Assembly: GCA_014764515.1 (NCBI GenBank)
Contig: JACXWD010000022.1
Location: 1 to 48,043 of the forward strand
DNA length: 48,043 nt
DNA from: Candidatus Polarisedimenticola svalbardensis
Lineage (GTDB): Bacteria > Acidobacteriota > Polarisedimenticolia > Polarisedimenticolales > Polarisedimenticolaceae
Reading direction: 5' to 3'
The translations under genes were made by a program, and so were the position numbers. The notes below the pieces were generated by a model. It was not told where the DNA came from and did no database searches. It saw only the letters and a program-made list of their open reading frames with translations. This document shows, one piece after another, positions 1 to 48,043 of the stretch (position 1 is its first letter; every line of letters begins with the position of its first letter).

Positions 1-1227
1 ACATGCAACGGCATCGACGAGAACTGCAACGGACCTGCCGACGACACTCCCGATATTGATGGGGATACCTTCACCGTCTGCGCAGGCGACTGCGATGACA
101 CCGATCCACTAATTAACCCGGGCGCTACCGAGATCACATGCAACGGCATCGATGAAAACTGCAATGGTGCTGCCGATGACACCCCGGATGTGGACGGCGA
201 CACCTACAGCGTCTGCGACGACTGTGATGACGGCGACCCGGCCATCAACCCCGGCGTAAGCGAGATCACCTGCAACGGCATCGATGAAAACTGCAATGGT
301 GCCGCTGATGATGAACCTGACGGCGACAGCGACACGTACTCCCTGTGCGTCGATTGTGACGACGGTGACCCGGCCATCAACCCCGGTGCCACCGAGATTA
401 CGTGTAACGGAATCGATGAAAACTGCTCTGGACCGGCGGATGACACACCCGATGTCGACGGCGACACCTACAGTGTTTGCGACGATTGTGACGACGGCGA
501 CCCTGCCATCAACCCAGGTGCCACGGAGATCACCTGCAACTCCATTGATGAGAATTGCAATGGCGCGGCGGACGACACACCCGATGTCGACGGCGACACC
601 TACAATGTTTGCGACGATTGTGACGACGGCGACCCTGCCATCAACCCAGGTGCCACGGAGATCACCTGCAACTCCATTGATGAGAATTGCAATGGCGCGG
701 CGGACGACACACCCGATGTCGACGGCGACACCTACTCGGCATGCGTCGACTGCAACGACACCGATCCGCTGATCAACCCCGGTGCCACCGAGATCACATG
801 CAATGCGGTGGATGAGAACTGCAACGGTACTCTGGACGACGATCCGGATGCCGACGGCGACGGCGTCTCGGTCTGCTCCAACGACTGTGACGACAACGTC
901 GGCGATTCCTGGGCCACCCCTGGTGAAACGGTCAACCTCCAGTTCGGCGCCGTCACCGGCACCATGGTCTGGGAGCAGCCGCTGAGCCTCGGCGGAACAG
1001 CGGTCGTCTACGACGTCATCCGGTCAATCGACCGCGCCGATTTCGTCAGCAGTACGACCTGCATCGAATCCGATGACGGCACCGACACTCAGGCCGAGGA
1101 CCTGGAGGATCCGCTGTCCCAGGTGTTCTACTACCTGGTCCGCGCCCAGAACAACTGTCCGGTGGGCGAGGGCTCGTTGGGTACGGCCAGCGACAACACC
1201 CCACGGACCGCGGCCGCCTGCCCCTGA
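1..1227 (+). CDS. MopE-type metal-binding repeat protein, 5' end missing
   Basis: The reading frame is open from base 1, so the start lies outside the window. What remains is 408 residues. Most of it is a tandem array of 44-residue repeats (one of 45), each with a DxDGDxY calcium-site-like segment, a DCDDGDPAINPGA segment and a CNGIDENCNG segment. This is the pattern of the MopE copper/metal-binding repeat (PF11617), known from secreted or surface proteins of Acidobacteriota, Myxococcota and methanotrophs. After the last repeat come about 100 residues resembling a fibronectin-III-like module (MVWEQP, YDVIRS, FYYLVRA, GEGSLGT). A related module appears at the N terminus of the DUF1800 protein at 18938-20833. 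It is probably exported and binds metal; ligand and role are not shown. It converges on the S46 peptidase gene. Confidence 0.85.
   Translation, partial: TCNGIDENCNGPADDTPDIDGDTFTVCAGDCDDTDPLINPGATEITCNGIDENCNGAADDTPDVDGDTYSVCDDCDDGDPAINPGVSEITCNGIDENCNGAADDEPDGDSDTYSLCVDCDDGDPAINPGATEITCNGIDENCSGPADDTPDVDGDTYSVCDDCDDGDPAINPGATEITCNSIDENCNGAADDTPDVDGDTYNVCDDCDDGDPAINPGATEITCNSIDENCNGAADDTPDVDGDTYSACVDCNDTDPLINPGATEITCNAVDENCNGTLDDDPDADGDGVSVCSNDCDDNVGDSWATPGETVNLQFGAVTGTMVWEQPLSLGGTAVVYDVIRSIDRADFVSSTTCIESDDGTDTQAEDLEDPLSQVFYYLVRAQNNCPVGEGSLGTASDNTPRTAAACP
52..846 (+). repeat. Six in-frame tandem repeats (132-135 bp) encoding MopE units
   Basis: Units begin at 52 (135 bp) and at 187, 319, 451, 583 and 715 (132 bp each). 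A partial seventh begins at 847 and a partial one precedes base 52. Each encodes one acidic, Cys-containing metal-binding repeat. Units 451-582 and 583-714 differ at a single base (AGT to AAT, Ser to Asn), whereas the others have diverged clearly, so one duplication is recent. Confidence 0.9.
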
Positions 1228-1238
1228 TCCGATCCGTT

Positions 1239-1267
1239 CCTGCCGTCGCCTATTTGGCGGCGGCAGG
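1239..1267. terminator. Stem-loop between convergent genes
   Basis: A 12-bp stem (one G-T pair) of CCTGCCGTCGCC and GGCGGCGGCAGG around a TATTT loop sits between the MopE-repeat gene and the S46 peptidase. Its right arm lies within the last peptidase codons. The position suits a bidirectional terminator. There is no T-tract on either side, so intrinsic termination is uncertain. Confidence 0.45.
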
Positions 1268-3451
1268 GGCGATTTCCATTTCCTCCACCAGGTGCCCTGC
1301 TTCGTCAACCTCGGTCATGACCCACAGCATGTAACGGCTGTCCACAACGATGGACCGGGTCGTTCGCGGGTCGAACAGGTAGTCCGCCGCCATCGACTCG
1401 AACGTGCCGTCGAACAGCAAGCCGCACAGTTCACCCCGGGCGTTGAGGACCGCCGATCCGGAATTGCCTCCGGTGGTATCCAGCTCAGCCAGGAAGTTCA
1501 CCGGAACATCGCCCAGGTCTTCGTCGGTGTAGCGTGTCTGTCCGCCTGCCCGCAACGTCTTCACCGCTTCCAACTGGGCCGGGGGCACGTTGAACTCCCC
1601 TTCACCTGTATGTTTCACCATCAGACCGGCCAGGGTCGTCTGGGGTGTGTAGTACACACCATCCGCAGCAGGAGTCCCGTGGACCAGGCCGTAACTCACC
1701 CGCAGCGAGCCGTTGGCGTCGGGGTAGACCTTGCCGCCGCCCATCTCCAGCAACGCCTCCATGTACAGCGGCCGCAACTTGGCCAGGGCGCCGGCTCGCG
1801 TCTTGCGGTTTTCCTCAATCTCGTCCATCAGCGGGAACAAGGCGACCGCCAGCGAGACCGCCGGATCACCGATCGCCTCGATCTCGGCAGTGGCCATCTC
1901 CATCAGGGCGAGACGGCGGTCGAGATCGGCCAGTTTCGTTTTTTTGTAGTAACCGTCCAGGAACTTCTCCACCAGTCCGGCTGCCTTGTCCCGATCCATA
2001 CCGGCCTTGAAGCCTACGACATGGTCCAGTGCAACAATCCGCTGTCCCGGTTCTAGCCCCGCCGCTTCCAGAATCGCCCTCTGGAACAGGGCCCGGTCCA
2101 CACGAACATCCAGGCTGCGCTGGCTGCGCATTTCACCCTGTTTCATCCGTTCCCAGTCCCGTTCCTGGTAACCCCTCTCACGTTCCATATCCGGTTTCCC
2201 GCGCTCCTGAGACAGCCGGTAGGACGTATCGGCGGAGTTCAGCAGGCTCGAGCCTCGGAACAGGCCGTTGAGGGCTCCATCCCGTTCACGGGTTTCACGG
2301 GCCGCTTCCAGGATCCTCCCGATCCGGGGAAGCACTTCACCGTATTCTTCCCGGCGGACCGGGTCGGCTTCGATCCAGCGGATCATGTTCTGTTCCTGAA
2401 CCCTGCGAGCCGCAAGGGTTCCGCCCTTCTTCATACCGTTCAGGATGCCCCGGTTGTACGTCAGGCCGTTTTCCAGGCCACCGATGCGGCGACCGACCTT
2501 GATCGACAGTTCTTCGCTTTCCTCTCCCAGCGCATACAGGATGGCAGCCTGCTCTTCCGAGGAACGGATCCGCCTCGGGATGGAGTATTCCACCGAATCC
2601 CGCACCTGATCGTATGTACCGTGGCGGCTGGTGCGTCCCGGGTAGCCGACTACCATGACCAGTTCACCGGGGTTCCCGCCTTCCGCCGAAACCTTCAGCC
2701 AGTGTTCCGGACGGTATGGAACGTTCTCCTCGTTGTAATCCGCCGCCTTGCCGTCGGGACCGACATAGGCTCTGTAGAACGAGAAATCACCGGTGTGTCG
2801 GGGCCAGCGGAAGTTGTCGGTCTCGCCACCGTACTCCCCGATCCCGGCCGCCGGAGCATAGACCAGCCGGACATCCTTGATCTCAAGGTACCGCATCTGG
2901 AAGTACTTCATTCCCTCAAAGAAGGAAGAGACCCGGCAGCGGTAGCCATCGGTTTCGCATTCGGCGGTCAGTTCCTTGTTGCGCTGATCGATCCGGTCCC
3001 GGTACTCCCGGTCCGGCACATCCCCGTCCAGGCCTTCCAATACCCGGTCGGTCACGTCAACAATCGAATCGGCGACCCAGACCCTGGAGCCGGGGCCGTT
3101 GGACAGCTCTTCTTTCCGGCTTCGCGCAAGAAAGCCGTCTTTGGTCAGGTTGCTCTCAGGTGTCGAGTTGTACTGCAGGGACCGGCTGACACAATGGTAG
3201 TTGGTGGCGATCAGGCCCTCTGGCGAAACGAACGATGCGGTGCAGCCTCCCAGCGACACCACCGCTCCCATGGGCTGGCCGGTGAGATCGGCGAACGCCA
3301 TCGGATCCCCTTCGAACCCGAGGCCTTTCAGGTCCTCGGCCAGTTCGGGGATCTGCATCGGCATCCACATCCCTTCGGCGCCCAGCGCCGAACCCAGGGG
3401 CGCAACCAGACAGATCAGTACAACAACCGCCCACCGTCTTGCATTTGTCAT
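1250..3451 (-). CDS. S46-family dipeptidyl-peptidase (DPP7/DPP11 type)
   Basis: A 733-residue exported serine peptidase releasing dipeptides from peptide N termini, normally periplasmic. A signal peptide covers about residues 1-25. The chymotrypsin-like catalytic set is visible: His in IATNYHC (His86), Asp in the FRWPRHTGDFS region, and Ser in TTGGNSGSA (Ser664). Length matches the roughly 700-720 residues of known DPP7 and DPP11. The residue 18 places after the catalytic Ser is Gly (LLFDG). From memory, Gly there marks the DPP7-like enzymes that prefer hydrophobic residues, while Arg marks the acidic-specific DPP11. The ATG follows a GAGG-type ribosome site. The cupin gene lies 14 bp upstream on the same strand, suggesting co-transcription. 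Family assignment is firm; specificity is inferred. Confidence 0.93.
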   Translation of the reverse strand: MTNARRWAVVVLICLVAPLGSALGAEGMWMPMQIPELAEDLKGLGFEGDPMAFADLTGQPMGAVVSLGGCTASFVSPEGLIATNYHCVSRSLQYNSTPESNLTKDGFLARSRKEELSNGPGSRVWVADSIVDVTDRVLEGLDGDVPDREYRDRIDQRNKELTAECETDGYRCRVSSFFEGMKYFQMRYLEIKDVRLVYAPAAGIGEYGGETDNFRWPRHTGDFSFYRAYVGPDGKAADYNEENVPYRPEHWLKVSAEGGNPGELVMVVGYPGRTSRHGTYDQVRDSVEYSIPRRIRSSEEQAAILYALGEESEELSIKVGRRIGGLENGLTYNRGILNGMKKGGTLAARRVQEQNMIRWIEADPVRREEYGEVLPRIGRILEAARETRERDGALNGLFRGSSLLNSADTSYRLSQERGKPDMERERGYQERDWERMKQGEMRSQRSLDVRVDRALFQRAILEAAGLEPGQRIVALDHVVGFKAGMDRDKAAGLVEKFLDGYYKKTKLADLDRRLALMEMATAEIEAIGDPAVSLAVALFPLMDEIEENRKTRAGALAKLRPLYMEALLEMGGGKVYPDANGSLRVSYGLVHGTPAADGVYYTPQTTLAGLMVKHTGEGEFNVPPAQLEAVKTLRAGGQTRYTDEDLGDVPVNFLAELDTTGGNSGSAVLNARGELCGLLFDGTFESMAADYLFDPRTTRSIVVDSRYMLWVMTEVDEAGHLVEEMEIAPAAAK

Positions 3452-3465
3452 GTCTTACCTCACGC

Positions 3466-3789
3466 TTACGAACGGATCATGGTCAGGAGCATTTTGAATT
3501 TTTCCGGCGCCTTGAGCCCGTGGGGCTCATCCGCCGGCATGATGATCATTTCACCTGCAGAGACGCGGTACGTTTCGCCGGAGATGGTGATATCCACCGA
3601 GCCGTCCAGCACCTGCACGGTGGCATCGAACGGCGCCGTATGTTCACTGAGGCCCTCGCCTTTATCAAAGGCGAACACGGTCATGGTGCCGGTATCCTTC
3701 TTTGCCAGGGTCCGGCTGACCACTGCGCCGTCCTGGTAATCCACCAGGCCTGCAAGCCCATGCACTGCACTCTTGGCAACTTCTTTCAT
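3466..3789 (-). CDS. Small cupin-domain protein
   Basis: A 107-residue single-domain cupin. The two cupin motifs appear as the segment around HTAPFDATVQVLDGSVDITI and, later, SAGEMIIMPADEPHGL, giving possible metal ligands (His, Glu, His). Such small cupins bind a metal or small ligand; the substrate is unknown. I chose the ATG at 3789 because AAGGG lies about 7 bp upstream. An in-frame TTG six codons earlier is possible but would have no good ribosome site. It is upstream of, and probably co-transcribed with, the S46 peptidase. Confidence 0.8.
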   Translation of the reverse strand: MKEVAKSAVHGLAGLVDYQDGAVVSRTLAKKDTGTMTVFAFDKGEGLSEHTAPFDATVQVLDGSVDITISGETYRVSAGEMIIMPADEPHGLKAPEKFKMLLTMIRS

Positions 3790-3921
3790 CGTTAATCCCT
3801 TCTTCAAATAGCTCTACCCGCAGAACCTGCATTCTACAACGGTCCCGGCCTTGCCGCCCCAGTACCTGGATCGCCTCGGTCCACTTTGCAAATAACTGAT
3901 ACGGATGGACTTAAATTCGCG

Positions 3922-3947
3922 GGAACGGTTTATGCTGTTCATCCGTA
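3922..3947 (+). promoter_or_regulatory. Possible ECF-type promoter of the sigma gene
   Basis: GGAAC at 3922-3926 is followed, after 17 bases, by CGTA. This resembles the GGAAC-N16/17-CGT layout recognised by many ECF sigma factors, and it lies about 30 bp before an ECF sigma gene, so autoregulation is plausible. The call rests on pattern only. Confidence 0.35.
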
Positions 3948-3974
3948 CCTGATCCCGGAGGAAGACAGGAACCG

Positions 3975-4562
3975 ATGGGCGACCCTGACCAGAGCCTGGC
4001 CGGGCAAGCGAGTTCAGGGGACCGCGAGGCGCTGACAGCCCTGTACCGGCAGCACAAGGGCCCGCTCCTCGGTTTCCTGATCCGCACCCTGGGCGAAAAG
4101 CCCCTGGCGGAGGATGTCTTCCAGGAGGTCTGGATGAAAGTGATCACCGGGATCGGGCGGTTCGACAATACCCGGGGAACGTTTCGAGCCTGGCTATTCC
4201 GGGTCGGCGCCAATGCCGCCGTGGACCGCATCCGGTGGGAAGGCCTGCGCCGCGGCCCGGAACTGGACCGGCCGATTGACGACGGTGAAGGTGGCGCCAC
4301 CCGGGTGATCGATCTGGTCCCTTCACGGGAACCGGGTCCGGACCGGGAGGGTGACTCGACTTTCCTTGGACAGGCGATGGACCGGGCCCTCCAGAAACTG
4401 CCTCCGTTCCAGCGGGCCGCCATCCTGTTACGTAACCAGCAAGGCATGAGTATGGAAGAGATCGCCGAAACCCTGGGAGTTCCCCAGGGAACGGTCAAGA
4501 GCATGCTGCACCGCGGGGCCAGGACCCTTCGACGCAGCCTTGCGTCATGGAAGAGATCATGA
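3975..4562 (+). CDS. ECF-family RNA polymerase sigma factor
   Basis: A 195-residue sigma-70 family factor with only regions 2 and 4. Region 2 runs from about residue 20 to 90 (ALYRQHKGPLLGFL, AEDVFQEVWMKV, FRAWLFRVGANAAVDRIR). Region 4 runs from about 135 to 190 (LQKLPPFQRAAILLR, MSMEEIAETLGVPQGTVKSM), including the helix-turn-helix for the -35 element. It directs RNA polymerase to stress- or envelope-type promoters; the signal is unknown. GGAGG stands 8 bp before the start. Its stop overlaps the next start as ATGA, so the following membrane protein is translationally coupled and is the likely anti-sigma partner. Confidence 0.92.
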   Translation: MGDPDQSLAGQASSGDREALTALYRQHKGPLLGFLIRTLGEKPLAEDVFQEVWMKVITGIGRFDNTRGTFRAWLFRVGANAAVDRIRWEGLRRGPELDRPIDDGEGGATRVIDLVPSREPGPDREGDSTFLGQAMDRALQKLPPFQRAAILLRNQQGMSMEEIAETLGVPQGTVKSMLHRGARTLRRSLASWKRS

Positions 4563-4909
4563 ACAACGAGACGGACAACCAACTGGAAGCGAACCACCGC
4601 CAGGAACTCAGGCGCAACGCCGTGTTGGAACCGCCGGAATGGCTGGACCGGAAAATCCTCCGGCGTATCCGTCGCGGACCGCTCCTCAAGCCGTTCCTGG
4701 CAGGCGGTATCGCCGTGGCCGGCCTGATCGCCATGGTGACCTGGCTGGCGGTTCTGTACGCCGAATCCGGGTCCTCCCTGCAACCGATTCCGGCGGCGGT
4801 GCTGACCGCCCTGATCTACCTGGCTCTGTGCAGCGTGGCCACGCTGCCCCTGATGATGTTCCCCGTCCGGTTCGGCCCTGGTCTGCAGGCGGCGAAGGAG
4901 ACGACATGA
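4559..4909 (+). CDS. Small membrane protein, candidate anti-sigma partner
   Basis: A 116-residue protein with a charged N-terminal stretch of about 45 residues and two hydrophobic segments (about 46-66 and 77-100). It lacks the HxxxCxxC of zinc anti-sigma domains, and I do not recognise the family. Position and coupling to the ECF sigma gene suggest that the N-terminal part may hold the sigma factor at the membrane. I chose the ATG at 4559 because it overlaps the sigma stop (ATGA) and has GGAAGAG 4 bp upstream; an in-frame ATG at 4547 is the alternative. It ends in another ATGA overlap with the zinc-ribbon gene. Confidence 0.75.
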   Translation: MNNETDNQLEANHRQELRRNAVLEPPEWLDRKILRRIRRGPLLKPFLAGGIAVAGLIAMVTWLAVLYAESGSSLQPIPAAVLTALIYLALCSVATLPLMMFPVRFGPGLQAAKETT

Positions 4910-5412
4910 CACAGGCACCGAACCCAAAGCGCCGTATCGACGGCGGCTCTATCCTCCTGGCAGCCGCCATCGGCCTTCTTTTCATCTGGGTCCTGTCATC
5001 AGGCGCATGCTGGAGCCTCGGCACCGGATCCTGGTCGCTGCACAACGGCATCCTGGGCACCCTCGGGTTCATGAGCCTGCTCCAACTCGCCCTGGCGATC
5101 TACGTCGGTTTCGACGCCCACCGCCGCGGCATGCACGGTTTTCTATGGGGCGCCCTGGTGCTGTTCACAAGCATCGTCGGGCTGGTGGTCTACCTGATCG
5201 TCTGTTCCGGCGTACTGAACCAGTCCCAGGCCCCGCCCCAACCGGCCGGAGCTCCCGGGAAGGTGTGCGGCAGCTGCCGCTCCCCGGTGGAACCGGACTT
5301 CAAAATGTGCCCCTATTGCGGGGAAGAACTGGACCGTTCCTGCGCCGGATGCGGCAAGAAACAGCAATCGGGCTGGCAGGTCTGTCCGTACTGCGGGAAA
5401 CCTCCGGAATAG
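4906..5412 (+). CDS. Membrane protein with C-terminal double zinc ribbon
   Basis: A 168-residue protein. Hydrophobic segments fill about residues 15-100 (LLAAAIGLLFIWVLSSG; MSLLQLALAIYVGF; LWGALVLFTSIVGLVVYLIV). The C terminus carries two Cys pairs in the double-zinc-ribbon pattern: CGSC with CPYC, then CAGC with CPYC. Zinc ribbons of this type usually mediate protein or nucleic-acid contacts; the partner is unknown. The start at 4906 overlaps the preceding stop (ATGA), making this the third gene of the sigma operon. It may be a sensor or effector of that module. A REP-like repeat follows at once. Confidence 0.8.
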   Translation: MTQAPNPKRRIDGGSILLAAAIGLLFIWVLSSGACWSLGTGSWSLHNGILGTLGFMSLLQLALAIYVGFDAHRRGMHGFLWGALVLFTSIVGLVVYLIVCSGVLNQSQAPPQPAGAPGKVCGSCRSPVEPDFKMCPYCGEELDRSCAGCGKKQQSGWQVCPYCGKPPE

Positions 5413-5452
5413 TTTCGGGGACAGCAACCGAAACCCGGGTTTCGGGGACACC
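5413..5452. repeat. REP-like GGGGACA palindromic element, copy 1
   Basis: Two direct copies of TTTCGGGGACA (5413-5423 and 5440-5450) flank an 18-base perfect palindrome, CCGAAACCCGGGTTTCGG (5428-5445). A copy differing at about three of 40 positions is at 39397-39436. It lies between convergent genes, as REP elements usually do. Confidence 0.75.
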
Positions 5453-5462
5453 TTTGGCAGTG

Positions 5463-6590
5463 CTACTTCCGGGTCACCGTCAGGATCAGTTCGTCCTTGT
5501 GCGCGGCGTAAAATTCCGGGTTGTTGACCAGCAAATTACGGTGCTTCTCAGCTGGCCTGGAGTGAGAATTATCGGGGTCCCCCCAATCGACTCCACATCT
5601 CCCCTTGGGTGTCGGCAGGTCCAGTTGCACTGTTTCTCCGGGCTTGAGGTTAACTATCCTCTTCCCACCATCCCCGATACCACCTCTGGCCGGAGCCCCG
5701 GCTCTGACGGCACCCACCCGGCGCCCGCTTGCCAACCGGACATCGATCGTTCCATCATGGCGCACTCGCCCTTGAAGTTGTCCGTACACCTCTAGTGTCG
5801 CCTCTGCACCGGTCTCCTCACCAGAGGAGTCACCAGGAACCTCAAAACGAAGCGGCGCGAACCGGAATTCGATTTCCTCACCATGCTTACCTACGGCTTG
5901 GTGTCTCTGGGTTTGCGACGAACCGTCCGGCAGGTGGTGGACATACCACAGGTCGAAATTCATTAGCTCCTGAACCAGGGCCGGGTCCTCCTTGACCTTG
6001 GCCTCCACCTGAATCAAGACACTTTCCCAGCCGTAGGCGGCCTCATCCGGGTCGACAGCCAGGAAATCCAGGATGTGGTGTTCCCCTTCTTTCATCCGGA
6101 TGGTTCGAACACCTCCAGCGACCTCTCGCCGGTCAAGCATCGAAGTGCCCCGGAGATGAGTCCAGGTCAGCTCGAGATGCACAGTACCGATTTCGGAAGG
6201 GAGAGAGGTGCCCGTTACCCACCAGAAATCCAGAGGTGCACCGGAAGTTCGCGAGAAATCGCGTTCAATGATTTCCTCCAATCGCGCACGGTTGGGTGCA
6301 TGGCCGCTGGATCTGTTATGTAGATCCCATTTATCGCCCGCGCGCTCCGAGACGGAACTAAACGCGAATTCATTCGCTCCATCCATCGCAGTGAAGGAAC
6401 CGTCTGCCATTGAGTACGAATTGCCGTAAGTTCCCTTGTAAATCTGTGTGCCGATCACCTGAAGAGTCACCACAACCGGCTGAATGATCTTGGGAGAGTC
6501 TTCCTCTACTTCAGCAACTGAGGGATGACCACTCAAGAACAGGACTGATAGCAGCATGCTAATGATTAAGTAGGTGTCAATCTTTTTCAT
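5463..6590 (-). CDS. Exported protein of unknown function in an ECF sigma operon
   Basis: A 375-residue protein with an N-terminal signal peptide (basic KK, then IISMLLSVLFLSG; cleavage probably near residue 26). No Cys pairs or membrane segments follow apart from one late Cys. The remainder alternates short hydrophobic and charged stretches, as in beta-sandwich proteins (for example VVVTLQVIGTQIYKGTYG, IRMKEGEHHILDFLAVD). I do not recognise a family. Its start overlaps the anti-sigma stop (ATGA), so it is the third gene of a sigma / anti-sigma / exported-protein operon and may be the signal sensor or the main output. Placement is firm, function unknown. Confidence 0.7.
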   Translation of the reverse strand: MKKIDTYLIISMLLSVLFLSGHPSVAEVEEDSPKIIQPVVVTLQVIGTQIYKGTYGNSYSMADGSFTAMDGANEFAFSSVSERAGDKWDLHNRSSGHAPNRARLEEIIERDFSRTSGAPLDFWWVTGTSLPSEIGTVHLELTWTHLRGTSMLDRREVAGGVRTIRMKEGEHHILDFLAVDPDEAAYGWESVLIQVEAKVKEDPALVQELMNFDLWYVHHLPDGSSQTQRHQAVGKHGEEIEFRFAPLRFEVPGDSSGEETGAEATLEVYGQLQGRVRHDGTIDVRLASGRRVGAVRAGAPARGGIGDGGKRIVNLKPGETVQLDLPTPKGRCGVDWGDPDNSHSRPAEKHRNLLVNNPEFYAAHKDELILTVTRK

Positions 6591-6994
6591 GGCTTCACCT
6601 CACTCCAATCCTTTCCAGGCTCGAACGCAATGATCCGATCGGGAATTGGCGGTCCCTCGACGGCAGGGCCGCTCCCATTCCCGCCTACAGACCCCAGCCA
6701 GAACCCGGCTATCGCCACCGCTAGCAGGCTGGCGGCCACTGCCAGTTGCACTCGAAGACGTCCTCTACCGAACAACCTCAACAAACCAGGTCTGTTTCCG
6801 ATCATTGGCTCCATCCGTCGATAGAACTCCGCTCCCGGGACCTCCATATTTCTCTGGAGTTCAGCCCTCAGCCGAGCGATATCGAACAGGGCATCGCGAG
6901 CTTCAGGCGCATCCATCGCCTCGGCCAATCTCTCCCGATCCACGGATTCACCATCGAAAAAGGCCGACAGAACTTCATGCATTTCATCATTCAT
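6587..6994 (-). CDS. Anti-sigma factor, RseA-like, single membrane span
   Basis: A 135-residue protein. The N terminus (MHEVLSAFFDGESVDRERLAEAM) resembles the RseA sigma-binding domain (MxxxxLSAxxDGE). One membrane span follows at about residues 83-102 (VQLAVAASLLAVAIAGFWLG), then about 30 extracytoplasmic residues. The family binds its partner sigma factor in the cytoplasm and is released by proteolysis or signalling. Its start lies inside the end of the ECF sigma gene (8-base overlap) and its stop overlaps the exported-protein gene, so the three genes are tightly coupled. The assignment rests on motif plus context. Confidence 0.8.
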   Translation of the reverse strand: MNDEMHEVLSAFFDGESVDRERLAEAMDAPEARDALFDIARLRAELQRNMEVPGAEFYRRMEPMIGNRPGLLRLFGRGRLRVQLAVAASLLAVAIAGFWLGSVGGNGSGPAVEGPPIPDRIIAFEPGKDWSEVKP

Positions 6995-7502
6995 GGGGAT
7001 TTCCCTCCGTAACCATTCTTGGGTAGGATCTTCGAGCCACCGGCTTCAACTCTTCGCGCAACGCCTTGCGGGCGCGGTGAATCCGTGACCGCACCGCGTC
7101 GGGAGTCACATCGAGCAGATCGGATATCTCTGCATACCCCAATCCACCCATTTCCCGGAGCAGAAATGATTCACGGTCCGATTCAGGCAATCGGGCCAGC
7201 GCCTGGTCCAGATCCAGGGCCAGGGCCAGGTTATGCCCTGATCCGGCAAGTTCGTTCGCAGGCATCGGCTCCGGCTGCAATCGCCTGGCATGATCCCGGC
7301 GCTGGTTTCTGAAGACATTCAGCGCGATGCTGAATACCCAGGCCTGCTCCCGGCCGGCCGGCTGATAGCGTTCCAGGGATTGGACGACCCTTGTGAAAAC
7401 GTCCTGGCACAGCTCCTCCGCAAGGACCCTGTCCCCTGTAAGTCGGCGCAAATAGCGAAAAACAGGAAGATGCCAGCGCTCGAAAAGGTCTTTGGCTTTC
7501 AA
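6987..7502 (-). CDS. ECF-family RNA polymerase sigma factor, second module
   Basis: A 171-residue ECF sigma factor. Region 2 is at about residues 10-75 (VFRYLRRLTGDRVLAEELCQDVF, QAWVFSIALNVFRNQRR) and region 4 at about 100-155 (ALARLPESDRESFLLREMGGLGYAEIS, then DLLDVTPDAVRSRIHRARKAL). The start codon appears to be TTG at 7502, with GAGGAG 8 bp upstream, which may limit expression. It heads an operon with an RseA-like anti-sigma factor and an exported protein, and diverges from the DUF47/PiT genes. It is only distantly similar to the ECF factor at 3975. Confidence 0.9.
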   Translation of the reverse strand: MKAKDLFERWHLPVFRYLRRLTGDRVLAEELCQDVFTRVVQSLERYQPAGREQAWVFSIALNVFRNQRRDHARRLQPEPMPANELAGSGHNLALALDLDQALARLPESDRESFLLREMGGLGYAEISDLLDVTPDAVRSRIHRARKALREELKPVARRSYPRMVTEGNPHE

Positions 7503-7633
7503 TGGCTTTGCTCCTCACCTAGACTAACCCCGGATCCGTGCCAGACTCTCAAAAATCATCCTCCAGCCCGGTTGACGCTTCCCCTGGGTACGACTACGAT
7601 TCGGTTCTCTCAACCGAACCAGCCGGGGGCAGC

Positions 7634-8308
7634 ATGCGCAACTTCTTCCCGATCCTGGGCAAAAGCCCCTTCGGGCCGATCCAGGCCCACATGAACAAGG
7701 CTTACGAGACGGCGATGGTGTTGCCGTCGTTCTTCGATGCGTTCCTTGGAAAGAATGTAGAGAAGACATCGGAGATACGGAAGGCCATTCTCCTGATGGA
7801 GCACGAGGCCGATCTTCTTAAAAACGACATCCGGGACAACCTGCCGAAATCGATGTTCCTGCCGGTTGACCGGCGGGATCTGCTGTCCCTGCTGCATCAT
7901 CAGGATGCCATCGCCGACCTGGCCGAAGACATCGTCATCGTCGCCACTCTGCAAGACAACCTGACCCTTCCCGACGATCTCCACGCGCCGTTCCTTGAAG
8001 TGGTGGATCTGTCCCTCAAGACCTGCAAGAAAGCGAAGAAGACGGTGGGGGAAATGCAGAACCTCCTTGCTTCTTCGTTCGGCGGCGATGAAGCCACGAC
8101 GGTTCTCGGGATGATCGACAGTATCGGCAAGGCCGAATACCAGGTGGACAAGCTCGTCTATGCGCTGGCCAAGGATCTCTATCGGCGGGAGGAGGAGATC
8201 GGGGTCACCTCGCTGCTGTTGTGGCAGAAGATGCTGCAGCTGGTCGGCCGCCTGGCCAATAGCGCCGAATCCATCGGCGATCACCTCCGACTGATGCTGT
8301 ACAGCTAG
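7634..8308 (+). CDS. DUF47-family PhoU-like phosphate transport regulator
   Basis: A 224-residue all-helical protein of the DUF47/TIGR00153 family, related to PhoU and usually encoded beside PiT transporters, where it is thought to modulate phosphate uptake. The family start (FFPILGKSPFGPIQAHM) is present, which places the true ATG at 7634 (GGGGG 4 bp upstream) rather than at the in-frame ATG 32 codons earlier. An acidic helix (LMEHEADLLKNDIRDNL) carries the ExxxD metal-site pattern typical of PhoU-like proteins. The phosphate transporter follows 11 bp downstream, so the two form an operon. Confidence 0.9.
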   Translation: MRNFFPILGKSPFGPIQAHMNKAYETAMVLPSFFDAFLGKNVEKTSEIRKAILLMEHEADLLKNDIRDNLPKSMFLPVDRRDLLSLLHHQDAIADLAEDIVIVATLQDNLTLPDDLHAPFLEVVDLSLKTCKKAKKTVGEMQNLLASSFGGDEATTVLGMIDSIGKAEYQVDKLVYALAKDLYRREEEIGVTSLLLWQKMLQLVGRLANSAESIGDHLRLMLYS

Positions 8309-8319
8309 AGCTTCCAGTC

Positions 8320-9576
8320 ATGCTATTGACCTTCCTGATCATCGGTCTGGCCTTCGGCCTCTACATGGCATGGAATATCGGCGCCAACGATGTCGCCAAC
8401 GCCATGGGGACCTCCGTAGGCTCCAAGGCACTGACCATCCGGCAGGCGCTCCTGATCGCCGCCGTGTTCGAGTTCGCCGGCGCCTACCTTGTCGGCGGCC
8501 ACGTCACCCAGACCGTCAAGAAGGGGATCGTGGACGTCGAGCTGTTCACCGACACTCCGATGGTCTTCGTCGTCGTCATGCTGGGAGCGTTGCTTTCGGC
8601 CGGACTGTGGCTGCAGTTCGCCACCTGGAAAGGGCTGCCGGTATCCACATCCCACTCCATCGTCGGCGGTGTGGCAGGCGCCGGTGTGGCCGCAGCCGGG
8701 ATCAACGGTGTGATCTGGAGCAAGCTCGGATTCATCGCCGTGTCGTGGGTACTCTCCCCGTTGATCGGCGCCGCTATCGCTTTCATCATGTTCCGATTCA
8801 TCTCCGCCACGATCATGAGCAGCAAGAGTCCGGACAAGCGGATTCAGAAGATCGCACCTTTCCTGGCCGGTCTGGTTATTTTCATCCTGACCCTGTCCAT
8901 GATTTACAAAGGACTCAAGAAGGCCCGGTTCGAGTTTCTCACCGAGTTGTCCATGACCAAAGCGACGGTGGCCGCCGCCCTGCTCGGATTCATGTTCGGC
9001 CTGGTTGTTTTCTTCATCATGAAGGCTACCGCCGGCAACACCGAGCGGAAGCGGAAGAAACGGTTCTCCTATGTCGAGGGGCAATTCGGCTGGCTCCAGG
9101 TTATGACCGCCTGCTACGTGGCGTTCGCCCACGGGGCGAACGACGTGGCCAACGCCATCGGCCCCCTGGCCGGTATCTGGGCCGTGTTCTCCAGCGGTGA
9201 AATCGCCAGCGAGGTCGGTGTGCCGGCCTGGATTCTCGCTTTCGGCGGCATCGGGATCGTTGTCGGGTTGGCGACCTGGGGTTACCGGGTGATGGGCACC
9301 ATAGGAGAGCGCATCACCGAGTTGACGCCGTCCAGGGGGTTCAGCGCCGAGTTTGCCGCCGCTTCCACCGTGTTGCTCTGTACGAAGCTGGGGCTGCCGA
9401 TATCCACGACCCACACACTGGTCGGAGCGGTCATCGGCGTCGGCCTGGCCCGCGGTCTGGCAGCCCTGGATCTGCGGGTCATGCGCGGCATCGTTTCCGC
9501 CTGGGTGATCACGCTTCCTGTTTCCTTCGGACTTTCCGCGGTGATCTACTGGATCCTGCACTACCTGTTCCTGTGA
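8320..9576 (+). CDS. pit: PiT-family inorganic phosphate transporter
   Basis: A 418-residue inner-membrane transporter moving phosphate with H+ or Na+. The duplicated PiT signature is clear: GANDVANA at residues 21-28 and again at about 272 (AHGANDVANAIGPLAG). The two halves end in matching STSHSIVGG and STTHTLVGA segments. About ten hydrophobic segments are present, with a short basic cytoplasmic loop near residue 245 (TERKRKKRFSYVEG). Length is normal for the shorter bacterial members. It follows the DUF47 regulator and its stop overlaps the next start. Confidence 0.95.
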   Translation: MLLTFLIIGLAFGLYMAWNIGANDVANAMGTSVGSKALTIRQALLIAAVFEFAGAYLVGGHVTQTVKKGIVDVELFTDTPMVFVVVMLGALLSAGLWLQFATWKGLPVSTSHSIVGGVAGAGVAAAGINGVIWSKLGFIAVSWVLSPLIGAAIAFIMFRFISATIMSSKSPDKRIQKIAPFLAGLVIFILTLSMIYKGLKKARFEFLTELSMTKATVAAALLGFMFGLVVFFIMKATAGNTERKRKKRFSYVEGQFGWLQVMTACYVAFAHGANDVANAIGPLAGIWAVFSSGEIASEVGVPAWILAFGGIGIVVGLATWGYRVMGTIGERITELTPSRGFSAEFAAASTVLLCTKLGLPISTTHTLVGAVIGVGLARGLAALDLRVMRGIVSAWVITLPVSFGLSAVIYWILHYLFL

Positions 9577-10376
9577 TGACCGCAACCCGTTGCCGCCTGG
9601 TGATGCTTCTGGCCGTCGCCATCCTCACCGCTGTCGCCTGTTCGTCCGCCGGGCCGCCTGTCGGCGAGACCTTCCAGGTGGTCCAGGTCCGGGACGGTGA
9701 CACTATCGTCGTCAGTATGGCCGGCAGGAAAGAGAACGTCCGGCTCCTGGGCGTGGACACGCCGGAGATGAACTACAAAAAGGGAGAGCCGGATGAAGGC
9801 GCCCTTGCCGCCACGCTGTTCACCCGCGAACAAGTGCAAGGGGGATCGGTCGCCCTGACTGCAGATGCCCTGAACCAGGATCGGGACCACTACGGACGAC
9901 TGTTGCGGTATGTCCACCTCGAGGGTGGAGACCTTCTGAACGTGGAACTGATCCGTAACGGTTACGGCTTTGCCTTCCTCCAGTTCCCGTTGACGAAAAG
10001 GGAACAGCTCGTCGAGGCGGAGATCGAGGCCCGGAACAGAGGGCTGGGGCTTTGGGCTCCGAACCGGATCCAGTCGATCCCTTACGACCAGGCCGATCGG
10101 TTCGAAGGCCGGGTGGTGGCCGCCCACGGCGTAATCGTGGCAGCAAAGACCGTTGACGGCGGATCCGGTGGCCGCCTCTGTTTCCTCAACTTCCACACCG
10201 ATTACAAAAAATACCTGAGCGTGGTGATTCACGAGGCCGACTTCAGTCGTTTCGGCGGCGACCCGGAACAGCGGTATCAGGGAGAAGCGGTGACGGTCAC
10301 CGGGCAAGTCCGGGACCATCGGGGGAGGCTCCAGATCCGTGCCGTCGATCCGGGCCAGATCACCACCGGAAACTGA
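9576..10376 (+). CDS. Thermonuclease-like lipoprotein with C-terminal OB-fold-like region
   Basis: A 266-residue protein with a lipoprotein-type leader (LLAVAILTAVACSS; the Cys would be lipidated). A staphylococcal-nuclease-like domain spans about residues 30-155. VRDGDTIVV, VRLLGVDTPE and DHYGRLLRYVHL carry the expected active-site Arg residues and Ca-binding Asp residues. The C-terminal 90 residues (RFEGRVVAAHGVIV, YQGEAVTVTGQVRDHRGRLQIRA) look like an OB-fold nucleic-acid-binding module. It probably cleaves extracellular or periplasmic nucleic acid, perhaps for phosphate scavenging given the adjoining phosphate transporter; that link is inference. The ATG at 9576 overlaps the transporter stop by one base; GTG at 9573 is the alternative. 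Confidence 0.82.
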   Translation: MTATRCRLVMLLAVAILTAVACSSAGPPVGETFQVVQVRDGDTIVVSMAGRKENVRLLGVDTPEMNYKKGEPDEGALAATLFTREQVQGGSVALTADALNQDRDHYGRLLRYVHLEGGDLLNVELIRNGYGFAFLQFPLTKREQLVEAEIEARNRGLGLWAPNRIQSIPYDQADRFEGRVVAAHGVIVAAKTVDGGSGGRLCFLNFHTDYKKYLSVVIHEADFSRFGGDPEQRYQGEAVTVTGQVRDHRGRLQIRAVDPGQITTGN

Positions 10377-10383
10377 GTCCGGG

Positions 10384-11730
10384 TCAGACGACCCGGGCGT
10401 CCACCTTCGCCGGGCCCTTCATGCCGACCCACACCAGCAGCAGGATCGCCACAACCGCCAGTCCCAGACAGAGTCCCCACCAGATCCCGGCCACCCCCAT
10501 CCCCATGGGGAACGCCAGCCAGTACGCCAGCGGCAGGGCCAGTGCGTAGTACCCGACCAGGTTGAACAGTGCGGCCGGCCGGGTCTGACCCATCCCCCGC
10601 AATATGCCGCTGCCCACCACCTGCACACCATCGAACAGCTGGAACGCGGCGGCCACCGGAAGGAGTGTGGCGGCCAGTGCGATCACCGAGACCTCACCGG
10701 TATAGATTTGCGGCAAGGTGTGGCGGGCCGCGATGAACAGAACGGCAAAGGAGACCATCACACCACCCCCCATGGCGAATGCGACCCAGGCGGCACGCTG
10801 GGCTCCACGACTGTCCCGCTCCCCTATCAGGTTCCCGACCCGGGTCACCGCCGCGAACGAAATCCCCAGAGGGACCATGAAAGAGACCGAGGCGATGTTG
10901 ATGACGATGGTATGTGCCGCCAGTTCAACCTTGCCGATCCACCCGGCAAGGAGCGCCGCCGCGACGAACGCCCACATCTCAAGACTGATCTGGAACGCCA
11001 CCGGGATGCCGAAACCGACAACTTCCTTCAGGCGCGGCCATCCCCAGGCCCGCCGACTCCAACCGGACCATGCTCCGGCGTGGAGCCGCCCCAGACGGAT
11101 CCATGCCGCAAGCCCTGCCAGCATGAAACCCTGGGTGATGCAGGTGGCGATGCCGGCGCCGATCAGGCCAAGCTCGGGAAAACCGAACTTGCCGTAAATC
11201 AGCACCCAGTTCGCCAGGATGTTCACTGCGTTGCCGAGGAACACCACCCACATGGTTGGATAGACAATGCCCCTTCCCTGCAGATACTGGCGCAGTACGG
11301 TGAACAACAGGAAAAACGGGATCAGCGGCAACTGCACCAGGACGTAATCATGGGCCATCAACGAGAGTCCGGTGTCCTGGCCGGTCCAGATCAGGATCGG
11401 TTCGGTGAAGAACCACAGAGCACCTATGGGAACGCTGATCAACACTGCCAGGACCAGACCACTCTGGGCCGTCAGACCGACCCGTTCACCGTCCCCTGCC
11501 CCGTGGGCCTGGGTGATCAGAGGATCGATGCCGAGGACCACCCCCATGCCGAACATCATGGTTCCCATGACCATCAGGCGGCCCAGAGAGGCCGCTCCCA
11601 GTTCCTCGTAGCCGACCCCGCCTACCATGACCACATCAACAACCCAGAGCATCATGTTGCCCAGTTGGGTGATCACCACAGGCAACGCCAGGCGTGTCAG
11701 TGCCGAGGATTCCTGCTGGATGGTATTCAC
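10384..11730 (-). CDS. MATE-family efflux transporter
   Basis: A 448-residue inner-membrane protein with about twelve hydrophobic segments in two similar halves. It starts with LTRLALPVVITQLGNMMLWVVDVVMVG, typical of multidrug and toxin extrusion (MATE/NorM) transporters, which export cationic compounds using Na+ or H+. Further family segments are GIDPLITQAHGAGD and GRGIVYPTMWVVFLGNAVNILANW. The frame is open for another 170 codons upstream, but that part only mirrors the CBS-domain gene. I chose GTG at 11730, which has GGAG about 7 bp upstream and gives the usual length. It converges on the thermonuclease gene. Confidence 0.9.
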   Translation of the reverse strand: MNTIQQESSALTRLALPVVITQLGNMMLWVVDVVMVGGVGYEELGAASLGRLMVMGTMMFGMGVVLGIDPLITQAHGAGDGERVGLTAQSGLVLAVLISVPIGALWFFTEPILIWTGQDTGLSLMAHDYVLVQLPLIPFFLLFTVLRQYLQGRGIVYPTMWVVFLGNAVNILANWVLIYGKFGFPELGLIGAGIATCITQGFMLAGLAAWIRLGRLHAGAWSGWSRRAWGWPRLKEVVGFGIPVAFQISLEMWAFVAAALLAGWIGKVELAAHTIVINIASVSFMVPLGISFAAVTRVGNLIGERDSRGAQRAAWVAFAMGGGVMVSFAVLFIAARHTLPQIYTGEVSVIALAATLLPVAAAFQLFDGVQVVGSGILRGMGQTRPAALFNLVGYYALALPLAYWLAFPMGMGVAGIWWGLCLGLAVVAILLLVWVGMKGPAKVDARVV

Positions 11731-11761
11731 GCCGGCTCCGGATGCGGGGTGCGGCCTCTTT

Positions 11762-11790
11762 TTCGAGACCGAACGGGCCAATGATATTAT
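11762..11790 (+). promoter_or_regulatory. Possible sigma-70-like promoter for the CBS-domain gene
   Basis: TATTAT at 11785-11790 stands 17 bases after TTCGAG, a weak -35, in the divergent gap between the MATE gene and the CBS-domain gene. The -10 is good and the -35 poor. Confidence 0.28.
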
Positions 11791-11838
11791 CAGGCGCCGG
11801 TACCGGGTACGGGCTTTAGCCGGAAACAGGAGAGAAAA

Positions 11839-12264
11839 ATGACAGTACGCGAACTGATGCAGCAGTCCGTATATACGGTGCGGCCCGACGACATGATCGA
11901 CCGGGTTTTTTTCCTCCTGCATTATGAGAAGATCCGGCACCTCCCGGTTATCGAAGACAAGAAGGTGGTTGGAATCGTCAGCGACCGGGATCTGTACAAG
12001 GCCCTGGGACCGAAAAGCCTGAGCCAGGGAGTGCAGCAGGAGGACGGCGAGACTTCCCTGTACGTCATCCCCCGGAAGGTTCGCAGCATCATGCGTCGCG
12101 GGGTGATTACCATCGGCCCGGATGAAAACGCCTCCAAGGCCGCCACCATGATGGCAAAAAAGAAAATTGGTGCGTTGCCGGTAACCCAGGATGAAAAACT
12201 GGTCGGCATCGTCACAGCAACCGATATCCTTCTGGCATTCGCCAAGGAACACAAGGGGTCTTGA
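11839..12264 (+). CDS. Stand-alone CBS-domain-pair protein
   Basis: A 141-residue protein consisting only of two CBS domains. The first covers about residues 1-60 (TVRPDDMIDRVFFLL, HLPVIEDKKVVGIVSDRDL) and the second about 80-138 (VITIGPDENASKAATMMAKKKIG, LPVTQDEKLVGIVTATDIL). CBS pairs bind adenine nucleotides and act as energy or ligand sensors, but the partner of a free-standing pair cannot be read from sequence. AGGAG stands about 8 bp before the ATG. The quinone oxidoreductase gene begins 7 bp after its stop. Confidence 0.9.
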   Translation: MTVRELMQQSVYTVRPDDMIDRVFFLLHYEKIRHLPVIEDKKVVGIVSDRDLYKALGPKSLSQGVQQEDGETSLYVIPRKVRSIMRRGVITIGPDENASKAATMMAKKKIGALPVTQDEKLVGIVTATDILLAFAKEHKGS

Positions 12265-12271
12265 CGCAACA

Positions 12272-13246
12272 ATGAATCACGCCATAAGAATCCACGATAC
12301 CGGAGGCCCGGATGTCCTGCAGTGGGATGAAACCGATCCAGGAACGCCGGGCCCGGGCCAGGTCCTGCTGCGCCATACCGCCATCGGCCTGAACTTCATC
12401 GACACCTACCATCGCTCCGGCCTTTATCCCCTGCCCGAGTTGCCTGCCGTTCTCGGGCGGGAAGGTGTCGGGAGGGTTGAGGAACTGGGTGAAGGGGTCA
12501 CCGGACTCAAGCCGGGAGACCGGGTGGCGTACCCGCTCCACCCCGGGTCATACAGCGAGGCCAAGCTGATCCCGGCGGATCTTCTGGTGCCGGTCCCTGA
12601 CGGCGTCACGGACAAGCAGGCGGCGGCCATGCTGCTGAAAGGTCTGACCGCTCATTACCTGCTGCGGCGGATTTACCCGGTCGGCCCGGACGACACCATC
12701 CTGATCCATGCCGCAGCCGGTGGAGTCGGCCTCATCGCCTGCCAGTGGGCCAGCCACCTGGGCGCTACGGTCATCGGTACCGTAGGCAGCGACGTCAAGG
12801 CCGATCTGGCACGGGCCAACGGTTGCCGGCACCCGGTGGTGTACGGCCGGGAGAGTTTCGTGGACAAGGTTCGGGAGCTGACCGGCGGCGCGGGGCTGCC
12901 GGTTGTGTACGACTCGGTCGGCAAGGACACCTTCGACGATTCCCTGGACTGCCTGGCTCCCCTGGGAACCATGGTCAGCTTCGGCCAGTCTTCCGGATCG
13001 GTTCCGCCGTTCGACCCGGGGATCCTGGCGAAGAAAGGTTCCCTGTTCCTGACCCGGCCGACCCTGGTGCATTACATCGCCCGGCGGGATGAGCTGCTAT
13101 CGGCCTCCGAAGAACTTTTCGGCCTGGTCGGTTCCGGGGCGATCCGGATCACCATCGGCCAGACCTATCCACTGAAAGACGCCGCCCAGGCCCACCGCGA
13201 TCTGGAAGCGCGCAAAACCTCCGGGTCCACAGTACTCATCCCATAG
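12272..13246 (+). CDS. qor: NADPH:quinone oxidoreductase, zeta-crystallin type
   Basis: A 324-residue medium-chain dehydrogenase/reductase without zinc. The N-terminal catalytic fold carries IGLNFIDTYHRSGLYP, the classic Qor segment. The Rossmann NADPH site is HAAAGGVGLIACQWA, and VYDSVGKDTFDDSL follows. Length is close to E. coli QorA (327). It reduces quinones with NADPH. It lies 7 bp downstream of the CBS-domain gene, probably in one transcript. I used the ATG at 12272; the frame is open further upstream but overlaps the previous gene. A long perfect hairpin follows its stop. Confidence 0.93.
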   Translation: MNHAIRIHDTGGPDVLQWDETDPGTPGPGQVLLRHTAIGLNFIDTYHRSGLYPLPELPAVLGREGVGRVEELGEGVTGLKPGDRVAYPLHPGSYSEAKLIPADLLVPVPDGVTDKQAAAMLLKGLTAHYLLRRIYPVGPDDTILIHAAAGGVGLIACQWASHLGATVIGTVGSDVKADLARANGCRHPVVYGRESFVDKVRELTGGAGLPVVYDSVGKDTFDDSLDCLAPLGTMVSFGQSSGSVPPFDPGILAKKGSLFLTRPTLVHYIARRDELLSASEELFGLVGSGAIRITIGQTYPLKDAAQAHRDLEARKTSGSTVLIP

Positions 13247-13251
13247 CCAGT

Positions 13252-13342
13252 AAATGGGGACATTGCACATTATCTTTTAATAGTTGCAGCATTAAGATCT
13301 CGGAAGACAACTATTAAAAGATAATGTGCAATGTCCCCATTT
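13252..13342. repeat. Perfect 35-bp inverted repeat, MITE- or REP-like hairpin
   Basis: Arms at 13252-13286 and 13308-13342 are exact reverse complements over 35 bases, separated by 21 bases. Ends are AAATGGGGAC and GTCCCCATTT. It lies between qor and the OPT transporter gene, whose AGGAG site begins only a few bases after the right arm, so the folded RNA could affect read-through or translation. Bases 39456-39479 repeat the right terminus with two mismatches in 24. Confidence 0.9.
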
Positions 13343-13355
13343 TTAGGAGACCGCA

Positions 13356-15230
13356 ATGGCGATCCGCCAACTGAACGAGGAACAGGTCCGCACCATGACT
13401 CCGGAGCAGAAGGACCAGTGGTGGCTGGACAACGTCTGGAAAGGGAACATGCCTCAGCTGACCCTGCGGTCGGCCCTCACCGGGATGCTCCTGGGCAGCG
13501 TGCTCAGCCTGACCAACCTGTACATCGGCATTCAGACAGGCTGGACACTGGGAGTGGGGATCACCTCGGTGATCATGGCGTTCGCCGCGTTCAAGGTCCT
13601 GGGCCGGCTCGGCGTCGGCTCGGAGATCTCGATCCTGGAAAACAACGCCATGCAGAGCATCGCCACGTCAGCAGGCTACATGACCGCTCCCCTGGTGACT
13701 TCCCTGGCGGCGTACATGATCATTACCGGCAAGTTGATCCCTATCGGCATCACCATCGTCTGGATGATCAGCCTGTCGATCCTGGGTGTCCTGTTCGCCT
13801 TCCCCCTCAAGCGCAGGTTCATCAACGATGAACAGTACCCGTTCCCCGAAGGGCGGGCCTGCGGCGTCGTTCTGGATGCTCTCCACGGGGATGACGCCCG
13901 GGAAGGGATCTTCAAGGCCAAGCTCCTGGCGTCCGCCGGCGGTCTGTCGGCGCTCATCGAACTGATGCGCAGCGAGAAGGTCATGGAACTTGTCCATATG
14001 CGCTGGTTGACCCTGCCCGGTCACTGGAGTGATCTGCTGTACAAGTTCTCAACGCCGTCGATCCGGGGGATCAAGCTTTCCGACCTGACCATCAACCTGG
14101 ACTCCTCCATCGTCATGGTCGCCACCGGCGGGTTGATGGGGATCCGGGCCGGCATGTCCCTCCTGCTGGGGGCGGTGATCAACTATTGCTTCCTGGCGCC
14201 CTGGGCGATGGAGCAGGGCATCATCGAGGGCACAGGTTTCCGGGCCATCCTGACCTGGGGGATGTGGGGCGGCGTCTCCATGATGACCACCGCGGCCATC
14301 TTCGGATTCTTTTCCAAGCCACAGGTTTTCGTCCAGGCGTTCAAGGGTCTTGTCGGGCGGCGAGAACGCACCGTCGATCCGGTCCGGCATATCGAACTCC
14401 CCGGCCGGATCTCCGCCATCGGAATCCCGCTGGTCGGCGCGTTCGTCGTCTGGATGGCCTGGAAGTTCTTCGGCATCGACATCTGGCTCGGCATGATCGC
14501 CATCCCGCTGGTGTTCATCTTCGCCACCATCGGGGCGACCTCCGCCGGCCTGACATCCATCACGCCGACCAGCGCCCTGGGTTACCTGACCCAGACCACG
14601 TTCAGCGTGCTTTCCCCGGGAAAAATCACCACCAACGTCATGACCGCAGCGATCACCGGCGAGGTTGCCAGCAACACCTCCAACCTGTTGATGGACATCA
14701 AACCCGGGTACATGCTGGGCGGCAAGCCGCGGCACCAGGCCCTGGGCCATGTGCTAGGCATATTCGCCGGCGCCTTCGTGGCCATCCCGGTGTTCTACGC
14801 CATGATCCATTACGATGCAGCCAACCTGATGTCCGATGACCTCCCGATGCCGGGAGCGCAGGCCTGGCGGGCGGTGGCCGAAGTGCTCACCAAAGGCCTG
14901 TCGTTCCTGCATCCGACCGCCCGCTATGCCGTGTTCATCGGCGGCGCCATCGGGATTCTGTTCGAGATCCTGAAGAAGGTCACGAAAAACCGTTTCCCCC
15001 TCTCTGCCGTCGGCGTCGGCCTCGCCTTCGTCATCAACTTCCACACCAGCCTGAGCATGGGGCTGGGGGCGATCCTGTTCTGGGTTCTGGGAAAGGCCTA
15101 CCGCAACAAGGAAGGAAGCCTGGCCCGGAAACTCTGGGTTGAGAACCAGGAAACACTCTGCGCCGGCGCTATCGCCGGCGGCGCCATCATCGGCATTGCC
15201 ATCATCCTGGTGGAAGCCTCGTCAGGTTAG
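13356..15230 (+). CDS. OPT-family oligopeptide/metal-chelate transporter
   Basis: A 624-residue inner-membrane protein with about 14 hydrophobic segments, matching bacterial members of the oligopeptide transporter (OPT) family. Recognisable stretches are LTLRSALTGMLLGSVLSLTN near residue 35, then NNAMQSIATSAGYM, EQYPFPEGRACGVVLDAL and GKITTNVMTAAITGEVASN. OPT proteins take up small peptides or metal-siderophore complexes with protons; the substrate is not determined. Ribosome site AGGAG is 8 bp before the ATG, directly after the long hairpin. A terminator-like hairpin follows the stop. Confidence 0.93.
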   Translation: MAIRQLNEEQVRTMTPEQKDQWWLDNVWKGNMPQLTLRSALTGMLLGSVLSLTNLYIGIQTGWTLGVGITSVIMAFAAFKVLGRLGVGSEISILENNAMQSIATSAGYMTAPLVTSLAAYMIITGKLIPIGITIVWMISLSILGVLFAFPLKRRFINDEQYPFPEGRACGVVLDALHGDDAREGIFKAKLLASAGGLSALIELMRSEKVMELVHMRWLTLPGHWSDLLYKFSTPSIRGIKLSDLTINLDSSIVMVATGGLMGIRAGMSLLLGAVINYCFLAPWAMEQGIIEGTGFRAILTWGMWGGVSMMTTAAIFGFFSKPQVFVQAFKGLVGRRERTVDPVRHIELPGRISAIGIPLVGAFVVWMAWKFFGIDIWLGMIAIPLVFIFATIGATSAGLTSITPTSALGYLTQTTFSVLSPGKITTNVMTAAITGEVASNTSNLLMDIKPGYMLGGKPRHQALGHVLGIFAGAFVAIPVFYAMIHYDAANLMSDDLPMPGAQAWRAVAEVLTKGLSFLHPTARYAVFIGGAIGILFEILKKVTKNRFPLSAVGVGLAFVINFHTSLSMGLGAILFWVLGKAYRNKEGSLARKLWVENQETLCAGAIAGGAIIGIAIILVEASSG

Positions 15231-15245
15231 GAAGAGGCAGAAAAT

Positions 15246-15274
15246 GGGACTGTCCCCGTTCAGGGGACTGTCCC
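15246..15274. terminator. GGGGAC hairpin followed by a T-rich run
   Basis: Arms GGGAC-T-GTCCCC and GGGGAC-T-GTCCC pair over 11 bp with one T-T mismatch around a GTTCA loop, followed by TGTTTTTCTTCTGTTT. It fits an intrinsic terminator for the OPT gene. The same GGGGAC/GTCCCC core occurs in the other intergenic repeats, so it may be a repeat element recruited as a terminator. Confidence 0.65.
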
Positions 15275-15290
15275 TGTTTTTCTTCTGTTT

Positions 15291-17366
15291 CTAGATTTTG
15301 GCCGCCAGTTTCCTGAACCACTTCCGCAGGAACGGGTGGGCCCCCGGGAGTTCCCGGGACAGGGCGATCAGATCGTCGCCTAAATCAACGATGATTTCCG
15401 GTCGCACCATGGCGCCACGCACTTCGGCGGTCCGGCGCACCAGTTCGCCCATGGCGGTTCCGCTCTTGCCGTTACGGAAGTCCTGCTTGTACGGGTTGTT
15501 CCGACCACGGGCAACGATCCGCCAGTCCGCTTTCATCCGTTCCAGCATGAGCGACCGGGCCCGGTCCACATCCCGCCGGGAGGCCGAGGGATCAGAGGCA
15601 AGACGCAGCATCAGGGTCACGAGGTCATCGTTGCCCAGATCGACCGCCAGGTTCGGGAACCGGATGTCCAGCCCGTCGTGAACCACAACGCCGTCGGCCG
15701 CCTGGAACGAGAGTCTCAGTTCTCCGGAAAGAATGTCCAGGGGATCGAGACCGTCCAGACGGAACCGCACCTCCCGGACCTCACCGGCTGCAACCTGTCC
15801 CAGGTCCCGATTCGCACTTCCGGCATCTCCGGAAAATTCGACGATCCCAAGGGATCCGGTCACCGGCTTGCGGGACCGGTTGGCAATCTGCACATCCACA
15901 ACCGTCACGCCGCGGAGGGCATCCCGGCTGTCGATCCGCCAGCCACCTTCAAACTGCAGCGGCCTTGCAACCAGCAGATCGGTGGATTTGCTCTCACCGG
16001 CCAGGGTCAACTCGAGACGGCCGCGGGTCCGAACCGGTACATCATCGGCAATACGAATAGTCAGCGGAGGAAGATCGTTCACGCGACCCCGCCCCTGGAA
16101 CCGGACGGTCCGCTCCCGGGGCCGGTCCAGAACCCTGCCCCTCAGGTTCAGGGTCCGTTCTCCCGAACCACCGCCAAGGTTGGCCAGGGTGAAGAACGCA
16201 TCCAGGCTCTCACCAGGCTCAAAGACGCCGTCACGGTCGCCATCCTCAAGTTGCAGATCGACGATGACCGGCCGAACCGAACTCATCCAGTCATCGAACG
16301 ACGCCTCATAGAACCGGTTAAAAGCACGGCCCCAGGTCCGCTGGAAGGACGCATCCGCAGCCGACCGCACCGCCTGGTCGAATCCGTCGGCAAACCCTTC
16401 ACGGAAACTGATTTCGTATTGCAGCCAGGCACCGTACTCCCACCCGTCGTCGAATCCGTGGGCGAACGCCGGTTCCTGGAAGCGGTCATAGAATCTTCCC
16501 AACCAGGCGGAGAATGACACCAGGAACCGCTGGCGGAACCGGATGCGATCCGCTTCATCCATCCGCCGAAAGATCGCAGAGTTCCGGGAGGACCGTTTGA
16601 AAAGACGGAACGCCCGGGCCGGATCGGCCCAGTCACCATCGTGGAACTGCTCAAACCGGTCGATTTGGCGCAGCCGATCCGGGTTCACGTCCCAGCCGTC
16701 GAACCCTTTCCGGAACCGTTGGCGCCGCTCCCTGTCAGCAAATGCGGCCAGCGACAACACCGGCACGTCCAGGGACAGTTCATCCAGTTCCGGCCGCTGG
16801 GCAAACAGACCTTCGGCCTGGAAACGTGGGGTTATCGGTCTTGGATCGAACATCGGGTCACGGTTCAGATCGCGGAACTGAGCTTCAACCTGCTCCGCTG
16901 CTGCTGTTGCAGCCATCTCTTCCGCCCGGGTTCGGCCCAGGTCCAGACCGGTCCGACGAGCTTCCCGGTCACGTACCCCGGTTTCGAACCCCTGGATGCG
17001 ATCCCAGTCTCCCAGGGAACGGTCCTTAAGGGCACGGTTCATGCCCCGGAACCAGCCGACCCTGTAGTACTCCACCCAGCCTGTTGTTCCGGCCAGTTCC
17101 TCCGCCATGCGCCGGGCTGCCCGGTCGGCCTGCAAGGCCACAGGGTCGAGCCCTTTTTGACTGGGGCCGGCAGGAGCAGGCAGTTCCCGTTTCACGATGA
17201 CCAGGGTTTCGGGAACCTGTCTCTCCACAGGCTTCCGCACCTGGGGCCTGTCCAGCCGCTCCTGATGCGGCCGGGTCCGGGCAGCGCTCCCTTCGTCGGC
17301 CACCGAGACCGGCAGTCCCAGGAGCAAGAGAGCGAATAGGCTGGCAACGATCCTTTTCCTGTTCAT
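15291..17366 (-). CDS. Large secreted protein of unknown function
   Basis: A 691-residue protein with a signal peptide (MNRKRIVASLFALLLLGLPVSVADE). A Pro/Arg/Lys-rich linker follows to about residue 75. The middle (about 95-370) is rich in Arg, Asp and aromatic residues with recurring glycine-aromatic spacings (YYRVGWFRGM, FAHGFDDGWEYG, FREGFADGFD), suggesting helical repeats. From about 378 a segment DGDRDGVFEPGESLDAFFTLAN resembles the start of CARDB-like beta domains that often bind calcium, and beta-rich sequence continues to about 580. No catalytic motif is visible, and I do not recognise the protein as a whole. It is probably monocistronic. Confidence 0.75.
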   Translation of the reverse strand: MNRKRIVASLFALLLLGLPVSVADEGSAARTRPHQERLDRPQVRKPVERQVPETLVIVKRELPAPAGPSQKGLDPVALQADRAARRMAEELAGTTGWVEYYRVGWFRGMNRALKDRSLGDWDRIQGFETGVRDREARRTGLDLGRTRAEEMAATAAAEQVEAQFRDLNRDPMFDPRPITPRFQAEGLFAQRPELDELSLDVPVLSLAAFADRERRQRFRKGFDGWDVNPDRLRQIDRFEQFHDGDWADPARAFRLFKRSSRNSAIFRRMDEADRIRFRQRFLVSFSAWLGRFYDRFQEPAFAHGFDDGWEYGAWLQYEISFREGFADGFDQAVRSAADASFQRTWGRAFNRFYEASFDDWMSSVRPVIVDLQLEDGDRDGVFEPGESLDAFFTLANLGGGSGERTLNLRGRVLDRPRERTVRFQGRGRVNDLPPLTIRIADDVPVRTRGRLELTLAGESKSTDLLVARPLQFEGGWRIDSRDALRGVTVVDVQIANRSRKPVTGSLGIVEFSGDAGSANRDLGQVAAGEVREVRFRLDGLDPLDILSGELRLSFQAADGVVVHDGLDIRFPNLAVDLGNDDLVTLMLRLASDPSASRRDVDRARSLMLERMKADWRIVARGRNNPYKQDFRNGKSGTAMGELVRRTAEVRGAMVRPEIIVDLGDDLIALSRELPGAHPFLRKWFRKLAAKI

Positions 17367-17479
17367 GGCGAACCTCCGTGCTGCTGGAATTGCAACCGGG
17401 GTGCCACGGCAAAAGAGCCGTTATTTCAAGGAATGTCGACAGTGCGTGTCCTCCAGAGAGGACGCCGGAGGCGAAAAGG

Positions 17480-17506
17480 GCGAAAAGGGGCCTGACCCCT
17501 TTTCGC
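17480..17506. repeat. Perfect 11-bp hairpin GCGAAAAGGGG/CCCCTTTTCGC
   Basis: Arms at 17480-17490 and 17496-17506 pair perfectly around a CCTGA loop, just after the DUF1501 stop (minus strand). A partial extra copy of the left arm (GCGAAAAGGG) precedes it at 17471. It could terminate the DUF1800-DUF1501 transcript or be a REP-like unit. Confidence 0.7.
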
Positions 17507-17508
17507 TA

Positions 17509-18927
17509 CTAAATCTGGATTATGCCCGGCTCCTGAGCCGCAAGTCCGGCGGCGGTGTACCCCGGGAAGACCGTTTCGAGGGAGCCTGGAGCAACACCCA
17601 TGTGGTCCCGCATGATCTCCCAGAAGATCGAGCGGTAGTCGGTTCGTGGCGAAACATACCTGCCGTTGATGGCGAACATGGTGCCGGCCGGCCAGGTGGA
17701 GCCGTCCAGGTTGTAGAGGCCGCCGTTCACATTGCCGCCTTCAACAAACATGCAGGATCCATTGGCATGGTCGGTGCCGAAACTGCCGTTCTCCTTACTG
17801 GTCCGGCCGAATTCGGACATGGTGGCCACCACCGTGTTGTTCCAGACTGACTGGTAGTTCCGGGGGTCGGTGGCGGCGCCGGAAAGGGCGACGCGAACCG
17901 ACTTCAGGCCGTACCCCAGCCAGTTCAACAGATTCGGCTGAGTGCCGTTCTGGCTCCCCTGGTTGGTATGGGTGTCGAAACTGCCCAGTTCGAGGCCGGT
18001 GATCCGGGTCCCGTTGTTGGCGGAGCCTGCATCCTCCAGGAGCGCCAGGGTCGCCACCTTCAGGGAACGGAAGAAGCCGTACGAATTCGTGGCGAACTTC
18101 TTGCCGTTGGGGCCCGAAGGGTCGTCCGGGTTGGTCAGGTCACTGACGGGGAAGAGCGACCACCCGGTGTTCGGGTCTTTTGGGTCCCAGTTGAGCTGAT
18201 CCCAGGAGCGGTACTCGTCCAGGGTATCCACCATCTTCAGGCCGGCATCCTGCAGCAGCGGCCGGTACGGCTCCAGCCCTGAGAGGTCCTGGTACAGACC
18301 GCGCCAGGCGTCGGCGTACTTGGACCGTTTCGGATCGGAATGCAGGTAATCGAATGTATCCGGATTCGCCACGTTGACGTAACTGGTGTCCCCTCGCAGG
18401 ATCGTCGGTTGAACCCCCTGGACGCTCATGACCGGCAGGTCCACACCCTGGTCCAGGGCGGTTTGCTGGATAGTGCGGTACAGCCAGCCCTCGAACAACT
18501 GCTTCTGTGCAGGGTCGCCATTCTCCCAGACCCGCTGCCCGTCGAAATGGGAGTGGGAAGAGTTTTCGTAGCCGACCCGGTGCAGGATCGCCAGGTCCCC
18601 GGCGTTGAACGGGGCCATGAGATCGGACAGGACCGGATGGAGCGAGGCGAACCCGTTGCCCAGGTCCACCGCATCTCCGGGAGCGATATATAGCGTCGGC
18701 CGGTTGGTCGTGTTGTAGTCGGCGTCGCCGTGGGGGATGACGGCATTGAGACCGTCGTTGCCGCCCCGCAGGAAGATGAACATGAACTTCGCGTCCCCCG
18801 CCGCCGCCATGGCATGCCGCAAAAACGGTGTCGGGAACAACGACTGCAGCCCGAACCCGGCCAGGGTCAGGCCGGCGCCGCGCAGGAAGGTTCTTCGGGA
18901 ATGGTCCGCGTGTAAAAGTCTTTTCAT
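17509..18927 (-). CDS. DUF1501-family exported protein (Tat signal)
   Basis: A 472-residue protein with a twin-arginine leader (HSRRTFLRGAGLTLAGFGLQ), so it is exported folded. The body matches the DUF1501 family, which is related to the alkaline phosphatase/sulfatase superfamily. Typical stretches are FMFIFLRGGNDGLNAVIPHGD, SHSHFDGQRVWENG and TMSEFGRTSKENGSFGTDHANG. The biochemical role is unknown. DUF1501 genes almost always follow a DUF1800 gene, as here, where the DUF1800 stop is 10 bp upstream. The ATG has GGGGG about 8 bp upstream. Confidence 0.92.
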   Translation of the reverse strand: MKRLLHADHSRRTFLRGAGLTLAGFGLQSLFPTPFLRHAMAAAGDAKFMFIFLRGGNDGLNAVIPHGDADYNTTNRPTLYIAPGDAVDLGNGFASLHPVLSDLMAPFNAGDLAILHRVGYENSSHSHFDGQRVWENGDPAQKQLFEGWLYRTIQQTALDQGVDLPVMSVQGVQPTILRGDTSYVNVANPDTFDYLHSDPKRSKYADAWRGLYQDLSGLEPYRPLLQDAGLKMVDTLDEYRSWDQLNWDPKDPNTGWSLFPVSDLTNPDDPSGPNGKKFATNSYGFFRSLKVATLALLEDAGSANNGTRITGLELGSFDTHTNQGSQNGTQPNLLNWLGYGLKSVRVALSGAATDPRNYQSVWNNTVVATMSEFGRTSKENGSFGTDHANGSCMFVEGGNVNGGLYNLDGSTWPAGTMFAINGRYVSPRTDYRSIFWEIMRDHMGVAPGSLETVFPGYTAAGLAAQEPGIIQI

Positions 18928-18937
18928 GGCATGCCCC

Positions 18938-20833
18938 CTATTGCTCGGTGTACTGGGCGAAGCCCATCATGAACCCGACGGTTTCCCGGATCCGTGCATT
19001 GGTGTAGTTGGAAACGACACCGTTGTCGTCGGTGTTCAGGTAGTCGATTGCCCGTTGCCGTTCCACCGGCGTCAGAGCGCCGCCGTACAGGGCGTCGGCG
19101 AAAAAGTCGACGATCCCGTCGGCATTGCCCTGGGCGGTGGAGACGCCGTTGTCCGTGAGCAGGGTGATCAGGTCGGTTCCGAAGGTGGAACCTGTCCTGC
19201 TGGTCATATCCAGTGCGAAATTCTGCCTCTCCAGCAGGTTGTTGGTGTCGAGCCAGTCCCCTCCCATCTCCGGCCATCCGGTGGGAACCGGGTTCTGATG
19301 GTAAAGGTGCTGCATCCGGACCAGGTAGTTGCGGACGGTGGAATACCCGTTGGTCTTGCCCCGGGTCGCCCTGAAAGCGGATGCGACATGCTCGAACGGA
19401 TCCTTGACCTTCCCGGCGATGAAATCCGGATCCCGGGCTTCGGCCAGGTTCAGCACCGCCCGGAGCACCTCACGAAGGTCCCCCCTGCCGGCCGGATTGC
19501 CGGTGTTGTTCCACTCCGCCACCACCGCATCGACCATGGCCTGGGTCGGCGTTTCGGTGACGAACCGTTGCAACAGCTTGGTGGAGATGAAGGTCGCCGT
19601 GGACGGATGGTCCGCCAGGGCGTCCAGGGCGAGGTAGACATCGTTCATTCCGGCGATGGTGGGTACCGGGTTGAGGGGATCGGTGTAATCGCAGGTGTCC
19701 GGGATCACCGCTTCGTATGCCGTCCCCTGGAACAGCACCTTCTCCTCGCAGTCATGATTGGCCAGGGTGAAATGCCGCACCCATTCGCCAACCCACTCGT
19801 CCGGTGTATCCAGGCTGCTCCTGGGAGCGCAGACCCCGTTCGGGACGGTGACCTGGGTGCGGTGATGTTTGCATACGCTCCAGCCGGTGAAGATCCTCGC
19901 CAGTTGATCGATCTCGTGGTGGGTGTAGCCGCCGTTGACACCCTGGGTGTGAAGTTCCAGTACCTCCCGGGCGTAGTTTTCGTTCGGCTTCCCGGCTTTG
20001 CTCAGGTGGGTGTCCAGGTAGACGATCATCGGAGGACTGAGAGCCGACGCCTCCAGGATGTCCCGGAAACTTCCGTTGAAGGCAAAGTTCCGGAACTCTT
20101 CCATTTCCTGGTACAGCAGGGTAACCGTTTCCAGGTTGCGGCGGGCGCCGTCGGCGTAGACGTTGAATATCGGCCGCAGCTTGGAGTAATCGTTGTTGAA
20201 ATGGTTGAGCCAGAACAGGGTCGCAGCCCGTTCCAGCTGGTGACGGCTATAGACCGCGTTGACCAGGCTGATGCCCTGCAGCTCGCTGAGGTTGTCCGGC
20301 GGCTCGATCGGGCTCAGGGCGCTGGTCAGCAGGGTGTTGTCCGACTCGTCAATGGAGGCCGGGTCCAGTTGCTCGTCTACGAACCCCTGGAGCCCGAGCA
20401 CAGCCACCCGGTCACGAACGTATTCGTTCCACCCGAAGCCGATCCGGTTGAGCAGGTGGTTCTCTACGACTGCATCACAACCGCCCAGGGTCGGGGAGCC
20501 TGAGGGTCCCTCGCCGGCCGTGTCCGACTCTCCGGTTACCAGGTAGGCCCAGGCCTCGCCTGATGGAGGAACCGCCGGGGTGCCGAAGTTTGCCGATCCG
20601 ATCTCGTTGCCGTGGCAGGCCGGCGGGCGGCCGCCGTTCAAATCGGAAATGCGCCCACGGTAAACGTTGTAATCGTCCGACGCCGGGTCGGCGTCCCAGA
20701 CAAGGTTGTTCACATCCGTGAACCCGAGATTGGCTACCTCACCGGGAACCTGGGCCTGGACCGTGAGAACGGTGGCGAACAGGATAACGGCGACCAGGGT
20801 TATCGGGAACGTGAAGGTCCGATGGCTGCGCAA
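18938..20833 (-). CDS. DUF1800-family exported protein with N-terminal Fn3-like module
   Basis: A 631-residue protein with a signal peptide (about residues 1-27). Residues about 30-115 form a fibronectin-III-like module (LVWDADPASDDYNVYRG, AWAYLVTGE, GEGPSGSPTLGGCD) similar to the C terminus of the MopE-repeat protein at 1-1227. From about 125 the DUF1800 domain begins: LLNRIGFGWNEYVRD, RHQLERAATLFWLNHFNN, NENYAREVLELHTQGVNGGY, EIDQLARIFTGWSV and ISTKLLQRFV. The family is of unknown function and pairs with DUF1501. The start is TTG at 20833, with GGGAGA 4 bp upstream. It is the first gene of the pair. Confidence 0.92.
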   Translation of the reverse strand: MRSHRTFTFPITLVAVILFATVLTVQAQVPGEVANLGFTDVNNLVWDADPASDDYNVYRGRISDLNGGRPPACHGNEIGSANFGTPAVPPSGEAWAYLVTGESDTAGEGPSGSPTLGGCDAVVENHLLNRIGFGWNEYVRDRVAVLGLQGFVDEQLDPASIDESDNTLLTSALSPIEPPDNLSELQGISLVNAVYSRHQLERAATLFWLNHFNNDYSKLRPIFNVYADGARRNLETVTLLYQEMEEFRNFAFNGSFRDILEASALSPPMIVYLDTHLSKAGKPNENYAREVLELHTQGVNGGYTHHEIDQLARIFTGWSVCKHHRTQVTVPNGVCAPRSSLDTPDEWVGEWVRHFTLANHDCEEKVLFQGTAYEAVIPDTCDYTDPLNPVPTIAGMNDVYLALDALADHPSTATFISTKLLQRFVTETPTQAMVDAVVAEWNNTGNPAGRGDLREVLRAVLNLAEARDPDFIAGKVKDPFEHVASAFRATRGKTNGYSTVRNYLVRMQHLYHQNPVPTGWPEMGGDWLDTNNLLERQNFALDMTSRTGSTFGTDLITLLTDNGVSTAQGNADGIVDFFADALYGGALTPVERQRAIDYLNTDDNGVVSNYTNARIRETVGFMMGFAQYTEQ

Positions 20834-20970
20834 GATTCTCCCCCTTCCGGCTTCTGGAGATGCCGTTTCGCTGGAGGAAGGTGAGGCTCAGCAGGTTGGA
20901 GTTGTCGCGGCCCCCCCTCACAACCGATCCACTCTGATACTGCTCTGAGTACGGTCAAACAAAAAAACTG

Positions 20971-21645
20971 TCAAGGTGCGCCAATAATGATGCGGTTCTG
21001 CAGCACCCCCGGCAGGCCACCGATCTCTTCAATCCGGTGGTCCGCATCGAGAAGTTCCGACCGATCACCGTAACCATAGGCGGCGCCCACCGTGACGAGG
21101 TTATTGGACCGGCCGGCCTCCACATCACCGAGGCGGTCCCCTACCATCACTCCGGACACCGCCCCCAGTTCGGAAAGGACCAGGGCGACGTTCTCGATCT
21201 TGGTCGGACGGTGTGCCAGGCAGGCGGTGGACCCGAACCAATCCCGATCCAGAACATGTTCCAGGTTTCCTTCCATGTAACCGGCCATACAGTTGGAAGC
21301 CAGCCCGATGGAATACCCGGCCTCTTTCAACCAGGCCATCGCCTCGGGCACGCCGGGAAACATCCTGCCTTCCCCCGCCGCGAGCCGCGCCTCCTCCCGG
21401 GCCTGCACCCGTTCCAGGATCTCCCTGCAGTTGTCGGCGGTGCGACTCTCTTCGGGCAGAAGGCCGGCGAAGTATTCCGGGGCAGGCAGGCCGACCAGGG
21501 ACCGGACCTGCTCCCGGGTCGGAATGGACGGCTCAAGATTCCTGGCCCGGTAATAATCCCGGAGACCGTCACAGGCGGCGGCCACCGCCAGTCCGGTGTT
21601 GTCCACCAGCGTGCCGTCCATGTCGAAAATGATGATTTTTTCCAC
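20971..21645 (-). CDS. HAD-family phosphatase, phosphoglycolate-phosphatase-like
   Basis: A 224-residue haloacid-dehalogenase superfamily hydrolase. Motif I is FDMDGTLVDN with the nucleophile Asp, motif II is the GLASNC segment, motif III a Lys in HRPTKIENV, and motif IV VMVGDRLGDVEAG. A helical cap lies between motifs I and II. Substrates of this group include phosphoglycolate, beta-phosphoglucose and pyrophosphate; which applies is unclear. I prefer GTG at 21645, which has GGAGG 9 bp upstream. The in-frame TTG at 21654 abuts that site. It diverges from the ccmF-like gene. Confidence 0.88.
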   Translation of the reverse strand: MEKIIIFDMDGTLVDNTGLAVAAACDGLRDYYRARNLEPSIPTREQVRSLVGLPAPEYFAGLLPEESRTADNCREILERVQAREEARLAAGEGRMFPGVPEAMAWLKEAGYSIGLASNCMAGYMEGNLEHVLDRDWFGSTACLAHRPTKIENVALVLSELGAVSGVMVGDRLGDVEAGRSNNLVTVGAAYGYGDRSELLDADHRIEEIGGLPGVLQNRIIIGAP

Positions 21646-21777
21646 GTTTTCCAACCTCCGCGCAAGATTGTCGCATCCCTACGATACAGGACCCGTTGGC
21701 TCCTGTTTATCCGGTGCGAAATCGGTGCTACTGATACATACTGATTGGTCAAATCAGGGACCGGGAGATTAATCGAC

Positions 21778-23979
21778 ATGACCATCGGCACACTGCTTGT
21801 GTACTTCAGTGCGATCTTCGGATTGACCTCGTTCATCGCCGCAATTCGCTGGGCCCGGGGCAACGGGGAATCGGCGTGGACATTCAAGATGTCCTACCAC
21901 GCCATGACCCTGGCGCTGGCCGCAGCCAGCGTCGTGTTGATGGTGGCGATCCTGCGCCACGACTTCCGTTTCGACTACGTCATCGGATACTCCTCGACGG
22001 AGATGCCGCTCATCTATCTTATCTCGGCGTTCTGGGGAGGGCAGCAGGGCACGTTTCTACTGTGGGCTCTCATGGGCGCCCTGATCGGCTACCCGCTGTT
22101 CCGCAAGAGCTCGTGGGAGCCGGCCACGGTAATGGCGTTCTACACTCCGACGATCCTGTTCATGGTCGGCCTGATGCTGGATTCCGGAGCCAACCCGTTC
22201 ACACTGGCGGCACGGATACCGGCAGACGGCAACGGACTGAACCCGCTGCTCCAGGATCCCTGGATGGCGACCCACCCGCCGATGGTGTTCCTCGGTTATG
22301 CCGCCATGACCGTTCCTGCCGTGCTGGCCATGGCCGCACTGATCCGGAGCGAGGAGACCCGTTGGCTGGATGTTGGCTTGCGATGGTCCCTGATCGGGTT
22401 CGTGTCCCTGGGAATCGGAATCATCCTGGGCGGTTTCTGGGCCTACAAGGTCCTGGGCTGGGGCGGCTTCTGGGGCTGGGACCCGGTGGAGAACGCCTCC
22501 CTCGTGCCCTGGATCGTCGTCACCGCCCTGATCCACGGCATCCTGGTGCAAAAGTTCACCGGCTCACTGCGTCGCACCAACCTGGCGCTGGCATTGGGCG
22601 GCTATCTGACGGTGCTGTACGCCACCTTCCTGACCCGCAGTGGCGTCCTGGCCGACTTCTCGGTGCACTCGTTCCCCAAGGGATCGCTGATGCGATGGCT
22701 AGTGGTGATCATGCTGATCGCGCTGTTGACCGCGGTCTGGGGCATGCTCCGCCGCAAGGGACCCGAAGGCAAGGTCATCCAGTGGAACGCAGGCTGGCCC
22801 TTTATCCTGTCCTCCACCGTAGTGCTGTTCACCATCTCCACCGCCATCGTTCTGATCGGCACATCCTGGCCGATCCTGACCTCCTACAACGAGAACCCGA
22901 CCGTTCCCGGTATTCCGTTCTACAACGCCACAGCCCTGCCGCTCTACGTCCTGCTGCTGCTGTTGCTGGGGATCGGGCCGTTCAGCTCCTGGCAGTCCAA
23001 ATGGAACGAGTTGAACAAACGGGTATTCCTCTCCGCCGGTTTGGCCCTGATCGCCACCGTGGCTGCCGGGTTCCTGGGCGGGCACGGTATCAAGTTCCTG
23101 TTGCTGTTTTTCGCCGCATCTTTCGCCCTGATCGGAAACCTGATCCGGTTCGTGGATGTGGCCCGCATACGGTTCATGAATACCGGTGCCTCCATCGCCC
23201 ATATCGGGTTTGCTCTGATGCTGGTTGGGATCGTGGCGTCCTCGGCCTGGGACCGGGAGATGGAGCTCAAACTCCCCCTGGGCCATCCGGTAGACGCCAT
23301 GGACCGGGTGTTCACCTACCGCGGCCATGTGGACGGCTCAGAGCCCAAGGACCAGTGGCGGGTTGCCGTCATGAAGCCGGGCGCCGACGAAACAACCGCC
23401 CTGACCACCATGTACCGCTTCCGCAGCGGCGGCGATTACCAGATCATGCGTAATCCGGCGATTCTCCGCACCCTGGGCCATGACCTGTACCTGGCGCCTC
23501 TCGCCCTCGAGACCGGTAAATCCGAAAAGCCGATGATCCTGCAGAAGGACGAGCCGGTGCAGTTCGACCACGGCACTCTGACGTTCCTGCGGTTCGACAC
23601 GGACAACAATGAAGGCGAGCCCGGCCACATGAAGGTTGACGCCATCGTTCTCCTGACCCATGGCGAGGAGCAGACCGAACTGACCCTGACCATGAAGTAC
23701 ATCAACGGCAAAATGGAAGCGACCGCGATCAAGCTGCCGATCCATGGCGGGGAGAACTCCATCGCCATGAGCCGCATGATGGTCGATCAGGGGACTATCG
23801 AGATCCTGACCGAATCCGGATCCGGCCTTGAAACTCTCGTGGTTTCGGTATCCCACAAGCCGTTGATGAACCTGCTGTGGACCGGGACCATCCTGCTGCT
23901 TCTGGGGTGCACGGTAGCGGCGATCCGCCGCTACATCGACAAACGTGCGGAGGTGGTGGTCCAAACGGTTGTCACCTGA
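21778..23979 (+). CDS. ccmF: CcmF/NrfE-type cytochrome c haem lyase subunit
   Basis: A 733-residue polytopic inner-membrane protein of the CcmF/CcsA superfamily, which delivers haem to apocytochrome c in the periplasm. The WWD haem-handling segment WGGFWGWDPVENASLVPW is at about residue 227, and about 14 hydrophobic segments are present. Flanking His residues in YHAMTLAL, HPPMVFLGY and LIHGIL are candidate haem ligands. The last 200 residues form a periplasmic domain followed by a final span. I chose the ATG at 21778 (GGGAG 10 bp upstream); an in-frame ATG at 21745 lacks one. No other ccm gene is in the window. Confidence 0.9.
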   Translation: MTIGTLLVYFSAIFGLTSFIAAIRWARGNGESAWTFKMSYHAMTLALAAASVVLMVAILRHDFRFDYVIGYSSTEMPLIYLISAFWGGQQGTFLLWALMGALIGYPLFRKSSWEPATVMAFYTPTILFMVGLMLDSGANPFTLAARIPADGNGLNPLLQDPWMATHPPMVFLGYAAMTVPAVLAMAALIRSEETRWLDVGLRWSLIGFVSLGIGIILGGFWAYKVLGWGGFWGWDPVENASLVPWIVVTALIHGILVQKFTGSLRRTNLALALGGYLTVLYATFLTRSGVLADFSVHSFPKGSLMRWLVVIMLIALLTAVWGMLRRKGPEGKVIQWNAGWPFILSSTVVLFTISTAIVLIGTSWPILTSYNENPTVPGIPFYNATALPLYVLLLLLLGIGPFSSWQSKWNELNKRVFLSAGLALIATVAAGFLGGHGIKFLLLFFAASFALIGNLIRFVDVARIRFMNTGASIAHIGFALMLVGIVASSAWDREMELKLPLGHPVDAMDRVFTYRGHVDGSEPKDQWRVAVMKPGADETTALTTMYRFRSGGDYQIMRNPAILRTLGHDLYLAPLALETGKSEKPMILQKDEPVQFDHGTLTFLRFDTDNNEGEPGHMKVDAIVLLTHGEEQTELTLTMKYINGKMEATAIKLPIHGGENSIAMSRMMVDQGTIEILTESGSGLETLVVSVSHKPLMNLLWTGTILLLLGCTVAAIRRYIDKRAEVVVQTVVT

Positions 23980-24068
23980 TCCCAACGTGGAATCAAGAAT
24001 GGTGATGGACGAACTGCACTCGTCCTCTTTCCATAAGGTTTATGATTTCTGACGACAAGGAAAGAGAA

Positions 24069-25238
24069 TTAGAAGGCGTTGACCAGTTCATGATGCCGGT
24101 TGTTCCCCACAGCCGGCGTTTCCATCTTCATCGAGTACAGCGTTCTGTCCATGGCGGAAAGCTTGCGCCGCCACGGAAACAGTCTGCGGCTCAACATCTG
24201 TTTCCAGTCCAGGATACGGTCTGTGAGCCCGACCTCCATTCCGGGTGATCGCCCTTGAGGACACCGTTCCGACTTGTCCTTGCCGAAGTTCCGCCAGGCG
24301 ATAAACACGTAAAGCCGCAACATGATCGCATTGATCCGCCGTCCTTGGGCGATGGTTTCCCGCTTGTGATTTGCGTTGGAGTGACGGATCAGTTTATGCA
24401 GCAGATCCACCGGAAACATCGCCCTGTCACGCACCGCGGCGGACTTGCTTCTCGGATCATGTTTCAGGCGTCGCGGCGGGTTCGGATGAACGTTCATCTG
24501 TAACCTGCCCGAGTCGACATACCGCTGTGCGGCGGTGCGGTAGTCCGGCTTGCCGTCGGTGATCAGGCACAGTTGTTCTCCAGGCCGTACTTTCTTCATG
24601 AGCTGGCGGAGGACCCGTTCGGTCGATCGACGATAGCTTCCGGATGGCAACGGCCCATGTCGTCGGATGAACGATTTCAGGCGGTTAGCCCTTGCCTTCG
24701 ACATTTTTCCGCCGAGCTTGTGGGGTACTGCATCCAAACCGTAGATGAACCAGGACCTGCTTCCCACTGCGGTGGCGACTCCGACCGGCATCTCCTGACA
24801 GAACTGGAAGAATTCAGCGTGGTCCAGAACGACTCCTTCGTCGAGAAATTCCAAATGCTCCAGGGTAAGGGAATGCAGCAGGAGCGCATGCCTCCCGATC
24901 CGGTTGGCCTGGTGCACCACGGTGGTGTGGGAGCAGCCGAGGCTGCGGGCGATCTGCCGCGTGGCACCGCAGGCCACCAGCGCTGCTGCGATCTGCTTCA
25001 GTAGTTTCGGCTTTTTCAGGTAGTAGGTGCCGGAAAAGGTCTGCTGTGAGAATCCGCCTTTGCAGATCTTGCAGCGGAAACGCTGGATGCGCCTGCAGTC
25101 ACTCTTGCGGGAGTAGTACCCGTTTTTCACGTATCGGAAGCTGTCCCATCGATGCGACAGACAGTCCTTCCACGGGCAGAACGACGGTTTGAATCGTCTT
25201 GCCGGAATCCCTTCAACCGGTGTGCGTGGCCAATCCAT
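24069..25238 (-). CDS. DDE-type transposase-like protein with N-terminal zinc finger
   Basis: A 389-residue protein. The N terminus has Cys pairs CPWKDC and CKIC, a putative zinc ribbon. A helix-turn-helix-like segment follows (ATRQIARSLGCSHTTVVHQANRIG). A likely DDE catalytic region follows: VVLDHAEFF near residue 147, LITDGKPDYRTAA near 229, and NHKRETIAQGRR near 303. The C terminus has YVFIAWRNF, as seen in transposases related to IS1-type and similar families. I cannot assign the IS family. No terminal inverted repeats or target duplications were seen on either side, so it may be a solitary or decayed element. The frame is intact. Confidence 0.7.
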   Translation of the reverse strand: MDWPRTPVEGIPARRFKPSFCPWKDCLSHRWDSFRYVKNGYYSRKSDCRRIQRFRCKICKGGFSQQTFSGTYYLKKPKLLKQIAAALVACGATRQIARSLGCSHTTVVHQANRIGRHALLLHSLTLEHLEFLDEGVVLDHAEFFQFCQEMPVGVATAVGSRSWFIYGLDAVPHKLGGKMSKARANRLKSFIRRHGPLPSGSYRRSTERVLRQLMKKVRPGEQLCLITDGKPDYRTAAQRYVDSGRLQMNVHPNPPRRLKHDPRSKSAAVRDRAMFPVDLLHKLIRHSNANHKRETIAQGRRINAIMLRLYVFIAWRNFGKDKSERCPQGRSPGMEVGLTDRILDWKQMLSRRLFPWRRKLSAMDRTLYSMKMETPAVGNNRHHELVNAF

Positions 25239-25449
25239 GGGTCTGCATGGAGCGAGAACGGTGCCAGGATACGATCAGGGAAAAAGGTGACCAGCACAGA
25301 GATGAAACGCCGGCACCTTTAGGAATAGTACCGGTACCCGGGTTACGGTGTCCGCCGGTGGACAGTGCCATGCGCGGAGGATGGCCGCAAAGGCAGGGTC
25401 TGGAGCCGGATATGGCGCATCATCCCCAATCTTCATTCCACGTTGCGGA

Positions 25450-26709
25450 TTACCACCGGCGGGGAGCGTTCTTCACCACCCGGACCGTGTCTCGGGCGAT
25501 GAGCAGTTCCTCGTTGGTGGGAATGACCATGACCCGGGGTTTGGAATCCTTGGCCGATATTTCGGTTTCCGCCCCTGGCTTGGCGCCATGGTTCTTCTTC
25601 TTGTCCAGTTTCAGACCGATGCACTTCAGCCCTTCGCAGATCCGCTCGCGGATGACCGGCGAGTTCTCACCGATGCCACCGGTGAACAACACGGCGTTGG
25701 TTCCGCCGAGGTCTGCGAAATAGGCGCCGATGTAGCGGCGGACCCGACCGCAGAAGATATCGATGGCGAGCCTTGCACGGCGATCCTGATTTTCGGCTTC
25801 TTCCTCCAGCAATTCCCTCATGTCCGAGGTCAGGCCGGAGAGTCCAAGCAGGCCGGACTGCTTGTTCAGGATGGTATCGATCTGATTGAGCCGCATCCCT
25901 TCCTTGTGGGACAAAAACTCCAGGATCGACGGGTCGAGATCGCCGGAACGGGTACCCATGAGCAGCCCTTCCAGCGGCGTGAACCCCATGGAAGTGATCT
26001 GGGAATCGCCCCGCTTGATCCCGCACATGGAGCAGCCGTTGCCCAGATGCACGGTGATGACGTTCACCCTCTCCCGCTCGATTTTGCGGATCTTGCGGTA
26101 GCGGTAGGCGACATAGCGGTGGGAGGTGCCGTGGAAGCCGTACCGCCTGATCTTGTAGCGGCGGTAAAAGTGATACGGGATACCGTAGAGATACGAAGTT
26201 TCCGGCATGGTGGAATGGAATGACGTATCGAATACCGCCACCTGGGGAACACCGTTCCCCAGCAGTTCGGTGACTGCACGGATCCCCTTGAGGTTGGCCG
26301 GGTTGTGCAGCGGAGCCAGTTCGATGTTGTCCTCGATCCCTTCCAGCACCTCGTCATTGATCCGGCAGGAGATCTTGAACTGCTCACCGCCGTGAACTAC
26401 CCGATGGCCCACCGCATGGATATCGGACAACGAGGTGATGTGATCGATCTTGGATTCCGGCGAGATGATCCAGCGCAGGATTTCGTCGATAGCCGCCCGG
26501 TGATCCCGGATCGGCTTGGCCATCTTCGTCTTGGTCTTGGTCTTGCCCTTGGTCTCGGCCACGAAGGTGATCAGGCTCTCGCTGCCGATCCGCTCCAGCA
26601 CACCTTTCGCCAACCGGCGGTCTGCGTTTTTCTTGATCAGCTCGAGGTCGGTCTCTATGATCTGGAACTTGACGGTGGAAGAACCGCTGTTCAGCACCAG
26701 CACGTTCAT
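25450..26709 (-). CDS. ackA: Acetate kinase
   Basis: A 419-residue enzyme interconverting acetate plus ATP and acetyl phosphate plus ADP. Family signatures are present: MNVLVLNSGSSTVKFQ (acetokinase signature 1), GHRVVHGGEQF, VAVFDTSFHSTMPE, YGFHGTSHRYVAYR (signature 2), VITVHLGNGCS and VLFTGGIGENSP. Residues around 55-65 hold a Lys/Thr-rich insert (KGKTKTKTKMAK) encoded by a near-repetitive stretch; it sits in a variable loop of the family. No phosphotransacetylase gene is adjacent. GGGAGAG stands about 5 bp before the ATG. Confidence 0.97.
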   Translation of the reverse strand: MNVLVLNSGSSTVKFQIIETDLELIKKNADRRLAKGVLERIGSESLITFVAETKGKTKTKTKMAKPIRDHRAAIDEILRWIISPESKIDHITSLSDIHAVGHRVVHGGEQFKISCRINDEVLEGIEDNIELAPLHNPANLKGIRAVTELLGNGVPQVAVFDTSFHSTMPETSYLYGIPYHFYRRYKIRRYGFHGTSHRYVAYRYRKIRKIERERVNVITVHLGNGCSMCGIKRGDSQITSMGFTPLEGLLMGTRSGDLDPSILEFLSHKEGMRLNQIDTILNKQSGLLGLSGLTSDMRELLEEEAENQDRRARLAIDIFCGRVRRYIGAYFADLGGTNAVLFTGGIGENSPVIRERICEGLKCIGLKLDKKKNHGAKPGAETEISAKDSKPRVMVIPTNEELLIARDTVRVVKNAPRRW

Positions 26710-26808
26710 GGCATCTCTCCCTGCGCCGCAGCCGGCGCTATGGGGTCAAGGTAGTCCTTCAAACCGAGGTTCACAAGACGACTCCTGCACTTTCCGATCC
26801 AGTACTAT

Positions 26809-29691
26809 TCATGGCCTCCAGACCATGTTCACCCAGAACCTGTTGTCGCCGTCCAGGGGACCGTCAAGAACCCTCCCGGCGCCGGCCCGCACCTTGAGTC
26901 CAGGGAGCCGCAACACCGGATTCGGTTGTGTGCCGAACCCGAACTCCAGGCCGGCGATGGCCAGCCGTCCACCTCCGCCGCCTGCGGCGTCCGTGAGCCG
27001 GTGATCCCGGTAGAACACCGGCCCCAGAGACAGTTCGCGGCCCTCGTAATCGTCTCCGATGCGGTGCCCTGCAGGCAGGGCGGGCTCCACCATGCGCGCT
27101 CCGTTCAGCGTTCCGGGCAGGATGGAGCTTTCCATACCGCCCAACTGCAGACGATCCAGAACCAACATGGCCTCGTCGGTAATGGCACGACGGTAAGCGG
27201 CCTGCACCCGCTGGAAGCGGCCCTTGCCGATTGCGAACCGGACCCGGCCCTGATAGCGGGTCCAGGAGTCTCCCCCGGTTTCGCCGATCCGGGCTCCAAG
27301 ATCTGCGGCGGTGGTCATGGTCCATGAACCGAGCCTGCGGTTTCCGCGCCAGCCCGAGGCCAGTGCACCAACCTTGCGCGAAAGATCACTACCGAACGCC
27401 GGCGTTACCGACTCCAACAATACAGCGGCAGCCAGATCGAGGCGGCTCCGGTTCCATTGCCTGCTCCAGCCGGCCTCTATCTCCGCTCCTTTGCGGCGCA
27501 GGTCGAGATCGGCGCCGATGGCAGAGTTCGGCTCCCGGTAAGATGAGGGTCGGCTCTCCGCCCAGTAAAGATGGATTCCCAGGGCGATGGGCCAGCCGCG
27601 CCAGGTCCCGGCGGCGGCGACTCCTTCCGGACCGGCGTCACTGCCGGTGCCGCCCAGAACCAGCCAGTCTCCCCGGCCGAGCAGATCACCACCCCGGAGT
27701 CCCAGGTGAAACTGACCGGCGTGACTGCCGTGGTCCCAGCCCAGGATCGGGCGCAGTTCCTGCCGCCCGGCGCCATAGGCGACCCCCGGTTTCGGAGGGT
27801 TCTCCTGGATCCGGGCCACCGTCCCCTGATGCGCTTGGGGCACTGCCGGAGCCAGGTCGGCCAGGTCCGGGTCTGCAGCCGCCGGAGCGGGTCCTCCTGG
27901 CTGGAGGGTCCGGATCTCATAACCGTCCGGCGTGAGCGCAAGAAAGAACAACCGGCTGCCGTCGCTGACCGGGGCCGGGGCCAGTGAGGCGCCCAGCGTC
28001 CGGGTGAGCCGCCGGGGCGGCACACCGGGCCGGGTGTCCAGCCTGAAGATATCCACGAACCCTTTCCTGCCTGCCGAGATGTACAGTGAACCGCCGTCAT
28101 GGGACCAGCATGGATAGGCCGGTGAACCTGCAAGGCCGGTGGGCACCACGATTTCCTCACCGTCGGCCACTGAAATCAGCACCAGCTCCCAGCCGTCGCC
28201 ACTGTGGCGGACCACGGCTACCTGCTCGCCGTCAGGCGAGATCCTCGGCTGGTCGTAGATCAGGTCCAGGGAAGGACCTTCACTGCCGGGGAGTCGTGAA
28301 ACGGCGCCGGTTGCCAGCTCGACCCGTACCAGTTCCGAACTGCCCATCCGGTTCCGGACCGCCACCGCCCAGGTTCCATCAGGGGCCGGATCAGGATCCC
28401 GGACATCGGCTTCCCGGGTAACCCGCACCAGCCGTCCAGACTCGGGAAACCAGCGGTGGATGTCAGGATGGAGGAACCCGGATCGGTCCCGGTCCATCCG
28501 AACAAACAGGATGGAACCACCGTCGGGCATCCAGCGCGGACCATAAGGTTCTCCTGCGACGGCAGCAGGCAGCGTGTAGACCGGCTTGCGACCCAGCGGC
28601 TTGCGCCGAACCGGCGCCACATCCTCGGGATCAGCCGCCAGAATGTGGTCCAGGTTGTCCTGGAACTCTTTTTCGGCTTCGACATTTTCACCGCAGTCGA
28701 ATACCACCAGCCTGGACGGCTGCTTCCTGGCCCGCAGAACCACAGCCACGCTGTTGCCGTCCGGCGCCGGAGCCGGAGCGCCGGTGGTCCAGGAGGTCGC
28801 CTGCCAGAGGTCGCCTGCCGCCAGGAACGGCTCCAGCCGTTGTTCCGCCTCGAGGGCCTTGTAGGTCAACTCCGCCGCAAAGCGCCCGTACAGTTTCGCC
28901 GGCGGGTCGCCGAACACCCCGGTGAACGCTTGTTCGAAACTGCGGGTCTCCTTCGCCGACATCCTCAGCCATAGCTTCCGCAGGCTGTCCTCCCCGGCCC
29001 TGTCCGTCAGCCACTCCAGGTACGCCGACCCGACCAGGTAGGCGAAACCACCACCCAGCCAGAGATCGCCTCCGGACGCCAGCTGGCCGTAGGTCGGCAA
29101 CCGCCCGGACCGGGCCCACTCTCTCAGGATCGCCGCCCGCATGTTGCCGTACGGCCTTCCGGCGCCGGTGAGTTTCCCTTCCACCAGCGTGGCGTAACCC
29201 TCGGTGACCCATCGCGGTGCGCCGGTGGCCAGCGGCCCGAACGGCAGCACCATGGACACCCACTGCCTCAGCCGGTTCCTCGATGGGCGCATCAGGTGCA
29301 GGATGTGAACCTCCTCATGCAGCATGAGCATCTCGGCCCAGTCTTCGAAATTGCGCAGGATCGAGCGGGCTCCCGGCGGGTTGGTCCAGAGGATCATGCG
29401 AGGGCCATCCAGCACCGGCCACGCCATGCCGTTGGCCGACGCCATCGGGTCCTGGACCAGAACGTCTACAACCCGGGCATCGGGCCAGCCGACCTCTTCC
29501 GCGACGATTTCCCGTATCGATTCCAGGCGACCGGCCGCTCTCAGCGCCCATCCCTCATACCCAACCGGGTAATGCACCCTGAAGTGTTCCGTGGCGGTAG
29601 TCCGCCACTCCCCGCTCACCGACTGGGCCGGGGCTGCGGTGACGAGAAACAGAACGGCCCATGCCAGGATCGCCGCTTTTAAGAGCTTCAC
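26809..29691 (-). CDS. Exported M1-like metallopeptidase / beta-propeller / barrel fusion
   Basis: A 960-residue protein in three parts. After a signal peptide (residues 1-22), residues about 30-285 form a gluzincin-like peptidase domain with HEEVH at 125-129 and a third zinc ligand in WVTEGYA (Glu164). Residues about 285-640 hold WD40/TolB-like propeller blades (DGNSVAVVLR, MPDGGSILFVRMD, SPDGEQVAVVRHS, SHDGGSLYISAGR). The last 300 or so residues are rich in alternating strands (FHLGLRGGDLLG, AGWSRQWNRSRLDLAAAVLL), suggesting an outer-membrane barrel. It is probably a surface peptidase. The GTG start overlaps the methyltransferase stop (GTGA), making it the last gene of a coupled operon. Confidence 0.8.
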   Translation of the reverse strand: MKLLKAAILAWAVLFLVTAAPAQSVSGEWRTTATEHFRVHYPVGYEGWALRAAGRLESIREIVAEEVGWPDARVVDVLVQDPMASANGMAWPVLDGPRMILWTNPPGARSILRNFEDWAEMLMLHEEVHILHLMRPSRNRLRQWVSMVLPFGPLATGAPRWVTEGYATLVEGKLTGAGRPYGNMRAAILREWARSGRLPTYGQLASGGDLWLGGGFAYLVGSAYLEWLTDRAGEDSLRKLWLRMSAKETRSFEQAFTGVFGDPPAKLYGRFAAELTYKALEAEQRLEPFLAAGDLWQATSWTTGAPAPAPDGNSVAVVLRARKQPSRLVVFDCGENVEAEKEFQDNLDHILAADPEDVAPVRRKPLGRKPVYTLPAAVAGEPYGPRWMPDGGSILFVRMDRDRSGFLHPDIHRWFPESGRLVRVTREADVRDPDPAPDGTWAVAVRNRMGSSELVRVELATGAVSRLPGSEGPSLDLIYDQPRISPDGEQVAVVRHSGDGWELVLISVADGEEIVVPTGLAGSPAYPCWSHDGGSLYISAGRKGFVDIFRLDTRPGVPPRRLTRTLGASLAPAPVSDGSRLFFLALTPDGYEIRTLQPGGPAPAAADPDLADLAPAVPQAHQGTVARIQENPPKPGVAYGAGRQELRPILGWDHGSHAGQFHLGLRGGDLLGRGDWLVLGGTGSDAGPEGVAAAGTWRGWPIALGIHLYWAESRPSSYREPNSAIGADLDLRRKGAEIEAGWSRQWNRSRLDLAAAVLLESVTPAFGSDLSRKVGALASGWRGNRRLGSWTMTTAADLGARIGETGGDSWTRYQGRVRFAIGKGRFQRVQAAYRRAITDEAMLVLDRLQLGGMESSILPGTLNGARMVEPALPAGHRIGDDYEGRELSLGPVFYRDHRLTDAAGGGGGRLAIAGLEFGFGTQPNPVLRLPGLKVRAGAGRVLDGPLDGDNRFWVNMVWRP

Positions 29692-30320
29692 AGATTCCTC
29701 CGGTAGACGCGTGTGACCAGCATCCCTTCCAGAAACTCCCGGGATTGTACACAGCGGTACCCCAACCGTGAGAACGCTGCCTGAAAATCGGGCAAGGTAT
29801 GGAGCCGCACCCCGCAGCTGATACGGAAAAAAAGGTATAGCAGCCGGATGTGCAGGGAGCGAACCATCGATCCGCGGCCTTGGCCGGACTGAAAATCGCC
29901 GAACAGCCAGATCCCGCCGTCCGCCAGTGCACGATCCAGCGCCACCATGACCTGCTCCAGTTTACGATCCTCGAAAAGATCCAGAAAACAGTGGGTACAT
30001 ATCAGATCGAATCGTTCGTTCTCCCGGATCATCTCAAGGCCGCCATGGCGGTGCTCCACGGCAGGCCCGGTCCTCCCTTTCGCCCGTTGCAGCATCCCTG
30101 CGGACAGTTCGACATTGACGAACCTGGCGGTGGGCATGGCGGCGCACAGCTCCTCCAGAAACAGGCCGGTCCCGCCGCCGATCACCAGGACCGTCCCGGC
30201 AGGCTCGAGGAACGGGACCAACCCGGCCTGGCTCTCCGGAATAGCATGGCCGGCAAACAGCCGGACCAGCCCATCATAGAACGGCGCCAGACGGTCAAAC
30301 CCCTGCTGAAGCCGGCTCAC
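29688..30320 (-). CDS. SAM-dependent methyltransferase, UbiE-like
   Basis: A 210-residue class I methyltransferase. Motif I, VLVIGGGTGLFLEEL (about residues 43-57), binds S-adenosylmethionine. The acidic residue after strand 2 is in RFVNVELSAGML, and DLICTHCFLDLF is the motif IV region. The N terminus GFDRLAPFYDGLVRL resembles the FDxxAxxYD opening of UbiE/MenG quinone methyltransferases. I chose GTG at 30320, which overlaps the UbiA-like stop (GTGA) with GGGAGA just upstream. Its place beside a UbiA-like gene and near a UbiD gene supports a quinone role, but other small-molecule substrates remain possible. Confidence 0.82.
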   Translation of the reverse strand: MSRLQQGFDRLAPFYDGLVRLFAGHAIPESQAGLVPFLEPAGTVLVIGGGTGLFLEELCAAMPTARFVNVELSAGMLQRAKGRTGPAVEHRHGGLEMIRENERFDLICTHCFLDLFEDRKLEQVMVALDRALADGGIWLFGDFQSGQGRGSMVRSLHIRLLYLFFRISCGVRLHTLPDFQAAFSRLGYRCVQSREFLEGMLVTRVYRRNL

Positions 30321-31150
30321 GCTATTCTCCCGAATAGAAGGGGTAACGCCGGCAGAAGGAACAACAGGTCGCCGAATACGCGGTAGCGTTCCCCTCGACG
30401 AAACCAGTCCGGCCTGGCCAGCACCAGCAGCGGACCGGCTGCCAGGATTCCAAGGATCGCGAAGGCGGCCCGTAACCTGTCCGGGCCTGCCGCTGCACAG
30501 GCAACAGCCAGTCCGACCCCCGGCAGGGCCAGGCCGCAAACCAGGCGTTCCACATGCCGGGATCCCCAGGAAAGAGCGACAGAGGCATGGCCTTCCTCAC
30601 GGTCTATGGCGATTTCAAACAGGGAGCACAGCAACAGATTCAGGATGGCGGCGGATGCAAACAGAGCCAGACAGAGGACGACCCACAGACCGCTCTCCCC
30701 GCTCTCTAAAACCGGCCCGTACCAGATCCCGCCGGCGTACAGCAGGCCGGCGGCCGGCTCCTTCCACCCGGCCCCCGCCCGTCGGGACTGGGACCCGGCA
30801 AGGTACAGCGCCACTGCGACTGCCAGCAGCAGACCGGGGACAAGCAACCTGGCCGGCAACCAGATAAAGGCGGCCAGGCCGGTGCTCACCCCGATCGACG
30901 CCGCCAGGAACGACAACAGCCGGAAATGACGGGCATGCACCTGGTGGCGCTGAGACCCGGCTGAGGCGCCAACCCGCCGTGCATCCATAAGATGATCCAG
31001 CGTGTAGACAACCCAGATCGCCGACGGCAGCAGAGCCCACCAGACCGGCGGCATGGATGCGCCGGTGACATGGACCGCCAGCAACCCGCCGCACAAGCCG
31101 CCGGCCACGATATCCAGGCTGAGCGCCCTTGCCATGGTCCAACTTCGCAT
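30317..31150 (-). CDS. UbiA-like membrane prenyltransferase
   Basis: A 277-residue protein with about eight hydrophobic segments. Two Asp-rich sites match the UbiA superfamily layout: TLDHLMDARR at residues 50-59 and NLLLCSLFEIAIDREEG at 171-187. Both are somewhat degenerate relative to NDxxDxxxD. UbiA enzymes attach polyprenyl chains to aromatic acceptors in quinone synthesis. It is the first gene of a coupled operon with the methyltransferase and the peptidase-propeller protein and diverges from the thioredoxin/UbiD pair. The start at 31150 is uncertain; an ATG five codons later is also possible. Activity is inferred. Confidence 0.68.
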   Translation of the reverse strand: MRSWTMARALSLDIVAGGLCGGLLAVHVTGASMPPVWWALLPSAIWVVYTLDHLMDARRVGASAGSQRHQVHARHFRLLSFLAASIGVSTGLAAFIWLPARLLVPGLLLAVAVALYLAGSQSRRAGAGWKEPAAGLLYAGGIWYGPVLESGESGLWVVLCLALFASAAILNLLLCSLFEIAIDREEGHASVALSWGSRHVERLVCGLALPGVGLAVACAAAGPDRLRAAFAILGILAAGPLLVLARPDWFRRGERYRVFGDLLFLLPALPLLFGRIA

Positions 31151-31319
31151 CCGAAGATATTTCCGCGCCCGAGCGCTCTTTTATCCGTGGCGATCATACA
31201 CCGCTTGCCCCGCCTCGCCCGGTGCGGGATCATGGAAGGGGGTTGACGTCCATGCTGGAAACAGTTGCCTGATTCTCGATTTCCAGTATGTTTTGTTCAC
31301 GGCTTCTCGAGGTTGGCGC

Positions 31320-32159
31320 ATGATTCAGGTCCGAAAATCCAGAGCGATGGCGGTGGCGGTGCTGGTCTCTGTGGCAGGCATGCTGGCCGGGATCGGCCCG
31401 GCATCCGCTGCGGGCAAGTCCCGGATCCGGTGGAACGGCACCCTGGCCGATGCTCTGGCCCTGTCCGCCGAAACCAGCAAGCCGCTGCTGGTGGACGTAT
31501 GGGCGGTCTGGTGCGCACCCTGCAAGGTCATGGCGGTGCGGACCTACGGTCATCCGACCATCATCAAAGCGTCGGAACAGTTCATCCCTCTACGGATCAA
31601 CGCCGATGCCGACGACGGTTTTTCGGTGAAGTACGGCGCAACGATTCTGCCCACGACCCTGTTCCTCGATCACGACGGGCGGCTCCTCGGCAAGATCTCC
31701 GGTGTCATCGGCCACACCGATCTGAAGGGAGTGATGGACCGCATCCTGGAGGGGTACGGGGAATACCTCACCCACGTTCAAAATCCTGAAGAGCCTGCCA
31801 GCCAACTGGCTGTCGCCTCCTACCTTCTGCGGATCGGCAACACATCAGGGGCCGTCTCGGTCCTGAAGCGCCATTTGAAACAGCTCCAGAAAGGTTCGGC
31901 AATGGATCCGGGTCAGGTCGAAGCGGCGGAACTCCGACTGGCCGCTTCCCTGGTGGCCGACGGCCGCTCCAGCCAGGCTGTTCCGATCCTTCATCGACTC
32001 TCCACATCCGCCACCAGCAGCGTGGTGCAGGGCAATGCGCTGTATGGCCTGGTTCGCGCCCAACGTGCCCGGGGCGAAATTCTCAAGGCGGACCGGGCTC
32101 TGGTGCGACTGAAGAAAGAGTTCCCCGAACTTGCCGCAGGGCTCAACGGGTCCCGATGA
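31320..32159 (+). CDS. Exported thioredoxin-fold protein with TPR-like C terminus
   Basis: A 279-residue protein. A signal peptide (about 1-31, ending PASA) precedes a thioredoxin domain with active site WCAPCK (Cys65, Cys68) and the cis-Pro segment ILPTTLFLD. It resembles the DsbD C-terminal domain and DUF255-like thioredoxins. From about residue 165, helices spaced like tetratricopeptide repeats follow (ASQLAVASYLLRIGNTSGAVSVLKR and later pairs). It probably reduces or oxidises disulfides in the periplasm. I used the ATG at 31320, directly before the signal peptide. Its stop overlaps the UbiD start (ATGA). Confidence 0.85.
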   Translation: MIQVRKSRAMAVAVLVSVAGMLAGIGPASAAGKSRIRWNGTLADALALSAETSKPLLVDVWAVWCAPCKVMAVRTYGHPTIIKASEQFIPLRINADADDGFSVKYGATILPTTLFLDHDGRLLGKISGVIGHTDLKGVMDRILEGYGEYLTHVQNPEEPASQLAVASYLLRIGNTSGAVSVLKRHLKQLQKGSAMDPGQVEAAELRLAASLVADGRSSQAVPILHRLSTSATSSVVQGNALYGLVRAQRARGEILKADRALVRLKKEFPELAAGLNGSR

Positions 32160-33979
32160 GCCGGGCCGGGTCCGGTTTCCCCGATCTCCGAACCTTCATT
32201 CAAGAACTGCGGCGGAACGACGACCTGGCTGTAGTCGAGGCGGAAGTCGACCCTCACCTCGAGCTTGCCGAAATCCATCGCCGGGTCATCGCCGGCGGCG
32301 GTCCCGCCCTGCTGTTCACCAGGGTGAAGGGATCCCCGTTCCCGGTGGCGACCAACCTGTTCGGGACGGCCGCCAGGGCAGGCCTGGCGTTCGGCTCCCG
32401 GCCACAGCGAATGATCCGTCGCCTCGTGGAACTGGCCGAGACATTGATCCCTCCCACCGCCGGCAAATTGTGGTCCGCACGGGATGTAGGCCGGGAGCTG
32501 TTCCGGGTCGGCCTGCGGAAGTCCGGCGCCGGTCCCGTCAGCCAGGTCATCGATTCGGATGTGCGGCTGGACGAACTGCCGGCATTGACAACCTGGGAAA
32601 AAGACGGCGGACCGTTCGTCACTCTGCCCCTGGTCTACACCGAACATCCGGAAACCGGGGTGCCGAACCTGGGGATGTACCGGCTGCAGGTCCATGACAG
32701 CCGCACCACCGGAATGCACTGGCAGATCGGCAAAGGAGGCGGCTATCACTACAACGTGGCCGAGAGCCGTAACGAACCGCTCCCGGTAACCGTGTTCCTG
32801 GGAGGGCCGCCGGCGCTGATCCTGTCCGCCATCGCACCATTGCCTGAAAACGTGCCGGAGATGATGCTCGCCTCTCTCATCGCCGGGTCCCGCCTGAAAA
32901 CCTGCCCCGGACCCGGACCCCACCCACTGGTGGCCGAAGCCGAGTTCGCGCTCTGCGGCCACGTCGCCCCGGGTGAGCGTAGACCGGAAGGACCTTTCGG
33001 CGACCATTACGGCTACTACTCACTGGAGCATGAGTTTCCCGTCTTCCGGGTCTCCCACGTATCCCGGCGCAAAGACGCTATCTACCCGGCCACCGTGGTA
33101 GGGAAACCTCGCCAGGAGGACTTCTACATCGGCGACCTCCTCCAGGAACTGCTTTCGCCTCTGTTCCCCCTGGTGATGCCTGGTGTCAGAGACCTGTGGT
33201 CCTACGGGGAGACCGGGTACCACTCCCTGGCCGGCGCCGTGGTCCAGGAGCGCTATCATCGGGAGGCGATGGCCTCGGCGTTCCGAATCCTGGGAGAGGG
33301 CCAACTGGCCCTGACCAAGTTTCTGCTCCTGACAGACAGTCCGGTGGATCTTCGCGACTTTCGGGCCACGTTACAGCATGTCCTGGAGCGGACCCGGCCG
33401 GAAACCGACCTGTTCATCTTCCCCAACCTGGCGATGGACACCCTGGATTACTCCGGCCCGAAGATCAACCGCGGCTCCAAGGGGGTCTGGCTTGGCCTGG
33501 GAGATCCGGTCCGGACACTGCCGCAAGAGTTCAGGCCCGGGACGGCGCCGCCGGCCGGCATGACCTCGGCTCATGTGTTCTGTCCAGGATGTCTTGTGGT
33601 GGGAGGCCCTCCCGCTTCCGACGATCCAGGCGCCGCTCCGCGGTTCGCTTCCCATCCGGCGTTTGAAGGCTGGCCCCTGGTGGTCCTGAGCGACGAACCG
33701 GAACGGGCTGCCGCCTCCAGCATGAACTTCCTGTGGTCCACCTTTACCCGGTTCGACCCGGCAACCGACATCCATGCGGCGTCAACGCGGAAGGTGGCCA
33801 ACCACCTCTCCCTGGAGCCGCCGATCCTCATTGATGCGCGGCTGCGTCCAGGGTTCCCGGAGGAACTGTTCTGCGACACTGCGACCTCCCGGACGGTTTC
33901 CCGAAGGTGGTCGGAGTATTTCCCCGCAGGCAAAAAACGGGTGGAAATGGGTGATTCCCAACAGGCTGATCTGGACTGA
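32156..33979 (+). CDS. UbiD-family decarboxylase, probably menaquinone type
   Basis: A 607-residue prenylated-FMN-dependent decarboxylase. Family segments are MHWQIGKGGGYHYNVAE (prFMN/metal region), EGPFGDHYGYYSLEHEFPVF (carrying catalytic acid residues) and IYPATVVGKPRQEDFYIG. The length of about 600 fits the long UbiD proteins linked to futalosine-pathway menaquinone synthesis (MqnL) rather than the roughly 490-residue E. coli UbiD. It is coupled to the thioredoxin gene (ATGA overlap) and lies about 1 kb from the divergent UbiA-like/methyltransferase operon. Superfamily assignment is firm; substrate is inferred. Confidence 0.9.
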   Translation: MSRAGSGFPDLRTFIQELRRNDDLAVVEAEVDPHLELAEIHRRVIAGGGPALLFTRVKGSPFPVATNLFGTAARAGLAFGSRPQRMIRRLVELAETLIPPTAGKLWSARDVGRELFRVGLRKSGAGPVSQVIDSDVRLDELPALTTWEKDGGPFVTLPLVYTEHPETGVPNLGMYRLQVHDSRTTGMHWQIGKGGGYHYNVAESRNEPLPVTVFLGGPPALILSAIAPLPENVPEMMLASLIAGSRLKTCPGPGPHPLVAEAEFALCGHVAPGERRPEGPFGDHYGYYSLEHEFPVFRVSHVSRRKDAIYPATVVGKPRQEDFYIGDLLQELLSPLFPLVMPGVRDLWSYGETGYHSLAGAVVQERYHREAMASAFRILGEGQLALTKFLLLTDSPVDLRDFRATLQHVLERTRPETDLFIFPNLAMDTLDYSGPKINRGSKGVWLGLGDPVRTLPQEFRPGTAPPAGMTSAHVFCPGCLVVGGPPASDDPGAAPRFASHPAFEGWPLVVLSDEPERAAASSMNFLWSTFTRFDPATDIHAASTRKVANHLSLEPPILIDARLRPGFPEELFCDTATSRTVSRRWSEYFPAGKKRVEMGDSQQADLD

Positions 33980-34003
33980 CCCTCCCCCGAGCCGTCTCCC
34001 AGC

Positions 34004-34031
34004 TTGACTTTCAACGCTCCCGGTCTAGGTT
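34004..34031 (+). promoter_or_regulatory. Possible sigma-70-like promoter for the FecR-like gene
   Basis: TTGACT at 34004-34009, a 16-base spacer, then TAGGTT at 34026-34031, in the 130-bp gap after the UbiD gene. The -35 is good, the -10 moderate. It would give a leader of about 70 bases. Confidence 0.35.
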
Positions 34032-34108
34032 TTCATGCAGAGAGCATATTCATATCTTTAGTAACGAATATGCAATCCGCCGGTCTCTTGCCGGCTGGAG
34101 GATCCTGC

Positions 34109-34693
34109 ATGCCGAGATCGAGGATCGGAACCGTTCTGTTGATCCTGCTCCTGGCCTCCACCGCAGTCGCCGGCGATCCGGACTGGCAGGTCCGGGATAC
34201 CGCAGGCGCGGTCCGGATTCTATCCACCATGGACCCGGACGGCCGCTGGTCGTCGGTGAAGGTCGGCGATCTGGTCAGCATGCTGAATTTCTTCCAGACC
34301 GGCCGAAAAGGTGGAGCGATTCTCGTCCAGGCCAACAACCGTATCCGGCTCTACCCGGACACGAAGCTGGAGTTCCCCCAGAGTGATTCCCACCCGGGAC
34401 AGGATATTTATCAGAGTACCGGTCGGGCAACGTACACACTCACCGGTCCCGATCCGGTGAGGATCGTGACACCCTGGTTGGTGAGTACGACTACCTGGGG
34501 CACCGTCACGGTCACCATCGAAGATGGTTTCGCTACGGTGGAGGCCCACCAGGGGAAGCCGATCATCGTCTCGAGATTCACCGGTCGGGCGACGATCCTG
34601 AACCCGGCGCACATGGTCCGGGTGGACAGCAAGGCCGAAACCCTGTTCCAGGCGGCGGTAGAGCAGGCCGCCGGACGCTCCGTGCTAGACTGA
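34109..34693 (+). CDS. Exported FecR-domain-like protein
   Basis: A 194-residue protein with a signal peptide (MPRSRIGTVLLILLLASTAVAG). The rest fits the FecR-type beta domain: GAILVQANNRIRLYPDTKLEF, then VRIVTPWLVSTTTWGTVTVTI and GFATVEAHQGKPIIV. Stand-alone exported FecR-domain proteins, unlike membrane FecR anti-sigma proteins, have no established function, and no sigma factor or TonB receptor adjoins. GGAGG is about 6 bp before the ATG. The frame is open upstream but without a signal peptide or ribosome site. Confidence 0.72.
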   Translation: MPRSRIGTVLLILLLASTAVAGDPDWQVRDTAGAVRILSTMDPDGRWSSVKVGDLVSMLNFFQTGRKGGAILVQANNRIRLYPDTKLEFPQSDSHPGQDIYQSTGRATYTLTGPDPVRIVTPWLVSTTTWGTVTVTIEDGFATVEAHQGKPIIVSRFTGRATILNPAHMVRVDSKAETLFQAAVEQAAGRSVLD

Positions 34694-34755
34694 TTCCATA
34701 TGGGAAGTGCAGTCTGAAGCCAGCCGGCTCGTGATGAGCCGGCGCGGGAGCGATC

Positions 34756-35337
34756 ATGATCGAAGTCACCGAACTCGCAAAAAAGAAAGTCATGGAAGTA
34801 GCGGAAGCCCAGGACCGGGCCGGCGCCAGCCTGCGGATTTCGGTCACCAAGGGTGGAACGGCCATGGCCGAATTCGGCCTCCAGTTCATCGATGCCGACG
34901 ATATCAACGAAGCGGATACGGTGTTCGACGGCGGTGAGATCAAGGTCGTGATGGATCCTGCCAGCGCCGGGTTCCTGGAAGGCGCCACCGTCGATTTCAT
35001 CGATGAGATCGCCGGCGCAGGGTTCAAGATCGACGCGCCCAAAGCGTTCCCGCCCAAGCCCAGCGGTCCCACCGCCGAAGCGGTCATGAAGGTCATCGAG
35101 GAGCGGATCAACCCTTCCCTTGCAAGTCATGGCGGCCGGGTTTCCCTCGAGGGCCTGAAGGACGACACCGCCTTCCTCCGCTTCGGCGGCGGCTGCCAGG
35201 GATGCGGCATGGTGGACGTCACCCTGAAGCAGGGTGTCGAGGTGATGATCAAGGAAGAGGTTCCGCAGATCGTCGCCGTTCAGGACGTCACCGATCATGA
35301 GAGCGGCGACAATCCTTATTACACCCCTGGTAAATAG
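34756..35337 (+). CDS. nfuA: NfuA-type Fe-S cluster carrier
   Basis: A 193-residue protein in the NfuA layout. An N-terminal A-type (HesB/IscA-like) domain lacks the usual cysteines (residues 1-95), and a C-terminal NifU domain (about 105-180) carries GGGCQGCGMVDVTL with Cys147 and Cys150, which bridge a 4Fe-4S cluster between two subunits. It passes clusters to client enzymes, often radical SAM proteins and aconitases. Its last 41 bases overlap the start of the radical SAM gene, so the carrier and a likely client are made together. An aconitase-family gene lies about 4 kb downstream. Confidence 0.95.
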   Translation: MIEVTELAKKKVMEVAEAQDRAGASLRISVTKGGTAMAEFGLQFIDADDINEADTVFDGGEIKVVMDPASAGFLEGATVDFIDEIAGAGFKIDAPKAFPPKPSGPTAEAVMKVIEERINPSLASHGGRVSLEGLKDDTAFLRFGGGCQGCGMVDVTLKQGVEVMIKEEVPQIVAVQDVTDHESGDNPYYTPGK

Positions 35338-36721
35338 GAGCGGGCCGATCAGGATCCTCCTGGTTTCCTGTTACGATCTGGGCCGCCAGCCGGTGGCGCT
35401 GGCATCCGCCGGTGCATTCCTTGAACAGGCCGGACACCAGGTGGACTACCTGGACCTGGCCATCGACGAGAACATCCCTGACGGCCCATACCGGCTGATC
35501 GCGTTCTCCACCCCGATGCATACCGCCCTCCGGGTGGCCGTCGATGCCGCGGAGGCCTCTCGCCGAACCTTGCCCGGCGCGCATATCACCTTCTTCGGCT
35601 ATTACGGCTGGCTCAATGCCGGGATGCTGTTCGAACGCTCCCTGGCCGATTCGGTGCTGGGTGGAGAGCCGGAGCAACAGCTCCTGGACCTGGCGAACCG
35701 GCTGGCAGCTGCCGGAGCCGCCAAACTCCCGGAATCCAGGTTGCCGCCCATGCTGACCCGGCCGAATTACCCGGTGCCGAACCGGGTCAGACTGCCCGCG
35801 CTGGAGCGGTACGCCCGTTTTCTCGAAGGCGGTCAGACACGGCTGGCCGGAGCAGTGGAAACAACCCGGGGCTGCAAGGTCCTGTGCACTCACTGTCCGA
35901 TCCCGCCGGTCTACGGCGGCAAGTTCCTGGCGATACCGATGGATGTCGTCATGGCGGATATCGCCAACCTGGTGGAGGCCGGGGCCGAACACATCACCTT
36001 CGCCGACCCGGATTTTCTCAACGGGCCGACCCATGCGAAAAAAGTCGTGGGCGCCATGCACGAGCGGTTCCCGGATCTGACCTTCGATTTCACCGCCCGG
36101 GTACGGCACGTCCTGGACAATCGCGCCATCCTTGCTGAGTTCGCCCGGTGCGGCGCCCGGTTCGCGGTATCGGCGGTGGAGTCCCTGAACGAGAGGGTCC
36201 TCAGGATCCTGGACAAGGGCCACACGCCGGAAGAGGCCCGGGAGGCGGTCCGGGTGCTGCAGGATCAGGGCATCCCGATGCGGCCCTCGCTCCTGCCGTT
36301 CAACCCGTGGTCCACCCTTTCAGATTATGAAGAACTCCTGGACTGGGTCGAAGAGGAAAACCTGGCGCTGAATGTCGATCCGGTTCAGTTCTCCATCCGG
36401 CTGCTGGTGCCGCCGGGATCACTCCTGGCGGAACACCCGGAAATGACGCCCTACCTTTTGGATCTGGACCAGGACCGGCTCTGCTACACCTGGTCCCACC
36501 CGGACCCTCGCATGGACCGGCTCCACCGGAACATCGCCACCATCGTTGAGCATGCCGCCCGCTCCGACGAAGACCCGTACAAGACCTATTCCCGGATAAG
36601 GTCGGCGTTCGACACAGTCGCGGGAAAGGATCCGACACCGAGCCGGATCCACCCGGCCCGGGAAGCCCATGGGCCTCCCAGGCTCACCGAAAACTGGTTC
36701 TGCTGAAGCGAACCGCTTTAG
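35297..36721 (+). CDS. B12-binding-like radical SAM selenoprotein with C-U-S-E-P tail
   Basis: A 474-residue protein if TGA at 36704-36706 is read as selenocysteine (469 residues if it is a stop). Residues about 18-140 look like a B12-binding Rossmann domain (IRILLVSCYDLGRQP, FFGYYGWLNAGM). The radical SAM barrel follows, with cluster motif CKVLCTHC (Cys193, 197, 200), EHITFADPDFLNG and FAVSAVESLNE. The last Cys codon is followed by TGA, then AGC GAA CCG CTT TAG, giving C-U-S-E-P-L. This matches the CUAEP/CCAEP tail I recall for an NCBI-defined radical SAM family in which U is selenocysteine. A SECIS-like hairpin lies just downstream. ATG 35297, inside nfuA, is the only normal start before the conserved domain. 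The substrate is unknown. Confidence 0.85.
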
Positions 36722-36723
36722 CA
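36701..36723. other. Perfect 10-bp hairpin enclosing the TGA codon
   Basis: TGCTGAAGCG pairs with CGCTTTAGCA (one G-T pair) around an AAC loop. It contains the Cys codon, the in-frame TGA and the final TAG. It lies between convergent genes, so it could be part of a bidirectional terminator or an RNA fold competing with the adjoining SECIS-like hairpin. Confidence 0.6.
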
Positions 36724-37998
36724 GGCCGGTTCGGCCAGCACAATTTCCAGTTTCCCCCAGGCGGTCCGAAGCGCCGCTTCCACCCCTGCCGGTGTATCGG
36801 CCCTGGCGAAGAGGAAGCCCAGGTAACTGTTCCCTTCCGGCGGCGGGACAACATCACTCCCGAGGGGGAGGGTCACGGTCAGCTCGGTGATACCCGGAAC
36901 CTGCTCCGCCTCCGCCCTGCCCCGGACCTCCTTCAGAATGCCGGAGCGCTCCATCGGCAACATCAGCACACCGGACGCTTCGCCGCTTTCGTCCCCGGGC
37001 CGGGTGTCGAAGTTCACGGCGTGACGAAGTACCAGTTCCTCAAGGGAGCAGCCGGTTCCGAACCGCAGAGACCGGGAACACAAACCTCCGATGGTCCGGG
37101 CGGCGAGTTCGAGGAGCCGGGGGACACCGTTATGGATCCTCAATTCGACGTGCACCGGTCCGTGGGTGATGCCGAGAGCGGCGCAAGCCGCTTCCGCTTC
37201 GGCTGCTATCGCGTCCTGTACGCCTGCAGGCAGCCGGGAAGGTGTTACGAACATCGTTTCCTGAAACGCCGGACCTTCCATCGGTTCCGGCTTGTCGAAC
37301 AACGCCAGCAGGCGGAACCGTCCATCGGTGAGCAATCCTTCCAGCGAGACCTCGTCTCCCGGGAGGTAATCTTCAACCAGGAGGTACTTCGCCGACTTTC
37401 CGCCCCGGCGGGACAGAGCCGGCCGGCGAACGATTTTCCCGATCCGATCGAAGGCGGCCAGGAACTGCTCCGGATTATCCGCCTTCATCACACCACGGCC
37501 GGCCGAGAGGAAAACCGGTTTGATGACACACGGGTACCGCACGTCCAGCGAAGCCGTCTCCAGATCGTCGTCGAATAAGACCCGCCGGAACCCGGGTGTA
37601 CCCATGCCGGCCTTCCGTTGCAGTTCCCGGGTGCGCTCCTTGTCCCGTGAAGCCGCTATCGCCTGCGGACTGTTGTGGGGCAGGCCGAGCCGCATGGAGG
37701 CTGTCGCCGCCAGGAGGACGGTCTCGTCATCGGTGCCGACAATGGCGTCCAGCGGCCAGCGCCGGTCGAATGCGGCAATCCGATCCGCAGCCTGATCCGG
37801 CTTGAGGTAGTTCACCGTCAAGGTTTTCCCCGAGGTTTCCGCCTCCAGCGCCCGCTCCTTCTCACTCCCGATGACGACCTGGATACCGAGAGCAAAGGCG
37901 GCGTCCATGAATGCCGCCACCTTGTAGGTCGTCGTCGGCACAAGAAGGAGAACCCGGGGGGCTGTGGGAGGCGACGGAATCTCCTGGGGGAGGCTCAC
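36718..37998 (-). CDS. ATP-grasp ligase, amino-acid-ligase-like
   Basis: A 426-residue ATP-grasp enzyme. After an N-terminal Rossmann-like domain (PRVLLLVPTTTYKVAAF), the nucleotide-binding part shows YPCVIKPVFLSAGRGVMK (phosphate-binding loop), LVEDYLPGDEVSLEGLL and the metal site VHVELRIHNGVPRLLELAAR, followed by GGLCSRSL. The order resembles the L-amino-acid ligase/carnosine synthase branch, which joins a carboxylate to an amine through an acyl phosphate; the substrates are not predictable. The GTG start overlaps the stop of the cystathionine beta-synthase gene (GTGA), so the two are coupled. It converges on the radical SAM gene, overlapping its last bases. Confidence 0.85.
   Translation of the reverse strand: MSLPQEIPSPPTAPRVLLLVPTTTYKVAAFMDAAFALGIQVVIGSEKERALEAETSGKTLTVNYLKPDQAADRIAAFDRRWPLDAIVGTDDETVLLAATASMRLGLPHNSPQAIAASRDKERTRELQRKAGMGTPGFRRVLFDDDLETASLDVRYPCVIKPVFLSAGRGVMKADNPEQFLAAFDRIGKIVRRPALSRRGGKSAKYLLVEDYLPGDEVSLEGLLTDGRFRLLALFDKPEPMEGPAFQETMFVTPSRLPAGVQDAIAAEAEAACAALGITHGPVHVELRIHNGVPRLLELAARTIGGLCSRSLRFGTGCSLEELVLRHAVNFDTRPGDESGEASGVLMLPMERSGILKEVRGRAEAEQVPGITELTVTLPLGSDVVPPPEGNSYLGFLFARADTPAGVEAALRTAWGKLEIVLAEPAC
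36721..36739 (+). promoter_or_regulatory. Candidate bacterial SECIS element
   Basis: The RNA would fold as GC-A-GGCCG-GUU-CGGCC-A-GC: seven base pairs with one A-A mismatch and a three-base loop beginning with G. The loop lies 22 bases after the TGA. General bacterial SECIS rules, from memory, ask for an upper stem of at least 4 bp, a loop of 3-14 bases with a G in its first two positions, and 16-37 bases between UGA and loop; all are met. SelB binding is not shown. The element overlaps the end of the convergent ATP-grasp gene. Confidence 0.55.
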
Positions 37999-39380
37999 CG
38001 ATCGGTCAATGCGCCGATCAGGTCAGTCTGGGTCAGAACCTGCATGGTTCCATCCCTGTCATTGCGAACCAGGATCGCGCCGCAATCGCCACGGAGCAGG
38101 GAAGCCAGTTCACCGATCGTGGCGGAAGCGTCCACCATCGGAAACGGATCACTCATGACGTCGGTGACCAGGCGGGCCTTGGCCTCAGGGGACTGGAGCA
38201 GAAGGGACAGTACGAAGCTCTCCGAAATGCTCCCGACCATCTCTTCGCCGTCCAGTACCGGAACCTGGGAAATACCGTGTTGGGCCATGACCGCGCTGGC
38301 CTGCTCCACCGAGTCGTCCGGCGAAACGGTGATCAGTGTCCCGGCCTTCTCACGGCGAGACAGGACTTGGGCTGCCGATGCTTCGGGCACTCGCTCAAGG
38401 AAACCGTTCTCTCGCATCCACTCGTCATTGAAGATCTTGCCGAGATAGCGGAACCCGCCGTCGGGAAGCAGGACCACCGCCACATCGGTCGGTTTGAGTT
38501 CGGATGCGTGGTCCGAAAGCCACTGCAGAGCCCCGGCCATGACCATGCCGCAGGAACCGCCTACGAACATGCCCTCCTCCTCGGAGAGGCGCCGGGTCAT
38601 CAGCATCGATTCCTTGTCGTCCACCCGGACGTAATCGTCCACAAGATCAAAATCCATGTTGCCGGCCAGGATGTCTTCACCAACACCCTCGGTGATGTAC
38701 GGGTAGATCTCCTTCTGGTCGAACTCCCGTGTGTGCCAGTACTTGTAGTACACCGAGCCGAACGGATCGACGCCGATGATCTTGACGTCCGGGTTCTGTT
38801 CCTTGAGATATTTCGAAGTCCCCGAAATCGTGCCGCCGGTGCCTGCCCCGGCGAAGTAATGCGTCACCTTCTTGTCGGTTTGCTCCCAGATCTCGGGCCC
38901 GGATGTAAGGTAATGGGCCGATGCGTTGGCCGGGTTGTCATACTGATTGATGTAGAAGGAGTTCGGTATCTCCTTCTCCAGGCGGCGTGCCACCTGGTAG
39001 TAGGACCGTGGATCGTCCGGCGCCACCGCCGTGGGACAGACAATCACTTCCCCTCCCAGGGCCCGGAGCACCGACATCTTCTCGTGGCTCTGCTTGTCGG
39101 TGGTGGTGAAGATGCACTTGTACCCTTTGGCAATGGCCGCAAAGGCCAGGCCGGCGCCGGTGTTGCCGCTGGTGCCCTCGATGATGGTGCCGCCGGGCTT
39201 GAGCTTCCCGTCCTTTTCCGCCGCTTCCACCATGGCGATGCCGATCCGGTCCTTCACCGAGCCGCCTGGATTGAAAAACTCCAGTTTTGCCAGCACGGTG
39301 CACGGCACCTGTTTCGCCAGTCGGTTGACCTTTACCAGCGGCGTATCACCGATGGTTCCCAGAATATTTTCATGCCACAT
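37995..39380 (-). CDS. Cystathionine beta-synthase with C-terminal CBS pair
   Basis: A 461-residue PLP enzyme of the cysteine synthase/cystathionine beta-synthase family. The PLP lysine is in NPGGSVKDRIG (Lys43), the phosphate loop is GTSGNTG (69-75), and AGAGTGGTISGTSKYLKE is the second signature. Residues about 335-461 form two CBS domains (VSPDDSVEQASAVMAQHGISQ, DASATIGELASLLRGD), as in eukaryotic and some bacterial CBS enzymes. It condenses serine or an activated serine with homocysteine or sulfide. The frame is open upstream of 39380, but the conserved start MWHENILGTIGDTPLV fixes the ATG there. Its stop overlaps the ATP-grasp start. No cystathionine gamma-lyase gene is in the window. 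Confidence 0.9.
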   Translation of the reverse strand: MWHENILGTIGDTPLVKVNRLAKQVPCTVLAKLEFFNPGGSVKDRIGIAMVEAAEKDGKLKPGGTIIEGTSGNTGAGLAFAAIAKGYKCIFTTTDKQSHEKMSVLRALGGEVIVCPTAVAPDDPRSYYQVARRLEKEIPNSFYINQYDNPANASAHYLTSGPEIWEQTDKKVTHYFAGAGTGGTISGTSKYLKEQNPDVKIIGVDPFGSVYYKYWHTREFDQKEIYPYITEGVGEDILAGNMDFDLVDDYVRVDDKESMLMTRRLSEEEGMFVGGSCGMVMAGALQWLSDHASELKPTDVAVVLLPDGGFRYLGKIFNDEWMRENGFLERVPEASAAQVLSRREKAGTLITVSPDDSVEQASAVMAQHGISQVPVLDGEEMVGSISESFVLSLLLQSPEAKARLVTDVMSDPFPMVDASATIGELASLLRGDCGAILVRNDRDGTMQVLTQTDLIGALTDR

Positions 39381-39396
39381 AGGCGCAGTATACCTA

Positions 39397-39436
39397 ATTC
39401 GGGGACAGGCACCGAAACCCGGGTTTCGGGGACACC
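39397..39436. repeat. REP-like GGGGACA palindromic element, copy 2
   Basis: Nearly identical to the element at 5413-5452 (about three differences in 40 bases), with the same 18-base palindrome at 39412-39429 and flanking TTCGGGGACA copies. It lies in the divergent gap between the cystathionine beta-synthase and aconitase-family genes. Confidence 0.75.
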
Positions 39437-39455
39437 CTCCTGTAGAAATTGAAAT

Positions 39456-39479
39456 ATAAAGTGGAATGTCCCCATTTTT
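39456..39479. repeat. Solo terminus of the 13.3-kb inverted-repeat element
   Basis: Matches 13321-13344 at 22 of 24 bases, ending AATGTCCCCATTTTT. No matching left arm is present within the gap, so it is either a remnant or part of a composite with the REP-like copy just upstream. Confidence 0.55.
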
Positions 39480-39540
39480 TCGGTGTTTGCCCGGTCTTGC
39501 TGTTGTGTGGAATACTGCTTTTTTGCTCACGAGGTAGAAG

Positions 39541-41592
39541 ATGGGGAAGGAAGCAATGCACGTCATACGGCCCGCCAGATTGAAACCAGGCGTGACAACC
39601 GAATCCATATCCGAACCTGGAGCCGGCAGCTCAGGCCACATCGGTGACAGCGAGAGGGTCCGTGGCAAGGCATTGATCTTCTGGGATCCGAACCGTCCGG
39701 GCCGCAAGCTGGACGCCATTGACACGGACCAGATCACACCGGCCAAGGACTGCGTTTCCGAAAGCCTGGATTCCCTTGACGAGAAGTGGAAGCAAGGAGC
39801 GTTTCGCTACCTGATGCCGGACTTCCGCGCCCGGGTTCACGCCGGGGCAACGTTCATCATCGCAGGCGAACGTTTTGCCATCGGTTCGTCCCGGGAGATG
39901 AGCCCGGCAGGACTCAAGGCAGTGGCGGAAGAAGCCGGCCTGGAGATGGTGATCGTCTGCGGCGACAACATGGGTGACATATTCCGGCGGAACGCATTCA
40001 ACCTCGGCCTTCAGGTAGTGCAATGCCCCCAGGCTGTGGAAGAGGCGTGCGACGAAGACGAGTTCTCCTTCGATCCCGACTCCCGCCAACTGGTCAACGA
40101 GACCAGGAAAAAATTCTACGAGCCGAAATCGCTGACCGCCAAGGAAGACGAGATTCGAAGGACCGGCGGCATCTTCGCCCTGGGCCGGCGTGAATTCCGA
40201 ACCTCGGTGGAAACCCGGCCGGAAATCGTCTGGCCTGATCCGGAAACGGCAAAAAAATTAACCGCCACCGAGCAGATCATCTGGGCTCACCGCGTCAACA
40301 AGGACGCCGAGGTCAAGCCCGGCAACACCCTCCGGGTGTACGCCGATCTGCTGCCCGCCTCCGACGGAACCGCCCCGTTCGCCATCCACACATTCAACCA
40401 GATCACCGGTGGAGACTCGATCTTCCCCCGGCAGGCGGCGGTGGCCAACGATCATTTCGTGTTTACAGGCATCGACTCCGACGACAAGCAGACCGGCATC
40501 GGACGACAGTTCGCCGCCACGCAGGAGATGAAAAAGCCGTACTACGCCAACCCCGGCGACGGTATCTTCCATTTCTATTTCCCGGAACAGGGGCTGGTGA
40601 TGCCCGGGCAGTTCATCCCCGGCGCCGATTCCCACAGCAGAGCCTACGGGGCCTACGGCGCCATCGGCATCGGCGTCGGCTCGACGACCCTGGGTTTCGG
40701 CTGGTCCACCGGCTACGTGTACTTCACCCTGGCGAAAGCGCGCCGTGTGCGCTTCACCGGGAAGCTGCATCCGTGGGTCACCGGGAAAGACATCGTTTTA
40801 AAGCTGCTTGAAGTATGGGGAGAGGAACAGTCCCAGGGCATGTCCATCGAGTTCGTGGACCAGGATCTGCAACTCCCGATGCCGTACCGCAATACGATCT
40901 GCAACATGATGGCCGAGGCCGAATCCCAGAACGGCATCTTTGCTCCCGACGACATCACCTACGAGTGGTTCCGGGCCAAGGGTATGGCCGATCTGCCGTA
41001 CCCTCCGATCCGGCCCGGCAGCGAGGCGGCTTACGCCATCGACGAACAGTTCGACCTCTCGGAGGTCCGGCCGATGATCGCCCGGCCGTTCAGCCCCGCC
41101 AACGCCCAGAAGGCGGTGGAAGTAGCCGAGGAGAAGCTCTCCTTCGACAAGGCGTTCATCGGATCGTGCACCAACGGCAGCTATCACGACCTGTTGCAGG
41201 CAGCCCTGGTTATTCAGGCCGCCAAGGAAGGCGGGTACCGCCAGGCCAAGGCCGAGTTCGTGATATTCCCCGGATCCATCGGCGTCAAGGAGCAGATCGA
41301 GACACCGGACCAGAGGTTGCGTGGAGAGTCCATCGCCGACGTCCTGCGCTCGGTAGGGGCAGGCATCCGGGACTCGTGGTGCGGTCCCTGCTTCGGCCAG
41401 GGTCCGGACGCCCTGAAACCGGGACAGCGGGCCATCACCACCTTCAACCGTAACTGGCAGAACCGGATGGGGATAGGCGGGGAAGGGTACCTGGCCAGCC
41501 CGGCGGTGGTTGCCGCCTCGGCCCTGCTGGGTTACATGGCTGCGCCGTCCGAATTGAACATCCCCTGGGATGCAGAGCGATTCGAGCCCTGA
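39541..41592 (+). CDS. Aconitase-superfamily dehydratase with swivel domain at the N terminus
   Basis: A 683-residue protein combining both aconitase-superfamily parts in reversed order. Residues about 40-215 are the LeuD-like swivel domain (DAIDTDQITPAKDC, FAIGSSREMSPAGLKAVAEEAG). Residues about 235-683 are the LeuC-like catalytic part: TATEQIIWAHRV, IPGADSHSRAYGAYGAIGIGV, and the 4Fe-4S cysteines in GSCTNGS (Cys543) and WCGPCFGQGPDAL (Cys614, Cys617). Most fused aconitases carry the swivel at the C terminus; AcnB has it early but after a HEAT-like domain, which is absent here. It probably hydrates/dehydrates a citrate-, homocitrate- or isopropylmalate-like acid; the substrate is undecided. 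The start could be 39541 or the ATG at 39556. Confidence 0.85.
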   Translation: MGKEAMHVIRPARLKPGVTTESISEPGAGSSGHIGDSERVRGKALIFWDPNRPGRKLDAIDTDQITPAKDCVSESLDSLDEKWKQGAFRYLMPDFRARVHAGATFIIAGERFAIGSSREMSPAGLKAVAEEAGLEMVIVCGDNMGDIFRRNAFNLGLQVVQCPQAVEEACDEDEFSFDPDSRQLVNETRKKFYEPKSLTAKEDEIRRTGGIFALGRREFRTSVETRPEIVWPDPETAKKLTATEQIIWAHRVNKDAEVKPGNTLRVYADLLPASDGTAPFAIHTFNQITGGDSIFPRQAAVANDHFVFTGIDSDDKQTGIGRQFAATQEMKKPYYANPGDGIFHFYFPEQGLVMPGQFIPGADSHSRAYGAYGAIGIGVGSTTLGFGWSTGYVYFTLAKARRVRFTGKLHPWVTGKDIVLKLLEVWGEEQSQGMSIEFVDQDLQLPMPYRNTICNMMAEAESQNGIFAPDDITYEWFRAKGMADLPYPPIRPGSEAAYAIDEQFDLSEVRPMIARPFSPANAQKAVEVAEEKLSFDKAFIGSCTNGSYHDLLQAALVIQAAKEGGYRQAKAEFVIFPGSIGVKEQIETPDQRLRGESIADVLRSVGAGIRDSWCGPCFGQGPDALKPGQRAITTFNRNWQNRMGIGGEGYLASPAVVAASALLGYMAAPSELNIPWDAERFEP

Positions 41593-41601
41593 GGAACCGT
41601 G

Positions 41602-42033
41602 TTATTCCGGTTCGTCGGAGATCGGCCGGAACGACCCTCGCGGTGGCTTGACCGGCTCGATACCGGTGTCCGGATCCCCGATCCTAGTACGGACCGCGTT
41701 CCGCAGGTCACTCATGGCGAACGGTTTCAGCAACAGGCCGGCGCCTGCTTCGTCGATACGTTTACGGTCCATCTGGCTGATGGTGCTTGCGGTTACCACC
41801 AGGGTCCGCCGGACCAGGTCCGGGGCCATTGCGGCGATCTCATGCATCCATTCGATCGGTTTGCAGCCGGGGATATTCAGATCAAGGGTTATGCCGTGGA
41901 CCGGTATCGTTTCCAGAACCAGATCGGCCTCATGGGTGTCCTTGGCGGTCAGGCAGTGATACCCGTCGTCCGCCAGGATGGCTTCGATGGTCTCGTAGAT
42001 CGAACGATCATCATCGATGACAAGAATTGTCAT
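41602..42033 (-). CDS. Single-domain response regulator
   Basis: A 143-residue CheY-like receiver with no output domain. The acidic pocket is DDD at residues 7-9, the phosphorylation site Asp51 in GITLDLNIPG, the switch Thr81 in VVTAS and Lys103 in LLKPFA. The last 25 residues are an unstructured tail rich in Pro and Asp. It would relay a signal from an unlinked histidine kinase. GGGGGG precedes the ATG. It converges on the aconitase-family gene with a 9-bp gap. Confidence 0.9.
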   Translation of the reverse strand: MTILVIDDDRSIYETIEAILADDGYHCLTAKDTHEADLVLETIPVHGITLDLNIPGCKPIEWMHEIAAMAPDLVRRTLVVTASTISQMDRKRIDEAGAGLLLKPFAMSDLRNAVRTRIGDPDTGIEPVKPPRGSFRPISDEPE

Positions 42034-42180
42034 TTTCCCCCCAAGCCAAGCGGAAGAAGCTTACTTTCAATTCCACCTTTTTAGTAGGGAAAAGATGTTA
42101 TTTTCTTTGAATATCATTCCTGTCAGGGAACGCTATCGCTCTAGGAACACAAATGTTGCAGTCGATTGCCGGTGCTCTTG

Positions 42181-42807
42181 ATGTTTGATCCACTGACCCA
42201 GGGATTTCTGATCGGGTTCATTGTGTCGATGCCGATCGGCCCGATCGGTATTCTCTGCATCCAGCGTTCGCTGAGTCACGGCTGGCTCCGTGGTATGTCC
42301 GCCGGGTTCGGCGCTACGGCGGCAGACCTGATCTACGCCTGCCTTCTGGGGTTCGGAATTACATTCGTCAACCATTTCCTGACCGAATGGGCGGCCTGGC
42401 TCCGCCTTCCTGCAGCCGCTCTTCTGCTGTTCCTGGGTTACCGCGCCTTCAGGACACCGGCTGTGGAGGGAGACGCGGCGGCGGCCGGAAGCAGTGCCAG
42501 GGCGACCTCGGCAGCCACATTCACACTGATGCTCTCCAATCCGCTGACCCTGGTAGGATTCACCGCGGTTTTCGCCGCCCTGGGCGGCGCCACCCGTATC
42601 ACCGGAACAGTGTCCGCTCTATTGCTGGTTGTGGGGGTCGCCGCCGGCTGCCTGTTCTGGTGGGCACTGCTGGCCGGCGCCGCTACGTTGCTCCGCAGAC
42701 GGTTCCGGCCTGCAGCGCTGGTCTGGATGAACCGGATTACCGGTCTCGGGTTGGCAGCTTTCGGCCTGTGGCTTCTGCTTAAATCGATTCTGGCCGGTTG
42801 GAACTGA
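42181..42807 (+). CDS. LysE/RhtB-family exporter
   Basis: A 208-residue inner-membrane protein with about six hydrophobic segments. The N-terminal FLIGFIVSMPIGPIGILCIQRSLSHGW matches the LysE-family opening (GPxxxxxxxxxxxxG), and LMLSNPLTLVGFTAVFAALG is the second-half signature. The family exports amino acids or similar small metabolites. I took ATG 42181; an in-frame TTG lies five codons earlier, and neither has a clear ribosome site. Its 3' end overlaps the convergent recD2 coding region by 29 bases. Confidence 0.87.
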   Translation: MFDPLTQGFLIGFIVSMPIGPIGILCIQRSLSHGWLRGMSAGFGATAADLIYACLLGFGITFVNHFLTEWAAWLRLPAAALLLFLGYRAFRTPAVEGDAAAAGSSARATSAATFTLMLSNPLTLVGFTAVFAALGGATRITGTVSALLLVVGVAAGCLFWWALLAGAATLLRRRFRPAALVWMNRITGLGLAAFGLWLLLKSILAGWN

Positions 42808-44953
42808 GGCGGCTGCGAAGGGCAGTGCGTCGTTCCACCGTATTGGCAGTGCCGGCGGCTGCCGCCAGGGCCCGGGGCTGGCCGATCAACACCACCAGGT
42901 TCTTCCCACGGGTCAGGCCGGTGTAGAGCAGGTTGCGCTGCAGCATGACGTAGTGTTGGGTGGAAACCGGCATGACCACTGCCGGGTATTCCGACCCTTG
43001 AGACTTGTGGATGGTGATGGCGTAGGCCAGGGCGATGGAGTCCAGTTCACCGGCATCGTAAGGCACGCGGCGGCCGTCATAATCGATCTCAACCCGGCCG
43101 CCTGTTTGATCTACGGCCCGGATGATGCCGATATCCCCGTTGAACACCTCCTTGTCGTAATCGTTGACCGTCTGGATGACCTTGTCACCGGGAGCGAAGG
43201 TCGATCCGAAACGCTGAACCCCGCCGGCCTGATCCGGATTCATCCGACGCTGGAGCTCCAGGTTCAGGGAGCGGGTTCCCAGTACGCCCCGGTTCATCGG
43301 AGTCAATACCTGGACCTCCCGCGCCGGGTCCAGTCCGAACCGCCGGGGGATCCGCTTGAGAACCACATGCAGCAGCGCATCCAGGATCTCTTCCGGTGAT
43401 TCCGCCGGGATGTAGAAAAAATCCTTCTCTCCGCTCTGGGGCAGTTCACCCCGGTTCACTCTATGGGCGTTGAGGACTATTTCCGACGCCTCCGCCTGGC
43501 GGAAGATCTCAGTCAAGGTCGCCACAGGGACAGAACCTGATGCGATGATGTCCCGGAGCACCGAACCAGGCCCCACAGACGGGATCTGGTCGATGTCACC
43601 GACCATCAGGAGCGCGGTGCTGTCGGGGAGTGCGGCCAGAAACTGGCTCATCAGGACGACATCCACCATGGAAGCCTCGTCCAGTACCACCAGGTCGGCG
43701 GCCAGGGGACGTTGGGGGCCACGCTTGAACCCGCCGGTCACATGATCGAACTCCAGCAGGCGGTGGATCGTCCGGGCAGGAAGGGAGGTCGATTCGGACA
43801 ACCGCTTCGCCGCCCGCCCGGTAGGGGCGCATAGCAGGATTCTCCCTTTCTTGGCCGTTACGATCCTCAGCACCGAGTTGACCAGGGTGGTCTTCCCCAC
43901 GCCCGGCCCGCCGGTGATAACCATCACTTTGTGGCGGAGAGCGCCGGCGGCGGCTTCTTTCTGGGACCTGGCCAGCCTGGTTCCGGTCTTCTCCTCCACC
44001 CAGGGCAACGCCTTCTGCGCATCGATCGGCTGCCATGGCGCATGCCCTTCCCGGAGGAGGAGGAGCCGTTTTGCGATTTCGATTTCGGCGTCCCTGAGGG
44101 AGGTCAACCAGATGCAGGGCTCCCCCTCCAGGACTTCTTCGAACAGTACCTTACGCCGCACACCCTCGAGGATCGCTTCCCGGACGGTCTCCGGCCGGAT
44201 CTCCAGCAGCTCGGCGCAGCGCGCGGCCAATTCGGTCAGCGGAACACAGCAGTGGCCCCGACCGACGAACTCCTGGAGGATATGCACCACCCCGGCCTCG
44301 GCCCGCAGAGGAGACTCTTTCTCGATTCCCAGGCTCTCGGCGATGGCATCGGCGGTGAGGAACCCGATACCGTGGATCTCTCCCGACAACCGGTACGGGT
44401 TCTCGGTGACGATACGGACCGCTTCGTCGCCGTAAGTCTTGTAAATCCGCACAGCCCGTGCCGGCCCGACCTTATGGGACTGCAGGAAGACCATGATCTC
44501 CCGTATCGCCTTCTGCTCGGCCCAGGCCCGAGTGACCGCCGCCAGCCGTTTGCGGCCGATCCCCGGAAGCTCCAGGAGCCGCTCGGGACGGTTTTCGATG
44601 ACGTCGAAAACTTCTTCGCCGAACGCCTGTACCAGCTTTCGGGCGAAGTGGGACCCGATCCCCTTGACCATGCCCGAGCCCAGGTACCGCTCCATCCCTT
44701 CCAGAGTGGCCGGTGGGATGACCCGGACCTTCTCCGCCTGGAACTGCATACCGTGCTTGCGGTCGTTCACCCAGGCGCCTGAACAGTCAACGGACTCGCC
44801 CTGGCTGACCGAGGGTACGGTGCCGACAACGGTCGCAAGCTCCCGCCTGCCGGGAACCCGCACACGCAACACGGCAAACCCGGTATCGTCGCTGTGGAAG
44901 GTGATACGCTCCACTGCGCCTTGGATCCGTTCCGGGCTGTTGATCAAGCTCAC
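42779..44953 (-). CDS. recD2: RecD2-type SF1B DNA helicase
   Basis: About 724 residues. An N-terminal OB-like region (residues 1-75) precedes helix-hairpin-helix segments (LLELPGIGRKRLAAV; GIGFLTADAIAESLGI). The helicase core shows Walker A GGPGVGKTTL, CAPTGRAAKRL, Walker B VVLDEASMVD, GDIDQIPSVGPG, and the C-terminal IHKSQGSEYPAVVMP and LYTGLTRGKN. RecD2 unwinds DNA 5' to 3' and acts in repair in bacteria that lack RecBC; no recB or recC is present here. The start is uncertain: GTG 44953 gives the family N terminus, ATG 45007 adds 18 residues. It diverges from the PP2C gene. Confidence 0.93.
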   Translation of the reverse strand: MSLINSPERIQGAVERITFHSDDTGFAVLRVRVPGRRELATVVGTVPSVSQGESVDCSGAWVNDRKHGMQFQAEKVRVIPPATLEGMERYLGSGMVKGIGSHFARKLVQAFGEEVFDVIENRPERLLELPGIGRKRLAAVTRAWAEQKAIREIMVFLQSHKVGPARAVRIYKTYGDEAVRIVTENPYRLSGEIHGIGFLTADAIAESLGIEKESPLRAEAGVVHILQEFVGRGHCCVPLTELAARCAELLEIRPETVREAILEGVRRKVLFEEVLEGEPCIWLTSLRDAEIEIAKRLLLLREGHAPWQPIDAQKALPWVEEKTGTRLARSQKEAAAGALRHKVMVITGGPGVGKTTLVNSVLRIVTAKKGRILLCAPTGRAAKRLSESTSLPARTIHRLLEFDHVTGGFKRGPQRPLAADLVVLDEASMVDVVLMSQFLAALPDSTALLMVGDIDQIPSVGPGSVLRDIIASGSVPVATLTEIFRQAEASEIVLNAHRVNRGELPQSGEKDFFYIPAESPEEILDALLHVVLKRIPRRFGLDPAREVQVLTPMNRGVLGTRSLNLELQRRMNPDQAGGVQRFGSTFAPGDKVIQTVNDYDKEVFNGDIGIIRAVDQTGGRVEIDYDGRRVPYDAGELDSIALAYAITIHKSQGSEYPAVVMPVSTQHYVMLQRNLLYTGLTRGKNLVVLIGQPRALAAAAGTANTVERRTALRSRLSSNRPESI

Positions 44954-45005
44954 CGGCGCATTGTACCTCTTGTTGTAGAATGTCCCGATCCAGGACGGAG
45001 CAACC

Positions 45006-46130
45006 ATGAGCGGTTCCACAGTTCCCGACCCGACGGAAAAAAAGAGCGACCCCGGAATCGGCAAGGCGGTCTTCCGTGACCTCCGCAACGCCGACCTGTT
45101 CGGAACGCTGGAAAGGGAATTCCGGGAGCTGTACCGCTTCTACCTGGATCCCGAGACCCGGGACCGGCTGGAAAAGATGGGGCGCATCCCCAGGGCGTTC
45201 TGGCTCCTGGGCTGGCTGTCCAAGAGCCTGCTCCTCAAACTATCCCCTGCCCGACGGATCCTCCTGCTGCTTGCTACGGTCATGTCGATCATGGGCTGGA
45301 CCCATATGACCGTCATGGGTTATTCCATCAGTTATGACCTGCGCCCATGGGGCTGTCTGCTCCTGTTGTTCATCCTGATGCTGGAACTGAAAGACAAGCT
45401 TCTGGCCAAGGACGAGATCCAGTTCGCCAGGAAGGTGCAGCTGGCCCTCATGCCGGAGCGCCAGCCCACCATCGACTGCTGGTCGGTGTGGAGCACCTCG
45501 GTGCCGGCCAATGATGTCGGCGGTGATCTGGTGGATTACATCGACCTGCCGTCGGAACGGCTGGGAATCGCCCTGGGAGATGTGGCCGGCAAGGGGCTGG
45601 GCGCCGCGCTGTTGTCCGCCAAGCTTCAGGCCAGCCTGCGCGCCATCGGCCCTGAGAGCACATCTCTGGACGAGCTGGGGACCCGGATGAACACCATCCT
45701 GAACCAGGACGGCCTGGACAACCGCTACGCCACCTTGTTCTATGCCGAGGTCAGCCCCGGCTCAGGCCATATCCGCTATCTCAACGCCGGCCACAATCCG
45801 CCGTTCGTAGTCCGCGGCTCTGACCGGGTGGAAGATCTTCCCGCTTCATCGTTCCCCCTCGGCATGCTGCCGATAGCGACCTACGAGGAAGGCGTGCTGG
45901 ACATGGAGCCGGGAGAATTGCTGCTGATTTACTCCGACGGCTTGTCCGAGGCGACCAACAGCAAGGGCGAGGAGTTCAGCCCCCAGCGCATCCGGAACAT
46001 GATGCCTGAGCTGCGCAACAAAACGGTTCCGGAAGCGGGAGAGTTCCTGTTGAGCGAGGTTCGGCAGTTCCTCGAGAAGGAACGGCCCCATGACGACCTC
46101 TCCATTGTTCTGATCCGCCGGGAGAACTGA
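45006..46130 (+). CDS. PP2C/SpoIIE-type serine phosphatase, membrane-bound
   Basis: A 374-residue protein. Residues 1-75 are soluble and charged, followed by two membrane spans (about 80-105 and 112-125), then a linker (AKDEIQFARKVQLALMPERQP) typical of RsbU-type phosphatases. The PPM catalytic domain shows the metal-binding segments NDVGGDLVDYIDL, LGDVAGKGLGAALLSA, YSDGLSEATN and PHDDLSIVLI. Such enzymes dephosphorylate anti-anti-sigma proteins in partner-switching control of stress responses. No anti-anti-sigma or HATPase gene is adjacent. GGAG precedes the ATG by 7 bp. Confidence 0.92.
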   Translation: MSGSTVPDPTEKKSDPGIGKAVFRDLRNADLFGTLEREFRELYRFYLDPETRDRLEKMGRIPRAFWLLGWLSKSLLLKLSPARRILLLLATVMSIMGWTHMTVMGYSISYDLRPWGCLLLLFILMLELKDKLLAKDEIQFARKVQLALMPERQPTIDCWSVWSTSVPANDVGGDLVDYIDLPSERLGIALGDVAGKGLGAALLSAKLQASLRAIGPESTSLDELGTRMNTILNQDGLDNRYATLFYAEVSPGSGHIRYLNAGHNPPFVVRGSDRVEDLPASSFPLGMLPIATYEEGVLDMEPGELLLIYSDGLSEATNSKGEEFSPQRIRNMMPELRNKTVPEAGEFLLSEVRQFLEKERPHDDLSIVLIRREN

Positions 46131-46140
46131 TCCTTCAGCG

Positions 46141-46812
46141 CTAGTCCCTGGGTCTGCCTGCCGCCCTCAGATACACCGGCATCAGCGACTCGAACACCTG
46201 GGCGACATGGTCCCCGAACGCCGGTGACGCCACCAGTTTTTCGTGGAGCGGAAGATCGTAACGTCTCCCTATTTCAAACCAGACACCATGGCGCCTGACT
46301 TCGGCGAACGCACCGTCCAGGTCGGTCTTCGAAACGAACTCCAGTTCCGATCCCACCGGCCAGGGCGCAGCGGAGTAGACCCGGAACTGCAGGTCGTGCT
46401 CCCTGGCGGTGGTTTGCAGCAGATCGCCGATGCCCCGGTAACGGGACAGAAATTCGAAGCGGCCGTAGCTGGGAACCGACGCGTCCCAACCGAGTCGAAC
46501 CGCAACGTAATCCCTGTGGGCGCCCACATTCAGTTGCCCGCAGGCCTGGTATCCCTGCTTCTCCCGGGAAATCGCCATCCAGGTGCAAAACGGTTTGTAG
46601 GAGCGGGGCCAGTTCAACCGGGGCTGAAAAATGTGCAAGTCTGTCCCGGCCAGAGGCTGGAGTCGAGGCAGCAGGTCGTTTCCCAAAGCCAGGAGTGGCG
46701 GGTGGAACACCTCGATGATCGCCTGTCGGCGGAGATCAACATCGGGTATATCGAATACATCCAGCCGCGTCAGCGGCAGGCCCTCAAACCGGGACTCGGC
46801 CTCGGTGCTCAT
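46141..46812 (-). CDS. DUF1054 (YktB-like) protein
   Basis: A 223-residue soluble protein. The middle (SYKPFCTWMAISREKQGYQACGQLNVGAHRDY and following) has the order of conserved features seen in the DUF1054 family of Bacillus YktB: a Trp-containing strand, a short K/R-G-Y loop, then the PxFQIG-like strand. The structure is known for the family, but the function is not. Two Cys residues are present without a clear motif. It converges on the PP2C phosphatase gene with a 10-bp gap. The family call is from memory of the pattern. Confidence 0.65.
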   Translation of the reverse strand: MSTEAESRFEGLPLTRLDVFDIPDVDLRRQAIIEVFHPPLLALGNDLLPRLQPLAGTDLHIFQPRLNWPRSYKPFCTWMAISREKQGYQACGQLNVGAHRDYVAVRLGWDASVPSYGRFEFLSRYRGIGDLLQTTAREHDLQFRVYSAAPWPVGSELEFVSKTDLDGAFAEVRRHGVWFEIGRRYDLPLHEKLVASPAFGDHVAQVFESLMPVYLRAAGRPRD

Positions 46813-46842
46813 GACTCATTATAGGCCGGTTGGCCTCTGAGG

Positions 46843-47940
46843 TTACTTCACCAGCTGTTTGTGCTTGGCTTCAACCTTTTCTCCGAAGCCCGCTACCTTG
46901 GCGCTGAGCAGGGAATCAACCTTGCCGTCAGGGCCAACCACGAAGATGGTCGGGGTCGCCGTCACGTTGTAAAGATCGGCCACGGCCCGGTCCTGGTCTT
47001 CAACGGTGAGGAACTCGAGCTTCTGGGCGGACACGAATTCCCGGGTCTTGGTCCGTTCCGCCGGGTTGGTGATCCGGGCGGCGGTGACGATATTCACCTT
47101 GTCACGGTTCTCCCGGTACCACTTGTTGTACTGGGGCAACGCCTTGGTGCAATGCGGGCAGTTCACCGACCAGAATATGAGCAGGTTGATAGTGTCCTTG
47201 GAGTACAGGCCGGACCACTGCTGCACCGACCCGTTACGGATCGACGGCGCCTTGAAGTCAGGCGCGGTCCTTCCGACCATCTCCACTGACGGGCTGTAAT
47301 CGGTCAGGGCGGCGTAGGTGCCGATCTTGCCGGTCTCCGCCAGCCGGCGGATTCCGTCCGCCAGGCTCAACTTGTATTCCAGAACCTGGAGCAGCGAACC
47401 GCCGTTGACCATCCGCAGGATCCCGTCCTTGTCGATCAGGCTGATGTTGGGAACGCGGCTTACCGCCAGTTGCTGACCCAGCCGGAATCCCTCGTCCTCA
47501 AGGATCGGCACGTGGATTTTCAGAGCCGCAGCCCGCTCCCTGATCGCTCCGGCAGCCATGCCCGGTCGTGATACAGCGACGCCGAACAGGGCGATTTTTT
47601 TCGGGCCCAGTTCATCGGTCAGGCTCTGGACTTCCCGGAAGATCTTTTCGGCCCGCTGGTTTTTTGCGATGAAGTAGTACAGGACGATCGGCTTCTGTCC
47701 GATAACTGTTGCCAGGTCAATGGACGCCGGACCGCCGGCGCCCTGATTCAGATTCTTGAAGGTGAAGGCAGGGAACGGCTCACCGAATGAGGCCCGCTCC
47801 ACACGGACCACATCCTGACTGGTCTTGCTCTGGCCCAGAGCCGGCCCCAGGGAAAGTGCGATGCCGGCCAGCACCAGGATCAAAGCGGTTGCAACCTTTC
47901 GGTATCCAGGAATCATTCCAAAGCTCTCCATCCGTGTCAT
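46843..47940 (-). CDS. Exported protein with two thioredoxin-like domains (TlpA type)
   Basis: A 365-residue protein. After a signal peptide or anchor (about residues 14-36), a first peroxiredoxin-like domain (about 50-190; ALFGVAVSRPG, ISLIDKDGILR) lacks the catalytic Cys: the expected site reads YYFIAKNQRAEKI. The second domain (about 225-360) is TlpA-like with NCPHCTKALP (Cys261, Cys264) and the cis-Pro segment ATPTIFVVGPDGK. It probably handles periplasmic disulfides, for example for cytochrome c maturation. The start may instead be ATG 47916, which has GGAG upstream. The MobA-like gene ends 10 bp before it, so the two may be co-transcribed. Confidence 0.85.
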   Translation of the reverse strand: MTRMESFGMIPGYRKVATALILVLAGIALSLGPALGQSKTSQDVVRVERASFGEPFPAFTFKNLNQGAGGPASIDLATVIGQKPIVLYYFIAKNQRAEKIFREVQSLTDELGPKKIALFGVAVSRPGMAAGAIRERAAALKIHVPILEDEGFRLGQQLAVSRVPNISLIDKDGILRMVNGGSLLQVLEYKLSLADGIRRLAETGKIGTYAALTDYSPSVEMVGRTAPDFKAPSIRNGSVQQWSGLYSKDTINLLIFWSVNCPHCTKALPQYNKWYRENRDKVNIVTAARITNPAERTKTREFVSAQKLEFLTVEDQDRAVADLYNVTATPTIFVVGPDGKVDSLLSAKVAGFGEKVEAKHKQLVK

Positions 47941-47950
47941 AGATGAGTTC

Positions 47951-48043
47951 TCAAACGATTATTATAGGGTTTCCCGGGTCCGGGAGCGAAGCGGGGTCTA
48001 TCCGGTCCAGATCGGCCGCAGTATTGACATTGATCCGGCCGGC
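47951..48043 (-). CDS. C-terminal end of a MobA-like nucleotidyltransferase, cut by the window
   Basis: An open frame of 30 residues enters from the right edge and ends in TGA at 47951-47953. It contains RINVNTAADLDRI, very like the conserved closing segment (NxNTPxDL) of MobA and related nucleotidyltransferases, which attach GMP or CMP to molybdopterin. Too little is present for certainty. Confidence 0.5.
   Translation of the reverse strand, partial: AGRINVNTAADLDRIDPASLPDPGNPIIIV

Follow-up and report, generated by a model that had tools for sequence, protein, structure and literature searches.

A perfect 35-bp palindrome ahead of an OPT transporter gene is most likely one of dozens of hairpin repeats dependent on a single-copy Y1 transposase

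The palindrome that separates a qor-like gene from an OPT transporter gene in the window (the whole stretch of 48,043 nt analysed, from Candidatus Polarisedimenticola svalbardensis) is most likely one of dozens of small hairpin repeats that depend on a single-copy Y1 transposase of the TIRYT/RAYT type. It is very probably a non-autonomous dimer of the terminal inverted repeats (TIRs) of a TIRYT-type Y1 tyrosine transposase, and thus the TIRYT counterpart of a REPIN or a MITE.

In the repeat search, the highest-ranking inverted repeat of the window consists of two 35-nt arms with 100% complementarity around a loop of 21 nt (Table 1). The flawless stem described by the first-pass annotation was therefore reproduced in its arms, length and pairing. 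However, the gap between the stem and the AGGAG of the OPT gene is 2 nt rather than the 8 bp given there. On the other side, the stop codon of the qor-like gene, whose true start may be more internal, lies 5 nt ahead of the hairpin. The predicted RNA fold has an energy of -56.7 kcal/mol, compared with -22.2 +/- 3.3 kcal/mol for shuffled sequences (z = -10.5). For a single arm the predicted energy is -1.2 to -1.8 kcal/mol, which is no better than for its shuffles. A chance origin of the inverted repeat is excluded both by its length and by its genome-wide copies.

Table 1. Features around the hairpin, a related end in the window, and the four Y1 transposase genes of the genome
Feature	Coordinates	Strand	Remarks
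Zinc-type quinone/alcohol dehydrogenase gene (qor-like), upstream	12191..13246	+	PF00107/PF08240
Left arm of the proposed TIR dimer, AAATGGGGACATTGCACATTATCTTTTAATAGTTG	13252..13286	+	Repeat search; terminus recurs genome-wide
Loop, 21 nt	13287..13307	.	Unlike loops of other copies; diverged from the sister species' loop
Right arm	13308..13342	-	Perfect reverse complement of left arm
Shine-Dalgarno AGGAG of OPT gene	13345..13349	+	Mostly unpaired in RNA fold
OPT-family transporter gene, downstream	13356..15230	+	ATG at 13356; PF03169, E=1.5e-67
Single end of the window hairpin's family, CCAC subtype, AAATGGGGACATTCCACTTTATATTTCAAT	39448..39477	-	Minus-strand reading
C10 Y1 gene	C10:12314-12649		Inside TIR pair C10:11959-12832; flanking TIR GGGGACATTGCAC; window hairpin's family
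C54 Y1 gene	C54:6106-6432		Flanking TIR TTTCGGGGACAGGCAC; family of window 5414 and 39398
C15 Y1 gene	C15:25266-25607		Flanking TIR GGGGTCAGGCCCC; family of window 17480-17506
C180 Y1 gene			Flanking TIR GGGGGACCGTCCCGG

To estimate the abundance of the family, pattern searches were run against the 3.69-Mb genome to which the window belongs (G000). There were 57 occurrences of the terminus AATGGGGACATTGCACNTTA with at most three mismatches and 38 exact occurrences of GGGGACATTGCAC, and none of either in the reversed control. The majority of the 57 ends are arranged as inverted pairs of 60-160 bp with unrelated loops. The element is thus multicopy, and the earlier suggestion of a MITE-like palindromic element was borne out by the search with the arm sequence. 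The 24-base right terminus had also been said to recur at 39456-39479. This copy is indeed related, but it matches at 22 of the 24 positions and is not exact; it is 88% identical to the hairpin over 32 nt, shares the exact stretch AATGTCCCCATTTTT with it and belongs to the GGGGACATTCCACTTTA subtype. In addition, the hairpin ends had been related to other intergenic repeats of the window. These repeats are of the same kind, but those beginning with TTTCGGGGACAG form a separate family with its own Y1 gene.

Several other repeats were seen in the window. The TTTCGGGGACAG...GGGTTTCGGGGACACC repeats at 5414-5452 and 39398-39436 are 95% alike and belong to the second Y1 family (that of C54), and the hairpin GCGAAAAGGGG CCTGA CCCCTTTTCGC at 17480-17506 belongs to the third (that of C15). 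Positions 1-914 hold 132-bp units in tandem, which probably code for a cysteine- and aspartate-rich repeat protein.

Among the 40 relatives searched, the exact terminus was present only in the one congener, the sister species G001. Meanwhile, hairpins with the GGGGACATT tip were found in 7 of 396 genomes of the phylum, for instance the GGGGACATTCTGCTTTTTCC family in G007, which is of the same order. This kind of hairpin is therefore wider than the genus, and the inner sequence is lineage-specific.

The copies abut stop codons. The genes flanking 42 copies are co-directional in 24 cases, convergent in 14 and divergent in 4, although these orientations were assigned with a rough ORF heuristic, which may have erred at some copies and most of all at the divergent ones. 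The placement of REPs has been described likewise (PMC3733652). We considered whether the hairpin is instead a functional RNA element (a bidirectional terminator, an RNase III site or a stabiliser of the mRNA 5' end) selected for qor/OPT expression. The highly stable fold, the Shine-Dalgarno sequence just beyond the stem, and the GGGGAC/GUCCCC base followed by a U-rich tail would agree with such a role. So would the sister species, which keeps the stem while the loop diverges, and the transition-type mismatches at co-directional sites, which are G-U in 17 cases vs A-C in 8 on the sense strand. However, the same sequence adjoins dozens of unrelated genes, and an efficient terminator at the co-directional sites would silence the next gene. 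Furthermore, 79 of 121 arm mismatches are of the transversion type, and the wobble bias is too weak for selection at the RNA level to be read from it. The search of Rfam gave no family at the gathering score; it gave only sub-threshold matches to microRNA precursors, such as any long hairpin gives. Promoter and terminator scans found nothing. An intrinsic terminator has a GC-rich stem of about 5-14 bp, a small loop and a T run, which differs from the 35-bp stem and 21-nt loop found here. According to the first-pass annotation, a single copy conserved at the same site in distant relatives would point to a regulatory structure. In fact the hairpin has many copies, and no relative read outside the genus has the hairpin or a qor neighbour before OPT; a conserved regulatory structure of OPT was thus rejected beyond the genus. 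Taken together, we regard selection for qor/OPT expression as unlikely. It is plausible that the predicted hairpin affects termination, RNA stability or RNase III cutting at OPT. Any such effect would be a by-product of where the elements survive and not the reason for the family.

The result of the comparison with G001 showed that this species carries an 89-bp hairpin with 35-bp arms in the same qor-OPT gap. The recent insertion that had been proposed was thus rejected, since the orthologous element is there with a diverged loop. The arms of the two species differ at two positions, and both are changed on both arms (GG->CC and AA->TT), with no asymmetric change. By a count made by eye, the loops share 12 of 21 positions (about 57%); identity in the flanks is about 84%. 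Over seven alignable site pairs with 217 stem positions, there were 7 symmetric double changes, compared with about 0.5 expected if the arms were independent (P about 1e-6). Furthermore, across 42 dimers, 84.6% of inner positions match between the two arms of one element, compared with 69.7% for arms of different elements (0 of 10000 permutations). Compensatory change has been reported for REPINs (PMC3116915), and symmetric changes and perfect stems are known to arise by template switching (PMC8794818). The perfect stem with a drifting loop could have either of two reasons. First, a well-paired stem may be the sole substrate. Second, one arm may be corrected from the other by template switching. 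If a replication template switch had created the palindrome on the spot, with no mobile element involved, the same symmetric changes would be expected. Such a process can account for the upkeep of the arms, but it leaves the common terminus at dozens of sites and the Y1 gene with the same ends unexplained; as the origin of the family it is refuted by the copy number, and we consider it extremely improbable.

The genome includes four Y1_Tnp genes, each single-copy and each within its own inverted GGGG-type terminal repeats. A Y1/RAYT-type transposase, which the first-pass annotation had proposed to look for, is therefore present, and it is bounded by the termini of the hairpin family itself. 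This C10 gene is the likely source of the family's mobility. The four genes share at most 50% identity with one another. All of them have positional counterparts in G001, with 59, 68, 63 and 83% amino-acid identity, and the two proteins adjoining the C10 locus are 84 and 74% identical between the two species. Thus, the Y1 genes keep their positions as single copies, and the C10 gene evolves faster than its neighbours. RAYTs have also been reported as evolving fast (PMC2817692).

The NCBIfam RAYT model (NF047646, REP_Tyr_transpos) is the only or best match of the Y1 proteins, at 67-71 bits, which is below its cut-off of 80 and speaks against the preferred explanation; its scores far exceed those of the IS200 model. 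Among solved structures, TnpAREP 4ER8 is the only relative by sequence (E=1.8e-7). The proteins have the motifs NHFH/NHVH, W[EDQ], Y[VI]E.NP and WSS with a HuH-Y spacing of 59-61. In the C10 protein these are NHFH, WE, YVERNP and WSS with a spacing of 60, and its Y motif is a variant of the published form. By motifs and spacing, the genes would fit TnpAY1 subclass 2.1 and the TIRYT class. This subclass is defined by NHVH or NH[YF]H, W[EQ], a YIELNP-like motif, SS and a HuH-Y spacing of 58-67; it holds 20 of 26 TIRYT transposases, with ends GGGG[AT][CG]A[CG], and no REPs were found for it (PMC6006769). TIRYTs were described by Di Nocera et al. (2013) as RAYT-like genes within terminal inverted repeats (GGGGWSAS), the TIR families being dispersed, moderately abundant and frequently dimers, with Acidobacteria as one defined group (PMC3733652). 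Since the motifs and spacing, the bounding TIRs and the dispersed dimers match these descriptions, "TIR dimer of a TIRYT" is the best name for the hairpin, which would work in the manner of a REPIN.

The sites filled in only one of the two species indicate that the family has moved. The element at C41:4136 is found in G000 only, and those at C28:1627, C124, C188, C44 and C49 are found in G001 only, the orthologous gap in the other species being without the element. In addition, the G001 element at C5 stands against a bare GGGGACATGTCCCC stub in G000. Mobility is thus suggested by the copy number and by presence and absence between the species. At C13:25919-25938 (L231) in G000, a bare palindrome AATGGGGACATGTCCCCATA lies opposite a full G001 hairpin; it may be a collapsed element or an ancestral tip. 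No target duplication was visible at the flanks or in the empty-site comparisons, as expected for Y1 enzymes. An ordinary DDE-transposase MITE would likewise be short, palindromic and non-coding with terminal inverted repeats, but it should show a target duplication; furthermore, the gene within the same GGGGACATTGCAC ends is a Y1_Tnp gene and the tip GGGGACAT agrees with the Y1-linked GGGGWSAS class at 7 of 8 positions, so there is very little chance that the hairpin is such a MITE.

We also found that the type of the occupant repeat differs between the species at about ten shared gaps, although these assignments are by-eye readings of pairwise alignments, some of which are poorly aligned within the element. 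GCAC ends in G000 correspond to CCGC ends in G001 at C150, C13, C179, C165 and the C10 Y1 locus. Other swaps, some to the GGGGTCAGGCACC and GGGGACAGGCACC families, were seen at C7, C38, C54, C156 and C126. The flanking repeats differ at two of the four Y1 loci, and the G001 orthologue of the C10 gene is flanked by another TIR, CCGCTTTT. Meanwhile, the C15 family has GGCCCC in 16 of 22 exact copies in G000 and GGCACC in 25 of 25 in G001, in each species as in the flanks of its Y1 gene. The repeats follow the local Y1 gene, which is the known 'orthoswitch', that is, differing repeats beside orthologous Y1 genes (PMC3686654). However, the G001 genome has 33 GCAC-type ends although its C10 orthologue has CCGCTTTT flanks, and this counts against the preferred explanation. 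Tentatively, and with low confidence, we propose that the repeat sites are long-lived slots whose existing copies are converted in place to the new type, here from GCAC to CCGC and even to other TIR families, when the Y1 gene and its repeat switch. The route might be excision followed by return of the element to that site, or hairpin-templated correction, instead of loss and fresh insertion elsewhere. Switching within a shared gap hints at such in-place conversion, and independent insertion into a few tolerated gaps could also produce it. The two species offer a natural experiment, with shared sites, four shared Y1 loci and different repeat sequences. Two questions are thereby made testable, namely how the pairing of the arms is kept up and how the repeats of a genome track a change in the transposase.

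At C11:2231-2998 (L042) in G000, two ends of the window hairpin's family enclose a vapBC-like toxin-antitoxin pair. The orthologous site in G001 lacks the pair; its left end is retained, and its right side carries another repeat. As a general reading, mobile cargo carried between widely spaced ends was rejected: the vapBC pair is missing in G001, but G001 conserves the ORF that the ends at C156:5930-6451 enclose. Being flanked by two ends is thus not in itself a sign of cargo.

Returning to the TIR dimer, the literature on RAYT/TnpAREP and IS200/IS605 suggests how it might move. The Y1 enzyme would act in trans on the single-stranded, folded dimer. The HUH-tyrosine chemistry would cut at the dimer ends, and the element would be rejoined elsewhere with no target duplication. 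Copies would persist where they are least harmful, after stop codons and between convergent or co-directional genes, and the stem would stay perfect within a copy while the loop drifts.

Compared with known systems, the hairpins share with IS200/IS605 elements (IS608, ISDra2) the HUH-Y1 catalytic core and the absence of target duplication. However, the Y1 genes here are single-copy and at orthologous sites in both species, with no multiple near-identical transposase-bearing copies among the four, and the ends are long inverted repeats and not subterminal hairpins. The likeness to REPINs and RAYTs (Bertels and Rainey 2011, PMC3116915; Nunvar et al. 2010, PMC2817692) is closer. In both there are non-autonomous inverted doublets with long hairpins, variable spacers, compensatory changes and intergenic positions, and each repeat family is linked to a single-copy, fast-evolving Y1 gene. 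They differ in that the arm does not end in GTAG or GTGG, a single arm is not self-palindromic and forms no stable hairpin, and the copies number only in the tens. As in TIRYTs/TIRtrons, a Y1 gene lies within long inverted TIRs and TIR dimers are dispersed, and the sibling-family tips GGGGACAG and GGGGTCAG match GGGGWSAS fully. The tip of the window hairpin's own family, GGGGACAT, departs from the published form by one letter, which counts against the preferred explanation. In contrast to subclass 2.1, which is listed without REP-like sequences (PMC6006769), the flanking repeats here are widely dispersed, and unlike the TIRtrons described, four coexist in this genome with several of their TIR families dispersed. 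Thus, an odd intergenic palindrome is now very probably placed in the TIRYT class, on which little has been published beyond the first description.
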